Source: an uncultured Akkermansia sp. (GTDB taxonomy: Bacteria > Verrucomicrobiota > Verrucomicrobiia > Verrucomicrobiales > Akkermansiaceae). From it: 45,261 bases of DNA. This document shows, piece after piece, positions 1 to 45,261 of this stretch (position 1 is the stretch's first letter; every line of letters starts with the position of its first letter). The translations under genes were made by a program, and so were the position numbers. The notes under the pieces are model-generated. The model did no database searches. It was given only the letters and a program-made list of their open reading frames with translations, and had not been told where the DNA came from. The stretch is taken from assembly GCA_947589345.1 (NCBI GenBank), contig CANQAC010000013.1, forward strand, positions 1 through 45,261, read 5' to 3'.

Positions 1-2
1 TC

Positions 3-80
3 ACGATTGGTGCGGGTCGCAAGCGTGAGGAGGGTGTTGTATCGATCCTCTGCGACGAGGGATTTACCCCTGAGGCGTAG
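3..80 (+). CDS. C-terminal end of an unknown protein (partial)
   Basis: An open frame enters from the left edge and ends at a TAG at 78-80, giving a 25-residue tail ending in CDEGFTPEA. A factor-independent terminator follows 30 bp later, which supports a real gene end here. A second frame is open to 168 but would run through the terminator hairpin, so I prefer this one. The product cannot be recognised from so short a tail. Confidence 0.35.
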   Translation, partial: TIGAGRKREEGVVSILCDEGFTPEA

Positions 81-112
81 TAAGCGTAAGGGCTTTGTCG
101 TATCGCGCCGGT

Positions 113-145
113 GGGCGGGGGCTTCGGCTCTCGCCCGCTTTTTAT
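113..145 (+). terminator. Factor-independent terminator
   Basis: GGGCG...CGCCC stem with a TTCG-containing loop (113-136) followed by GCTTTTTAT. It would end the transcript of the gene entering from the left edge. Confidence 0.65.
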
Positions 146-216
146 GGGGCGAGGGATGCGCGAGATGAGCAAAAAAAATGATTATTTTCGCAGGTTTTTG
201 GGCGAAAATGGGGGTT

Positions 217-239
217 GAAGTGCAATAAAATTGCATTTC
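217..239. repeat. Inverted repeat at the 3' end of the integrase gene
   Basis: TGCAAT-AAA-ATTGCA extended on both sides to about 10 bp with one G-U pair. It sits 12 bp beyond the stop of the minus-strand recombinase. It lacks a T-run, so it is a weak terminator candidate or a protein-binding palindrome. Confidence 0.45.
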
Positions 240-250
240 GGGGGCGTTTT

Positions 251-1387
251 TTAGGAGAAGCGCGGGAGTTTGGCGGCGGCGGCGCGGAGTTGTTCGGTGG
301 TGGGGCGTATGTAGGCGGCGTGGACGGCGGCGGATTCGTGGCCGACGAGTTCCATGGCGAGGCCTTGGGAGACGCCGGAGGCTTGGAGCATGGTGGCGAC
401 GGTGGCGCGGAGGGAGTGGAAGGTTTTGGAGTGCCATGTGCGGCGGGATCCGGCGAGTCCCTTGCCTTGCAAGCCGATGCCGTGAAGGCGGACGAGCTGG
501 GTGAATTCGTAGCTGGGGTTGGTGTGGCAGCGTAGTGTGGGGTGGACGTAGATAGCGGCGTCGCCTCCGATTTTTTGCGCGGCTTTATACCGAGCGCGCG
601 CCCATTTGTAGAAGTCGGGCTGCATTGGTTGGTTTAGCTTGCGGGCGGTTTTACCGGTGATGATGTGGACGGTGCGTTCGTCGAAGTTGAAGGAGTCCCA
701 GCGGAGATTGAGAATATCGCCGAGTCTCTGCCCATACGTGCCAATGCAGCAGCGGACAGCACTTGCCCATTCGTCGGGGAGTTTGGCGAGTAGGAGCTTT
801 ACTTCGTCGAGTGTAAAGGCTTCGTGTACCACTTTTTCGTCTTTGGTATCGGGGGGAATTTTTACGCCGATGCAGGGGTTAGCGGCGAGGATTTGGGCGT
901 CTATTGCCCATTCGAAGGCGGCGCGGATGGCGCCCATGGCTTTGCATACGGTGTTGTGGCGGACGGCTGAGCGGCGGGAATCTACCCATGCTTTGATGTC
1001 GGCGCGGGTGATAAGGCGGCATGGTTCGTCGGCGCGCTTACCGAGGTAGGCGAGGAATTGATTGTAGTCGGAGCGGGCGTTGTCGTAGGTTGCCATGCTG
1101 ACGCGACCGAGTTTGCCGGAGAGCATGGTGTCGCAGAGCTGGCGCATGGTGGTGTTGTCGGCTGCGTGGTATTCTTGTTCTTCTTCCTGTGCGAGTTCAA
1201 CGGCGATGCGGAGGGCGATGGTTTTTGCCTGCGCGGCGGAGATGCGGCGTCCTTGGTACAGGCCCCCTGCGTGTGGTACTTTCGTGCTGCGGCGTTTTTG
1301 TTTGCCGTCTGCGCCGTAGAAGGAGGCGAAGTAGTAGGGGGATTTGGTGTCTGTGTTGAGGGAGACGGTGGGGAGGTTGCTTTTCAT
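251..1387 (-). CDS. Tyrosine recombinase (phage-type integrase)
   Basis: A 378-residue site-specific recombinase that would cut and rejoin DNA through a 3'-phosphotyrosine. The N-terminus (about 1-65) resembles an arm-binding domain. The catalytic set is visible in order: Arg in GQRLGDILNLRW, Lys in GKTARK, His and Arg in KTFHSLRATVATML, His in LVGHES and the nucleophile Tyr in HAAYIRP, near the C-terminus as the family expects. The start is the only good ATG after a series of iterated motifs. It lies 118 bp from the 3' end of tRNA-Gln and points away from it, the usual arrangement for an element integrated at a tRNA; the element would then extend left beyond the window. No cargo genes are visible. 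Confidence 0.9.
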   Translation of the reverse strand: MKSNLPTVSLNTDTKSPYYFASFYGADGKQKRRSTKVPHAGGLYQGRRISAAQAKTIALRIAVELAQEEEQEYHAADNTTMRQLCDTMLSGKLGRVSMATYDNARSDYNQFLAYLGKRADEPCRLITRADIKAWVDSRRSAVRHNTVCKAMGAIRAAFEWAIDAQILAANPCIGVKIPPDTKDEKVVHEAFTLDEVKLLLAKLPDEWASAVRCCIGTYGQRLGDILNLRWDSFNFDERTVHIITGKTARKLNQPMQPDFYKWARARYKAAQKIGGDAAIYVHPTLRCHTNPSYEFTQLVRLHGIGLQGKGLAGSRRTWHSKTFHSLRATVATMLQASGVSQGLAMELVGHESAAVHAAYIRPTTEQLRAAAAKLPRFS

Positions 1388-1442
1388 AGTCGTAAAGGCG
1401 AGTCGTAATGTTTTCGTAAATTATTGGCGACTGCGTACGACT
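1388..1442. repeat. Iterated TCGTAA motif upstream of the integrase
   Basis: AGTCGTAA occurs at 1388-1395 and 1401-1408, TTCGTAA at 1413-1419, and an inverted copy TACGACT at 1436-1442. The spacing is about one helical turn. Such arrays between a tRNA and an integrase gene are typical of recombinase arm sites or a repressor operator; which one is inference. Confidence 0.5.
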
Positions 1443-1463
1443 GGATAATATCTCAAAAGGCTT

Positions 1464-1499
1464 GAAAAATCAAGCCTGAACGCTTTTCAGCGGTCAGGC
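1464..1499 (-). terminator. Terminator downstream of tRNA-Gln
   Basis: On the minus strand GCCTGA...TCAGGC (1474-1499) with an inner CGCT/AGCG pairing is followed by TTGATTTTTC. A second hairpin, AGGCTTG/CAAGCCT (1458-1477), overlaps the first, so the two are mutually exclusive folds. Confidence 0.6.
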
Positions 1500-1505
1500 T
1501 CGCGA

Positions 1506-1577
1506 TAGGGCTACAGGGACTCGAACCCCGAATAGCGGTGCCAGAAACCGATGTGTTGCCAATTACACCATAGCCCT
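1506..1577 (-). tRNA. tRNA-Gln(CTG)
   Basis: Seven-base-pair acceptor stem AGGGCTA/TAGCCCT, T-loop TTCGAGT, and anticodon loop TTCTGGC with anticodon CTG, decoding CAG. CCA is not encoded; discriminator A at 1506. Its 3' end faces the integrase gene and is the likely attachment site of that element. Confidence 0.93.
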
Positions 1578-1590
1578 GACGGATGGGCGG

Positions 1591-1619
1591 AGTATAGGAG
1601 AGCGCGCCGGGAAAGTCAA
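1591..1619 (-). promoter_or_regulatory. Promoter of tRNA-Gln
   Basis: Minus strand TTGACT (1619-1614), 17-bp spacer, TATACT (1596-1591), 13 bp before the tRNA 5' end. Confidence 0.75.
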
Positions 1620-1721
1620 GACGAAAATTCATTTTTGGCGCCAGGAAATTGATGCAAACAGGGAGTCGGGGGAAAATGAGGGCAGGGGATGCCCCTGAAG
1701 AAAGTCCGCGGAGGCGGGAGA

Positions 1722-2759
1722 TCAATGCTGGTGCAACGCGGCGTTGATCTTCTCCATGGAAGCGACAATGCGATCGTTCACGCTGTGGCGAAGCATACCG
1801 TCCGCCATGCGGCAAGCATTGAGGATAGCCGTGGCATTGGCCGATCCGTGGGCGATGATGGACACGCCGTTCACCCCCATGAGCGGGCAACCGCCGACAG
1901 TATCGGCGCTCATGCTCTTGGCAATCCGCTGGAAGACAGAACGCATGGCCAGGGCGCCGACCATGGCGACGGGACTTTGCTTGATACCGTTCTTGAGCCA
2001 GTGGGAGAAGGCTTTAGCGGTAGCCTCCACGCTTTTGAGAAGAATGTTGCCGGTGAAGCCATCGGTGAGAGCCACGTCCAGCTCGGTTTCAAAGAGGTCA
2101 TGCCCCTCGCAGTTGCCGGTGAAATTGAAGGGGAGGAGATTCTGATCAGAGAGTTCCTGGAGCAGATGGTGAGCCTCCTTGGAGAACTCGCTGCCTTTGC
2201 AATCCTCCGTTCCGTTGCTCATTACGGCGACATTAGGCATGGGGCGATTATAGATGTAGCGAGCCATCATGGCCGACATGACGGCGTATCCCACCAGGTG
2301 ACTGGGTTTGGCATCCGGGTTGGCGCCGGTGTCGCTCACCAGCACGTAGCCGTGGACGCTTGGCATGGGGGAAACAATGCCGGCGCGTTCCACTCCCTCC
2401 AGCAGCCGCAATTTGATGGTGCTAGCCGCTACGGCGGCGCCGGTATTGCCGGCTGAAACGACGGCATCACACTCCCCACTCTTGACAAGATCGACGGAAA
2501 CGCTCATGGAAGAGTTCTTTTTCTGGCGGACGGCTGCCAGACCGCTTTCTTCCATGGTGACAACTTCCGGGGCATGCACAATCTCGATTTTAGGGTGGCG
2601 GCCGATGCCGGCAGAGTCACAAGCGGCGCGCAGGGCGGCTTCATCGCCTACCATGTAGAGCTTTTCCAGAGAGTCAAGTTGCTGCAGAACCAGCCGAGCC
2701 CCATCGACGTTGATCTGCGGCGCATTATCGCCGCCCATGGCATCTAAAGCGAGTTTCAT
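1722..2759 (-). CDS. plsX: Phosphate acyltransferase PlsX
   Basis: Converts acyl-ACP to acyl-phosphate, the donor for PlsY in phospholipid synthesis; peripheral to the inner membrane. The 345-residue product starts MKLALDAMGGDNAP, the family's hallmark N-terminus, and carries the SAGNTGA, LVSDTGANPDAKPSHL, NGTEDCKGSE and GFTGNILLK blocks. I chose the ATG at 2759 rather than the longer frame because the hallmark begins there and GGCGGA lies 7 nt upstream. A TATAAT box is at 2781-2776 without a good -35. The usual neighbour rpmF is absent. Length is normal for the family. Confidence 0.95.
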   Translation of the reverse strand: MKLALDAMGGDNAPQINVDGARLVLQQLDSLEKLYMVGDEAALRAACDSAGIGRHPKIEIVHAPEVVTMEESGLAAVRQKKNSSMSVSVDLVKSGECDAVVSAGNTGAAVAASTIKLRLLEGVERAGIVSPMPSVHGYVLVSDTGANPDAKPSHLVGYAVMSAMMARYIYNRPMPNVAVMSNGTEDCKGSEFSKEAHHLLQELSDQNLLPFNFTGNCEGHDLFETELDVALTDGFTGNILLKSVEATAKAFSHWLKNGIKQSPVAMVGALAMRSVFQRIAKSMSADTVGGCPLMGVNGVSIIAHGSANATAILNACRMADGMLRHSVNDRIVASMEKINAALHQH

Positions 2760-2939
2760 GATTCCGCCAGGATGTATTATATTGTTTGAGCGTACTCTAC
2801 CACGATACGTTGAAAAGTCAATCAAAAAAGGCCACCGATGTTCCCGGGCTTTTTGCAGGCGGCTCAAAAGAAATTTGGTGTTCGCAATAAGGCAAACAAG
2901 ATCTCACGACAACAAATATCGCCGATGCGATGCGCGAGC

Positions 2940-2969
2940 TTGACGCTTTGGGTTCATGGGGTGTAAACT
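2940..2969 (+). promoter_or_regulatory. Promoter of the OB/HD gene (leaderless type)
   Basis: TTGACG (2940-2945), 18-bp spacer, TAAACT (2964-2969). The expected start of transcription falls at about 2976, next to the ATG at 2977. Confidence 0.6.
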
Positions 2970-2976
2970 CTGGGGC

Positions 2977-4020
2977 ATGACATGGGAAAGCATATCGCAA
3001 ATGACGGCCGAGCTGGCTGAGGGGAGGCCGGTGCAAGGGGCGCTGCACGTCATTGTTGTTCAAAAAACGCCGCGCACTACAAAAAACGGGAAGCCCTATT
3101 TGGAGGTGCAACTGGCGGATCCGGAATCAAACTTGACGCTCAAAGTATGGGAAAACTTGCCTTGGTATCCGGCGCTTCAGAATGCCCCGCTGAACAGCGG
3201 CATTGCCATGAGCGCCACGTGGAGCAATTCCTCCTTCGGGGTGGAGGTGACGGAGGTCAACGTGCGCTCGCTCACGGCGGAGGAAGAAGATGCGCTGCTC
3301 ATCGGAAATGAGCAGATGAGGAAGCGGCAGCAAGCCGCATGGGAATCGATATGCAGCATGGCGCAGAGCATTCGAGACCCGCGTTTGTCCGAACTTTGCA
3401 ATGCGCTGCTGGAGCGTCATGGGGCCCGATTTCGGCGTGCGGCGGCGGCTCGAGGTTACCACCACGCCCGGCGGGGCGGTCTCGTGGAACACACGGCCGG
3501 AGTCATGCGCACGGCTGCAGCTCTCTGCCAGGCATATCCTGAGGTGAACCGCGACCTTCTGCTGGCGGGAGCTTTGTTCCATGATTGCGGGAAGATGTGG
3601 GAGAATGGTTTCCCGGAACATGGGCTGGTTATGCCCTATTCCGATGCGGGTGAGTTGCTCGGACATATATCGCTGGGGATCGAGGTCATCAACAAATTGT
3701 GGGCTGCAATATGCACGGAGGAACGTCTCAAAAAATGGGCTGATCTTACTCCGGATAGTGAACAAGTGCGACTGCACCTGCTGCACTTGGTTGCATCACA
3801 CCACGGAAGTGTGGAATTCGGGTCGCCGGTTGTCCCCAAAACACCGGAGGCTTTTATGCTGCATCATGCAGATGATTTGGACGCGAAAATGGAGATGCTG
3901 CGCGAAGCTTACGAGAGTTCGCCGCAGTTATCGACCCACATCCGCCAGAGAAAGATGCCGCTGCCGGGGAATGTGGCCGAGCCATTGCCGGGCGTGAGTC
4001 ACGCGGCAACGGGGAGATGA
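2977..4020 (+). CDS. OB-fold/HD-domain 3'-5' exoribonuclease-like protein (YhaM type)
   Basis: About 347 residues. The first 95 resemble an OB-fold nucleic-acid-binding domain (TTKNGKPYLEVQLADPESNLTLKVWE). The rest is an HD phosphohydrolase: GGLVEHTAGVMRTA, then LFHDCGKMWENGF with the metal-binding His-Asp pair, ELLGHISLGIEVIN, LVASHHGSVEFGSPVVPKTPEAFMLHHADDLDAKM. This order matches YhaM-type 3'-5' exonucleases, so RNA or DNA processing is the likely role. An ATG at 2956 is in frame, but the promoter predicts transcription from about 2976, so I take 2977. It overlaps nothing and is followed directly by the LysE gene. Confidence 0.82.
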   Translation: MTWESISQMTAELAEGRPVQGALHVIVVQKTPRTTKNGKPYLEVQLADPESNLTLKVWENLPWYPALQNAPLNSGIAMSATWSNSSFGVEVTEVNVRSLTAEEEDALLIGNEQMRKRQQAAWESICSMAQSIRDPRLSELCNALLERHGARFRRAAAARGYHHARRGGLVEHTAGVMRTAAALCQAYPEVNRDLLLAGALFHDCGKMWENGFPEHGLVMPYSDAGELLGHISLGIEVINKLWAAICTEERLKKWADLTPDSEQVRLHLLHLVASHHGSVEFGSPVVPKTPEAFMLHHADDLDAKMEMLREAYESSPQLSTHIRQRKMPLPGNVAEPLPGVSHAATGR

Positions 4021-4021
4021 T

Positions 4022-4669
4022 ATGGACGAGAGTATCACCAGCATCATTGTGGTGTGCGCCACTTTGGCGATTTCGCAGCTCAGTCCCGGACCGGATGTCT
4101 TTTATGTATTCCGGACTTCGCTGGCTCAGGGGTTCCGGCGCGGTATGGCCGTGGCATTCGGAATCAATATGGGCTTTCTCATCCAGAGCATTGTCGCTTG
4201 CACGCTCGGCGCATGGGTCCTTGAACAGAGCTGGAGCAGCTGGCTCATCGTCGGCGCCGCTTGCTGGCTGCTCTACCTCGCGTGGCGCATCTGCCCCCGG
4301 GGAACAACTTCTTCCGAGCTGCAACTTCAAACTGACGGTCACGATCGCGAGCCGGTTCTGAGTCTCATCCGCAATGGATTCCTTTGCAATATCCTGAATC
4401 CAAAGTGCATGCTCTTCATTTTGTCACTCACAACGGACTCCCTACGCAATCACGCCGGACTGAACTGGTACGTTCCCGTGCTGATTGCCAGCTTATTCGT
4501 GGCGAGTCTGCTGGGGTGGGGATTGTGGAGCGGGTTCCTTCAGTGGGCGCCGCTCCGGCGTGCCTACTTGAGTCACACGCGTACAGTAGATCTCGTCTTT
4601 GCATTGATACTGGCGGCATTTGCTGTGCTGCTGCTGGCAAGCCTATGGCAGAACGAACCGATAGCTTGA
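4022..4669 (+). CDS. LysE/RhtB-family amino-acid exporter
   Basis: A 215-residue inner-membrane protein with about six hydrophobic segments. The N-terminal motif SPGPDVFYVFRTSLAQGFRRGMAVAFGINMG is split over the first two helices and is characteristic of LysE/RhtB exporters, as is NILNPKCMLFILSL in the middle. These use the proton gradient to export amino acids; substrate cannot be told. The start is one base after the preceding stop, with GGGGAG upstream, indicating translational coupling. It overlaps the following dus gene by 25 bp. Confidence 0.9.
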   Translation: MDESITSIIVVCATLAISQLSPGPDVFYVFRTSLAQGFRRGMAVAFGINMGFLIQSIVACTLGAWVLEQSWSSWLIVGAACWLLYLAWRICPRGTTSSELQLQTDGHDREPVLSLIRNGFLCNILNPKCMLFILSLTTDSLRNHAGLNWYVPVLIASLFVASLLGWGLWSGFLQWAPLRRAYLSHTRTVDLVFALILAAFAVLLLASLWQNEPIA

Positions 4670-5628
4670 GGGGAGACATCCCGCATCTCTTGCTGGCGGC
4701 GGCCCCCATGCAGGATGTGACAGATCTGGCCTTTATGCGCACCCTCATGCGCATTCATTGCTTGCCGGATTTTTGGGTGACACCGTACATCCGCAGCGCG
4801 CGCACAACCTGCGCCATGACCCATGAACCCCTGCGCTGCATTTCTGAAAACCCGACCCCAACGCCGATTTGGGCGCAGCTTGCCGGCAGCGACGTCGCGG
4901 GTCTGGTACGTGACGCCCGGGAGCTGATGCGCCTACCCGTGGCCGGCGTCAATTTGAACGCGGGCTGCCCGTCGCCGTTGGTGAACCGGCATGGAGCGGG
5001 AGCCGCCCTGTTGCGCAACCTTCCTCTGCTCAGCGAAATCGCGCATGCTCTGCGCGAGGAACTCCCCGCGGGTACGTGGAGCGTCAAATGCCGCACGGGT
5101 TGGGAAAGCCCCGCCGAGTTTGATAAGATTTTGGAAATACTCTGCTCCGCTCGCCCGGATATGCTGATGGTGCATGCACGCACGCGCAAGCAGCTCTACG
5201 CGGGTCTTCCTGACCGCGACGCCGTCCGTCTGGCGGTGCAGCGCGCCGAGTGCCCCGTGTTGGCCAACGGGGATATCTGCAGCGTACGTGACGCCCATTC
5301 ATGGTTGCATGACATCCACCCCGCAGGACTCATGATCGGGCGAGGTCTGGTACGAAACCCCTACATTCTCCGCCAACTCCGGGGTGGCTCAGCTGCGAGC
5401 GTTGAGGAGATGCACTTGTATGATGAAGCACTGCTGGAGGAGACGGCGGCGAGTCTGAAGCGCTACACGGCAGCGGGCCACTGCAACCGCATGAAAAAGT
5501 ACCTGGCTTTTTGCTACGCCGATTTCAGCGATGAGGCGGAATATGCACTGCGGCGTTGCACTAATCCCGCGGACATGAGACAACTGCTGCACGGCGCAAG
5601 AGAGACCGGGCCGGTCAACGCGTCTTGA
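4645..5628 (+). CDS. tRNA-dihydrouridine synthase
   Basis: Flavoprotein reducing uridine to dihydrouridine in tRNA D-loops. The 327-residue product shows LLLAAPMQDVTDLAF-like start (LLLAAAPMQDVTDLAF), VNLNAGCPSP with the catalytic Cys, GAGAALLRN, VKCRTGW, LMVHARTRKQLYAGLPD, VLANGDI and LMIGRGLVRNPYI, in the normal TIM-barrel order. The start at 4645 lies inside the end of the LysE gene; the longer open frame upstream only reads that gene out of frame. Its 3' end overlaps the convergent rho gene by 14 bp. Which of the DusA/B/C specificities applies is not decidable. Confidence 0.92.
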   Translation: MAERTDSLRGDIPHLLLAAAPMQDVTDLAFMRTLMRIHCLPDFWVTPYIRSARTTCAMTHEPLRCISENPTPTPIWAQLAGSDVAGLVRDARELMRLPVAGVNLNAGCPSPLVNRHGAGAALLRNLPLLSEIAHALREELPAGTWSVKCRTGWESPAEFDKILEILCSARPDMLMVHARTRKQLYAGLPDRDAVRLAVQRAECPVLANGDICSVRDAHSWLHDIHPAGLMIGRGLVRNPYILRQLRGGSAASVEEMHLYDEALLEETAASLKRYTAAGHCNRMKKYLAFCYADFSDEAEYALRRCTNPADMRQLLHGARETGPVNAS

Positions 5629-6979
5629 GATTCATGAGCATTTGCGCGTTGTTCGGGCAACGCTTCATGAAGAAGAGCAGGCGTTCCATTGCTTCGGGGG
5701 GCTTGTGGCCGGCCAGAGCACGCCGGATGAGGTGGATCTTTTCAAGCATCCAATCCGGGAGGATAAGTTCCTCACGGCGAGTGCCGCTCTTCAGAATGTC
5801 CACGGCCGGGTAAATATACATCTCAGCAATTCGTCTGTTGAGGACAAGCTCCATATTGCCCGTACCTTTGAACTCTTGAAAAATCAGCTCGTCCATACGG
5901 CTGTTTGTCTCAATGAGGGCCGTGGCTAAGATAGTGAGCGAGCCGGCCTGACGCGTATTGCGCGCGGCGGCAAAGAGCCTGCGGGGCATCTCCAGCGCCC
6001 GGGCGTCAATACCGCCACTCATGGTACGACCGCTTCCTTTATCCAAATTGTTGTATGCTCGGGCGAGGCGTGTGATGGAATCCAGCACGATCAGAACATG
6101 GCGGCCGGCTTCAACCAGGCGTTTGGCGCGGGTAATGCACATCTCCGCCATGCGGCAATGTTCGCGCACACCACTATCGTTGCTGGATGCGTAAATTTCG
6201 GCTCCGGGCAAGGCTCGGCGGAATTCCGTGACTTCCTCAGGGCGTTCATCAATGAGAAGAACCAGCAACGTGAGTTCCTCGCTGTACTTCTCCAGCACCG
6301 CCTCCGAAATATGCATGAGCAGAGTTGTTTTGCCCGTGCGCGGCGGCGCTACGATCAACCCGCGCTGCCCACGAGCCACAGGCGCCACCAGATCCAGAGT
6401 GCGCGTGGTGTAACGGTCAGCCGTGGTTTCAAAAGAGATGCGTTCCGTGGGGTTCACCGCTTTCAAATCATCAAAGTGAGGATTATTGGCGGCAATCTCC
6501 GGAGCTTGTCCATTCACCTCCATCACGGAAATAAGCTGGTGTCCACGCTCGTATTTCTGAGCCATGCCCTTGATCTGCACAAAGGGGCGCAAGTGATGCT
6601 CTTCGATCAAATCCGCCGGCACGTACACCGCTTCATTGGACGGCGCCCAGTTGTTGTCGGGAACGCGGATAAAGCCAAACCCTTTGTTGGTAATTTCCAA
6701 CAGTCCGACGAGTTCGGTGGGTTCTCCGACCGGCACATAGGCCCGGGTGGCGGTATTTCCATCGGGGTTCTCCGAGGAACCCTCTTCGTGCGTCGGTTTC
6801 CGGAAGATGGGCCGGCTGCGGCGGAAGTTGCGCTTGTTGGGAGCATTGCCGCGGCGGTCGAAGAAACGGGGACGCCCCGACTGACCGGAGCGTTCGCCAC
6901 CGGACAACTCATCGTAATTCCCCGAGCGTCGGCGCCAGGGCTTGATATTTCTCTGTGGCTCGGGGGTGTCCGTATTCAT
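5615..6979 (-). CDS. rho: Transcription termination factor Rho
   Basis: Hexameric RNA helicase that releases RNA polymerase. The 454-residue product has an N-terminal extension (1-85) rich in Arg, Gly, Asn and Ser, then the RNA-binding cold-shock-like domain (ELVGLLEITNKGFGFIR, 89-105), and the ATPase core with Walker A APPRTGKTTLL (211-221), LLIDERPEEVTE, VLIVLDSITRLARAYN and SGRTMSGGIDARAL. Rho proteins with such basic insertions are known from high-GC and Bacteroidetes-type lineages. The gene starts 39 nt after YebC and shares its transcript. Confidence 0.97.
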   Translation of the reverse strand: MNTDTPEPQRNIKPWRRRSGNYDELSGGERSGQSGRPRFFDRRGNAPNKRNFRRSRPIFRKPTHEEGSSENPDGNTATRAYVPVGEPTELVGLLEITNKGFGFIRVPDNNWAPSNEAVYVPADLIEEHHLRPFVQIKGMAQKYERGHQLISVMEVNGQAPEIAANNPHFDDLKAVNPTERISFETTADRYTTRTLDLVAPVARGQRGLIVAPPRTGKTTLLMHISEAVLEKYSEELTLLVLLIDERPEEVTEFRRALPGAEIYASSNDSGVREHCRMAEMCITRAKRLVEAGRHVLIVLDSITRLARAYNNLDKGSGRTMSGGIDARALEMPRRLFAAARNTRQAGSLTILATALIETNSRMDELIFQEFKGTGNMELVLNRRIAEMYIYPAVDILKSGTRREELILPDWMLEKIHLIRRALAGHKPPEAMERLLFFMKRCPNNAQMLMNLKTR

Positions 6980-7018
6980 CGTTTCATGCGTGGTTCAGGT
7001 AGGCTGCCGGGGGCTCTT

Positions 7019-7774
7019 TTAGGACAGCTGGTCGAGGATGTCGTCGTGAATTTCAAAGTTTGTAAAGACGTTCATCGTGTCGTCGTAGTCATCAAGCAGA
7101 TCGTAAAGCTTCATGACTTTTTGAGCCGTTTCAAGGTCGGTGATTTCGGTGATGTTTTGGGCGACAGAAATCAGTTTGATGCCGGTTACATTTTTACCGG
7201 CTGCGCTCAAAGCCTCCTGCACGTTCTGCAACTCCGTCGGTCCGCAGGTGAATACCCATTCTCCCTCATTATCACCGGATTCCACATCATCCGCACCGCA
7301 ATCCAGCGCCAGTTCCATGGCTGCATCTTCATTCAGGCTTTCGTCCACGATGCGCACCTCCCCCTTGCGCTCAAATTGGTAAGCTACCGAACCGGGAGTA
7401 CCCATATTCCCGCCGTTGCGCGAGAAGATGGTGCGGATTTCCGACGAGCAGCGGTTGGTATTGTCGGTTGCCACCTCCACGATGATGGCCGTGCCGGCGG
7501 GACCGTAGCCTTCGTAGGTCACTTCCTGAATCGTGGCGCCTTGCAATTCACCGGTACCTTTTTTCACGGCGCGATCAATGTTGTCCTTGGGCATGGAGAC
7601 GGCTTTTGCACCCTCAATGGCGGCGCGCAAGCGCGGGTTGGTGTCCACATCGCCGCCGCCGCTTTTTGCTGCCAGAGTGATCTCGTGCGAATACCGCGCA
7701 AAGATTTTTCCTTTCTTCGCGTCTGCGGCTGCTTTGGTGAACTTGATCTTGGACCATTTATTATGACCGGACAT
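7019..7774 (-). CDS. YebC/PmpR-family protein
   Basis: A 251-residue member of the YebC family, cytosolic proteins described as transcriptional regulators and, more recently, as ribosome-associated translation factors. Starts MSGHNKWSKIKFTKAAADAKKGKIFARYSHEI, the hallmark, followed by AKAVSMPKDNIDRAVKKGTG and YEGYGPAGTAIIVE. The ATG at 7774 is chosen because the hallmark begins there; the longer frame is not conserved-looking. A TAGCAT box ends 7 nt upstream without a clear -35. First gene of the yebC-rho unit. Confidence 0.95.
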   Translation of the reverse strand: MSGHNKWSKIKFTKAAADAKKGKIFARYSHEITLAAKSGGGDVDTNPRLRAAIEGAKAVSMPKDNIDRAVKKGTGELQGATIQEVTYEGYGPAGTAIIVEVATDNTNRCSSEIRTIFSRNGGNMGTPGSVAYQFERKGEVRIVDESLNEDAAMELALDCGADDVESGDNEGEWVFTCGPTELQNVQEALSAAGKNVTGIKLISVAQNITEITDLETAQKVMKLYDLLDDYDDTMNVFTNFEIHDDILDQLS

Positions 7775-7942
7775 AATTGGTATGCTAGTTAGGGTTTGGG
7801 GGTATGGAGTGATGACGTGGCGTAACGGGAGCAGGAGCATCGCGCTCTCGGCGAGCATTGGTCCGGGGTGCGTTTCCTTTTCGCATCAGCCGGCCGCTCT
7901 CGTTGCGCCGGATCGTTGTGTGGGTTCAGACGTGCCTCAAAG

Positions 7943-8016
7943 TCGAGCTGACAGGATTCGAACCTGCGGCCTCTTCGTCCCGAACGAAGCGCGCTACCAG
8001 ACTGCGCTACAGCTCG
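7943..8016 (-). tRNA. tRNA-Pro(CGG)
   Basis: Acceptor stem CGAGCTG/CAGCTCG, T-loop TTCGAAT, anticodon stem CTTCG/CGAAG with loop TTCGGGA, anticodon CGG decoding CCG. CCA not encoded. 74 nt. Confidence 0.94.
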
Positions 8017-8035
8017 ATGCTCTGAACCGAGCAGC

Positions 8036-8063
8036 ATTTTACAGGATTTTTCACTCTTGACAA
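8036..8063 (-). promoter_or_regulatory. Promoter of tRNA-Pro
   Basis: Minus strand TTGTCA (8063-8058), 16-bp spacer, TAAAAT (8041-8036), 19 bp before the tRNA. Confidence 0.7.
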
Positions 8064-8134
8064 GTCAAAAATGAGAAAAATCCCCGACTTTCAAGTTTGT
8101 CGAGCGTCTTGACCTTCTTCCCGGGCGATTCTAC

Positions 8135-8163
8135 TTGACTCCTGAGGTGTGAACGTGTATGGT
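8135..8163 (+). promoter_or_regulatory. Promoter of the YbjN-like gene
   Basis: TTGACT (8135-8140), 17-bp spacer, TATGGT (8158-8163). Transcription would begin near 8170, leaving a leader of about 10 nt before the ATG at 8180 and excluding the ATG at 8159 as the start. Confidence 0.65.
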
Positions 8164-8179
8164 AGGGGCCAGGCGCATT

Positions 8180-8641
8180 ATGGCAGACTCAACATCAGAA
8201 CAACAGCCGAACTTGCTGGCGCAAGTGCGTCGGCATCTTATTGACCGTGGCGAGGAGTACCAATGGGTGACCATGGGACCGGAAAAAATCGGGCTGGCCT
8301 ATTTGCCGCTGGACGTGACGGGCATGCCCTGCACCTTTATGTTTACCGAGCTGCACGAGCCCTGCAGTTTGGTCTTTGATGCACACTTTGCATCACGCGT
8401 GGCTCCGGAGAACGTTCAGGAACTCTCTGAGCTGCTGCTCACCATCAATGCGAATCTGCCGGAGGGGCAGTTGCTGCTGGATCGTGAGGGCGGCTATGTG
8501 TACTATCGTCTCAAGTTCGTGGTGGACGACTTGAACATCGCGGAAGGGGAGATACTGAACAAGATTCGCCACATGGAGGAAATGGGGGTGAAGATGAGCC
8601 TCACGTACTCCGAGATCATTTCCCAGGAATTTTCCCTTTGA
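8180..8641 (+). CDS. YbjN-domain-like protein of unknown function
   Basis: A 153-residue soluble protein without signal peptide. Alternating strands and a central SLVFDAHFASRVAPENVQELSELLLTINANLPEGQLLLDREGGYVYYRLKF segment resemble YbjN/type III chaperone-like folds, in which a hydrophobic sheet is followed by helices and a Gly-rich strand. No catalytic motif is visible. It lies 32 bp upstream of fabI and probably shares its transcript, but nothing ties it to fatty-acid synthesis. The assignment is by pattern only. Confidence 0.6.
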   Translation: MADSTSEQQPNLLAQVRRHLIDRGEEYQWVTMGPEKIGLAYLPLDVTGMPCTFMFTELHEPCSLVFDAHFASRVAPENVQELSELLLTINANLPEGQLLLDREGGYVYYRLKFVVDDLNIAEGEILNKIRHMEEMGVKMSLTYSEIISQEFSL

Positions 8642-8673
8642 TATCCCTCTATTTTCATTTTTCCCCAAAGATT

Positions 8674-9468
8674 ATGTCACTCGAAAAACCATTAGAAGGC
8701 AAAGTTGGAGTGGTCACCGGTGTGGCCAACAAACGCAGTATCGCATTCGGCATCGCTAAAGCTTGGCATGATGCCGGAGCCAAACTTATCTTCAACTACC
8801 AGGGAGAGCGCCTCAAGGAGGGCGTTATCAAGCTTGTGAAGGAGACGTTTGGCGAAGAGACGCCCGTTTGCGATTTGGATGTCACCAGCGATGAATCTAT
8901 CGCACATTTCTTCGACTTCGTCGCCCAGCATACGGACCACGTGGATATGATGCTGCACGCTATCGCTTTTGCGCCCAAGGCCGCCGGCTGTCTGGAGGGG
9001 CATTTTTCGGACATACCGCGCGATGCGTTCAATCTGTCGCTACAGGTGTCTGCATACTCGCTGATTGCATTATCGCGAGCCGTGGCTCCGCTCATGGTCA
9101 ATGGAGGTTCTATACTGGCCATGACGTATTATGCGAGTCAGAAAGTGGTTCCCAATTATAACCTGATGGCCGTTTCGAAGGCAGCGCTGGAAACCTGCAG
9201 CAAGTACCTGGCATTTGATTTGGGCAGGCGCGAGCAACCCATCCGCGTGAACTGCATTTCGGCCGGTCCGGTGCAGACGTTGGCGGCTCGCGGCGTGTCC
9301 GGCTTCACGGGCATGTTCAAGGTGTACGAAGAAAAGAGTCCTCTGCAACGCAGCTGCACACTTGAGGAATTGGGAGCCACAGCCACCTTCCTGGCGAGTG
9401 ACGGAGCTGCAAGCATTACCGGCCAAGTCATTTACGTGGACGGTGGATATGAGATTGTGGGCATGTGA
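8674..9468 (+). CDS. fabI: Enoyl-[acyl-carrier-protein] reductase FabI
   Basis: Last reduction step of each fatty-acid elongation cycle, NADH-dependent, cytosolic. The 264-residue short-chain dehydrogenase has the FabI-type cofactor loop GKVGVVTGVANKRSIAFGIA near the N-terminus, a Tyr at 152 in TYYAS, and the catalytic Tyr162-x6-Lys169 in NYNLMAVSKAALE, with SAGPVQTLAARG after it. Tyr-x6-Lys rather than x3 distinguishes FabI from FabG. The start at 8674 gives the normal FabI length; the longer frame would overlap the preceding gene. Confidence 0.96.
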   Translation: MSLEKPLEGKVGVVTGVANKRSIAFGIAKAWHDAGAKLIFNYQGERLKEGVIKLVKETFGEETPVCDLDVTSDESIAHFFDFVAQHTDHVDMMLHAIAFAPKAAGCLEGHFSDIPRDAFNLSLQVSAYSLIALSRAVAPLMVNGGSILAMTYYASQKVVPNYNLMAVSKAALETCSKYLAFDLGRREQPIRVNCISAGPVQTLAARGVSGFTGMFKVYEEKSPLQRSCTLEELGATATFLASDGAASITGQVIYVDGGYEIVGM

Positions 9469-9516
9469 GCATCCATCCCCACGGCTCGTTTCTCCTCGCT
9501 CAGTTTTGCGTCCCTC

Positions 9517-11007
9517 ATGAAACGCCTCATCTTTCTACTGGTGGCGAGTGTGTTCGGCGTGGCTCACGCTGAACTCGCGGTGAATCCCATCTATCAATCG
9601 CACATGGTGCTTCAACGGGGTAAGCCCGTGCCGATAGACGGCACCTGCACAAGCTCTGCCCCCATCGTTGTCAAATTTGCCGGTGCGGAGGTGAAAGCGG
9701 TTCTGAAAGGGAAGAAATGGGAGGCTGTACTGCCGCCCATGGAAGCTGATGCGGAAGGGAAGCCGCTCACCATTACGCAGGGGACCTCCACCCTCCAACT
9801 GGAGGATGTGCTGGTGGGTGAGGTGTGGCTGGCGACCGGGCAATCAAATATGCTGTGGCGTCTGGAACAGACGCAAGATGCTGCGGCGCTCAATAATGAG
9901 GAGATACCGCAACTGCGCTTTTATCATTCGGAACCGATGGTGCACACGGACGACTCCGCCTACACGCCCGAACTCCGTCGACGTCTGGAGGAGGGGAAGA
10001 TGTATGAGGGCGGATGGGCAGTGAGCAGTCCCGCTACGGTGCGGCGTATGAGCGCCGTGGGATGGTATTTCGGACGCGAGCTGCAGCGGGTGCTTGATAC
10101 CCCGGTGGGCATCATCCACGCAAGTCTTGGCGGCTCCGAGATGCTCGCGTGGTTACCCCCAACCGCCCTGAAAAAACACTACAAAGATTGCCTTGGTAAG
10201 AATTGGTTGGACAGCAAGTACATCCCCCCGTGGGTGAAAGGGCGCGCCCGGGCGAACATGGGAGGAAACATGGAGGAGCCGCACCCCTACAAGCCGGGCT
10301 ACCTTTTCAGCACGGGAATTGCTCCCTGGGTGCGGTTCCCTGTGGCAGGCGTTATATGGTACCAGGGGGAGTCGGATGCCGAGATTGTGGACAATAAGCA
10401 GAACAGCCTGCTGATGCAAAATCTCATCCGATCGTGGCGCTCAGAGTTCAAGGCGCCTGAGTTGCCGGTGCTGATGGTGGAATTGCCACGCATCAAGGAC
10501 TCGACGGCCCTGCGCGCGGGGTGGCCGGAATTTCGCGCTGTGCAGCGAGGCGTTGCGCAGACTTTGCCTGCCGTGTACTGTGCTACAACCATTGATTTGG
10601 GAACAACGAGCACGGACGTACACCCGCCGCGCAAACTGGAGGTGGGAACCCGTCTGGCGGACTTGGCGGCAGCCAAGGTGTACGGCAAGCAAACGCCATG
10701 GAGCGGGCCTCTCATCGACTCTGCCAAGGCACAGGGCGGACATATCACGATTTCTTACACCTGTGCGGAGGGATTGAAGACTACGGATGGCGCTTCTCCT
10801 CGCGGTTTCGAGGTGTCGGCTGATGGCAAAAAGTTTTACGAAGCCAAAGCCCAGTTGAAGGGAGCGCAGGTGGAGCTGAGTTGCGATGCTGTGAAATCTC
10901 CGAAGTACGCTCGTTACGGGTGGTACACTTTTCTGGAACCCAATTTGGTGAATGAGGACGGTTTGCCGGCGGTTCCTTTCACGACGGCTCATCGAACATC
11001 GCGCTAG
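9517..11007 (+). CDS. Sialate O-acetylesterase (SGNH family), secreted
   Basis: Would remove O-acetyl groups from sialic acids so that sialidases or lyases can act, in the periplasm or outside. The 496-residue product has a signal peptide (1-18, ending GVAHA), an Ig-like sheet region (about 20-100), then the SGNH esterase blocks: GEVWLATGQSNM with nucleophile Ser110, GIIHASLGGSEMLAW, VIWYQGESDAE and DVHPPRK with the Asp-His pair near residue 367. It starts 48 bp after fabI. Mucin-sugar use is consistent with nagB and galM elsewhere in the window. Its stop overlaps the convergent CBM9-like gene by 4 bp. Confidence 0.9.
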   Translation: MKRLIFLLVASVFGVAHAELAVNPIYQSHMVLQRGKPVPIDGTCTSSAPIVVKFAGAEVKAVLKGKKWEAVLPPMEADAEGKPLTITQGTSTLQLEDVLVGEVWLATGQSNMLWRLEQTQDAAALNNEEIPQLRFYHSEPMVHTDDSAYTPELRRRLEEGKMYEGGWAVSSPATVRRMSAVGWYFGRELQRVLDTPVGIIHASLGGSEMLAWLPPTALKKHYKDCLGKNWLDSKYIPPWVKGRARANMGGNMEEPHPYKPGYLFSTGIAPWVRFPVAGVIWYQGESDAEIVDNKQNSLLMQNLIRSWRSEFKAPELPVLMVELPRIKDSTALRAGWPEFRAVQRGVAQTLPAVYCATTIDLGTTSTDVHPPRKLEVGTRLADLAAAKVYGKQTPWSGPLIDSAKAQGGHITISYTCAEGLKTTDGASPRGFEVSADGKKFYEAKAQLKGAQVELSCDAVKSPKYARYGWYTFLEPNLVNEDGLPAVPFTTAHRTSR

Positions 11008-11612
11008 ACCTGAGCCACCTCTGCGGCCGGCCAGTCGTGCGGGCAGTGGAACTCCGGTTTCTCTCCCACCATGCAGGTGCTCATAAAACGGCGCGTGGCG
11101 TCTGGCGTGCGAAGGATCGCACAAACAGACATGTGCAAATCAGCCATGTGACGCCAGCCGTACTCATGCAGGGCGGCAATCGGCAGTCGCAGCTCGGCTT
11201 GCCAGCGGGCGGCGGTGCATTCTGCGGCAGTTTGCACACCCAGCGCGGCGGCGTGAAATTGAGTGTGCGGTGCACGAGGTGCCGTGAATGCACAGGCCCA
11301 CCAAGCGCCGTTCGGCGCTAAATTCAGTTCCAGGTAGGGGGAATCATTTGTTGCTCCGCGTACGAAAAGTTCTGCTGTGTCATATAGCCACAGACCTTGC
11401 ACACATTGTCCGCAGCGAGTCGCCGGATTCAGGCAACACGAGGTTTCGCGCCGCACTCGCAGCACGAGGCATTGCTCTTCGATGAAAAGAGCAAACTCAA
11501 CCGGGGGCTCGACCGCCGCTCCGCTCCAATCATGGCTCAGCCATTGCATGGGGTAGGACTCATCCGGATGAGAACGGATGATCACTCTCTGTGCATTTTG
11601 ATGGAATGGCAT
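11004..11612 (-). CDS. Carbohydrate-binding family 9-like protein
   Basis: About 202 residues from the ATG at 11612, no signal peptide. The central part, FALFIEEQCLVLRVRRE...GLWLYDTAELFV...YLELNLAPNGAWWACAF, and the later RWQAELRLPIAAL match the pattern of CBM9-like (DOMON-type) beta sandwiches, which bind sugars or other ligands. It stands alone instead of being fused to an enzyme. The open frame reaches 11780 but that part reads into the end of tRNA-Val, so I start at 11612. It is convergent with the sialate esterase. Role unknown. Confidence 0.65.
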   Translation of the reverse strand: MPFHQNAQRVIIRSHPDESYPMQWLSHDWSGAAVEPPVEFALFIEEQCLVLRVRRETSCCLNPATRCGQCVQGLWLYDTAELFVRGATNDSPYLELNLAPNGAWWACAFTAPRAPHTQFHAAALGVQTAAECTAARWQAELRLPIAALHEYGWRHMADLHMSVCAILRTPDATRRFMSTCMVGEKPEFHCPHDWPAAEVAQV

Positions 11613-11775
11613 GGTGCGGCAATTCAAAAAACAGGTGAAAAAGCGGCAGAACTCAGCGGCGATTTGAGTACGAAGAAAAAATCCCTCCCCGTCCGCTATC
11701 ACGCATTGAAGCGCTTCACTGGTCAACTGTACCCAAAAATCATGCCTGAACACACTCGGAAGTCCAGACTCGCGA

Positions 11776-11847
11776 TACACGGGAAGGGATTCGAACCCCT
11801 GACCAACTGCGTGTAAAACAGCCGCTCTACCACTGAGCTACCCGTGC
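11776..11847 (-). tRNA. tRNA-Val(TAC)
   Basis: Acceptor stem GCACGGG/CCCGTGT, D-arm TAGCTCAGTGGTAGAGC, T-loop TTCGAAT, anticodon loop TTTACAC with anticodon TAC decoding GTA. CCA not encoded. Confidence 0.93.
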
Positions 11848-11859
11848 TTGAACGGCGGC

Positions 11860-11888
11860 ATTCTACATGAGAGTACTCCGGAATGCAA
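11860..11888 (-). promoter_or_regulatory. Promoter of tRNA-Val
   Basis: Minus strand TTGCAT (11888-11883), 17-bp spacer, TAGAAT (11865-11860), 12 bp before the tRNA. Confidence 0.72.
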
Positions 11889-11909
11889 GAGAAATATTGC
11901 AGAGAAGCT

Positions 11910-12665
11910 TCAGACGAGCGGAGGAAGAGGCAAGGATGCTCGTCGGAGCAGATCGATTATTTGCTCGCGCGGCTTGTCGGGCCAGCATTTGTTGGAGAGA
12001 GGACTTGCCGGACTGGGATGCAGGATACTGCCGAGAGTAAAGGAGGATTCTGTTATGGTGTCCGCCGCAATTTGGAGCTGCTGCATGGCGTAGGCGCCAA
12101 CGCCGATGAGACATGTGGGGCGCAGTGCGCGGATGAGTCGCACCAAGTGGCGTTGGCAGGCCGCATCAATGCGCGTGGCTTGCTCGCGTGGGAGTTGGGC
12201 CGGGGGGATATTGGCCCCGCTCTCACTCATCCAGATGAGTGGGCAATAGTTGGCCACATAGGCATGCTCGAAAAAGACGGGGGCAGGGCCGTAGAGTTGT
12301 TCGAAGAGTCCCCAGAGGCGGCGTCCACTCACTTCTGAACGCGGGCAGGAAAAGCCTTGGATGGGGCGTTTCGGGTGGGTGACAGGCGGCTGACCAATGG
12401 AGGCCGTGATACCCATCCAGAGGGTAACGGCGGGGATTTCGCCGAAGGGAACGCCTGTTTGCGCCATGCCGAAGGGACCGGGGTTCATGCCCAGATAAAG
12501 GACTTGCTTGGGGGTGGAGGCAAACCGGCGCACGTAAGCTTCATGACCGGCCCAGGCGTAGTCAAGTGGGTTGTAGGTGCAGGCTACCGGTGGAGAGAAG
12601 TGCAGAGCGTTCATCTCGTCGGATAGTTCACGCGCTGCGGCCAGTACTTCATCGACGCAGTTCAT
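11910..12665 (-). CDS. SMUG1-type (family 3) uracil-DNA glycosylase
   Basis: Excises uracil or oxidised pyrimidines from DNA to start base-excision repair. The 251-residue product carries LYLGMNPGPFGMAQTGVPFGE (Asn61 in GMNPG is the catalytic-loop residue), HPKRPIQGFSCPRSEVSGRRLWG and the second loop ILHPSPASP near the C-terminus; these match the vertebrate SMUG1 blocks closely. SMUG1-like enzymes are known in some bacteria but are less common than Ung. The start is supported by a promoter whose -10 ends 6 nt before the ATG. It is divergent from parA. Confidence 0.9.
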   Translation of the reverse strand: MNCVDEVLAAARELSDEMNALHFSPPVACTYNPLDYAWAGHEAYVRRFASTPKQVLYLGMNPGPFGMAQTGVPFGEIPAVTLWMGITASIGQPPVTHPKRPIQGFSCPRSEVSGRRLWGLFEQLYGPAPVFFEHAYVANYCPLIWMSESGANIPPAQLPREQATRIDAACQRHLVRLIRALRPTCLIGVGAYAMQQLQIAADTITESSFTLGSILHPSPASPLSNKCWPDKPREQIIDLLRRASLPLPPLV

Positions 12666-12671
12666 GCGTTC

Positions 12672-12701
12672 ATCTTATCATACGGGAGCGTGAATGACCA
12701 A
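12672..12701 (-). promoter_or_regulatory. Leaderless-type promoter of the SMUG1-like gene
   Basis: Minus strand TTGGTC (12701-12696), 18-bp spacer, TAAGAT (12677-12672), then 6 nt and the ATG at 12665. Confidence 0.6.
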
Positions 12702-12713
12702 CAAAATATCGGC

Positions 12714-12742
12714 TTGAAATGAGCAGGGCTATTGGGTAGAAT
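12714..12742 (+). promoter_or_regulatory. Leaderless-type promoter of parA
   Basis: TTGAAA (12714-12719), 17-bp spacer, TAGAAT (12737-12742), then GGGGGGC and the GTG at 12750. Confidence 0.72.
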
Positions 12743-12749
12743 GGGGGGC

Positions 12750-13514
12750 GTGAAGGTCATCGCCATAGCAAATCAGAAGGGTGGAGTGGGCAAAACATCC
12801 ACGGCCGTGAATTTGGCTGCGGCCTTGGCAGCTCGTGGCAAAGAGGTGCTGCTTATTGATGTGGATTCCCAAGCCAATGCGACATCCGCGCTCGGCTTTT
12901 CTGTGGCCGGGGAGCAGAGCTTGTATCAGGCGCTCATCGGCAATTGCCGCCTGGAAGATCTGATTTTTTCCGCCAACCGTCGCCACCTTTCTCTCGTCGC
13001 CTCACACATGGATCTCTCGGGCGTGGAGGTTGAACTTACGCAGAATGGCGAGCACACTTATTGCATGCAGCGTGCTCTGGCCGGGTTGCGCGAGAACCCG
13101 ACCTTTGATTATGTTTTTTTGGATACTCCGCCTTCTCTCGGGGTATTGATGACGGCATCGCTGTGTGCGAGCGACGAGGTGTTGACACCCATGCAATGCG
13201 AATTTTTGAGCCTGGAAGGACTTTCAAAAATTCTTTTTGTGATCGACCAGATACGTGATAGCGGAATTCAGCCGGGCATTATCCACGAGGGAATCATCAT
13301 GACCATGTACAACAACACCAATTTGGCTAACCAGGTGATTGACCAAGTGCAGGAAAATCTGCCGGACAAGATATATGAGACGGTGATACCGCGCTCGGTG
13401 AGGGTGGCAGAGGCGCCGAGTTTTGGGCGCACGGTGTTGGAGCATGATCCGGAGGGAGCGGCTGCATGGGCGTACAAGAATGCAGCGAAGGAGTTTTTAC
13501 GCCGTCACCGCTGA
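12750..13514 (+). CDS. parA: ParA/Soj-family chromosome-partitioning ATPase
   Basis: A 254-residue cytosolic ATPase that would move or position chromosome origins with ParB. The deviant Walker A motif KGGVGKTST (10-18, with the signature Lys), LLIDVDSQANAT and FVFLDTPPSLG-like block (YVFLDTPPSLG) are present, and PRSVRVAEAPSFG near the C-terminus is typical for Soj. The GTG at 12750 gives the normal N-terminus KVIAIANQKGG and matches the promoter; the ATG at 12732 would lie upstream of the -10. No parB follows: the next gene is comF, joined by a 1-nt overlap. Confidence 0.93.
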   Translation: MKVIAIANQKGGVGKTSTAVNLAAALAARGKEVLLIDVDSQANATSALGFSVAGEQSLYQALIGNCRLEDLIFSANRRHLSLVASHMDLSGVEVELTQNGEHTYCMQRALAGLRENPTFDYVFLDTPPSLGVLMTASLCASDEVLTPMQCEFLSLEGLSKILFVIDQIRDSGIQPGIIHEGIIMTMYNNTNLANQVIDQVQENLPDKIYETVIPRSVRVAEAPSFGRTVLEHDPEGAAAWAYKNAAKEFLRRHR

Positions 13515-14245
13515 TGTTGCGCTGGATATATCCGGGAGTGTGCGAGCTGTGTCATGAGCCCAGCGAACAACAGCTCTGCGAATCGTGCGTGGCTAAGTTG
13601 CCCGCGGTGCCGCTGCCTATTTGTTTGTACTGCGGCTCCTCGGTAGCGGGTGAACAAGTGGATCCGATGCGCTGTTCGGCCTGCTCGGCGGCGCCGCGCT
13701 ACTTCACCTTTGCGAGGAGCGTTTTTATGACGGATGAAAGCACCCGTCGCCTTGTACACGCTCTCAAATACCACCATGCCAATTACCTGGCCCCCGTGAT
13801 GGGCGAGCTTCTGAATCGCCTTTGGGAGGATACGCCGCAGCTTATGCAATCCGGGCGTTATTGTATCGTTCCCGTGCCGATTTCGCATCGCCACCTTTTT
13901 GTGCGCGGCTATAATCAGGCCGAGGAGCTGGCTCGCACCCTGGCACACCTGCGCAGATTACCCGTATGCTGCGCCCTGAGACGTTTGCCGACGGGAGTGG
14001 AGAGCCAGACGCATCTCTCCGCCGGGGAACGACGACGCAATGCTATGCGCGCCTACACGGCGAAGGCGGCATACGCGAGCGGACGCCGCAGATTGCCCGG
14101 GGAGGACGTTGTTCTTGTGGATGACGTTTACACCACCGGCAGCACGGCGCAGGCATGCGCCAAGGCGTTGTTCAAGCTGCCGGGGGTGCGCCGCGTGGGG
14201 GTGCTCACTTTGTTGCGTGCCGGAGGCCGGCGAGAACGGATATGA
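13514..14245 (+). CDS. comF: ComF-family phosphoribosyltransferase-like protein
   Basis: A 243-residue protein linked in other bacteria to uptake of transforming DNA. The N-terminus has a Cys-rich zinc-ribbon region (C10ELC13, LCESC, CLYCGS, RCSAC), followed by LVHALKYHHA, VPVPISHRHLFVRGYNQAEELA and the phosphoribosyltransferase loop EDVVLVDDVYTTGSTAQ, all standard for ComF. The ATG shares a base with the parA stop (TGATG), so translation is coupled. Other competence genes are not in the window. Confidence 0.9.
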   Translation: MLRWIYPGVCELCHEPSEQQLCESCVAKLPAVPLPICLYCGSSVAGEQVDPMRCSACSAAPRYFTFARSVFMTDESTRRLVHALKYHHANYLAPVMGELLNRLWEDTPQLMQSGRYCIVPVPISHRHLFVRGYNQAEELARTLAHLRRLPVCCALRRLPTGVESQTHLSAGERRRNAMRAYTAKAAYASGRRRLPGEDVVLVDDVYTTGSTAQACAKALFKLPGVRRVGVLTLLRAGGRRERI

Positions 14246-14270
14246 ACAGTTGGGATTCTCTCTCTACCTG

Positions 14271-15197
14271 TCAGGGGTGCATTTTACCGCGCGGGTGAAA
14301 TGTCTTATGCAAATTCACCAGACGTTTCTGCTCCACGTGAGTGTAGATTTGCGTGGTAGCCAAGTCAGCGTGACCGAGCATATCCTGGATGACACGCAGG
14401 TCGGCCCCGTTCTCCAACAGGTGAGTGGCAAAAGAATGCCGCAGAATGTGCGGGAAAACATTTTCATCCAGACCGGCTGCTGCAGCCCGCGTTTTGATGA
14501 CTTGGCGGATTCGTTCGCGGGTGAGTTTGCCGCCGCGGCGCGAGAGGAAAACAACGCGCGGATCCGGTTTGTCATCCCTGAGCAATAAATGGCGTGCGTG
14601 TTCCCGGTAAAAGCGCAAAGCCTGCGCTGCAGCGCCGCCGAGTGGCACATAGCGCGTCTTGTCTCCTTTGCCGGTAATGCGCACAAACCCCTCATCCCAA
14701 TCAACCTGTTCCGGGCGCAAAGAGACGAGTTCGCTTACGCGCAGACCACTGCCATAGAGCATTTCCAACATGGCGCGATCCCGCGCCCCGAAAGGGAGCT
14801 GTTGCTGATCGATGCTTTCCAACAGCACGCGAACATCCTCTTCGGAGAGAGTTTGGGGTATCTGCATCCCCATGCGACCGCTCTGTACCAGCGCGGCCGG
14901 GTTGGTTGGCAGTACATGCTGAGCCGCCAGATAGCAGAAAAAAATACGCACATGCACCATCATGATACGGGCGCTTGAGGCGGCCAATCCCTCTGACAAA
15001 AGATCATGGTGGTATTCCACCAGCGTGGCATCCTGAACTGCATCCGGAGAAATATTGCGCTGCTGCAGGTAGTGGCGCAGGTGAGTGAGGCTCTGCCGCA
15101 CTGAGGTGCGGTAATGAGCGCTCAGACCGCGTTCGGCCGCCAGATAAAGCAGGAATTGCTCAATCGTCCCGCCCAATTCTTGCAGACTCAGACTCAT
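14271..15197 (-). CDS. xerD: Tyrosine recombinase XerC/XerD
   Basis: Resolves chromosome dimers at dif together with FtsK. The 308-residue product has the SAM-like core-binding domain (5-95) and a complete catalytic set: Arg in GSGLRVSELV, Lys in GKGDKTR, His and Arg in HILRHSFATHLLENGADLR, His in MLGHADLATTQIYTHV with the Tyr. Length and the C-terminal HKTFHPRGK favour XerD over XerC. It follows the DUF486 gene by 12 bp on the minus strand and converges with comF. Confidence 0.9.
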   Translation of the reverse strand: MSLSLQELGGTIEQFLLYLAAERGLSAHYRTSVRQSLTHLRHYLQQRNISPDAVQDATLVEYHHDLLSEGLAASSARIMMVHVRIFFCYLAAQHVLPTNPAALVQSGRMGMQIPQTLSEEDVRVLLESIDQQQLPFGARDRAMLEMLYGSGLRVSELVSLRPEQVDWDEGFVRITGKGDKTRYVPLGGAAAQALRFYREHARHLLLRDDKPDPRVVFLSRRGGKLTRERIRQVIKTRAAAAGLDENVFPHILRHSFATHLLENGADLRVIQDMLGHADLATTQIYTHVEQKRLVNLHKTFHPRGKMHP

Positions 15198-15209
15198 CAG
15201 TCGTTTGAT

Positions 15210-15578
15210 TTATGCGGTCATCAAGGCCTCGCGGTTGACAAAAAATACAGCGGCTAACAGGCATAGAAACGCCCACAGGTAGTCCCATTTCCATTGCTCG
15301 CCCATATAAAGAATCATGAAGGGAACAAAGACGCTCAACGTGATGACTTCCTGCATGATTTTCAGCTGAGCGAGAGTCAACCCTGCTGAGCGCCCTATGT
15401 GGTTTGCCGGTATCATCAGGCTGTACTCAAAGAAGGCCAAGCCCCAGCTTATCAAAATCAATTTCCACATGCCTTGCGATACGCTTTCCCCCGGTTTACG
15501 CAGGAAGCCATACCAGGCAAAAGTCATAACAGTGTTGCTCAGGATGAGCAGTACGGCGGTGATAATGAGACGGATCAT
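15210..15578 (-). CDS. DUF486 (DMT-superfamily-like) membrane protein
   Basis: A 122-residue membrane protein with four hydrophobic segments: LIITAVLLILSNTVMTFAWYG, LILISWGLAFFEYSLMIPANHIG, LSVFVPFMILYMG and YLWAFLCLLAAVFFV. LSNTVMTFAWYGFL and AFFEYSLMIPANHIG are DUF486 hallmarks; transport function is presumed but unproven. An in-frame ATG at 15593 exists, but a promoter (TTGACT 15619-15614, 16 bp, TAGGAT 15597-15592) overlaps it, so I start at 15578. First gene of a unit with xerD. Confidence 0.85.
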   Translation of the reverse strand: MIRLIITAVLLILSNTVMTFAWYGFLRKPGESVSQGMWKLILISWGLAFFEYSLMIPANHIGRSAGLTLAQLKIMQEVITLSVFVPFMILYMGEQWKWDYLWAFLCLLAAVFFVNREALMTA

Positions 15579-15591
15579 GAGATCTGCAGAC

Positions 15592-15619
15592 ATCCTACGC
15601 CGATCGCAGAAAAAGTCAA
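15592..15619 (-). promoter_or_regulatory. Promoter of the DUF486-xerD unit
   Basis: Minus strand TTGACT, 16-bp spacer, TAGGAT; the ATG at 15578 is 13 nt beyond the -10. Confidence 0.55.
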
Positions 15620-15788
15620 TCAAATCTCAAATCCTTCGGGGCGACCGCATTAGAGCGTGCGAGAGCTGGCATCGATTTTCCTGCCGAATCGCAGCTCCGG
15701 GCAAAGTGGCGTTGGGATTCGTCAGGTAAGACGCGTCGCAGCTTCTTGCTGCCCGATATGAGGTGAGACTAGACCAATACAGCGTTTC

Positions 15789-16880
15789 TTACATGAGCTG
15801 CAGTGCTATTTCATCAGCCAGCAAGAGACCGCGCGGGGTGAGGATCAAATGGGTCGGGGTGAGGATGCAGAGCCCATCGCTCGCCAAGGAAGATGCAACA
15901 GCGGTGCGGTTTGCCGTGATAAGCGAGAGAGGGATACCTTCGTCCGTGCGCAAGCCGAGACCGATGAGTTCAACACGACGTTGGGGAGCCGTGAGAGTTT
16001 CCGCCGATCCGGGAGGGAGCAGACCTTGCGCGAGGGAGGCGATGTAGCGAGTCGTGTCGTGGGCGTTTTCATAGCGCACCCCATTTATTGTGCCGCAGGC
16101 GCCGGGGCCAAGCCCCGTGTAATCTTCCCCACGCCAACATGACAAATTGTGCAAGCAGCGAGTGGAGGCAGATCGGGCATAGTTGGATACCTCGTAGTGA
16201 CGGAAGCCGGCAGCGGTGAGCAAATCGTGAGCCAGGGCGTAAAGCTGCACCTGAGTTTCTTCCGCGGGCGCAGTCAGAGTCGCGAAGGGTGTCTCCGGTT
16301 CCAGCGTGAGACTGTAGGTTGAAATATGATCCGGCTCGCAAGCGACAGCCTGCTCAAGGGAGCGCCTCCATGCTTCGGTCGATTGATTGGGCAAGCAGAA
16401 CATGAGATCGATATTCACCTGCATACCTCCTTCTTCTCGCAGCATGCGTACACTTTGGGCAATATCTGCCGGGGAGTGTTCGCGCCCGAGAAAAAGCAGT
16501 TCCGACTCAAGGAAAGATTGTGCGCCGAGTGAGATGCGGGTGATACCCAGCTCGCGCCAATGCCTGACCTTGGAGGCGGTGAAGGTGGCTGGATTGGCTT
16601 CCAGACTCCACTCGCGCAGGCGAGAGAAATCCAAGCGCTGCCGCAGACCATCAACCAGCAGCTGCAGATGAGTAGGCGAGAGCATACTGGGCGTGCCGCC
16701 GCCGAAGTAAAGCGTCTGTGGCGAAGCCCCCTCAGGCAGGCGTAATTTGGCTTCCGTCGGTACCGCCTCCACAAAGCCCCTCACGTTCGTTGCCCCCGGA
16801 GTGTGCTTGTAGAAGGCGCAGTAGGGACACACCCGGTGGCAAAAGGGGATGTGGACATAAATGTGCTCTTCTGCCTGCAT
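15789..16880 (-). CDS. hemW: HemW-type radical SAM protein (heme chaperone)
   Basis: A 363-residue radical SAM protein formerly annotated as oxygen-independent coproporphyrinogen oxidase; HemW proteins bind and deliver heme. The cluster motif C14HRVC18PYC21 with YVHIPFC before it, TLYFGGGTPSMLS, LEANPATFT, RISLGAQSF, NIDLMFCLPNQS and YEVSNYA are all present. HemW has Cys in the fourth position of this motif region (CxxxCxYCxF with F23), unlike HemN. It follows the MBL gene by 29 bp and is the end of that unit. Confidence 0.92.
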   Translation of the reverse strand: MQAEEHIYVHIPFCHRVCPYCAFYKHTPGATNVRGFVEAVPTEAKLRLPEGASPQTLYFGGGTPSMLSPTHLQLLVDGLRQRLDFSRLREWSLEANPATFTASKVRHWRELGITRISLGAQSFLESELLFLGREHSPADIAQSVRMLREEGGMQVNIDLMFCLPNQSTEAWRRSLEQAVACEPDHISTYSLTLEPETPFATLTAPAEETQVQLYALAHDLLTAAGFRHYEVSNYARSASTRCLHNLSCWRGEDYTGLGPGACGTINGVRYENAHDTTRYIASLAQGLLPPGSAETLTAPQRRVELIGLGLRTDEGIPLSLITANRTAVASSLASDGLCILTPTHLILTPRGLLLADEIALQLM

Positions 16881-16909
16881 GGTCGGGAGGGACGCTGCCG
16901 TGAGGCGGG

Positions 16910-17677
16910 CTACTGCGTGATGAGCTCGCCATCCTCAGGAACTGTAACATTCCTCAGATTCAATGCGCGGATGTCATCGCGGGTGACGGTGAGGTGGCTG
17001 ACAGTGTCCATGTGGCTAGCGATGATGAAAGAGTCCTTGGCGTACTCGGCGATGGTTTTGACATCCTCCGCACCCATGATGAGTTTTTCACCGGAGGCAA
17101 CGCTGGCAGCGCAGGCGTTCACGACAATGACGGCCGGGTGATACGCATCCAGCGCGGCTTTAACCTCCGGACACCAGATAGTATCGCCGGCGATGTAGAG
17201 GGTTTTCTCTCCCGGAGCCGTGAAGACAACGCCCATGGCATCGTAGGGCATGCCGATGCTCTCGCAGATGGGTTGGATGATGTCTCTACGACCGTGTTGG
17301 CCGCCGGTTTTGAAGAGGGAGGAGCCGTTAAAGGAGACGCCGGTCTCGTTGAGGGGGCGCACATCGGTGAACCCGAAGCCGGCAATGGTCATGCGATCGG
17401 TTTCGTTCTGCACGAAGAAGGGGATGTCCTTCCGGAGAGCGCCGAGGGCGAGCTCATCGATGTGGTCCGGGTGCCAATGCGTCAGGATCACGGCATCCAC
17501 GTTGACGATTTCTTCAATGCTGAAGGGGAGTTCGCAGCGCGGCTGACGGATGTGCGGGTTGACAGCGGAATCGAAGCCGGGCATGGCTTCCTTGGGCAGC
17601 AACCAGGGATCTATCAAAAAGCGCGTGCCGTTGAAAGTAACGATGAGAGTGGCATTTCTGATTTGGAGAATGTTCAT
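16910..17677 (-). CDS. Metallo-beta-lactamase-fold hydrolase
   Basis: A 255-residue cytosolic protein of the UlaG-like branch. It starts MNILQIRNATLIVTFNGTRFLIDPWL, and holds the metal motif LTHWHPDHIDELA, a second His in GGQHGRRD, AGDTIWCPEV and a late IIASHMDTV. These enzymes hydrolyse lactones or phosphoesters; the substrate is unknown. Position between nagB and hemW gives no firm hint. A strong terminator for nagB lies 45 bp upstream, so it probably has its own weak promoter (TATCAC ends 8 nt before the ATG). Confidence 0.85.
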   Translation of the reverse strand: MNILQIRNATLIVTFNGTRFLIDPWLLPKEAMPGFDSAVNPHIRQPRCELPFSIEEIVNVDAVILTHWHPDHIDELALGALRKDIPFFVQNETDRMTIAGFGFTDVRPLNETGVSFNGSSLFKTGGQHGRRDIIQPICESIGMPYDAMGVVFTAPGEKTLYIAGDTIWCPEVKAALDAYHPAVIVVNACAASVASGEKLIMGAEDVKTIAEYAKDSFIIASHMDTVSHLTVTRDDIRALNLRNVTVPEDGELITQ

Positions 17678-17721
17678 GACGCTGTGTGATACTGAGATGC
17701 CGGGAGACGTCTTTTTTTGTT

Positions 17722-17757
17722 GAAAAACGGGGCGAGTGACATGACTGCCACTCGCCC
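17722..17757 (-). terminator. Terminator of nagB
   Basis: Minus strand GGGCGAGTG/CACTCGCCC 9-bp stem (17757-17730) followed by CGTTTTTC. Confidence 0.85.
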
Positions 17758-17779
17758 TGAGGATAAGAGATGAGGTTCT

Positions 17780-18523
17780 TTACAGCTCGGCAGCGGCGGG
17801 TTTGTCGAGGAAGAACTTGGCATCCGGGTGCTTCTGCAGGAAGGAAGCCGCAACATCGGCCGTGACGGGGCCCTGAATGGCCTTCTTCACGATGGAAGCT
17901 TTCTTCTCGCCCCAAGCCATCAGACGCACCTTCTTGGCGCCCATGATGGTAGCGACGCCCATGGTGATGGCGGTCTTGGGCACGTTGTCAAAACCTCCGA
18001 ATGCGGGAGCCGCGTCGGTCTTGGTGAGGTCATCCAAGGTGACTTGGCGGGTGATGGTGGTGTCATCGGATCCGGGTTCGTTGAATCCGATGTGACCGGT
18101 GCGACCGATGCCGAGAATCTGCAAATCCAGTCCGCCGCAGGCCTTGATCTTGGCTTCGTAGGCGGCGCAGTGAGCGGGGATTTCCTCCGGAGCCAACGTG
18201 CCGCATGGGAGGTTCACGTTCTCCGGCTTAATGTCGATGTGATCGAACAGGTTGTGGTGCATGAAGTACCAGTACGACTCCTTATGCTCATGGGGAAGTC
18301 CGGTGTATTCGTCCAAGTTGAAAGTGGTCACATTGGCGAAGGAAAGGCCCTCTTCTTTGTGCAGGCGGATGAGTTCTGCATAGAAGGGAAGGGGGGTAGC
18401 CCCGGTGGCAAGGCCCAGCACCACACCCTTGCCTTCAGCCTGGCGGGAGCGGATAAGCTGAGCAACCTCCGCCGCCAACTTTTTGGCGGCAGCCTGCGGC
18501 GTATCGAAAACTTCGTATGTCAT
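17780..18523 (-). CDS. nagB: Glucosamine-6-phosphate deaminase NagB
   Basis: Converts glucosamine-6-phosphate to fructose-6-phosphate and ammonia, feeding amino sugars from mucin or peptidoglycan into glycolysis. The 247-residue product shows VVLGLATGATPLPFYAEL, FNLDEYTGL with catalytic Asp, SYWYFMHHNLFDHI, LQILGIGRTGHIGFNEPGS with catalytic His, and ITMGVATIM. It is shorter than the E. coli enzyme (266), as are many non-allosteric NagB proteins. Monocistronic: own promoter and terminator. Confidence 0.95.
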   Translation of the reverse strand: MTYEVFDTPQAAAKKLAAEVAQLIRSRQAEGKGVVLGLATGATPLPFYAELIRLHKEEGLSFANVTTFNLDEYTGLPHEHKESYWYFMHHNLFDHIDIKPENVNLPCGTLAPEEIPAHCAAYEAKIKACGGLDLQILGIGRTGHIGFNEPGSDDTTITRQVTLDDLTKTDAAPAFGGFDNVPKTAITMGVATIMGAKKVRLMAWGEKKASIVKKAIQGPVTADVAASFLQKHPDAKFFLDKPAAAEL

Positions 18524-18532
18524 AACGCAGAC

Positions 18533-18560
18533 ATTCTATACCATTGGCGAGTAAAAGCAA
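18533..18560 (-). promoter_or_regulatory. Promoter of nagB (near-leaderless)
   Basis: Minus strand TTGCTT (18560-18555), 16-bp spacer, TAGAAT (18538-18533), 9 nt before the ATG at 18523. Confidence 0.65.
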
Positions 18561-18744
18561 CACCAAAATGAACCGGAACAGAAATGCATTGCCAATTTTC
18601 TCGGAGTGGGTGACAGCAGCCACTAGCAGTGCCAGCACAGCGACACCGGCCATTTTAGGGTATGAAAATTCCCCGGTGGATTTTGAAGGAACGAAAAGAT
18701 GGAGTTCGCAGATTTGGTTCCATCTTCATGGCGAAAATATAGAA

Positions 18745-18773
18745 TTGACAGGGCGATAACAAGGGTCTAGTAT
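18745..18773 (+). promoter_or_regulatory. Leaderless-type promoter of the hydrolase lipoprotein gene
   Basis: TTGACA (18745-18750), 17-bp spacer, TAGTAT (18768-18773), then 7 nt and the ATG at 18781. The in-frame ATG at 18772 lies inside the -10 and cannot be transcribed from this promoter. Confidence 0.78.
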
Positions 18774-18780
18774 GCTGAAC

Positions 18781-20433
18781 ATGAGGCCATGGGCGCACAG
18801 ATGCCTGGTGGGCATGAGCTGTATGCTGTTCCTCGTAGCGGGATGTGAAAGCCCTCTGCTGCCCCGTCCGCGTTTGCCGCGTGAAATGCGTGGAGCAACA
18901 GCGCTGCCGAATATGTTTGAACAACTGCGTTGTGATTGGGAGTTGTTGAAGTGTTGTAAAATGGGAACAAGTGAGCGGCAGACAGTGATTGCGCGTTACA
19001 ACAGGAATTTGCTCAAGCTGGTGCGACGCGTGCGTTACGATGTACTGGCGCGTGGACAGCATTTACCGTGCGCATTCATGTTGGAGTATGAGGGGGCACG
19101 AGCTATTCATCGGCTTGGGGAAGTATTTGACGATATTGTGCCGGCAGTGGACGTGCCGCTCGAGGAACTTGAAGAGCGTTATATGGTACCCGGGCTGGGG
19201 GTGCCGTTGGTGGGGGTGATACCGGCGGTCAAACTCAAGCAGGATTTCGGCATAGCGGCTTTTCGCGCGCGAGGTACGATGAGTACGCTCACGGGCGTGC
19301 TGGAATTTCGAGAAGGCAAACCGGTGATGCGTCTGATCTCACGGCGTGAGCATGAACACGTGCGCGTTGGGCGTATGAGCTACCAACTTGCCGGTGATTT
19401 TTCTGCTTCTATTGAAGTGTATTGGAAGCTCACGCAGGTGCAGAAGGACAAGTTCCTGGGGCTCCTGCGTCCGCAGCATGTGCGCGACACGACGGGGTTG
19501 GTGTGCATGGAACGCTATGATCCGGCGAAGATACCTGTTGTGCTGGTACATGGGTTGGCCAGTAGCGCTGCCACTTTTGATAACTTGGTGAATCGTCTGA
19601 TGCGAGAACCAGACATTCGGAAAAACTTTCAATTCTGGTATTACAATTATCCCACGGGGCTAGCCTGGCCGATCACCGCCGCAGGGTACCGGTCGGCTCT
19701 GCGCCGTACGCGCAATTTTTTTGATCCGCAGCACCGCAATGCCAACTGGGAGCGAATGGTGGTCGTCGGCCACTCCATGGGCGGCCTTATTACCCGCTAC
19801 AGCCAGTGTATTGAACCGTGGAAAATCCTTGAAGCCGCCAAGGATAGACGATTCCACAACGGCATCAGTTCTTTCCTCACCGGGCGTTTTATCAATCATC
19901 CTCTGCCACACACACAGACGGATTCAATGCGCGATGTCTATTACTTTCACCCCATCCGCGCGGGGCGTGTTGTTTACATGGCAACTCCTCACCGAGGCGC
20001 TCCCATCGCGCGCAATCGCTTTGTTCTACTTTTCAGCCACCTTGTACGTCTTCCCCAGACCCTTGTCCAGGAAGTCTTCTCCATCGCAACACTGCAGCAG
20101 GACAACTTGCTCACCAATCCCGGTCGCTTGACCGAGGATTTCACCAGTATCCGACAACTTTCGCCGGATAGCTATTCAATCCGCGGGTTGTCCAGGCTCG
20201 CTGTTCGCGACGTTCCCACGTACACGATTCTCGGCGACCGAGGCTACAATGATTCTCCTGGCAGTTCAGATGGGATCGTCCCTTACTGGTCATCTCATAT
20301 TTCATGGGGAGCTGAGGACATCGTTTCATCCGACCACCATGTTCAGGATTGTGAGGAAACGGCTGATATTTTTGCGCGAATCTTGCGAGACGCTCTCCAT
20401 GACCGCGAAATACAAGAGGCTCGTCGGCAGTGA
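18781..20433 (+). CDS. Alpha/beta-hydrolase lipoprotein (esterase/lipase-like)
   Basis: A 550-residue exported protein with a lipoprotein signal (hydrophobic stretch then LVAGC at about residue 22), so tethered to a membrane. Residues about 40-240 form a domain I do not recognise. The hydrolase part begins at IPVVLVHGLASSAATFDNL, with an oxyanion-type HG, nucleophile elbow VVVGHSMGGLITRY, and late candidates for the acid and base in SSDGIVPYWSSH and SSDHHVQD. The serine, Asp and His suggest a carboxylesterase or lipase; substrate unknown. Flanked by its own promoter and followed by a 220-bp gap. Confidence 0.85.
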   Translation: MRPWAHRCLVGMSCMLFLVAGCESPLLPRPRLPREMRGATALPNMFEQLRCDWELLKCCKMGTSERQTVIARYNRNLLKLVRRVRYDVLARGQHLPCAFMLEYEGARAIHRLGEVFDDIVPAVDVPLEELEERYMVPGLGVPLVGVIPAVKLKQDFGIAAFRARGTMSTLTGVLEFREGKPVMRLISRREHEHVRVGRMSYQLAGDFSASIEVYWKLTQVQKDKFLGLLRPQHVRDTTGLVCMERYDPAKIPVVLVHGLASSAATFDNLVNRLMREPDIRKNFQFWYYNYPTGLAWPITAAGYRSALRRTRNFFDPQHRNANWERMVVVGHSMGGLITRYSQCIEPWKILEAAKDRRFHNGISSFLTGRFINHPLPHTQTDSMRDVYYFHPIRAGRVVYMATPHRGAPIARNRFVLLFSHLVRLPQTLVQEVFSIATLQQDNLLTNPGRLTEDFTSIRQLSPDSYSIRGLSRLAVRDVPTYTILGDRGYNDSPGSSDGIVPYWSSHISWGAEDIVSSDHHVQDCEETADIFARILRDALHDREIQEARRQ

Positions 20434-20657
20434 GGACAGAGGTTTTTCCTTGCGTCCCCTCATCGGAGAATTGTATGAACCCCTGCCAAGCGCTCAATGG
20501 TCCGGGCTTCCACGGTGAAAAAAGGTAAATGAGATCTGCTGAAAGGAAAGACTGAAAGAGGCAGATCTATTGAGGGGAGCGGGTGCGTGAGGGATCTGAT
20601 CGATGCTTGAGGCTTTTGCGTGAAAGAGAAATATCGACCAGGAAGAGGAAATAAAAC

Positions 20658-20718
20658 TTGACAAAGACGGGGAAGCATGGCATCTTGTGCGTCCGCTCCT
20701 GCTCCGCAGGCAGGGGCG
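20658..20718 (+). promoter_or_regulatory. Promoter and structured leader of rplY
   Basis: TTGACA (20658-20663), 17-bp spacer, TGG-CATCTT (extended -10 like, 20681-20686). The leader of about 100 nt contains an 8-bp stem CGCTCCTG/CAGGGGCG (20694-20701 with 20711-20718). Autoregulatory leaders are known for L25 in gammaproteobacteria; whether this one is comparable is unknown. Confidence 0.45.
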
Positions 20719-20792
20719 CGTACACTCGGCGGGTGACTCAGCGCACCGACGTCGGAACCATAGAAACAAACCAACATTTTAGAAAAAAGAAT

Positions 20793-21347
20793 ATGACGAC
20801 AAAAAAACTCGCAGTAGAGAAGCGGGACGTAGTAGGGAGCGGGAAACTCAATGCTCTTCGGGCGAAAGGATGGGTTCCCGGGGTCGTGTATGGACCGGCG
20901 GCGGGTGAGAACATCAATGTCCAGATGAAGGCGGCCGATTTGCGCGTCTTGCTGGGTGATGACGAGACAGACACGATACTCGTGAGCTTGCAGCTGGAGG
21001 GGAAGGAACTACTGACCCTCATCAAGCATGTGCAGCATAATCACCTGAAGGACACCACGACGCACGTGGATTTTTTGGCGGTGACTCCGGATACGATGGT
21101 GCTCACCGAGGTGCCGGTACACTTGAAGGGTACGCCGGTGGGGGTCTCCATGGGCGGACAGGTGCAGCAGTTGGTGCATGACCTTCCGGTGAGGAGCGCC
21201 GTGAAAGATATACCTACAGAGATCGTAGCGGATATCACGAATATCTCCTTGGACGAGTCCCTGCGACTCTCACAGATTACCTTGCCGGAGAGGGTTACGA
21301 CGCCCTTTAATGGCACAGTGGTCTTGGTGTCTGTCGTTAAACCGTAA
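20793..21347 (+). CDS. rplY: Ribosomal protein L25 (CTC/TL5 type)
   Basis: Binds 5S rRNA in the large subunit. The 184-residue product has the L25 N-terminal barrel (KRDVVGSGKLNALRAKGWVPGVVYGP) and the long CTC/TL5-type C-terminal domain (HVDFLAVTPDTMVLTEVPVHLKGTPVGV...RLSQITLPERV). The long frame from 20658 would translate the structured leader; the ATG at 20793 starts the conserved region. Usually paired with pth, which is absent. A strong terminator follows at once. Confidence 0.95.
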   Translation: MTTKKLAVEKRDVVGSGKLNALRAKGWVPGVVYGPAAGENINVQMKAADLRVLLGDDETDTILVSLQLEGKELLTLIKHVQHNHLKDTTTHVDFLAVTPDTMVLTEVPVHLKGTPVGVSMGGQVQQLVHDLPVRSAVKDIPTEIVADITNISLDESLRLSQITLPERVTTPFNGTVVLVSVVKP

Positions 21348-21365
21348 GCAGATTCAAAGAAAGAG

Positions 21366-21397
21366 GGCATGTCTCAGCGATGAGGCATGCCTTTTTT
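21366..21397 (+). terminator. Terminator of rplY
   Basis: An 11-bp stem (GGCATGTCTCA with TGAGGCATGCC, one G-U) with GCGA loop and six T. Confidence 0.92.
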
Positions 21398-21416
21398 GTG
21401 CATTTGACGGACGAGA

Positions 21417-22703
21417 TTATGCGTTGGTCAGCAAGGAAGCGACCAAGGCAGAGCTGCGATGCGTGGCGCCGGAATGGAGCTGAAGAACCTCGTAGGCTTG
21501 CTGAGCACGTTGAGAGGCTTCCTCCGGGTTATCCAAAATATGTTGCAGCGTGGGCGCTATGTCCTCGGCATCGCATGAATAGATGGAGTTTTGCCTGAGC
21601 AGCATTTCCACCAAATCGGCAAAGTTGCTCATGTGGGGACCTGTCACCACCGGAACGTGAGCGGCGATTGCCTCCACCGGGTTTTGTCCGCCTTTTGCAA
21701 GAAAACTCTTGCCGATCACGGCGATATGAGCCAGAGCTGTCCAATCGCGCAACTCTCCGGTGGTATCCACGACATAGCATGTGTCGGGGCCAGGAGAGGA
21801 GGGCAGAGTTGTGGCGGCGCTGCGAAGAATGGGGGTAAAGCCATCAGACGAGAGGTCGCGTAAAATTTCAGCGCGGCGTTCCATGTGACGTGGGGCAATC
21901 AGCGGGAAAGCGCCCGCCTGACGAGCGGCACGCGCAATGAGAAGTTCCTCTCCGGCGTGTGTCGAGCAGGCAAGAACCACGGGGCGTCTTCCCGCCAGCT
22001 GCTGTAAAATCTCGGCAAATTCAGTGCGTCGGGGCAAACATGACAGGCCTTGTATGTCAAACTTGATGCTGCCGGTTACGGTGATGATGGACGGGGAGAC
22101 GCCGATGCCGGCGAAACGAGATGCGTCGTGCTCATTTTGCACCGCCATGGCAGTCAGGTAAGCGAAGAGGCGGCGTGTTACCGGGCGCAAAGCTGCATAG
22201 CGGCGCTCGCTGCGCGGGGAGAGTCTGGCATTGAGCATGACCATGGGGATGCCGAATTTATGGCACAAGTTTGCCTGATTGGGCCAAAGTTCGGCCTCGA
22301 TCAGCACAACCACATCGGGTAAAAAACGGCGCAAAACATGGCGCTGAACATGGGGCAGATCTACCGGGGAGTATATAACACGGAGTCCGGGGACAGGCGC
22401 ATCACGGGCAATTTGCAAACCGGTAGCCGTGGAAGTGGCGAGAACCACAGGAGTGTCGGCATGTTGTTCCAGCCAATCGCGGATCCACTTAAGAGCGATA
22501 AAAACCTCGCCCACACTGACAGCGTGCACGTACACGACGTGATGGGGCTCCTGCTCGGCCGGAACACGGAAGAAGCCGAGGCGTTCCCATACATCGCCCC
22601 AAGATCCGCCACGTCTTCTCATCTTGATGCAAAAACCCGGCAGCGAGATGAGCAGAAACAGGGGGTAAAATATGTTGTATATCAGCAGCAGGAGATAAGT
22701 CAT
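21417..22703 (-). CDS. waaA: 3-deoxy-D-manno-octulosonic acid (Kdo) transferase
   Basis: Adds Kdo to lipid A on the cytosolic face of the inner membrane, so the cell makes LPS. The 428-residue product has an N-terminal membrane anchor (LLLLIYNIFYPLFLLISLPG), the acceptor-side motif VYVHAVSVGEV, VLATSTATGLQIA, VLIEAELWPNQ, and the GT-B donor domain with VTGSIKFD, LACSTHAGEE, APRHMERR, GGQNPVEA. The start codon overlaps the rsmD stop by 4 bp (ATGA), so the two are coupled. Confidence 0.94.
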   Translation of the reverse strand: MTYLLLLIYNIFYPLFLLISLPGFCIKMRRRGGSWGDVWERLGFFRVPAEQEPHHVVYVHAVSVGEVFIALKWIRDWLEQHADTPVVLATSTATGLQIARDAPVPGLRVIYSPVDLPHVQRHVLRRFLPDVVVLIEAELWPNQANLCHKFGIPMVMLNARLSPRSERRYAALRPVTRRLFAYLTAMAVQNEHDASRFAGIGVSPSIITVTGSIKFDIQGLSCLPRRTEFAEILQQLAGRRPVVLACSTHAGEELLIARAARQAGAFPLIAPRHMERRAEILRDLSSDGFTPILRSAATTLPSSPGPDTCYVVDTTGELRDWTALAHIAVIGKSFLAKGGQNPVEAIAAHVPVVTGPHMSNFADLVEMLLRQNSIYSCDAEDIAPTLQHILDNPEEASQRAQQAYEVLQLHSGATHRSSALVASLLTNA

Positions 22704-23263
22704 GACTCAGGTTGGTAGAACAGGAGCACATTCTTTCCGTAGTGGCGTTCATCGACGATGCTCCAACCGGGAAAGTCTCGAGTGTGCAGGGAGCCGACGC
22801 CGTATCCTCGTTGCGCTTCGGCGATGAAGTATCCCCCCGGCTCCAGTAATTCTTTCACTCGCCCGGTCAGGAGTTCCGCTATCATATCCCTGTCACCGGG
22901 CGCCTTGCAGTACGGAGGATCGGCAAATATGACATCGTAGCGCTCGCGTGCGCGAGCGGTAAAGGAGAGGCAGTCTGACTGCACGATGAGAGCGCCGGAC
23001 AATTTGGACCGCTTGTAATTGCGTTGCGCGGCGCTGCATGCCTCCCGCGAAGCATCTACCATGCATGCGTGAGCAGCCCCGCGGCTGAGGGCTTCCAGGC
23101 CGACGGATCCGGTGCCACAGAACAGATCCAGCAAACGCGCTCCGGGGAGGATAGGAGTGAGGATGTTGAAGAGAGCTTCGCGCACGCGATCCTGGGTGGG
23201 TCGCACCTCACCTTTCGGAACCTGCAGGGGGAATCCCTTAGCTGATCCGGCAATGATTTTCAT
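22700..23263 (-). CDS. rsmD: 16S rRNA (guanine-966-N2)-methyltransferase RsmD
   Basis: SAM-dependent methylation of G966 in the small subunit. The 187-residue product starts MKIIAGSAKGFPLQVP and has RPTQDRVREALFNIL, the SAM motif LLDLFCGTGSVGLEALSRGA, and catalytic motif IFADPPY. Length is as in the family. It starts 24 bp after a terminator and overlaps waaA by 4 bp. Confidence 0.94.
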   Translation of the reverse strand: MKIIAGSAKGFPLQVPKGEVRPTQDRVREALFNILTPILPGARLLDLFCGTGSVGLEALSRGAAHACMVDASREACSAAQRNYKRSKLSGALIVQSDCLSFTARARERYDVIFADPPYCKAPGDRDMIAELLTGRVKELLEPGGYFIAEAQRGYGVGSLHTRDFPGWSIVDERHYGKNVLLFYQPES

Positions 23264-23286
23264 GCATCAATCAGGGCAGGGAGCGC

Positions 23287-23332
23287 ATAAAAAGCGGGAG
23301 CTTTCCACGCTATGTCAGCGTGCGCTCCCGCT
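23287..23332 (-). terminator. Terminator of the secreted unknown gene
   Basis: Minus strand AGCGGGAGC/GCTCCCGCT 9-bp stem with an inner CACGCT/AGCGTG stem, then TTTTAT. Confidence 0.88.
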
Positions 23333-23362
23333 GCGAATGCTATTACGTTCACGGAAAAAAGA

Positions 23363-24130
23363 TTAGCGCTGTCCGGGTTTGCCCACATTTGCACCCGGAG
23401 TGGGTATGGGGAAGCGCAGGAGGTAGTCGCCGCGAGCGATGGAATTACCGGTTACGGTTGCGCGTTCGTCAAAGGTGTAGGCCAGGTACACATACTTGCC
23501 GTCCGTCGAGCGCGTGACGCGCAAAGAAATCTTGAGCGCGCTCCCCAGCGGGGTCTCCTGCTGGAGAGACCATTCCGTACCGGTTTGAGCGCCGAAAACG
23601 CTTGTATCCGGTACGCTGTATTCCTTCGGTGTAAGGACACCGTCGTTGGAGATCCATACGTTTTTTTCAGCATCATACCGAAGAGCGCTTATAGTGAGCG
23701 GGATTTGACGTTTTGTTCGCGCGTCCACCGTGACGGAGAGCACGCGCCACGTGCCGTCTTCCGTTTTTTGCAGCCCCACGGCCACCTGAGTGACAGGCAC
23801 TATCTGTGTCTTCTCCCAAGCCGCTATGAACTCGTCGTAATCTTTACGATCCGGCCAGAGGGCAGCGTTGTAAGCAGGACGCTGCATGGCGTTGAAATCA
23901 TTAACAAAAGCAGCTTGCTCCTCTTTGGGGATTTGGGTAATACGCTCACTCACTTTGCGGAGAGGCTCCTTGAGGGCCTCTGCGTCCAGCAAAGATCGAA
24001 CCTGAGCTCCGGTGTGGAGTGAACCGTCCGTGGTAGGGAAATAATCTTCCATGATCCCGGCTTTATCGGCGGCCTGCGCCGAAAATGCGGAAAGAGCCAA
24101 CGCTGCAATAACGAGTGAAAATGCTTTCAT
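23363..24130 (-). CDS. Secreted protein of unknown function
   Basis: A 255-residue exported protein with a type I signal peptide (MKAFSLVIAALALSAFSAQA, cleavage after AQA). The mature part starts DKAGIMEDYFPTTDG and is a mixed alpha/beta protein without Cys and without a motif I know. The ATG at 24130 opens the signal peptide and is 13 nt after the -10, so the longer frame from 24172 is excluded. Monocistronic with its own terminator. The divergent neighbour is a glycine-zipper lipoprotein. Confidence 0.8.
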   Translation of the reverse strand: MKAFSLVIAALALSAFSAQAADKAGIMEDYFPTTDGSLHTGAQVRSLLDAEALKEPLRKVSERITQIPKEEQAAFVNDFNAMQRPAYNAALWPDRKDYDEFIAAWEKTQIVPVTQVAVGLQKTEDGTWRVLSVTVDARTKRQIPLTISALRYDAEKNVWISNDGVLTPKEYSVPDTSVFGAQTGTEWSLQQETPLGSALKISLRVTRSTDGKYVYLAYTFDERATVTGNSIARGDYLLRFPIPTPGANVGKPGQR

Positions 24131-24143
24131 AAGAACGTCTCGT

Positions 24144-24172
24144 AATTTATCACTGTTTTTTTTTCTTGGCAA
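24144..24172 (-). promoter_or_regulatory. Promoter of the secreted unknown gene
   Basis: Minus strand TTGCCA (24172-24167), 17-bp spacer that contains nine A, TAAATT (24149-24144), 13 nt before the ATG. Confidence 0.68.
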
Positions 24173-24277
24173 GCGTAAAATTTCATGCTACCTTTACCTC
24201 GACGCCTGCGTGGAAAGAAAAGCGCCGGCAGGTGGTGTGAAAGATCACGGAGACCACCGGAAAATTATCCAAAAGCA

Positions 24278-24763
24278 ATGAAAGCAATATACTGCATACC
24301 AATGGTAACGGCCGCTTTCTTCGGCCTGACGTCCTGCTCGGAGCTTTCCTCCGTCAACTCAATATCAGCCAGCTCGATGGGAACGGCGGCGCAGGTGATC
24401 AATGGCACCGTAGTTTCGTCTCGCGTGGTTGACGTGGAGGCCAGCTCTACGGATAAATCGCTGGGTACCGGCATTGGCGCGGCGCTTGGCGCTGGGTCGG
24501 GCGCCTTGCTGGGACGCGGAAAAGGACAGATAGTTTCCTCTGTAGGATTTGGTGTTGCGGGCGCGCTTCTCGGTCGGGGAGTTGGGGCTGCTGCGGGAAA
24601 GACGAAAGGACAGGAACTCGTCATCAAAGCTGATGGCGGAGCGCAGCAGTACAGCGTGATTCAGCCGATATATTCACAGATTGGAGCCATACCGGTTGGC
24701 ACGCATGGCACCTTGCACCTGGGTGTGGGAGGCACCAGTAAATTTTTGCCAGACGGGTTCTGA
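24278..24763 (+). CDS. Glycine-zipper lipoprotein (SlyB/17-kDa-antigen-like)
   Basis: A 161-residue exported lipoprotein: MKAIYCIPMVTAAFFGLTSC with lipobox LTSC. The middle holds two Gly/Ala zipper segments, GTGIGAALGAGSGALLGRG and GFGVAGALLGRGVGAAAG, as in the SlyB/PcP family, which sit in the outer-membrane region and are linked to envelope integrity. A C-terminal SH3-like strand pattern (ELVIKADGGAQQYSVIQ) follows, also typical. The ATG at 24278 is the only one that opens the signal peptide. 37 bp upstream of galM. Confidence 0.85.
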   Translation: MKAIYCIPMVTAAFFGLTSCSELSSVNSISASSMGTAAQVINGTVVSSRVVDVEASSTDKSLGTGIGAALGAGSGALLGRGKGQIVSSVGFGVAGALLGRGVGAAAGKTKGQELVIKADGGAQQYSVIQPIYSQIGAIPVGTHGTLHLGVGGTSKFLPDGF

Positions 24764-24800
24764 AGCCGCAGGTCAGCTACGAAGTTCGTGAAGGATGACG

Positions 24801-25772
24801 ATGCCTGAGAAGGATTCGGCATACGGTTCCGGGGGTTCGTTCTCCCGGCAGGGTATGCAGATATACACGCTGGGGAATGATGTGGCGCGTGTCCGCATTG
24901 CCAATTATGGCGCGCGGTTGCTGGCATTCGAATACGACGGGCGAGATGTAGTTTACGGGCCGAAAACGGCGGACGCTGTCCTGAAGGACACATGCTATTG
25001 TGGCGCAATATGCGGGCGTGTGGCTAACCGCATAGCCGGGGCGAGTCTCACTATCGGTGACAAGGAATATCGTCTCTATGCCAATGACGGGGAAAATCAT
25101 TTGCACGGTGGACGCATCGGATTTTCACACCGGTATTGGAAGGTTGAGAAACATCAATCGGATGTGTTGGAGCTCACGCTGGAGTCGCCGAGCGGCGAGG
25201 AGGGTTATCCCGGGCACGTGCGTGTGCGGGCTGTTTACCGGTTGCAAAATGCCAGACTCTCGCTCACCATGGAAGCCGATACCACAGAATGCACCGCCCT
25301 TAACCTCACAAATCACGTGTATTGGAATCTGCTGGGAGAGGGCAGGATTGATGACCTGTCGCTGAGTGTGGCTGCGGAGAGCTATACTCCCATGGCGCAG
25401 CATATCCCAACTGGTGAGATTCTGCCGGTGCAGGGTACTCTCTATGACTTGAGAAGTCCTGTGCAGTTGGGCAAGTTGCTTCACGAGATGGGAGAGGGGC
25501 TGGATGACAATTATGCACTGCCGCATGGGGTTGACAGTGGTGGCGTGCAACGGGTAGCCTGTTTGAGTGGAGGTGGTCTGCGCATGGAATTATCCACGGA
25601 CGCTCCCGGTTTGCAAGTGTACACGGGGGATTGGCTGAGTGAGCGACCACGTGGAGGAATCGCGTTGGAGGCGCAAGGGTGGCCGGACGCTCCTCATCAT
25701 CCTGACTTCCCCAGTATTATGCTTGACCCCGGAGAAGTTTTTACACGCACGGTGGTGTGGCAGCTGGTTTAG
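24801..25772 (+). CDS. galM: Aldose 1-epimerase (galactose mutarotase)
   Basis: Interconverts alpha and beta anomers of hexoses, here probably in galactose use. The 323-residue beta-sandwich protein has IANYGARLLAFEYDGRDVVYG, GAICGRVANRIAGASLTIGDKEYRL, NHLHGG with the first His, LTNHVYWNL with the catalytic His, and ALEAQGWPDAPHHPDFPSIML with the catalytic Glu. The ATG at 24801 has AAGG 6 nt upstream; an ATG at 24795 is also in frame but too close. No signal peptide. Confidence 0.92.
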   Translation: MPEKDSAYGSGGSFSRQGMQIYTLGNDVARVRIANYGARLLAFEYDGRDVVYGPKTADAVLKDTCYCGAICGRVANRIAGASLTIGDKEYRLYANDGENHLHGGRIGFSHRYWKVEKHQSDVLELTLESPSGEEGYPGHVRVRAVYRLQNARLSLTMEADTTECTALNLTNHVYWNLLGEGRIDDLSLSVAAESYTPMAQHIPTGEILPVQGTLYDLRSPVQLGKLLHEMGEGLDDNYALPHGVDSGGVQRVACLSGGGLRMELSTDAPGLQVYTGDWLSERPRGGIALEAQGWPDAPHHPDFPSIMLDPGEVFTRTVVWQLV

Positions 25773-26144
25773 CGCTACGCGGGTAGGGGGTTACTCCCTG
25801 AATTCTTGCAACGAGAGTATCGCGATTGCGCGAATAGGGGGATGATGAACGGGTAGAATGAATGCGCGGAAAGCATGCAGAGGTTGCGACCGAACTGCAA
25901 ATGGTAGTACGCTCGTTCCAAAAAAACAGTCGTCGGCAGTGGAAGATGTGCAGGGCAATCCTCCGTATCAAGCCGCATGCCCGCTCTCTTGCGAAGACTG
26001 CCGGACTGCTCCCTGCATAACCGAATTTTTGGAAAGGGAATGAGTCTGGCGCGGAAAGCCGTCGGGTAAAATTCCGCGACGTGGTTGAGGTCGTGCTTGA
26101 CCGAAACTCCTGCTTGAGCAATGACGCAACGGTCAGTTTGTCAA
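25773..26144. other. 372-bp gap between galM and the porin terminator
   Basis: No recognised RNA gene or promoter. It holds only one small Cys-rich open frame (listed separately). I compared it mentally with tmRNA, RNase P RNA and SRP RNA hallmarks and found none. Confidence 0.5.
25858..26043 (+). CDS. Possible small Cys-rich protein
   Basis: A 61-residue frame with seven Cys: ACRGC near the N-terminus and CPLSCEDCRTAPC near the C-terminus, followed by an acidic end ITEFLERE. The CxxxCxxCxxxxC spacing looks like a metal- or cluster-binding knuckle rather than random sequence. A TAGAAT box overlaps the ATG and no -35 is visible, so expression is unclear. It may be chance. Confidence 0.3.
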   Translation: MNARKACRGCDRTANGSTLVPKKQSSAVEDVQGNPPYQAACPLSCEDCRTAPCITEFLERE

Positions 26145-26183
26145 CAAAAGAAAAAGCAACGCACCGGAAGCCCGATGCGTTGC
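26145..26183 (-). terminator. Terminator of the porin gene
   Basis: Minus strand 12-bp stem (GCAACGCATCGG with CCGGTGCGTTGC, 26183-26156, one G-U) with GCTT loop and TTTTTCTTTTG. Confidence 0.92.
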
Positions 26184-26212
26184 TGAACGATCAAAAAGAG
26201 GTCGTCGCCAGA

Positions 26213-27442
26213 TCAGAATGAGAACACACCCTGAACGCCGGCCACCACGGAGTCGTTGTTGGTGGAGTAAGCCGGGTCATGGATGTACTGGATATGCGGC
26301 ATCACGCGGAAGTAACGACCGAGCTGCAAGTTGTAGTAAGCTTCCAGAACCGTCTCGCGGTTGTGAATGGTGCGAGTATCTTGGTCATTTTCGTCAGTGA
26401 GATCAGCACTGTTCTGTCCCTTGAACACGCCATAAGCGATGCCGAGATAATCATCCTTGCGGGAAGGAATGAGCTTGGCGCGCAGACCGCCGGTGAGTTC
26501 GGCGGCGTTGCCGTACTGCTGCTTGGCAGCTACGCCGCCGCGTACGAACACGGTCACATAGTCGTTGATGGTGTACTGCACGCTACCGACGACACCCCCG
26601 TTGCGGTGATGTTCTAACTCTTCACCATTATTAATATCAAGCATCTGGAAGAACGGAGTGACTTTGAGGACGCCCTTGCCTTTATGGAAGTAGTGCCCCC
26701 ACTCGCCCATCACGATGTAACCGTCGCCGTCAGAGTTGATGGGATCATAGCCGGGAGCGGTGCCTGTGCGGGTTACCCCAGCCATCACATAATTCTTCTT
26801 GCCGATCTGCACCTGAGCGAGCGCGCCCACATTGCTGTCGATGAGCGGCAGCACCGTGGAGTTGCAGAAGCCGGAGTTCATGAAAGACGTGTAGGTGTCG
26901 CTGGCAATGCCCACGGCGTCAAAGTAATCGCCAAACTTCACCATACCTGCGACGATGGCGGCCTTTTTGCCGTTGAAGAAGTGCTTGACGGCCACTTCCG
27001 GGAAGTAGAAGTTGCGCTTCCCGACAAGGTCGCGCTGGAACAAGGTAACCGAACCAATGAGGTCACTTCCGTCACGCACGGTATCCTTATCCAGCCCCCA
27101 AGAGCCGATGAACTCAACATGCAGCCATGTGCCGCCGTTGACATCGTCCTGAATGAGGCGTTGATTCACATGACCGTGCAGCAGAGCGTAGTTGAGGTTG
27201 GTGTCCTCTCCCAATTCGCTGCGGTGGACATTGTAGTAGCCGTAGGCCATATCAACATGCCACTGGGAACCGGTCTTTTGATTTGCCTTCACTTTGTAGG
27301 AAGGGGCGTCGGATGCCGGAGTCAAAAGATCCATCTTCTGCAGCAGATTTTGCTCGCAGCATGGCTGCGTCTCCGCTTGAGCTACCACCGGCATGGCTGC
27401 CAAGCCCGCCAGCGCCAAAGACATAATATGTTTTGTATTCAT
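26213..27442 (-). CDS. OprB-like carbohydrate-selective outer-membrane porin
   Basis: A 409-residue beta-barrel candidate with a type I signal (MNTKHIMSLALAGLAAMPVVAQA). The mature protein alternates short amphipathic strands rich in Tyr, Gly and Asn, and ends in FSF, the C-terminal Phe used by the barrel assembly machinery. Blocks such as GTWLHVEFIGSWGLDKD, FGDYFDAVGIASDTYTSFMN and ETVLEAYYNLQLGRYFRVMPHIQYIHDPAYS are typical of OprB-family porins, the last being the family's most conserved part. A CC pair follows the signal. The promoter places an ATG (27487, in frame) at the transcript start; see findings. Confidence 0.85.
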   Translation of the reverse strand: MNTKHIMSLALAGLAAMPVVAQAETQPCCEQNLLQKMDLLTPASDAPSYKVKANQKTGSQWHVDMAYGYYNVHRSELGEDTNLNYALLHGHVNQRLIQDDVNGGTWLHVEFIGSWGLDKDTVRDGSDLIGSVTLFQRDLVGKRNFYFPEVAVKHFFNGKKAAIVAGMVKFGDYFDAVGIASDTYTSFMNSGFCNSTVLPLIDSNVGALAQVQIGKKNYVMAGVTRTGTAPGYDPINSDGDGYIVMGEWGHYFHKGKGVLKVTPFFQMLDINNGEELEHHRNGGVVGSVQYTINDYVTVFVRGGVAAKQQYGNAAELTGGLRAKLIPSRKDDYLGIAYGVFKGQNSADLTDENDQDTRTIHNRETVLEAYYNLQLGRYFRVMPHIQYIHDPAYSTNNDSVVAGVQGVFSF

Positions 27443-27494
27443 AGGTCGCGATATGATGAAACAGGAGGGACGCGTACTCCCTTCCATGCGTTAG

Positions 27495-27522
27495 AGTGTA
27501 TGACTTTCTACGGAAAAGTCAA
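27495..27522 (-). promoter_or_regulatory. Promoter of the porin gene
   Basis: Minus strand TTGACT (27522-27517), 16-bp spacer, TACACT (27500-27495). Between it and the ATG at 27442 lies an inverted repeat GGGA/TCCC. Confidence 0.65.
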
Positions 27523-27595
27523 ATGTTTTTTTGATTAATCATATTTTTTTCTGTCAGGAAAATGAATGAAAAAGGAAAGTTAGCAAAGAAAGGGC

Positions 27596-27623
27596 TTGCC
27601 AAAATGAGAAAGTGTGGTAAAAT
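27596..27623 (+). promoter_or_regulatory. Promoter of tRNA-Gly
   Basis: TTGCCA (27596-27601), 16-bp spacer, TAAAAT (27618-27623), 14 bp before the tRNA. Confidence 0.7.
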
Positions 27624-27637
27624 GCGAAGCGATCTGC

Positions 27638-27708
27638 GCGGGTATAGCTTAATGGTAAAGCTCCAGCCTTCCAAGCTGATAATGCGGGTTCGATTCCCGC
27701 TACCCGCT
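27638..27708 (+). tRNA. tRNA-Gly(TCC)
   Basis: Acceptor stem GCGGGTA/TACCCGC, T-loop TTCGATT, anticodon loop CTTCCAA with anticodon TCC decoding GGA. Discriminator T; CCA not encoded. Confidence 0.94.
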
Positions 27709-27750
27709 CTGTTTCCCGGGAGTCGGCAGGGAGAGCGTCAGGAAACAGAG
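27707..27750. repeat. Inverted repeat after tRNA-Gly
   Basis: CTCTGTTTCC (27707-27716) and GGAAACAGAG (27741-27750) form a perfect 10-bp stem around a 24-nt loop, beginning at the last acceptor base of the tRNA. No T-run follows, and the glycosyltransferase gene starts 35 bp later, so it may be a processing signal for a joint tRNA-mRNA transcript. Confidence 0.6.
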
Positions 27751-27785
27751 GGGAGCAGCAGTCGAGCAGAAAGACCCGCAGACCT

Positions 27786-28895
27786 ATGAGAAATGAGCGA
27801 AAGGCGCTATTGTTGAGCATAGGGTATGGGAGGGGACATGAGGCGGCAGCCAGCGCGTTGGCGCAGGAGTTCAGCGAGAGAGGATGGAAAGCGAAGGTGC
27901 TTGATCTATGTGCTTTGGCCAAGCCACGCATGTTCCGCATGACTCAGCGCGTGTACCGCGCGTGTGTGCGCCGGATGCCGTGGGCGTGGGGCATAGCGTA
28001 TGCGCAAATTGATGCGACAGATTGGGCGCACATGCTCAATTTGCCGGGCATAGCAGGGAGCATGAGGCGTTTGCAAGAGCTGCTGCGAGTTGAGGAACCG
28101 GATCTCGTGGTATGCACGTATCCCCTTTATGCGTACATGCTGGATGCCCTCGCGGAGCGGGGGCAATTGAAGGGTATTCCCTATGCTGTGGTTGTGACTG
28201 ATGCCTTGCGAGTCAACAGCGCGTGGGTTCGCGCGCGCGCGCCGCTCATTTGCCTGCCCGATGAGGGGAGTTGCGCGCATGTTCAGCGGCAGTACGGAGT
28301 ATCCCCTGAAAGATTACGTAGCACGGGATTTCCGGTGCGTGCCGGTTTTAAGCCGCTGGAAACGCGCCGCCCGCCCGGGGAGCGCGGTCAGGGATTGCGC
28401 GTGGTGTACGCTGCTCATGCCCGGCTGGAGCGGGTACGCGCCGATGTTTTAGGCATGGTGAATGCGTGGCCGGAGGTGGAGGTGACCTTGCTGGCCGAGG
28501 AACGCGAGACTCGCTTGCGCGGCATGCTGGGCGATGCCGGTGGTCACGTGCGCTACGGCGGAACGATCGGGAGTATTGCTGAGGACTTGCGGCAAGCTCA
28601 CTTCTATATAGGAAAAGCCGGCGCTGCCACGGTGTTCGAGTGCTATGCCACACAAACTCCTGTGCTGGTGAATTATGTTTTACCGGGGCAGGAAGAGGGT
28701 AATCAACAGCTCCTGATGCAGGATGGGGCGGGTACATACGTGGAAAGTACGGGGGAAATGCTGCAGACCGTGGAGCGTCTGCTGGAACACGAGGCAGCGG
28801 GGTGGCAACGCATGGTGCGAGCCATGCGCACGGCGAAGCGGGGAGATGGTGCAGTCCGCACAGTAAATGCTTTATTACAACGCTTTTTTCCATGA
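27786..28895 (+). CDS. MGDG-synthase-like/MurG-like glycosyltransferase
   Basis: A 369-residue GT-B (GT28-type) enzyme. The N-terminal half matches the MGDG synthase domain: LLLSIGYGRGHEAAASALAQEF, KVLDLC and DLVVCTYPLYAYMLDAL; the C-terminal half has the donor-site pattern YIGKAGAATVFECYATQTPVLVNYVLPGQEEGNQ. Such enzymes transfer a sugar to diacylglycerol, so a membrane glycolipid synthase is the likely role. No signal peptide. It may be co-transcribed with tRNA-Gly upstream and overlaps coaX by 4 bp (ATGA). Confidence 0.85.
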   Translation: MRNERKALLLSIGYGRGHEAAASALAQEFSERGWKAKVLDLCALAKPRMFRMTQRVYRACVRRMPWAWGIAYAQIDATDWAHMLNLPGIAGSMRRLQELLRVEEPDLVVCTYPLYAYMLDALAERGQLKGIPYAVVVTDALRVNSAWVRARAPLICLPDEGSCAHVQRQYGVSPERLRSTGFPVRAGFKPLETRRPPGERGQGLRVVYAAHARLERVRADVLGMVNAWPEVEVTLLAEERETRLRGMLGDAGGHVRYGGTIGSIAEDLRQAHFYIGKAGAATVFECYATQTPVLVNYVLPGQEEGNQQLLMQDGAGTYVESTGEMLQTVERLLEHEAAGWQRMVRAMRTAKRGDGAVRTVNALLQRFFP

Positions 28896-29662
28896 AGGAG
28901 CAGACTCTCTTGATTGACAATTCCAACACGCTCACCAAGTTTACCCTGGCTGATGCCGATGGAAAACTTTGCGGCGAGAGACGGTGTTTGCCAACGGCTC
29001 GGCTTGCTCCGCCGAGTGTAAAGAGATTACTGGCTGACTGGAGTTTTGAGCAGGTCATACTCGGTTCCGTGGTGCCGACGGGACAGGATGTGCTGCAGCA
29101 AGCTTTGTCGGAGCATCCGATACATGTTGTTTGCGGCGCTGATTGTCCGAAACTGTTGCGTTTATACGAGCAACCTTCATGTGTGGGGGCGGATCGCCTC
29201 GCCAATGCTGCGGCCGTGGCTTTGCACTACCCGCTGCCGTGTCTGGCTGTGGATTTGGGAACCGCCTGCACATTGGATGCCGTCGTCATGCAGGAGGGGA
29301 CGCCGACCTTGCTCGGTGGCGCCATTGCGCCGGGCTTGCAAGCTCTCAGCCAAGCGCTTTCCCAGCGTGCGAATTTACTTCCCAAACTTTCATGGGATCA
29401 ATTAGCCCCGGCTGCGGCAGGCAGCAGCCTGTTGGGTCGCAGCACAGTTGCCGCCATGCAAGCGGGCATTGTGAGGGGGTTTGATGGTATGTTGCGGGCA
29501 TTGGTGCGGGGCATTGAAGAGGAGCTGGAGGGCAAGGTGTACGTCGTAGTGACGGGCGGAGATGCTACGCGCGGCGGAGCGTTGCCGGACTGGGCCGATG
29601 TTCATGATGCCGATCTCACTCTGAAAGGGTTGTTTGCTCTGTGGCGCCACCTCATTTGCTAG
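28892..29662 (+). CDS. coaX: Type III pantothenate kinase CoaX
   Basis: First step of coenzyme A synthesis. The 256-residue product starts LLIDNSNTLTKF (phosphate-1 loop, DxGNT-like with Ser in place of Gly), then GSVVPTG, CVGADRLANAAA, LAVDLGTACTLDAV, GGAIAPGLQALSQAL and VVTGGDA, in family order. The ATG overlaps the stop of the glycosyltransferase gene. The phosphate loop reads D-N-S-N-T instead of the commoner D-x-G-N-T. Confidence 0.92.
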   Translation: MKEQTLLIDNSNTLTKFTLADADGKLCGERRCLPTARLAPPSVKRLLADWSFEQVILGSVVPTGQDVLQQALSEHPIHVVCGADCPKLLRLYEQPSCVGADRLANAAAVALHYPLPCLAVDLGTACTLDAVVMQEGTPTLLGGAIAPGLQALSQALSQRANLLPKLSWDQLAPAAAGSSLLGRSTVAAMQAGIVRGFDGMLRALVRGIEEELEGKVYVVVTGGDATRGGALPDWADVHDADLTLKGLFALWRHLIC

Positions 29663-29690
29663 TTTTTTAATGCCACGCGCAAAATAAGAG

Positions 29691-29719
29691 TTGATTTTGT
29701 GAATCAGGTGAGGTAGAAT
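29691..29719 (+). promoter_or_regulatory. Promoter of acpP
   Basis: TTGATT (29691-29696), 17-bp spacer, TAGAAT (29714-29719). The leader is about 27 nt and has no Shine-Dalgarno sequence (ACATTATATATATG). Confidence 0.75.
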
Positions 29720-29752
29720 GGTCGTACCTCAATTCAGTCACACATTATATAT

Positions 29753-29995
29753 ATGTCCGACAATATCGAATCCCAGGTAGTTGATGTCATCGTCGAGCAG
29801 CTCGGCGTGGATCGTGAAAAGGTGACCCCTGATGCCAAGTTCATTGATGACCTCGGCGCAGATTCTCTTGACACCGTCGAACTCGTCATGACCTTCGAGG
29901 AAAAGTTTTCCGTGGAAGTGCCCGACGAGGACGCTGAGAAGCTGAAGTCTGTGAGCGACGTGGTTGCATACATCAAGGAACACAAGCAAGGCTAA
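29753..29995 (+). CDS. acpP: Acyl carrier protein
   Basis: An 80-residue acidic four-helix protein that carries fatty-acyl chains on 4'-phosphopantetheine. The attachment site is Ser38 in [15 protein letters not shown]. Works with plsX and fabI of this window. Monocistronic, with its own promoter and a hairpin 26 bp after the stop. Confidence 0.97.
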
Positions 29996-30020
29996 TCCCA
30001 GCGGGTTAATCTTGAAGTTC

Positions 30021-30063
30021 CGGGCGGTTTCCTCCTCGCGGACGGGACCGCCCGTTTCATCTT
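30021..30063 (+). terminator. Probable terminator of acpP
   Basis: CGGGCGGT (30021-30028) pairs with ACCGCCCG (30047-30054) followed by TTTCATCTT, a weak T-run. Confidence 0.6.
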
Positions 30064-30097
30064 GCTCCTGAGGGAGCCGGAGGTGCGGTAGAAAGTT

Positions 30098-30634
30098 GTG
30101 AACAAGAGCATGAACTCAGACTATGTGGGGTATGCCATACGACACACGCGTGTGTTGTATGCGCCGTACAGACGCATAGAATCCTTCGGCGAGACGCGAT
30201 TTAATTTTCGAATCCTAGCGGAGCCGATGGATCGTGTGGGAGAATGCCGGGTGAGGAGCGGATGGGTGGAGGCCGGCAAGCCTCGCATACTCAAGCCGCG
30301 GCACATGCAAGGAATGGAGACGGAGGGGTTCACCTCTGATGCGGATCGTTTTTTTTCATGGATGGCAGAGCACGGCATGCAGATACAAGCGCTCATTCAA
30401 TATGGCTTCCAATTCAAACGTTCGGAGGTGCATGAAGAATACCTGCACGAGGACATACGCGAGGTCAGCGAACGAGTGGTGAGAGAGGCTGAGAGCAGTG
30501 GTGACGCCTTGAGAGCGGTTATTGAAGGAGTCGATGATGCGTGGGAGATATCGCTGCTGCGTTTCATGATTGAGATGATTCAACAATCCCATGAGATTAA
30601 TATCTTTGATTTTAAGCGCCACGGCCTGCTGTAG
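30098..30634 (+). CDS. Conserved-looking protein of unknown function
   Basis: A 178-residue soluble protein, charged, without signal peptide. The start could be the GTG at 30098 or the ATG at 30110 (MNSDYVGYAIRHTRVLYAPYRRIESFG), the latter more likely. A beta-rich first half and a helical, acidic second half (EEYLHEDIREVSERVVREAESSGDALRAVIEG). It overlaps the LysM gene by 44 bp in another frame, so the two are co-expressed. I do not recognise the family. Confidence 0.65.
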   Translation: MNKSMNSDYVGYAIRHTRVLYAPYRRIESFGETRFNFRILAEPMDRVGECRVRSGWVEAGKPRILKPRHMQGMETEGFTSDADRFFSWMAEHGMQIQALIQYGFQFKRSEVHEEYLHEDIREVSERVVREAESSGDALRAVIEGVDDAWEISLLRFMIEMIQQSHEINIFDFKRHGLL

Positions 30635-31427
30635 TGCGTTGCTGCAAGCCCAGCAGAACTATTCTCTATGGCCGCGCCGCCCGGCTGAATTGGAGCAGGC
30701 GCAGCGGTTTTTCGCCCAGCGGCAGGATGATCAGGCGCTTTCTTTGCTTCAGCCCTTCATCAACAAGCGGGGATTAGCCGGACACGAGGCTCGACAGCTG
30801 GTGGGGCAGATCCGTGTGCGACGGTACTTGAGTGCAGCCAATCCCAACCTGAGGCGGCACACTGTGCGCCGCGGGGAGAATTTGGATCGCATCGCTACGG
30901 CTTACAACAGCTCTCCGGAGTTGATTATGTTGATTAACAGGATGACCAATCCATCGGATCTTAAGATTGGGCAAAGCCTCGGGGTCGCGCCTGCAAACTT
31001 GCGGATGGAGCTGCATCTTGCTGATCTTGAGATCACGCTTTGGGATGGCCGCATTCTGGTTGCGGCGTATAATGTGAGTCCTTCCGTGGATCTTGTGAAA
31101 CAAGGGAAAAATGAAGAAACTGTCCTCACCGACCGCGAAGGTGAAATTAACGGCTCGCGTGTGCCGCGCGCCTCGGCTCTCTTTGCTTCGTCGGATCGCA
31201 TGCTCACCTTTTCCAATGGGTTGGTTTTGATCAACAGTACACATCGCCCGCCTCGAGCTGCTTATGTGCAGATGCAGCGGCGAGATCTCAACGAACTTTC
31301 CATGCTCATTCGTGGCGGGGCTCGTCTGTCCTTGGTGCGCGATGAGGAAAGTTATGATCCTTTTGCGACGTCTCCGACAGAAGAGCTCAAGCAGACGGAA
31401 AAGAAAAACCGCACGCGGTCAAGATAA
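30591..31427 (+). CDS. Secreted LysM-domain protein, L,D-transpeptidase-like without catalytic motif
   Basis: A 278-residue exported protein (signal MRLISLILSATACCSALLQA). After a helical linker, a LysM peptidoglycan-binding repeat is visible at about residues 88-132 (HTVRRGENLDRIATAYNSSPELIMLINRM, then LKIGQSLGV). The following LADLEITLWDGRILVAAYNVSP resembles the first strands of YkuD-type L,D-transpeptidases, which often follow LysM, but no HxxxxxSxGCxR-like active site appears. It may be a cell-wall-bound, catalytically dead relative. Confidence 0.75.
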   Translation: MRLISLILSATACCSALLQAQQNYSLWPRRPAELEQAQRFFAQRQDDQALSLLQPFINKRGLAGHEARQLVGQIRVRRYLSAANPNLRRHTVRRGENLDRIATAYNSSPELIMLINRMTNPSDLKIGQSLGVAPANLRMELHLADLEITLWDGRILVAAYNVSPSVDLVKQGKNEETVLTDREGEINGSRVPRASALFASSDRMLTFSNGLVLINSTHRPPRAAYVQMQRRDLNELSMLIRGGARLSLVRDEESYDPFATSPTEELKQTEKKNRTRSR

Positions 31428-31495
31428 AAGACAGGGACCGGGATTTTGGAGCCGAGACAATCGGTGTGTGCGGGATGGTGTGTGACAGTTGCGTA

Positions 31496-32326
31496 TCAGC
31501 GACGTTGACGTCCGGCAGGCGCGGGTGATTTTTTTCTGGGACGAATGCCGATGTAGTTGCGTACAGATTTGAACCCGGGGCGATAGATGCCGGCATCCTT
31601 ATCCCAGTACGCACTTGAGCTGCCACCGTCCATATTGAGCGCTGTACGTACACGGAATTTTCCCAGGCACCCGGGTTGCAGCAGAATGTTTGCCAATTCG
31701 TGCAGAGAGAGAGGCGATGTAATGGCAAGGCACCAGTTGCCTTCTCCATCCGTTGCCACCAAGGTGCGCATTGCTTTGCGCGTACGCTCCAAACCCGCCA
31801 CCGCGTGAAATTGGTCGATGAGGAAAGGTCCGCCTTGTATCGCCTCGTGCATGTGTTGCGGTGACAAGCGCAACGCGGTACTGCGGTCCAGAGAGATGGA
31901 CACACCCGTGTCATACAAAGTACCAGCTACGGTAAATGAGCCGGTCGAGAAAGGGGCAATGCTTCGGGAAGCGTGGCGCAGCAGACCGATAGGCGAACGT
32001 CGGGCAGAGGCGGCGAAGTAGCCGCCGTTGATGCCGGCTACACAGTTGTTGCGGCGCATGGCCTGCTCCAGGTTGCCGTAGACAGGAGTTGCGTCACCTT
32101 CATCCACAATGCACAGTTCGTATTCCGAGGCTCGAAAAAAATGCGCTTCAATACGGTAACCTTTAAGCTCGCCTTGGAGCAATCCCACCAGTCCGTTGTT
32201 TGTCGCGTAATCCTTGCTCTGAAAAACAGCGTGCTGCGCCTTGCTCGTTCCCCCCACAATGAGCAAGGCTCCTGCCAGACCGTTCAGCAGGGTTCTCAGC
32301 AGAGGGACAAGGAGATGCGCACGCAT
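31496..32326 (-). CDS. NAGPA-type phosphodiester glycosidase, exported
   Basis: A 276-residue exported protein with an N-terminal hydrophobic anchor or signal (about 5-28). The DUF2233/NAGPA blocks are present: NNCVAGINGGYFA, IQGGPFLID, RTLVATDGEGNWCLAITSPLSLHELANIL and VRTALNMDGGSSSAYW. In mammals the founding member uncovers mannose-6-phosphate by removing GlcNAc from a phosphodiester; bacterial homologues act on cell-surface or spore glycans. Last gene of a three-gene operon, 26 bp after the thioredoxin-like gene. Confidence 0.85.
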   Translation of the reverse strand: MRAHLLVPLLRTLLNGLAGALLIVGGTSKAQHAVFQSKDYATNNGLVGLLQGELKGYRIEAHFFRASEYELCIVDEGDATPVYGNLEQAMRRNNCVAGINGGYFAASARRSPIGLLRHASRSIAPFSTGSFTVAGTLYDTGVSISLDRSTALRLSPQHMHEAIQGGPFLIDQFHAVAGLERTRKAMRTLVATDGEGNWCLAITSPLSLHELANILLQPGCLGKFRVRTALNMDGGSSSAYWDKDAGIYRPGFKSVRNYIGIRPRKKSPAPAGRQRR

Positions 32327-32352
32327 GAATCACGGGGGAGAGGCAATGTGGT

Positions 32353-33468
32353 TTATTCAACATTGACATTGCGTTCCGTTTTTTTGATTTCGCGATCGTG
32401 TTGCCGACGCTTTTTTTCGTCTTCTTTTTCCTGATTACGGCGGGTGCGGCGTTCGTCCACGCTTTCATTAGCGCGCTCCTGGCTCCAGAGGGCGAGCAGG
32501 CGGGGCATGGCGCGACCGTAGAAGCTGTTCGGGTCGATCTTCATGTTGGCATTGATCATATCCTTCAGGCGCTTGCTGCCGCCCTCTTCACGTCTGGCTT
32601 GCCCGATGAGCAGGCAGTACGCCGCTTGGCGGTCCTCCGTGCGCAGAGCCGTGTCGTTGACGATTTTCATGCTTTCCACCATGAGATCCTTCAGCGTTGT
32701 GTGAAAGTCTTGCTTCAGGAATCCATCCTTGGTATCCATCTGCTTGTAAAGGAATTGAAGGGCGCTGTGCTCATTGCGGCGTATTAAGCCCGTGGTGTCT
32801 TTGGGATCGGCTTCTTTCAACATATCTACCAACCCACTGGGCTTTTCGATCGGGAGTTCTCCGATTTCGCCGAGTACCTTTGCCTTTTCTACACCCTGCA
32901 GGGTAGCTGCTTTATTCATCAACTCGACAGCTTTGCGGTGAGCCGCCAGTTTCTGGGCGATATTTTGAATGCCTGTTGCTCCTTTCTCATCGCCCAGAAA
33001 ATCTGAGCCGGGCAGGTTGGCGTACATCGTGCCATTCTTATCCACCATCATAACCGTGGGACATACACTGAAGGGCACGGGAGGCATGCCCGCTGAAATA
33101 CGGTTAGCTTCCTCCTCCTGCTCCGGGGAGGGATTTTCATAAATCGGCACTGCCACCAGTATTGCCTGCCCTGTCGCCTTTTCCAAATTTTCCGTATTCC
33201 AAAATGATTTCAGCATGCGTACGCTGCGTTGGTTCCAATCCGGTCCATAGCAAAAAGCAATCACACCATCATCGCCGGCGGCGCTCAGAGCGTCCTGAAA
33301 TGTTTCGGGACGGCGCGGGTTCTTGGATGCATCAGCTTTTTCGGGAGCGACCGGCGGTTGCTCAGCCGAGGGTTCCTCACTCTGGGCGGGGCAGAGCGGA
33401 GCTGCGGCCGAAAATACCGCGCAGAGCGCGATGAGCAGGGAAGTTTTATTTGCCTTTTTTGTTGTCAT
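32353..33468 (-). CDS. Secreted thioredoxin-fold-like protein
   Basis: A 371-residue exported protein (signal MTTKKANKTSLLIALCAVFSAAAPLCPAQ). Residues about 55-165 resemble a thioredoxin fold: GVIAFCYGPDWNQRSVRMLKSFW, ILVAVPIYENP and FSVCPTVMMVDKNGTMYA, with a cis-Pro-like CPT position, but CxxC is absent (GPDWNQ replaces it). The remainder is helical and ends in a strongly charged Arg/Lys/Glu tail (QERANESVDERRTRRNQEKE...). The ATG at 33468 overlaps the preceding gene by 23 bp. A structural or regulatory role rather than disulfide chemistry is likely. Confidence 0.7.
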   Translation of the reverse strand: MTTKKANKTSLLIALCAVFSAAAPLCPAQSEEPSAEQPPVAPEKADASKNPRRPETFQDALSAAGDDGVIAFCYGPDWNQRSVRMLKSFWNTENLEKATGQAILVAVPIYENPSPEQEEEANRISAGMPPVPFSVCPTVMMVDKNGTMYANLPGSDFLGDEKGATGIQNIAQKLAAHRKAVELMNKAATLQGVEKAKVLGEIGELPIEKPSGLVDMLKEADPKDTTGLIRRNEHSALQFLYKQMDTKDGFLKQDFHTTLKDLMVESMKIVNDTALRTEDRQAAYCLLIGQARREEGGSKRLKDMINANMKIDPNSFYGRAMPRLLALWSQERANESVDERRTRRNQEKEDEKKRRQHDREIKKTERNVNVE

Positions 33469-36070
33469 ATACCAGAATAGCTTTGAAGTTGATGCCCTGC
33501 AACTGTTCTGCCCCGGAGTCAATGCGTATGTAACGCGCCTGAGGGCAGTCACGTTCCACGGTCAGTACGATGCATGGGTTTTCTGAGGATTCGGGGAGAT
33601 TGGCCAGGAGCTTCCAGTTCTTACCATCCATCGATGTTTCCACAAACCACTCGCGGTAGGCTGTGCAGTCCGGCCCCGTGGGGACAATGACGATTCCCCC
33701 GATGTTGGCGCGTTTAGGCAGCTCCACAGTCACCTTGCGGTGTTTTCCTTTTTCTGAGATGATAGCTCCACCCTGTGGGGTGAGGGCAGCGGCATGAGTG
33801 ACAATGCTATCCTGTTTTGGGGCGTACATGTCCAGCATCACCAACCCTCCGGGAGAGATGAGTTTGCCGGGAGGAGGCGTAAAGTCGGGCATGTTGTTTT
33901 CTTCCGGATTCAGGTAGTCCTTGCTGTATTTATTGGCGATATCCAGGTAATACTCCTTGTCGCGATTATTCCCGCGCGGGTTTTCAAGAGAAAGAGCCGT
34001 CATCTCCTCGGCCGCCCGGATAACGGAGGCTTTCAGCAGTACCTGCGTATCATTGTAATTGGGGTCGTCTTTCGGGAGGTCGTCGAGCAGAGAATCAACC
34101 ATGCCGCGTACGCGTTCCCCGGTACTGCGGTTATCCTGGTATGCACGCCGCACAGCCCAACTCAGAGCGGGACCGAACGCCGGACGCCGACGCACACTAT
34201 CTGCAATCATGCGGAAATAATCGAGTTTAACGGGTACCGCCTTGCCGAGCGAGTCAAACTGCATGGAGAGCATCTTCTCCATGTCCCACTCCGCTTTCTC
34301 ATTTTCATTGAGGTTGCCGAAGTAGCTCTTGAAGGCCACCATTTTTTGCTTTCCGGTCTTGAGCGTGGTGAGCAAGGTGGGATAGATGGTCTCCGTGAGA
34401 TAGCGGGCGCACATTTCCGGGTGTTTAGGAGCGACGGCTGAGCATATAAAGTCGTTGACACCGAGATATTTGGATGGTCGTTTGCTAAGATATTTTGCCG
34501 CCGTATCCAGGTACATTCCCCACACCGGGTTGTAGAGAGGTTGCATGGTGACGGCCATCTCGTACAGTTTGAGTGCATTGATGGGATTTTTATTCTTTGC
34601 GAGAAGGTTGGCAAGCGAGCATATCATTTGCGCATCGCGGGTGCGCTGGCCGTCCTTATACATATCCGTCATCATTTGCAACGCGCTCCACTGATGCAGC
34701 CCCCAAGTGAGGTAGTGAGGCTGGCGTTTTTCGGAGATGGTGTTGGTGGGGTGCCATTCATCGTCCACATACACGGCGTAGGCGCAGTGACCGGGTTCTC
34801 CCATCGTGAAAGCGGGCACCCCGTTGGAGCAGGCCGAAGACGCGCCGAAGTGGGATAATCCACCGCACACGGCTCCGATATCGCGCGTCTCCTTGGCAAA
34901 CAGACCGGGATAAAGCACATCGAAGGGCTGGTAGTAATAGTTTGAGAAGATGTCGTCTCCGTACTTGTTGAGGGGGAGATAGGGAACTTGACTGCACATG
35001 TCCAAGTAAGCGCGAGCAGGGGCTGAGCAGTTGTCGCGTTGCCAGCGCATGCTGCTGGCGGTGCCGAAGGGGTTGTTGCCTCTCCATCCGCAGGGGAAGT
35101 GCATGAGCCAGTCCGGTAGATTGCCGAAGGATGTGTTGAGCAGTCCCTCATCCCAACTTTGGGCGAAGAAGAGGTAGCGCTCGCGCGCCAGGCGGAAGTT
35201 ATCTTTCACCGGGGCCTTTTTCTTGCCGGAGTCGGGGGTAATGTCGGGCAAGGGAATGCCGGTGTCCTTGTAGTACTTGATCTGCTCTTTAGTGAGGGGC
35301 GTTCCCGAGCCATACCAACCGTTGCGGGTAAACTCAACGGCTACAGCAGCCGCAATGCGACGCTTCACACCGGGCTTCACCTTCACTTTGTCCATGAGCC
35401 GGTCATGGTCCATGTCCTTGTCGACTTTCCTGAACTGCTGCACCATAGCCAACGCAATTTCCGGCTTCTCCATCTCTCCGTCGTAGACAAAGGAACTGAT
35501 CCACGGCAAGTTATTGAGCAACTTTGCCAGTGAGTCGGCGGTCTCTTTATCCTTCATCAGCTCGGACAATGCGTCCAAATCTGCCCGGTGAAGCAACTCC
35601 CATTGTGCAATCTGCAAACGGTTTTCCGGATCGCGTATGAAAGCGAGTATGCGGTCGCGATTCGGGGTGCCGATGCGAGAACGGAGGCGGCTGGTCAGCT
35701 TGCGCTCAAGCGCTTTGGGCTTGCGCCACTCATTGGGGCGGATCACGCCCTTGACGTCCTCCTCGTGTACAGGACGTCGACCGCGATCCTCACCCAGCAC
35801 ACGGTTGATTTGGGTAATTTCCGCACTCTCCGGATCCTTTTCCTCTTCGTCTTCCTGGCCATCCTCAACAACAGGCTCCGGCTCAGGTTCGGGAGTGTTT
35901 TGGACGACTCGCTGAGGCTCGTTTTTGCGTATGTCGATCTCAAAAAAACTGTCCTCTTCCTTTGTTTGTTGAACCTGTTTCTCTCCGCCCGGGAACAACA
36001 TCGGATCTACCATATAACCCACCACCAGCATCACCAGGATGAGTACGACGTAGGATAATCTCCACTTCAT
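33446..36070 (-). CDS. Membrane-anchored transglutaminase-like protein with C-terminal discoidin-type domain
   Basis: An 874-residue protein: N-terminal membrane anchor (5-22, LSYVVLILVMLVVGYMV), a low-complexity acidic Pro/Glu segment (about 57-85), a long helical region (100-380), then a transglutaminase-like core with Cys402 in DIGAVCGGLSHFGASSACSNGVPA, His428 in GEPGHCAYAVYVDDEW and a following HPTNT. A helical repeat region follows (TPR-like, 440-720) and a F5/8-type-C-like sheet (about 760-874: VTVELPKRANIGGIVIVP, WFVETSMDGKNWKLLA, ARYIRIDS). The core Cys-His pair suggests a protease, peptide-amidase or cross-linking enzyme outside the cell. Confidence 0.75.
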   Translation of the reverse strand: MKWRLSYVVLILVMLVVGYMVDPMLFPGGEKQVQQTKEEDSFFEIDIRKNEPQRVVQNTPEPEPEPVVEDGQEDEEEKDPESAEITQINRVLGEDRGRRPVHEEDVKGVIRPNEWRKPKALERKLTSRLRSRIGTPNRDRILAFIRDPENRLQIAQWELLHRADLDALSELMKDKETADSLAKLLNNLPWISSFVYDGEMEKPEIALAMVQQFRKVDKDMDHDRLMDKVKVKPGVKRRIAAAVAVEFTRNGWYGSGTPLTKEQIKYYKDTGIPLPDITPDSGKKKAPVKDNFRLARERYLFFAQSWDEGLLNTSFGNLPDWLMHFPCGWRGNNPFGTASSMRWQRDNCSAPARAYLDMCSQVPYLPLNKYGDDIFSNYYYQPFDVLYPGLFAKETRDIGAVCGGLSHFGASSACSNGVPAFTMGEPGHCAYAVYVDDEWHPTNTISEKRQPHYLTWGLHQWSALQMMTDMYKDGQRTRDAQMICSLANLLAKNKNPINALKLYEMAVTMQPLYNPVWGMYLDTAAKYLSKRPSKYLGVNDFICSAVAPKHPEMCARYLTETIYPTLLTTLKTGKQKMVAFKSYFGNLNENEKAEWDMEKMLSMQFDSLGKAVPVKLDYFRMIADSVRRRPAFGPALSWAVRRAYQDNRSTGERVRGMVDSLLDDLPKDDPNYNDTQVLLKASVIRAAEEMTALSLENPRGNNRDKEYYLDIANKYSKDYLNPEENNMPDFTPPPGKLISPGGLVMLDMYAPKQDSIVTHAAALTPQGGAIISEKGKHRKVTVELPKRANIGGIVIVPTGPDCTAYREWFVETSMDGKNWKLLANLPESSENPCIVLTVERDCPQARYIRIDSGAEQLQGINFKAILVYDNKKGK

Positions 36071-36076
36071 GCTTCT

Positions 36077-36105
36077 TTGATAGCAAATTTCACCCGCTTT
36101 GTCAA
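36077..36105 (-). promoter_or_regulatory. Leaderless-type promoter of the transglutaminase operon
   Basis: Minus strand TTGACA (36105-36100), 17-bp spacer, TATCAA (36082-36077), then 6 nt and the ATG at 36070. The first 12 bases TTGACAAAGCGG also begin the bioB promoter. Confidence 0.75.
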
Positions 36106-36325
36106 GAGAACAACGGAGTTCTTCAAGTCAATCACAAAGAGAAATGGGATCGTTGCCGACGCTTGGCGGCAGTTTGTCCACTGGTTGTTGATACTATATG
36201 TATTGCGATGAATTCTCAAAGATCGGATATCGACGGAAATGTGAGAAGCATCCGCTTCACGAGGCTTCTTGCTGCAGCCGAAAAGCCGCACCGCGTGCCG
36301 CGATAAACGTGGGAACTGACTGTAA

Positions 36326-36682
36326 TCAGCCTTTGATCAAACGGCTCAATATCCACAAGATCAACAGGACAAGGAGTAGAGGTCCTGCCACGGAGATCAG
36401 CCCGATGAAGAGAGCGAGCAACACCGTAACCACGGCGACGAAAAGTAAGACGCCGCGCCAGCTCGTGTGCCGCATAAGTAGGCGCCACAATGACGGATTG
36501 GCCTCTTCTTCCTCCTCCTTTCTCAGATCAACTTCGGAGAAGTGGCGCCAAGTCAACGAATCTGCCCGTCGCACCCATGTGCTGTCCTCTATGGAGCCTT
36601 CAGTGCGCAGACGCAGCAAGTCGTACCCGGTGACAGGTCCTATCTTTTCTTTCCCCGTGTCGTAGTAAAATTGGCGAGCCAT
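36326..36682 (-). CDS. GYF_2-domain membrane protein
   Basis: A 118-residue protein. Residues 3-50 form a GYF_2-type domain (QFYYDTGKEKIGPVTGYDLLRLRTEGSIEDSTWVRRADSLTWRHF), which in related proteins mediates protein contacts. A Glu-rich linker and two closely spaced membrane segments (VLLFVAVVTVLLALFIGL, AGPLLLVLLILWIL) follow. The ATG is 4 bp after the lpdA stop, so it is in the lpdA transcript. Function unknown. Confidence 0.8.
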   Translation of the reverse strand: MARQFYYDTGKEKIGPVTGYDLLRLRTEGSIEDSTWVRRADSLTWRHFSEVDLRKEEEEEANPSLWRLLMRHTSWRGVLLFVAVVTVLLALFIGLISVAGPLLLVLLILWILSRLIKG

Positions 36683-36686
36683 GGTA

Positions 36687-38072
36687 TCAGGCGTGTATTT
36701 GCACGCCGTCTGCCGCCAGCGTGGCCTCATGAATGGCCTCGCTAAGCGTTGGGTGAGCAAAAATCATCGCGTGCAGGTCTTCATCCGTCAGTTCCGATGA
36801 GATGGCGAGCTGGGGTGTGGCGATCAGCTCCGTGGCGTCTTCACCCACGATATGAGCCCCCAGCAATTCCCCATGCTCGGCGCCAAAGAGGAGCTTGATG
36901 AAGCCTTCTGTTTCTCCGGCGGCAACAGCTCGTCCGATGGCCTGGAAAGGAAACTTGCCGACTTTGTAAGCGATGCCTGCCTGCTTGAGTTCACGCTCGC
37001 GTTTGCCGACACTGGCGACTTGCGGGTGGCAGTACGTGCAGCCGGGGACAAGGGTTGGCTTTTTCGGGGTAAAGTTGGGCAGGAACATTCCCTCCACGGC
37101 CTGGGTAGCCTCAAAACTGGCGGCGTGCGCGAGCATCACTCCGCCGATACAGTCGCCCGCGGCGTACACACCCGGCAGGTTTGTTTCGTAGCGTTCATTG
37201 ACCTGCACAAAGCCCCGTTCAGTGAGTTGAAGCCCTTGGATTTCCGGGACAACCGGAACGACACCCACGGCCACGAGGCAAATTTCTGCATTGACCGTTG
37301 TATCCGGCTTGCCGGGTCGGGTGATGTGCGCTTCCACTCCTGCGTCTGTGGTGTTCACGCTTTCTACTTTGGCTCCCGTCAGGCAGGTAATGCCGCGTTT
37401 TTTGAATGCCCGCTCCATGAGTTTACACACCTCATCATCTTCATTGGGCAGGATGTTCGGCAAGGCTTCCACGAGCGTCACTTTCGTTCCCAGACAGTTG
37501 TAAATGTACGAGAACTCAGAACCGATGGCTCCCGAACCAATTACCAGCATGCTTTCCGGTATCCGCGGCAGGGTAAGGGCTTCCTTGCTGCCCACGATGC
37601 GGTTGCCGTCCATGGGGAAAGTCGGTATCTCTCGGGTGCGAGCGCCCGTGGCTACGAGTATTTTTGGCGCTTCGAGCCGGTTGATGGAGCCGTCCGCTGC
37701 CGTGACTTCTACAACGCCGGGAGAAGGAATGCTCGCGGTACCCTCCACGCGTTCAATGCCGTGTTTTTTGAAGAGAAAGTCAAAACCGGAACACAAACGA
37801 TCACTGACTGATCGTGAACGCGCTACCACCGCATCCCAATCCGCTTGCACCCCCTGAGTTTTCAAGCCGTACGATTCTGCCTTCTGAGACATTTTGCGGT
37901 ACATCTCTGCACTCTCCAAGAGCGCTTTGGTGGGGATGCACCCCCAATTCAGGCACGTTCCTCCCACACGTTCCTTTTCCACGCAGACAACTTTCTTGCC
38001 GAGTTGCGCCGCGCGGATGGCTCCCACATACCCGGCTGGTCCTCCACCTATGATAATCAAGTCCGCTGTCAT
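36687..38072 (-). CDS. lpdA: Dihydrolipoyl dehydrogenase
   Basis: E3 flavoprotein of 2-oxoacid dehydrogenase complexes or the glycine cleavage system. The 461-residue product has the FAD-binding LIIIGGGPAGYVGAIRAAQLG, redox disulfide GGTC40LNWGC45IPTKA, the NAD-binding MLVIGSGAIGSEFSYIYN, YAAGDCIGG and the C-terminal dimer active-site part LIFAHPTLSEAIHEA (His-x4-Glu). The start codon follows a promoter by 8 nt. No E1 or E2 genes are in the window. Confidence 0.96.
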   Translation of the reverse strand: MTADLIIIGGGPAGYVGAIRAAQLGKKVVCVEKERVGGTCLNWGCIPTKALLESAEMYRKMSQKAESYGLKTQGVQADWDAVVARSRSVSDRLCSGFDFLFKKHGIERVEGTASIPSPGVVEVTAADGSINRLEAPKILVATGARTREIPTFPMDGNRIVGSKEALTLPRIPESMLVIGSGAIGSEFSYIYNCLGTKVTLVEALPNILPNEDDEVCKLMERAFKKRGITCLTGAKVESVNTTDAGVEAHITRPGKPDTTVNAEICLVAVGVVPVVPEIQGLQLTERGFVQVNERYETNLPGVYAAGDCIGGVMLAHAASFEATQAVEGMFLPNFTPKKPTLVPGCTYCHPQVASVGKRERELKQAGIAYKVGKFPFQAIGRAVAAGETEGFIKLLFGAEHGELLGAHIVGEDATELIATPQLAISSELTDEDLHAMIFAHPTLSEAIHEATLAADGVQIHA

Positions 38073-38080
38073 ATACCACC

Positions 38081-38109
38081 AGCATAGCTTTTGTCCTCAC
38101 GCTTGTCAA
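38081..38109 (-). promoter_or_regulatory. Leaderless-type promoter of lpdA
   Basis: Minus strand TTGACA (38109-38104), 17-bp spacer, TATGCT (38086-38081), 8 nt before the ATG. Confidence 0.75.
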
Positions 38110-38489
38110 GCGCTCTGCCAGCCATGCAGGACAAATGGTTTTGAAAACATGTTTGTTGCTCGCGGATTGTTGGTGTCGTGCATATGATGCAATAAACCAG
38201 TGGGGAAAATGATGGTGCGACGTCTCCCGGGATCATCGCTGCTGATGAACCTGTGCTGAGCCTGTGTATTGTGTCCATGACGGACGAGTGAAAAGGCGCG
38301 CGGTTGTGAAGAGGGGCGTGTTCGCAGCCGTGTCTCGGAAGAGGAAATAAGCGGGCAGGGGAGGAGGGACTGACATCTTGCGGGCTGCGGATGTTGTGCA
38401 AGGCTCTTGCGCGGGGCCGGCTGATGCCCCCGGTTTCGGGGGGGGGGGGGGCCGTGCGTGAGACGGGAGGCGCGAATGAGGGGGCTGCC
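38110..38489. other. 380-bp region between lpdA promoter and bioB
   Basis: No convincing gene. The only notable element is the run of 14 G at 38438-38451. On the minus strand (CCCCC-GAAACC-GGGGG) it can fold after the bioB stop, but no T-run follows. Confidence 0.5.
38438..38451. repeat. Homopolymer run of 14 G
   Basis: Directly visible run of 14 G in an intergenic region 38 bp beyond the bioB stop. Slippage-prone; also error-prone in sequencing. Confidence 0.9.
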
Positions 38490-39452
38490 TTATTCTACCG
38501 GTTCGAGCCCGAGTTCGCGCAACTTTGCCAGGTCGGCGTGAATTCCTGCTCCGGGGATTGTGAGATAATTGCCGCTCATCAGAGCATTGGCGCCGGCGGC
38601 GAATATATCGTACTGACGCTGTTTGAGCACACTCACACGCCCCCCGCAGATGCGAAGCGTAGCATCCGGTATCATGTAGCGAAAGAGGGCGATGATGCGC
38701 AGAGCTTCTTCCGCAGGCATCACGGGTCGGTCGGCCAGCGGCGTGCCGGGGTGCGGGTAGAGGAAGTTGATGGGAATGTTACGTATGCCCTCGCACCGCA
38801 ATTCCTCGGCAAAGGAGATGCGGTCGTCCCAGGTCTCCCCCAAACCGAAAAGTCCGCCGCAGCATACCGAGAGCCCGGCCTGACGCGCACAGTGTACGGT
38901 GTCGAGTCGATCCCGCCAGGTCTGCGTGGTGCATATTTGCGGATAGAATGACTCATTCGTCTCCAGGTTGTGGTGCAGTCGGGTGAGACCGGCCTGCTTC
39001 AGTCGCTCGATGGCGTGGTCTTTCAATCTGCCCAGGGAGCCGCATATTTTGGGAGTCTTTTTGCCGGCTTTTCGGCGGTTTTCAATAAAGCTCGCTAATT
39101 TTTCCACGTCGGCGTCCGTTAATGCTCCGCCGGAAGTCACGATGCCGCACCTCCCTACCGGCAAATCCTCCCATTCGCGCACAATTTCCTCAAGCTGGGC
39201 CTCGCTTTTGAAAGGATATTTTTCGATTTGCGTGGTATTGAATCCGCTCTGCGAACAGAAGCGGCAATTCATGTTGCAGTTCCCGCTCTTTGCATTGATG
39301 ATAAAACAGATCTCAATCTTGTTGCCGAAGTAATGCTCCCGAAGTTTTGTGGCTCCCGCGAACAATTCCTCTTCCTCCATCTCAATCAAGCGCCGGACCT
39401 CCTCCCGCTTCAGTCCTCCTTGAGCAATGGCTCGTCGTACATCCTCTCTCAT
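38490..39452 (-). CDS. bioB: Biotin synthase BioB
   Basis: Radical SAM enzyme inserting sulfur into dethiobiotin. The 320-residue product has the cluster motif C59NMNC63RFC66SQS, SGGALTDADVEKL, RLHHNLETNESFYPQICTT with the conserved Asn-Glu-T block, GGLFGLGET, NFLYPHPGTPL and a C-terminal RVSVLKQRQYDIF. Other biotin genes are not nearby. The promoter predicts transcription to begin within 1-2 nt of the ATG. Confidence 0.95.
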   Translation of the reverse strand: MREDVRRAIAQGGLKREEVRRLIEMEEEELFAGATKLREHYFGNKIEICFIINAKSGNCNMNCRFCSQSGFNTTQIEKYPFKSEAQLEEIVREWEDLPVGRCGIVTSGGALTDADVEKLASFIENRRKAGKKTPKICGSLGRLKDHAIERLKQAGLTRLHHNLETNESFYPQICTTQTWRDRLDTVHCARQAGLSVCCGGLFGLGETWDDRISFAEELRCEGIRNIPINFLYPHPGTPLADRPVMPAEEALRIIALFRYMIPDATLRICGGRVSVLKQRQYDIFAAGANALMSGNYLTIPGAGIHADLAKLRELGLEPVE

Positions 39453-39460
39453 ACGGGGGC

Positions 39461-39489
39461 CTTATACCACGTCTATTCCGCTTTGTCAA
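39461..39489 (-). promoter_or_regulatory. Leaderless-type promoter of bioB
   Basis: Minus strand TTGACA (39489-39484), 17-bp spacer, TATAAG (39466-39461), 8 nt before the ATG at 39452. Confidence 0.78.
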
Positions 39490-39650
39490 GGTATTTCCTA
39501 CCTTTTCGCTAGGTATATGCAGCTGTGCGCATGAACCGTAATGCCGCGCATCGCCTCAAAAGATTTGTTTATTTTTGCTTGCTTATAATTGTTATCTTTG
39601 ATAGAGTACACTCTGTTAGGATTTCAAATTCCCATGTCAAAAATCTGTTA

Positions 39651-39666
39651 CCCCCCCCTTTTTTTT
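39651..39666 (+). repeat. C8T8 homopolymer tract at the start of the Sel1-like gene
   Basis: Eight C (39651-39658) followed by eight T (39659-39666). The tract separates an ATG (39634) from the long frame, which is off by one. Confidence 0.9.
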
Positions 39667-41158
39667 GTTATTGATTCATTGTAAACATTTTATAATTCTT
39701 GCCTTGGCGAGTGTTCTGATACTTGCAGGGGCGGCGGGCTTGATGCTCGGTGGGATGGCACATGCCGCAGACGCGCCCGGGGGAGCTTCACAACCGACGG
39801 AACAGGAAACTTGGCAGATGCGAGCGCTCCATCTCATAGGGGAGGATACGGAGAACGGAAGGAAGGCAGCTATGGAGCTGTTGCAGGAGAAGGCTGAGTC
39901 CGGAGATGCTCGTGCGCAAGCGGTGGTCGGCCTTCAAACATATCTCGCCGAGGATATAGAGCAGAGAAAGAGCGAGGATCTGGAACAACTGGAAGCCGCG
40001 GCGGACAAGGGTTTGCTGGAAGCCATGGAGGCTTATCTCGTGTGCAATTTCGGTATGCCGGAAAACGAGGACAAAATGAAGCAGCTGGCGGATAAGGCTG
40101 TCGAACGTAAGAGTGTTATCGGGTTCATTGTTCAGCGGTATCTGGCACGGGATAAGTCGGATGTCGGTGTTTTTGAGGAGGTTTATGAGGAATCAGGTTT
40201 TAAGGCTGCAGGCAAAGAGGTCAAAAAAAGAGTCAAAAAAGCGTACCCGAATTGGGCATGGGCGTCACTCAAGCAGGGTTGCAGACCGCTGTTGAAGAAG
40301 GTGGGGGAAGAGCTGGGACGCGCTCCTTCCGGCGTGGTATGGGGCTGTGAAAAGGAAGGAATCGAGTACTTGGATACTGCGGCTCAGCAGGGTTCGTTTA
40401 ACGCTCTGCAGACTTTTTTGTCCATAGCGGAATTACTCGCGGAATATCCCAACCGCCTCAAGGAGGTTACCCAATATATGAAGTATGCGGGTATGGTTGA
40501 CAATTTTGACCCGCCGGGCTTGGATAATCAGCGTAAAGGCTACAACAAAGAATACGTGGCAGAATTGATGTCATCCCTCGAAACAATCAAGGGAATCAGC
40601 GAAGACAATGCCGTAGACAAGGCTGCTGACGAGCAGATGGGGGTTCTCAAAAAAATAGCAGAACGGATGAACATGGATGCCAACGAGAATCACCCGGGAG
40701 TGGATGACGATGCGTGGTTGCGCAAAGCGGCGGAAAGTGGTTCCCCGACGGCTGTGAAGATACTGGGAGAACAACTGCTTGCGGATCCTGGAAAGGCCTC
40801 AGAATGCAAGGAGATAATGGAAAAGGCGCTCAAGCACAAGGCTTGGAATGCCGCGTACTACTTGGGTCGCTTGTGTGCGTCCGGTGCAAACGGGGCGCAA
40901 GATCCCAAGAAAGCGTTTGAATACTATTGCGTCAGCCGGGATCACGCCGGGGTGAAGGCCTCGTATGCAGTGGTACACTCGTATCTCTTCGGCATAGGAA
41001 CGACGAAAAGCGTCAAAAAAGCCCGACTGGCGCTGCGTACCATGTTGTGGAACGCTTTGGATTCGTACCGCATGCCGGTCACCAGGGCAATTGACGGCGG
41101 TACGCTGGCAAAGATGCTTACGGCCCACATCTTGCTCGGCAAGGATGCCAAAAAGTAA
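39665..41158 (+). CDS. Secreted Sel1-like repeat protein (start uncertain, possibly phase-variable)
   Basis: An exported protein of about 497 residues. After a hydrophobic signal (IILALASVLILAGAAGLMLGGMAHA) come helical Sel1/TPR-like repeats, clearest at LEQLEAAADKGLLEAMEAYL, YLDTAAQQGSFNALQTFL, DAWLRKAAESGSPTAVKILGEQLL and DPKKAFEYYCVSRDHAGVKASYAVVHSYLFG. Such repeats usually mediate protein contacts in the periplasm. The frame has only TTG starts (39665, 39671). An ATG at 39634 is in another frame and would join if the C8T8 tract were one base shorter; that product would begin MSKICYPPFFLLLIHCKHF. Function unknown. Confidence 0.75.
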   Translation: MLLIHCKHFIILALASVLILAGAAGLMLGGMAHAADAPGGASQPTEQETWQMRALHLIGEDTENGRKAAMELLQEKAESGDARAQAVVGLQTYLAEDIEQRKSEDLEQLEAAADKGLLEAMEAYLVCNFGMPENEDKMKQLADKAVERKSVIGFIVQRYLARDKSDVGVFEEVYEESGFKAAGKEVKKRVKKAYPNWAWASLKQGCRPLLKKVGEELGRAPSGVVWGCEKEGIEYLDTAAQQGSFNALQTFLSIAELLAEYPNRLKEVTQYMKYAGMVDNFDPPGLDNQRKGYNKEYVAELMSSLETIKGISEDNAVDKAADEQMGVLKKIAERMNMDANENHPGVDDDAWLRKAAESGSPTAVKILGEQLLADPGKASECKEIMEKALKHKAWNAAYYLGRLCASGANGAQDPKKAFEYYCVSRDHAGVKASYAVVHSYLFGIGTTKSVKKARLALRTMLWNALDSYRMPVTRAIDGGTLAKMLTAHILLGKDAKK

Positions 41159-41167
41159 ATGCCTCGG

Positions 41168-42298
41168 CTACGGCGTTCCTCCCGCCTGTCCGGAGGGGCG
41201 GTACACGCGTGGGACGCGGGCGGAGATGGAGGTGATGACGTTGGAGGGGATCGTGTGAGCGCGGGCGGTAAGCTCCTGCCAGGGAACGTTCGGGCCCATC
41301 ATTTCAGCTACATCGCCGGGGTTCACATTCTCCAGGTGGGTCACATCCACCATCACCTGATCCATCGTCACGCGTCCCAGCACCGGGCAGTAAGAGTTGT
41401 TGAGGTACACGCGTGCGCCCGTGTTGGAGAGGTAGTGCAGGTAGCCGTCCCCGAAACCGATGCCGATGGTGGCCACGCGAGTGGGCGCCGTGGTGATGTA
41501 AGTGTGATTGTAGGACACGCCGTGGTTGTCCGGCAGCGTGCGCACGAGCGTGACGCGGCTGAACAAGGTGAGGGTGTTGCGCAACTCTTTGTTGAAAGGC
41601 GACGGCATGGGCGAATAGCCGTACAGGATGCGTCCCAAACGCACCATGTTCGTGCAGGGCACGCGGTAGTTGAATACGCCGGAGCTGCTGCACAGGTGAC
41701 GGTACTCAAAGGTTATGTCTTGCGAGAGTTCGCCCACTGCCTGTTCAAAGGCTGCGATTTGGCGGTGGGTGAAGGAGATGTCCTCGCTGGCGGCGGAGAG
41801 ATGAGAATAGATGCCCTCGATATGCAGGTTCGGGAGCTGCTTTAATTTGTCCGCCAAGCCGTGAATGCTGTGCGGCAGCAGACCCGCGCGCCCCATACCG
41901 GTGTCGATGCTGATGTGCAGGTGCACTTTTTTGCCGTACAGCTCGCCCAGAGAATTAAAATGCTCCGCTTCCTCGGGTGAAGAAAGGGCCGCTCGCCACC
42001 CATTCTGCACGATAGCTTCGCGCTCTTCCGGGAAACAGGGACCCAGGATGAACGGGCACGTGTGCGCCCCTGTGTCCTGCACGCGCTGCGCTTCCGCGAT
42101 GGTGGCTACGCCGAAGAAGGAGATGTCTTCATCATCCAATGCGCGAACGACCCCCTCCAGCCCGTGCCCGTAGGCCTCCGCCTTCACGATCGCCATGCGC
42201 CGGTGATTCGGTAGAGCTTTCTGCACGACGCGCAAGTTGTGTTTCATCGCGTCCGTATCAATCTCCGCCCAAGCGCGGTATAGCGAGCTGTCTGTCAT
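41168..42298 (-). CDS. alr: Alanine racemase
   Basis: PLP enzyme making D-alanine for peptidoglycan. The 376-residue product shows [17 protein letters not shown], the PLP lysine in [11 protein letters not shown] (Lys39), [21 protein letters not shown], the [14 protein letters not shown] block, VSYNHTYIT with the second catalytic Tyr region and IGFGDGY. The ATG at 42298 lies 6 nt after the -10; the frame continues to 42502 only through the integrase-tail repeat. Convergent with the Sel1-like gene. Confidence 0.95.
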
Positions 42299-42304
42299 GC
42301 GCGT

Positions 42305-42333
42305 ATCATACGCCCCGCACGCTGGAAAAGCAA
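42305..42333 (-). promoter_or_regulatory. Leaderless-type promoter of alr
   Basis: Minus strand TTGCTT (42333-42328), 17-bp spacer, TATGAT (42310-42305), then 6 nt and the ATG. Confidence 0.72.
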
Positions 42334-42407
42334 CTTTTTTTGCGATGTGTGCGGGAGGGCGCTTCGCACGCCTTTGGAACTCATGCTTCTTTCCGTGAAA
42401 GTTGCTC

Positions 42408-42471
42408 AGCATGCCAGCAGGGAGTCCTCGCGACGGTACACGCCTTCCATGGCAATGTAGCGCGTGCGCAG
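42408..42471 (-). pseudogene. Remnant of an integrase 3' end (repeat copy 1)
   Basis: These 64 bp match 44238-44301 at 61 positions. On the minus strand they encode the last 21 residues of the integrase, from [10 protein letters not shown] to REDSLLAC, including the catalytic Tyr; the three differences are all silent. The sequence beyond 42471 is no longer clearly integrase. Stop here is TGA, against TAA in copy 2. Together the copies enclose hipBA. Confidence 0.85.
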
Positions 42472-42583
42472 TCTCGGCATCACCAAAGCTGAGCGTGTGC
42501 AACCAGCTGCTGCCTTTATTCGATAACAGCGGCGCGCGTAACTCCCGTAATCCATCTGCATTTTCCTTTTTTGCCGCAGCTGA

Positions 42584-43846
42584 CTACTCAGATTCAGCGG
42601 TTGGCAGAAAACCGGCGGAGCGAACGCAATTCTCCAAGCTACGGAGAAGGCGACGAACGACATCGCTTTGCGGAGAACGCCCTAACCTCTCCGTCAGGGA
42701 GAAATCGGAAATTGATGAGAGAAGGGTATTTTTCATTTCTCTTGCAGAGGAACAAATAGGACGAAGGGGAAGTCCTATGCTCTGCATGGTGGATTGCCAT
42801 AAGGATGGCGTGATGCGACGCAGATTCACCTCCCTGCCGCAAGGAAGCATAGCCGTCACTCCTCTTATGTCCTCATACACAACGGTATGAACGAGATCGT
42901 AGAAGGGGGAAAGACGCCAACCCGACTGCGGCTTGTAAAGCATGGAGATATTTTTGGCGTGACCGTCCATGTTACCGATTAGCAAATTAAAAGTGTACCA
43001 TTGTCCCAAGAGAAAGGCATCCTCAACGGGTAAGGCTGAAATCTCACGCATAGCCTGGGTGCACTCTTGCAAACCGGGACCTCCATGAAATTCATATTTT
43101 AGCGAATGCGGAATGCCGAGCATTTGGCAAAAGTCCTGCTGATGAAATCTTTGAACCAATCCGGCGTGCAAATGCCGGTCATAGCGCTCCACAGCCAGCG
43201 CCCATACATCACCAATGCGCAAAAGATCGACTCGAGCGCAGGGAAGCCCCACCTCCCGTGCCAGTCTCATGCAGATGAACTCATTGAAAACGAGGTCGGG
43301 AAAATCCGCCGATGCGATCTTAAGAATACAGTTGGAAGCTGCTCCATCCCGCGGCATACGTATCCCCTCTTTTGTGCGTAAAACTGCCATTTTGTTCTGT
43401 GCTCCGGCGAGTGATAAACTCCAACGTTCGTTACGATGCAGAATGGGACGGTGTGGCAAATTTCTCAGCCGCGCGCTCAATTCCTCCTCCTTCAGAACAG
43501 CCGAGTAGGATCCGCGCGAGGCAGGCGGCTCATCCCCGGGTTTCACCAACGAGAGGGCGCCGGCTACTTCTTTCCCAAGTTCACATAGCAGAGCGAAATC
43601 ACTACCATCCGTACGCAACTCGCGCTCTATCGACTCGCGGCAAATGCCCTCCGGCAATATGTTGCTCCAAAAATACTCCACCTCCCTCCCGTGTAATTCC
43701 CCACATCCACATGGTAGCACACGACCTATCGAGAACCCTTTCCTTTCCCATTCTCTTGTGTAGCGGAAGTGGTAAATTTCAGCCTGATCCACCCACAATT
43801 CCCCCACTTCGCGTTTGCCGTAGTAAACGTTGAGCCGCTTGTTCAT
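42584..43846 (-). CDS. hipA: HipA-family serine/threonine kinase toxin
   Basis: Toxin of a HipBA module; the E. coli enzyme phosphorylates GltX and induces persistence. The 420-residue product has an N-terminal HipA-couple part (1-105), then WSLSLAGAQNKMAVL (144-155) with the ATP-loop Ser and GAQxK, FNEFICMRLAREVGLPCARV, catalytic LIGNMDGHAKNISMLY (D294, N299) and LSPFYDLV (313-319). All kinase residues appear intact. The ATG at 43846 is 4 bp after hipB; the longer frame runs into hipB. Its target is unknown. Confidence 0.93.
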   Translation of the reverse strand: MNKRLNVYYGKREVGELWVDQAEIYHFRYTREWERKGFSIGRVLPCGCGELHGREVEYFWSNILPEGICRESIERELRTDGSDFALLCELGKEVAGALSLVKPGDEPPASRGSYSAVLKEEELSARLRNLPHRPILHRNERWSLSLAGAQNKMAVLRTKEGIRMPRDGAASNCILKIASADFPDLVFNEFICMRLAREVGLPCARVDLLRIGDVWALAVERYDRHLHAGLVQRFHQQDFCQMLGIPHSLKYEFHGGPGLQECTQAMREISALPVEDAFLLGQWYTFNLLIGNMDGHAKNISMLYKPQSGWRLSPFYDLVHTVVYEDIRGVTAMLPCGREVNLRRITPSLWQSTMQSIGLPLRPICSSAREMKNTLLSSISDFSLTERLGRSPQSDVVRRLLRSLENCVRSAGFLPTAESE

Positions 43847-43850
43847 GATC

Positions 43851-44084
43851 TCAGCGCACTGACTTTTTCCCCATGCGCATCTCCAACCCAAGAGACACGG
43901 CAATCTGTAGCACTCGTCCTATACTCGCACTCTCTTTTCCACGTTCAACTTCGCTGAGAAAGCGCGTGCTGCACCCCAGCAACTGCGCAAGTTGTTGAAT
44001 CGTATATCCCGCTTCTCTGCGCCTTCGTCGTATAAGATTCCCTATTTCAGAAGTACGTTGCACACATTGCATTTCCATTCCCAT
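43851..44084 (-). CDS. hipB: HipB-like XRE-family antitoxin
   Basis: A 77-residue DNA-binding protein with one helix-turn-helix: EIGNLIRRRRREAGYTIQQLAQLLGCSTRFLSEVERGKESASIGRVLQIAVSLGLEM. It should bind HipA and repress the operon. The ATG at 44084 is 6 nt after the -10 and would be the first codon of the transcript; in-frame ATG at 44078 is an alternative. Shorter than E. coli HipB (88). Confidence 0.9.
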   Translation of the reverse strand: MGMEMQCVQRTSEIGNLIRRRRREAGYTIQQLAQLLGCSTRFLSEVERGKESASIGRVLQIAVSLGLEMRMGKKSVR

Positions 44085-44090
44085 TCGGGA

Positions 44091-44130
44091 ATATTACCTG
44101 CTTTTCCCTCTTTTGACAAGGAAAATTTCC
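44091..44130 (-). promoter_or_regulatory. hipBA promoter with operator-like palindrome
   Basis: Minus strand TTGTCA (44119-44114), 17-bp spacer, TAATAT (44096-44091), then TCCCGA and ATG. A palindrome GGAAA-T-TTTCC (44130-44120) abuts the -35, and further GGGAA/TTCCC arms flank the -10: plausible HipB sites. The 150 bp here are AT-rich relative to the window. Confidence 0.7.
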
Positions 44131-44235
44131 CTATCGGGCATTTTATTTTCGTTCTTATCGGATGTTTTCGTTAAAGAAAAACTAATCAGAAACATTGTTA
44201 ATCAACCGATTGTTGAAAAGAAATGTTACCTCTCT

Positions 44236-45237
44236 TTAGCATGCCAGCAGGGAGTCCTCGCGGCGGTACACGCCCTCCATGGCGATGTAGCGCGTGCGCA
44301 GCAGTTCCGCCGAGCGGTGTCCCATCTCTAATTGCAGCTCGGCATAGTTGCGGAAGGTGGCCAAATGGTGCGTGGCAAAGGTGTGACGCAGGACGTCCGG
44401 TTGCCAGACTGTGAAGCCTGCCTCCCGATGCAGGCGAGTCCAGAGGTGTCGCCAGTTCGGCGGACAGATCCGCTCGTTCCCGGGACGTCGGATGCGTTGC
44501 AGGATGCGCGCCAAGGGCGAGAAGATGGTGACGTGCCGCGCGCCGCCGGTCTTGCTGTGGTGCGGGGCGATGCAGATGACGCCGTCATCGATCCGCACAT
44601 CACTCCAGCGTAACCGTTCCACTTCATTTGGGCGCACGCCGGCGTAGAGCATAATGGCGGTCGCGGCGAGGCAGACGCTACCCTCGAAGGTTTCGGCGGT
44701 GTGCATGAGTCGCCCGATTTCTTCCTTGTTCAGGATGCTGATGCGTTTCTCTTCAAGTCTCTCCGGCTCCACCTTGCGCACCGGGTTCTCCGCGCACCAT
44801 CCCCGCTTGCACGCCGTGGAGAAAATCCCACTGAGGATGAGTCTCGCTTTGTTCCGCTGCCGCGGCGTGTCGAAAGCCTCTCGGATATAGCCTCGACATT
44901 CCTCGGCGGAGATGCTGCGCATGCGCCGATTCGCCAGACCCTTGCAACGTCTCATGAACCGCTTCGCGATGCTGCGGAAGTCGCACAACGTCCGTCTCCG
45001 TCGATCTTTCCTCGCTTCCAATGCCTCTTCCACCGCTCGGGCAAAGGTGACCGTCTTTTCGTGGCGCCGCAGCTCTTCCTCCCCTGCCGTAATGCACGCC
45101 ATGGCGCGCTTCACGCGACCCCTCCCCGCCTCCAGCGCCCTCTTGGCCACCAACGCCGCTTCCAGCACATCCACACCCGTCTGCCGCAGCACCTCTATCG
45201 CCGCCAGCTCCGTCTGTCTATTTGATTTCGTTTTCAT
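44236..45237 (-). CDS. Tyrosine recombinase (integrase)
   Basis: A 333-residue recombinase that differs from the one at 251-1387. A core-binding domain (about 60-160) precedes the catalytic domain: Arg in AGVRPNEVERLRW, Lys in HHSKTGGARHV, Arg in QPDVLRHTFATHH (Asp in place of the usual His three residues before the Arg), His in EMGHRSAELL and Tyr in RTRYIAM. The last 64 bp are repeated at 42408-42471 beyond hipBA. ATG 24 bp from the right edge, so its promoter is not visible. Its own cargo may continue right of the window. Confidence 0.9.
   Translation of the reverse strand: MKTKSNRQTELAAIEVLRQTGVDVLEAALVAKRALEAGRGRVKRAMACITAGEEELRRHEKTVTFARAVEEALEARKDRRRRTLCDFRSIAKRFMRRCKGLANRRMRSISAEECRGYIREAFDTPRQRNKARLILSGIFSTACKRGWCAENPVRKVEPERLEEKRISILNKEEIGRLMHTAETFEGSVCLAATAIMLYAGVRPNEVERLRWSDVRIDDGVICIAPHHSKTGGARHVTIFSPLARILQRIRRPGNERICPPNWRHLWTRLHREAGFTVWQPDVLRHTFATHHLATFRNYAELQLEMGHRSAELLRTRYIAMEGVYRREDSLLAC
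44238..44301. repeat. Integrase 3'-end repeat, copy 2
   Basis: Partner of 42408-42471, 61 of 64 identical, same orientation, 1830 bp apart; here it is the intact end of the integrase gene. Confidence 0.88.
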
Positions 45238-45261
45238 ATCGGTACGTATTTAGAATCCGTA

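Follow-up and report, generated by a model that had tools for sequence, protein, structure and literature searches.

The window analysed here, 45,261 nucleotides of contig CANQAC010000013.1 from an uncultured Akkermansia sp. (assembly GCA_947589345.1, a 2.25-Mb genome in 102 contigs), carries three tightly spaced minus-strand genes, and the question it raises is which of them belong together and what their products might do in the cell envelope. The nearest named relatives of this genome, MAGs of uncultured Akkermansia, bear 'Lapin' isolate names, which we read as pointing to a rabbit gut origin. The initial annotation had treated all three genes as one unit. Its description of the layout agrees with the ORF coordinates, with a 23-bp overlap between the first two genes and a 26-bp gap before the third, and the export signals or anchors that it saw on all three products correspond to a hydrophobic N-terminus in each. 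We refer to the genes as TGL, TRX and NAGPA:

36077 to 36105, minus strand: promoter TTGACA-17-TATCAA, recognized by alignment conservation of its -35 element
33446 to 36070, minus strand: ORF for TGL, a membrane-anchored transglutaminase-like/discoidin protein of 874 amino acids
32353 to 33468, minus strand: ORF for TRX, a thioredoxin-like protein of 371 amino acids without CxxC, with an N-terminal export signal and a helical C-terminal part
31496 to 32326, minus strand: ORF for a NAGPA-like phosphodiester glycosidase of 276 amino acids, a neighbour that we judge to lie outside the module

The promoter proposed ahead of TGL is real. Its -35 hexamer TTGACA is identical in 9/9 aligned Akkermansia relatives and its -10 hexamer is near-identical in the closest ones, and we accept it on this alignment footprint despite the fact that a consensus scan misses it; the yield of that scan was not above that of shuffled sequence, and it is thus uninformative. 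TATCAA ends 6 nt from the TGL start codon, which puts the predicted +1 on the ATG at 36070 or adjacent to it and therefore suggests that the TGL mRNA may be leaderless. Start-site mapping in A. muciniphila assigned about 10% of the sites to leaderless transcripts (PMC4782308). Elsewhere in the window, a small GYF_2-like/membrane protein gene (36326-36676, minus strand) lies between TGL and the dihydrolipoyl dehydrogenase gene and is kept in locus L063, and an OprB-family porin (73 bits) is encoded at 26213-27487 on the minus strand.

TRX lies directly after TGL in 78 of the 80 relatives' loci fetched from named genomes, Opitutales/Opitutia included; the two exceptions are L079, which stops at a contig edge, and L138, which has a TGL gene with no adjoining TRX. 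The window's genome has four copies of TGL (three paralogues), each with a TRX-like gene directly behind it in the same orientation (4/4). The median gap over 83 pairs is -3 bp, with half of them overlapping, and the 23-bp overlap itself is preserved in many orthologues of the window's TGL subfamily. TGL and TRX distances correlate over the same 83 pairs (Mantel rho 0.81; maximum of 500 permutations 0.18), and the subfamilies of the two proteins largely agree (ARI 0.92). Further families of the phylum also have the two genes side by side (L198, L209-L212, L215), and two families have TRX and TGL joined in a single ORF (L203 3754-6861, L204 376-3510, L205 3995-7579, L213 2120-5695 and L214 4291-7437). 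Clustering of gene neighbours gave no single conserved TGL partner beyond TRX. TGL and TRX are thus a conserved two-gene unit, coupled by adjacency, by matching paralogue histories and by fusion in distant lineages. Where the initial annotation looked to conserved linkage of the genes in relatives, the TGL-TRX part is borne out and the NAGPA part is not (below).

Among 337 genomes sampled across the phylum, the TGL profile matches 118 and the TRX profile 131; both are upper bounds, as the first count includes genomes matched by the discoidin part alone and the second may include DsbH-like proteins other than TRX. All Akkermansia genomes in this sample have TGL. In three related Akkermansia genomes TGL-TRX pairs lie directly 3' of ftsA-ftsZ (L044 4821-15285, L047 773-7489, L101 2836-9658), and the window's own genome has two pairs in tandem behind ftsA-ftsZ.

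The architecture of TGL was examined in an AlphaFold2 model built with 55 relatives (pLDDT 87.8). A membrane helix is followed by an acidic, proline-rich linker to about residue 110 (disordered, low confidence), helices to about residue 290, the core elements, a TPR-like helical region (residues 461-719) and a C-terminal beta domain. The parts to which we refer below are as follows:

35996 to 36067, minus strand: TGL membrane helix, residues 2-25 (model and hydrophobic N-terminus)
34745 to 34900, minus strand: TGL core elements, residues 391-442 (alignment, model and profile comparison)
34867 to 34865, minus strand: codon of Cys402, within the core
34789 to 34787, minus strand: codon of His428, within the core
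33455 to 33883, minus strand: TGL C-terminal discoidin/CBM32-like domain, residues 730-872 (fold search and Pfam)

The core had been called transglutaminase-like on the strength of Cys402 and His428. The numbering of these residues is right, and both are invariant in 55/55 aligned homologues, as are Cys429 and Trp439; Cys402 stands in GVCG and His428 in GEPGHC, both strongly conserved motifs. A profile of the TGL core aligns the two residues with the catalytic Cys and His of same-phylum Transglut_core proteins, with a profile-profile score of 50.5 against at most 32.5 for 60 block- and column-shuffled nulls; with the bridging sequence L248 removed the score is 40.7 against at most 26.1 for 60 nulls. 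Two intermediates, L219 and L220, are recognized by the TGL profile (E 4e-26 and 1e-22) and also by PF01841, with E about 8e-4, just below its cut-off. The predicted order of the core elements also fits a transglutaminase core, with a helix from residue 403 and strands at 420-423, 431-435 and 438-442. As in Transglut_core, the Cys is placed at the start of a helix, the His on the following sheet and a Trp after the His strand. Direct searches were silent: Pfam found no PF01841 match in the window's TGL and 2/55 among its relatives (best E 0.029), a PDB sequence search with the core-only profile gave no significant transglutaminase and only chance-level CARM1 matches, the same search was no more helpful for the core when run with the single protein, and the Foldseek/VIA-align lists for the whole protein were taken up by BIRC6 and CBM32 matches, with no transglutaminase row, an outcome still compatible with a transglutaminase fold in the core. 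The PDB matches of the full-length profile are to TPR and CBM32 domains. By its profile relationships the core is transglutaminase-like. It differs from Transglut_core in having H-C in place of H-A-W, in its attached helical and CBM32 domains, in its dedicated TRX partner and in the third catalytic position, four residues after the Trp, where the usual Asp is not conserved: 32 of the 55 homologues have Tyr, 18 have Asn and 5 have Phe, and the window's subfamily has Asn.

The C-terminal sheet, which had been likened to F5/8-type-C domains, is indeed a discoidin jelly-roll (Z up to 15.9 over residues 734-871), with Z of 13-16 over 122-137 residues to the F5/8 type C/CBM32 modules 4a42, 2jd9 and 3le0. 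PF00754 matches 51/55 relatives; unlike typical members, the window's copy scores 21.4 bits, below the cut-off of 28.2. Proteins with the transglutaminase-like core and no CBM32 domain also occur, mostly with TPR-like regions (L217 3119-4876, L218 2941-4704, L219 3130-4977, L220 3372-5339, L221 3195-5693), and in L221 the core is joined to an FGE-sulfatase domain.

Two relatives bear on where TGL resides. In L050 (3749-7303) and L216 (2308-5991) a Ser/Thr kinase domain precedes the TGL anchor; the match is 135 bits in L216 and weaker in L050 (59.6 bits), whose catalytic motifs look degenerate by eye, and the ORF adjoining these fusions upstream looks, again by eye, like an ECF sigma factor. 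Because the anchor is N-terminal and the kinase is fused ahead of it, we infer that TGL is at the periplasmic side of the inner membrane, and the surface location suggested earlier is doubtful.

TRX retains a thioredoxin frame. Its model (pLDDT 89.4) finds DsbH as the best fold match (Z 12.2, rmsd 3.5 over 123 residues) and DsbD-gamma at a Z of about 10, and its profile matches DsbH with E 6e-8; a Pfam search of the window's TRX gave no match. With DsbH (2ju5) and DsbD-gamma (2fwe) it shares the fold, periplasmic export and a proline at the cis-proline position (P137, invariant in the alignment). It differs from them in lacking CxxC, in an extra helical C-terminal region that also sets it apart from classical thioredoxins, and in being encoded with or fused to TGL. 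The absence of both redox cysteines, which had been noted for the window's copy, is general: no CxxC is present in 62/62 aligned relatives, in which the equivalent position is mostly D/N-x-x-S. In the window this stretch is:

33223 to 33234, minus strand: CxxC-equivalent stretch of TRX, N79-Q-R-S82, without cysteines (alignment)

The earlier suggestion that TRX acts as a scaffold agrees with our results in that a non-redox partner role fits. Positions 291-386 of the TRX-family profile (alignment A4), in its C-terminal part, show similarity to the C-terminal domain of a beta-N-acetylhexosaminidase (8pxt, E 6.6e-6). An extension that looks beta-rich occupies these positions in some relatives of TRX and is absent from the window's copy.

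We propose, with a probability of about 0.5, that TGL and TRX form a two-gene envelope module in which a periplasmic Cys/His enzyme acts on glycan-linked material with the help of a redox-dead thioredoxin-like chaperone or adaptor, NAGPA being unrelated. TGL would be anchored in the inner membrane and face the periplasm, where its CBM32-like domain would recognize glycan-linked envelope material; with Cys402 and His428 as its catalytic residues, it would be a hydrolase or transferase of peptide or amide bonds on that material. TRX would bind TGL, or the substrate of TGL, through its surviving cis-proline groove and, with no redox chemistry involved, would serve TGL as its dedicated chaperone or adaptor.

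Catalysis by TGL, and cross-linking above all, is not assured, since Tyr, Asn or Phe stands in place of the canonical Asp. The main rival reading is accordingly that TGL is catalytically dead and that its transglutaminase-like/TPR/CBM32 ectodomain binds or senses envelope glycans, with TRX completing the sensor. The loss of the third catalytic residue would fit such a role, as would the placement of this ectodomain behind a Ser/Thr kinase in L050 and L216 with an ECF-sigma-like frame upstream. We nevertheless think it rather unlikely, given that Cys402 and His428 are invariant within strongly conserved motifs and that Asn, the residue of the window's subfamily, can substitute at this position in Cys-His-Asn enzymes. 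Papain is an enzyme of this kind, in which Asn is able to serve in place of the third-residue Asp.

The resemblance of the core could instead mean that TGL is a true transglutaminase that cross-links envelope proteins through Gln-Lys isopeptide bonds. This we regard as improbable: the catalytic Asp is replaced, the sequence offers no hint of cross-linking, and many bacterial members of the transglutaminase-like superfamily are peptidases or proteins of unknown function. A slightly longer shot is that TRX is redox-active or monothiol in part of its family and guards Cys402 and Cys429 of TGL. Some distant members, fused ones among them, do keep the first motif cysteine as WCxxG (WCVSG or WCLPG in L203, L204, L214 and L210), and Cys429 is invariant beside His428, but all 62 aligned members, the window's copy included, lack such a cysteine.

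This leaves the third gene. Its product was rightly said to have NAGPA blocks and is an ordinary member of the NAGPA phosphodiester glycosidases, matching PF09992 with 63.1 bits over the whole domain (cut-off 25). The window and L059-L063, with TGL proteins at least 83% identical, are the only loci in which NAGPA comes after the pair in a colinear arrangement; L080 has it divergently oriented beside an inverted TGL-TRX pair, and all other pairs in the 80 loci lack it as a neighbour. In the Akkermansia loci that we inspected in detail, it is tied by synteny to a different set of genes:

28802 to 31427, plus strand: coaX - acpP - unknown - LysM block (ORFs, Pfam and synteny)

This block flanks NAGPA in the window and in those loci of the clade that are long enough to show it, and with an MGDG-synthase-like glycosyltransferase gene in front (27786-31427, plus strand; the unknown protein has 178 amino acids) it is conserved with NAGPA in Akkermansia. 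NAGPA lies by the same genes without the pair in L223, L225, L226 and L227, and the genome of L223 (G002) has its TGL orthologue elsewhere (L045). PF09992 matches 29 of 59 genus genomes, as against TGL in all Akkermansia genomes of the phylum sample. The proposal of a three-gene surface system that processes or cross-links glycopeptides, which has in its favour the close colinear spacing of the genes in the window and L059-L063, is thus largely refuted by synteny and very improbable; we reject the trio as a unit and regard NAGPA as an unrelated neighbour of the pair.

Neither NCBIfam nor PADLOC assigned TGL or TRX to a family, and open-access text yielded no description of an Akkermansia transglutaminase/thioredoxin pair; PMC12631272 only cites work on transglutaminase-treated caseinate. 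Each domain is known by itself; what we have not found described in that text is a transglutaminase-like enzyme paired across the phylum with a redox-dead thioredoxin of its own. A wider and more tentative reading, to which we give less than even odds, is that envelope processing in Verrucomicrobiota comes in several parallel versions within one cell, in each of which an anchored TGL with a glycan-binding domain would have its own redox-dead TRX, some versions being wired to a Ser/Thr kinase or encoded behind ftsA-ftsZ. If the proposed module is real, Akkermansia, a much-studied gut bacterium, and its relatives in the phylum would carry a multi-copy, unnamed envelope module that family libraries have missed. 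A thioredoxin without redox function that belongs with a single enzyme family, natural fusions included, would then be a clean test case for thioredoxin folds that act purely as partners, and the kinase fusions and the ftsZ linkage offer entry points to the cell biology of the module.
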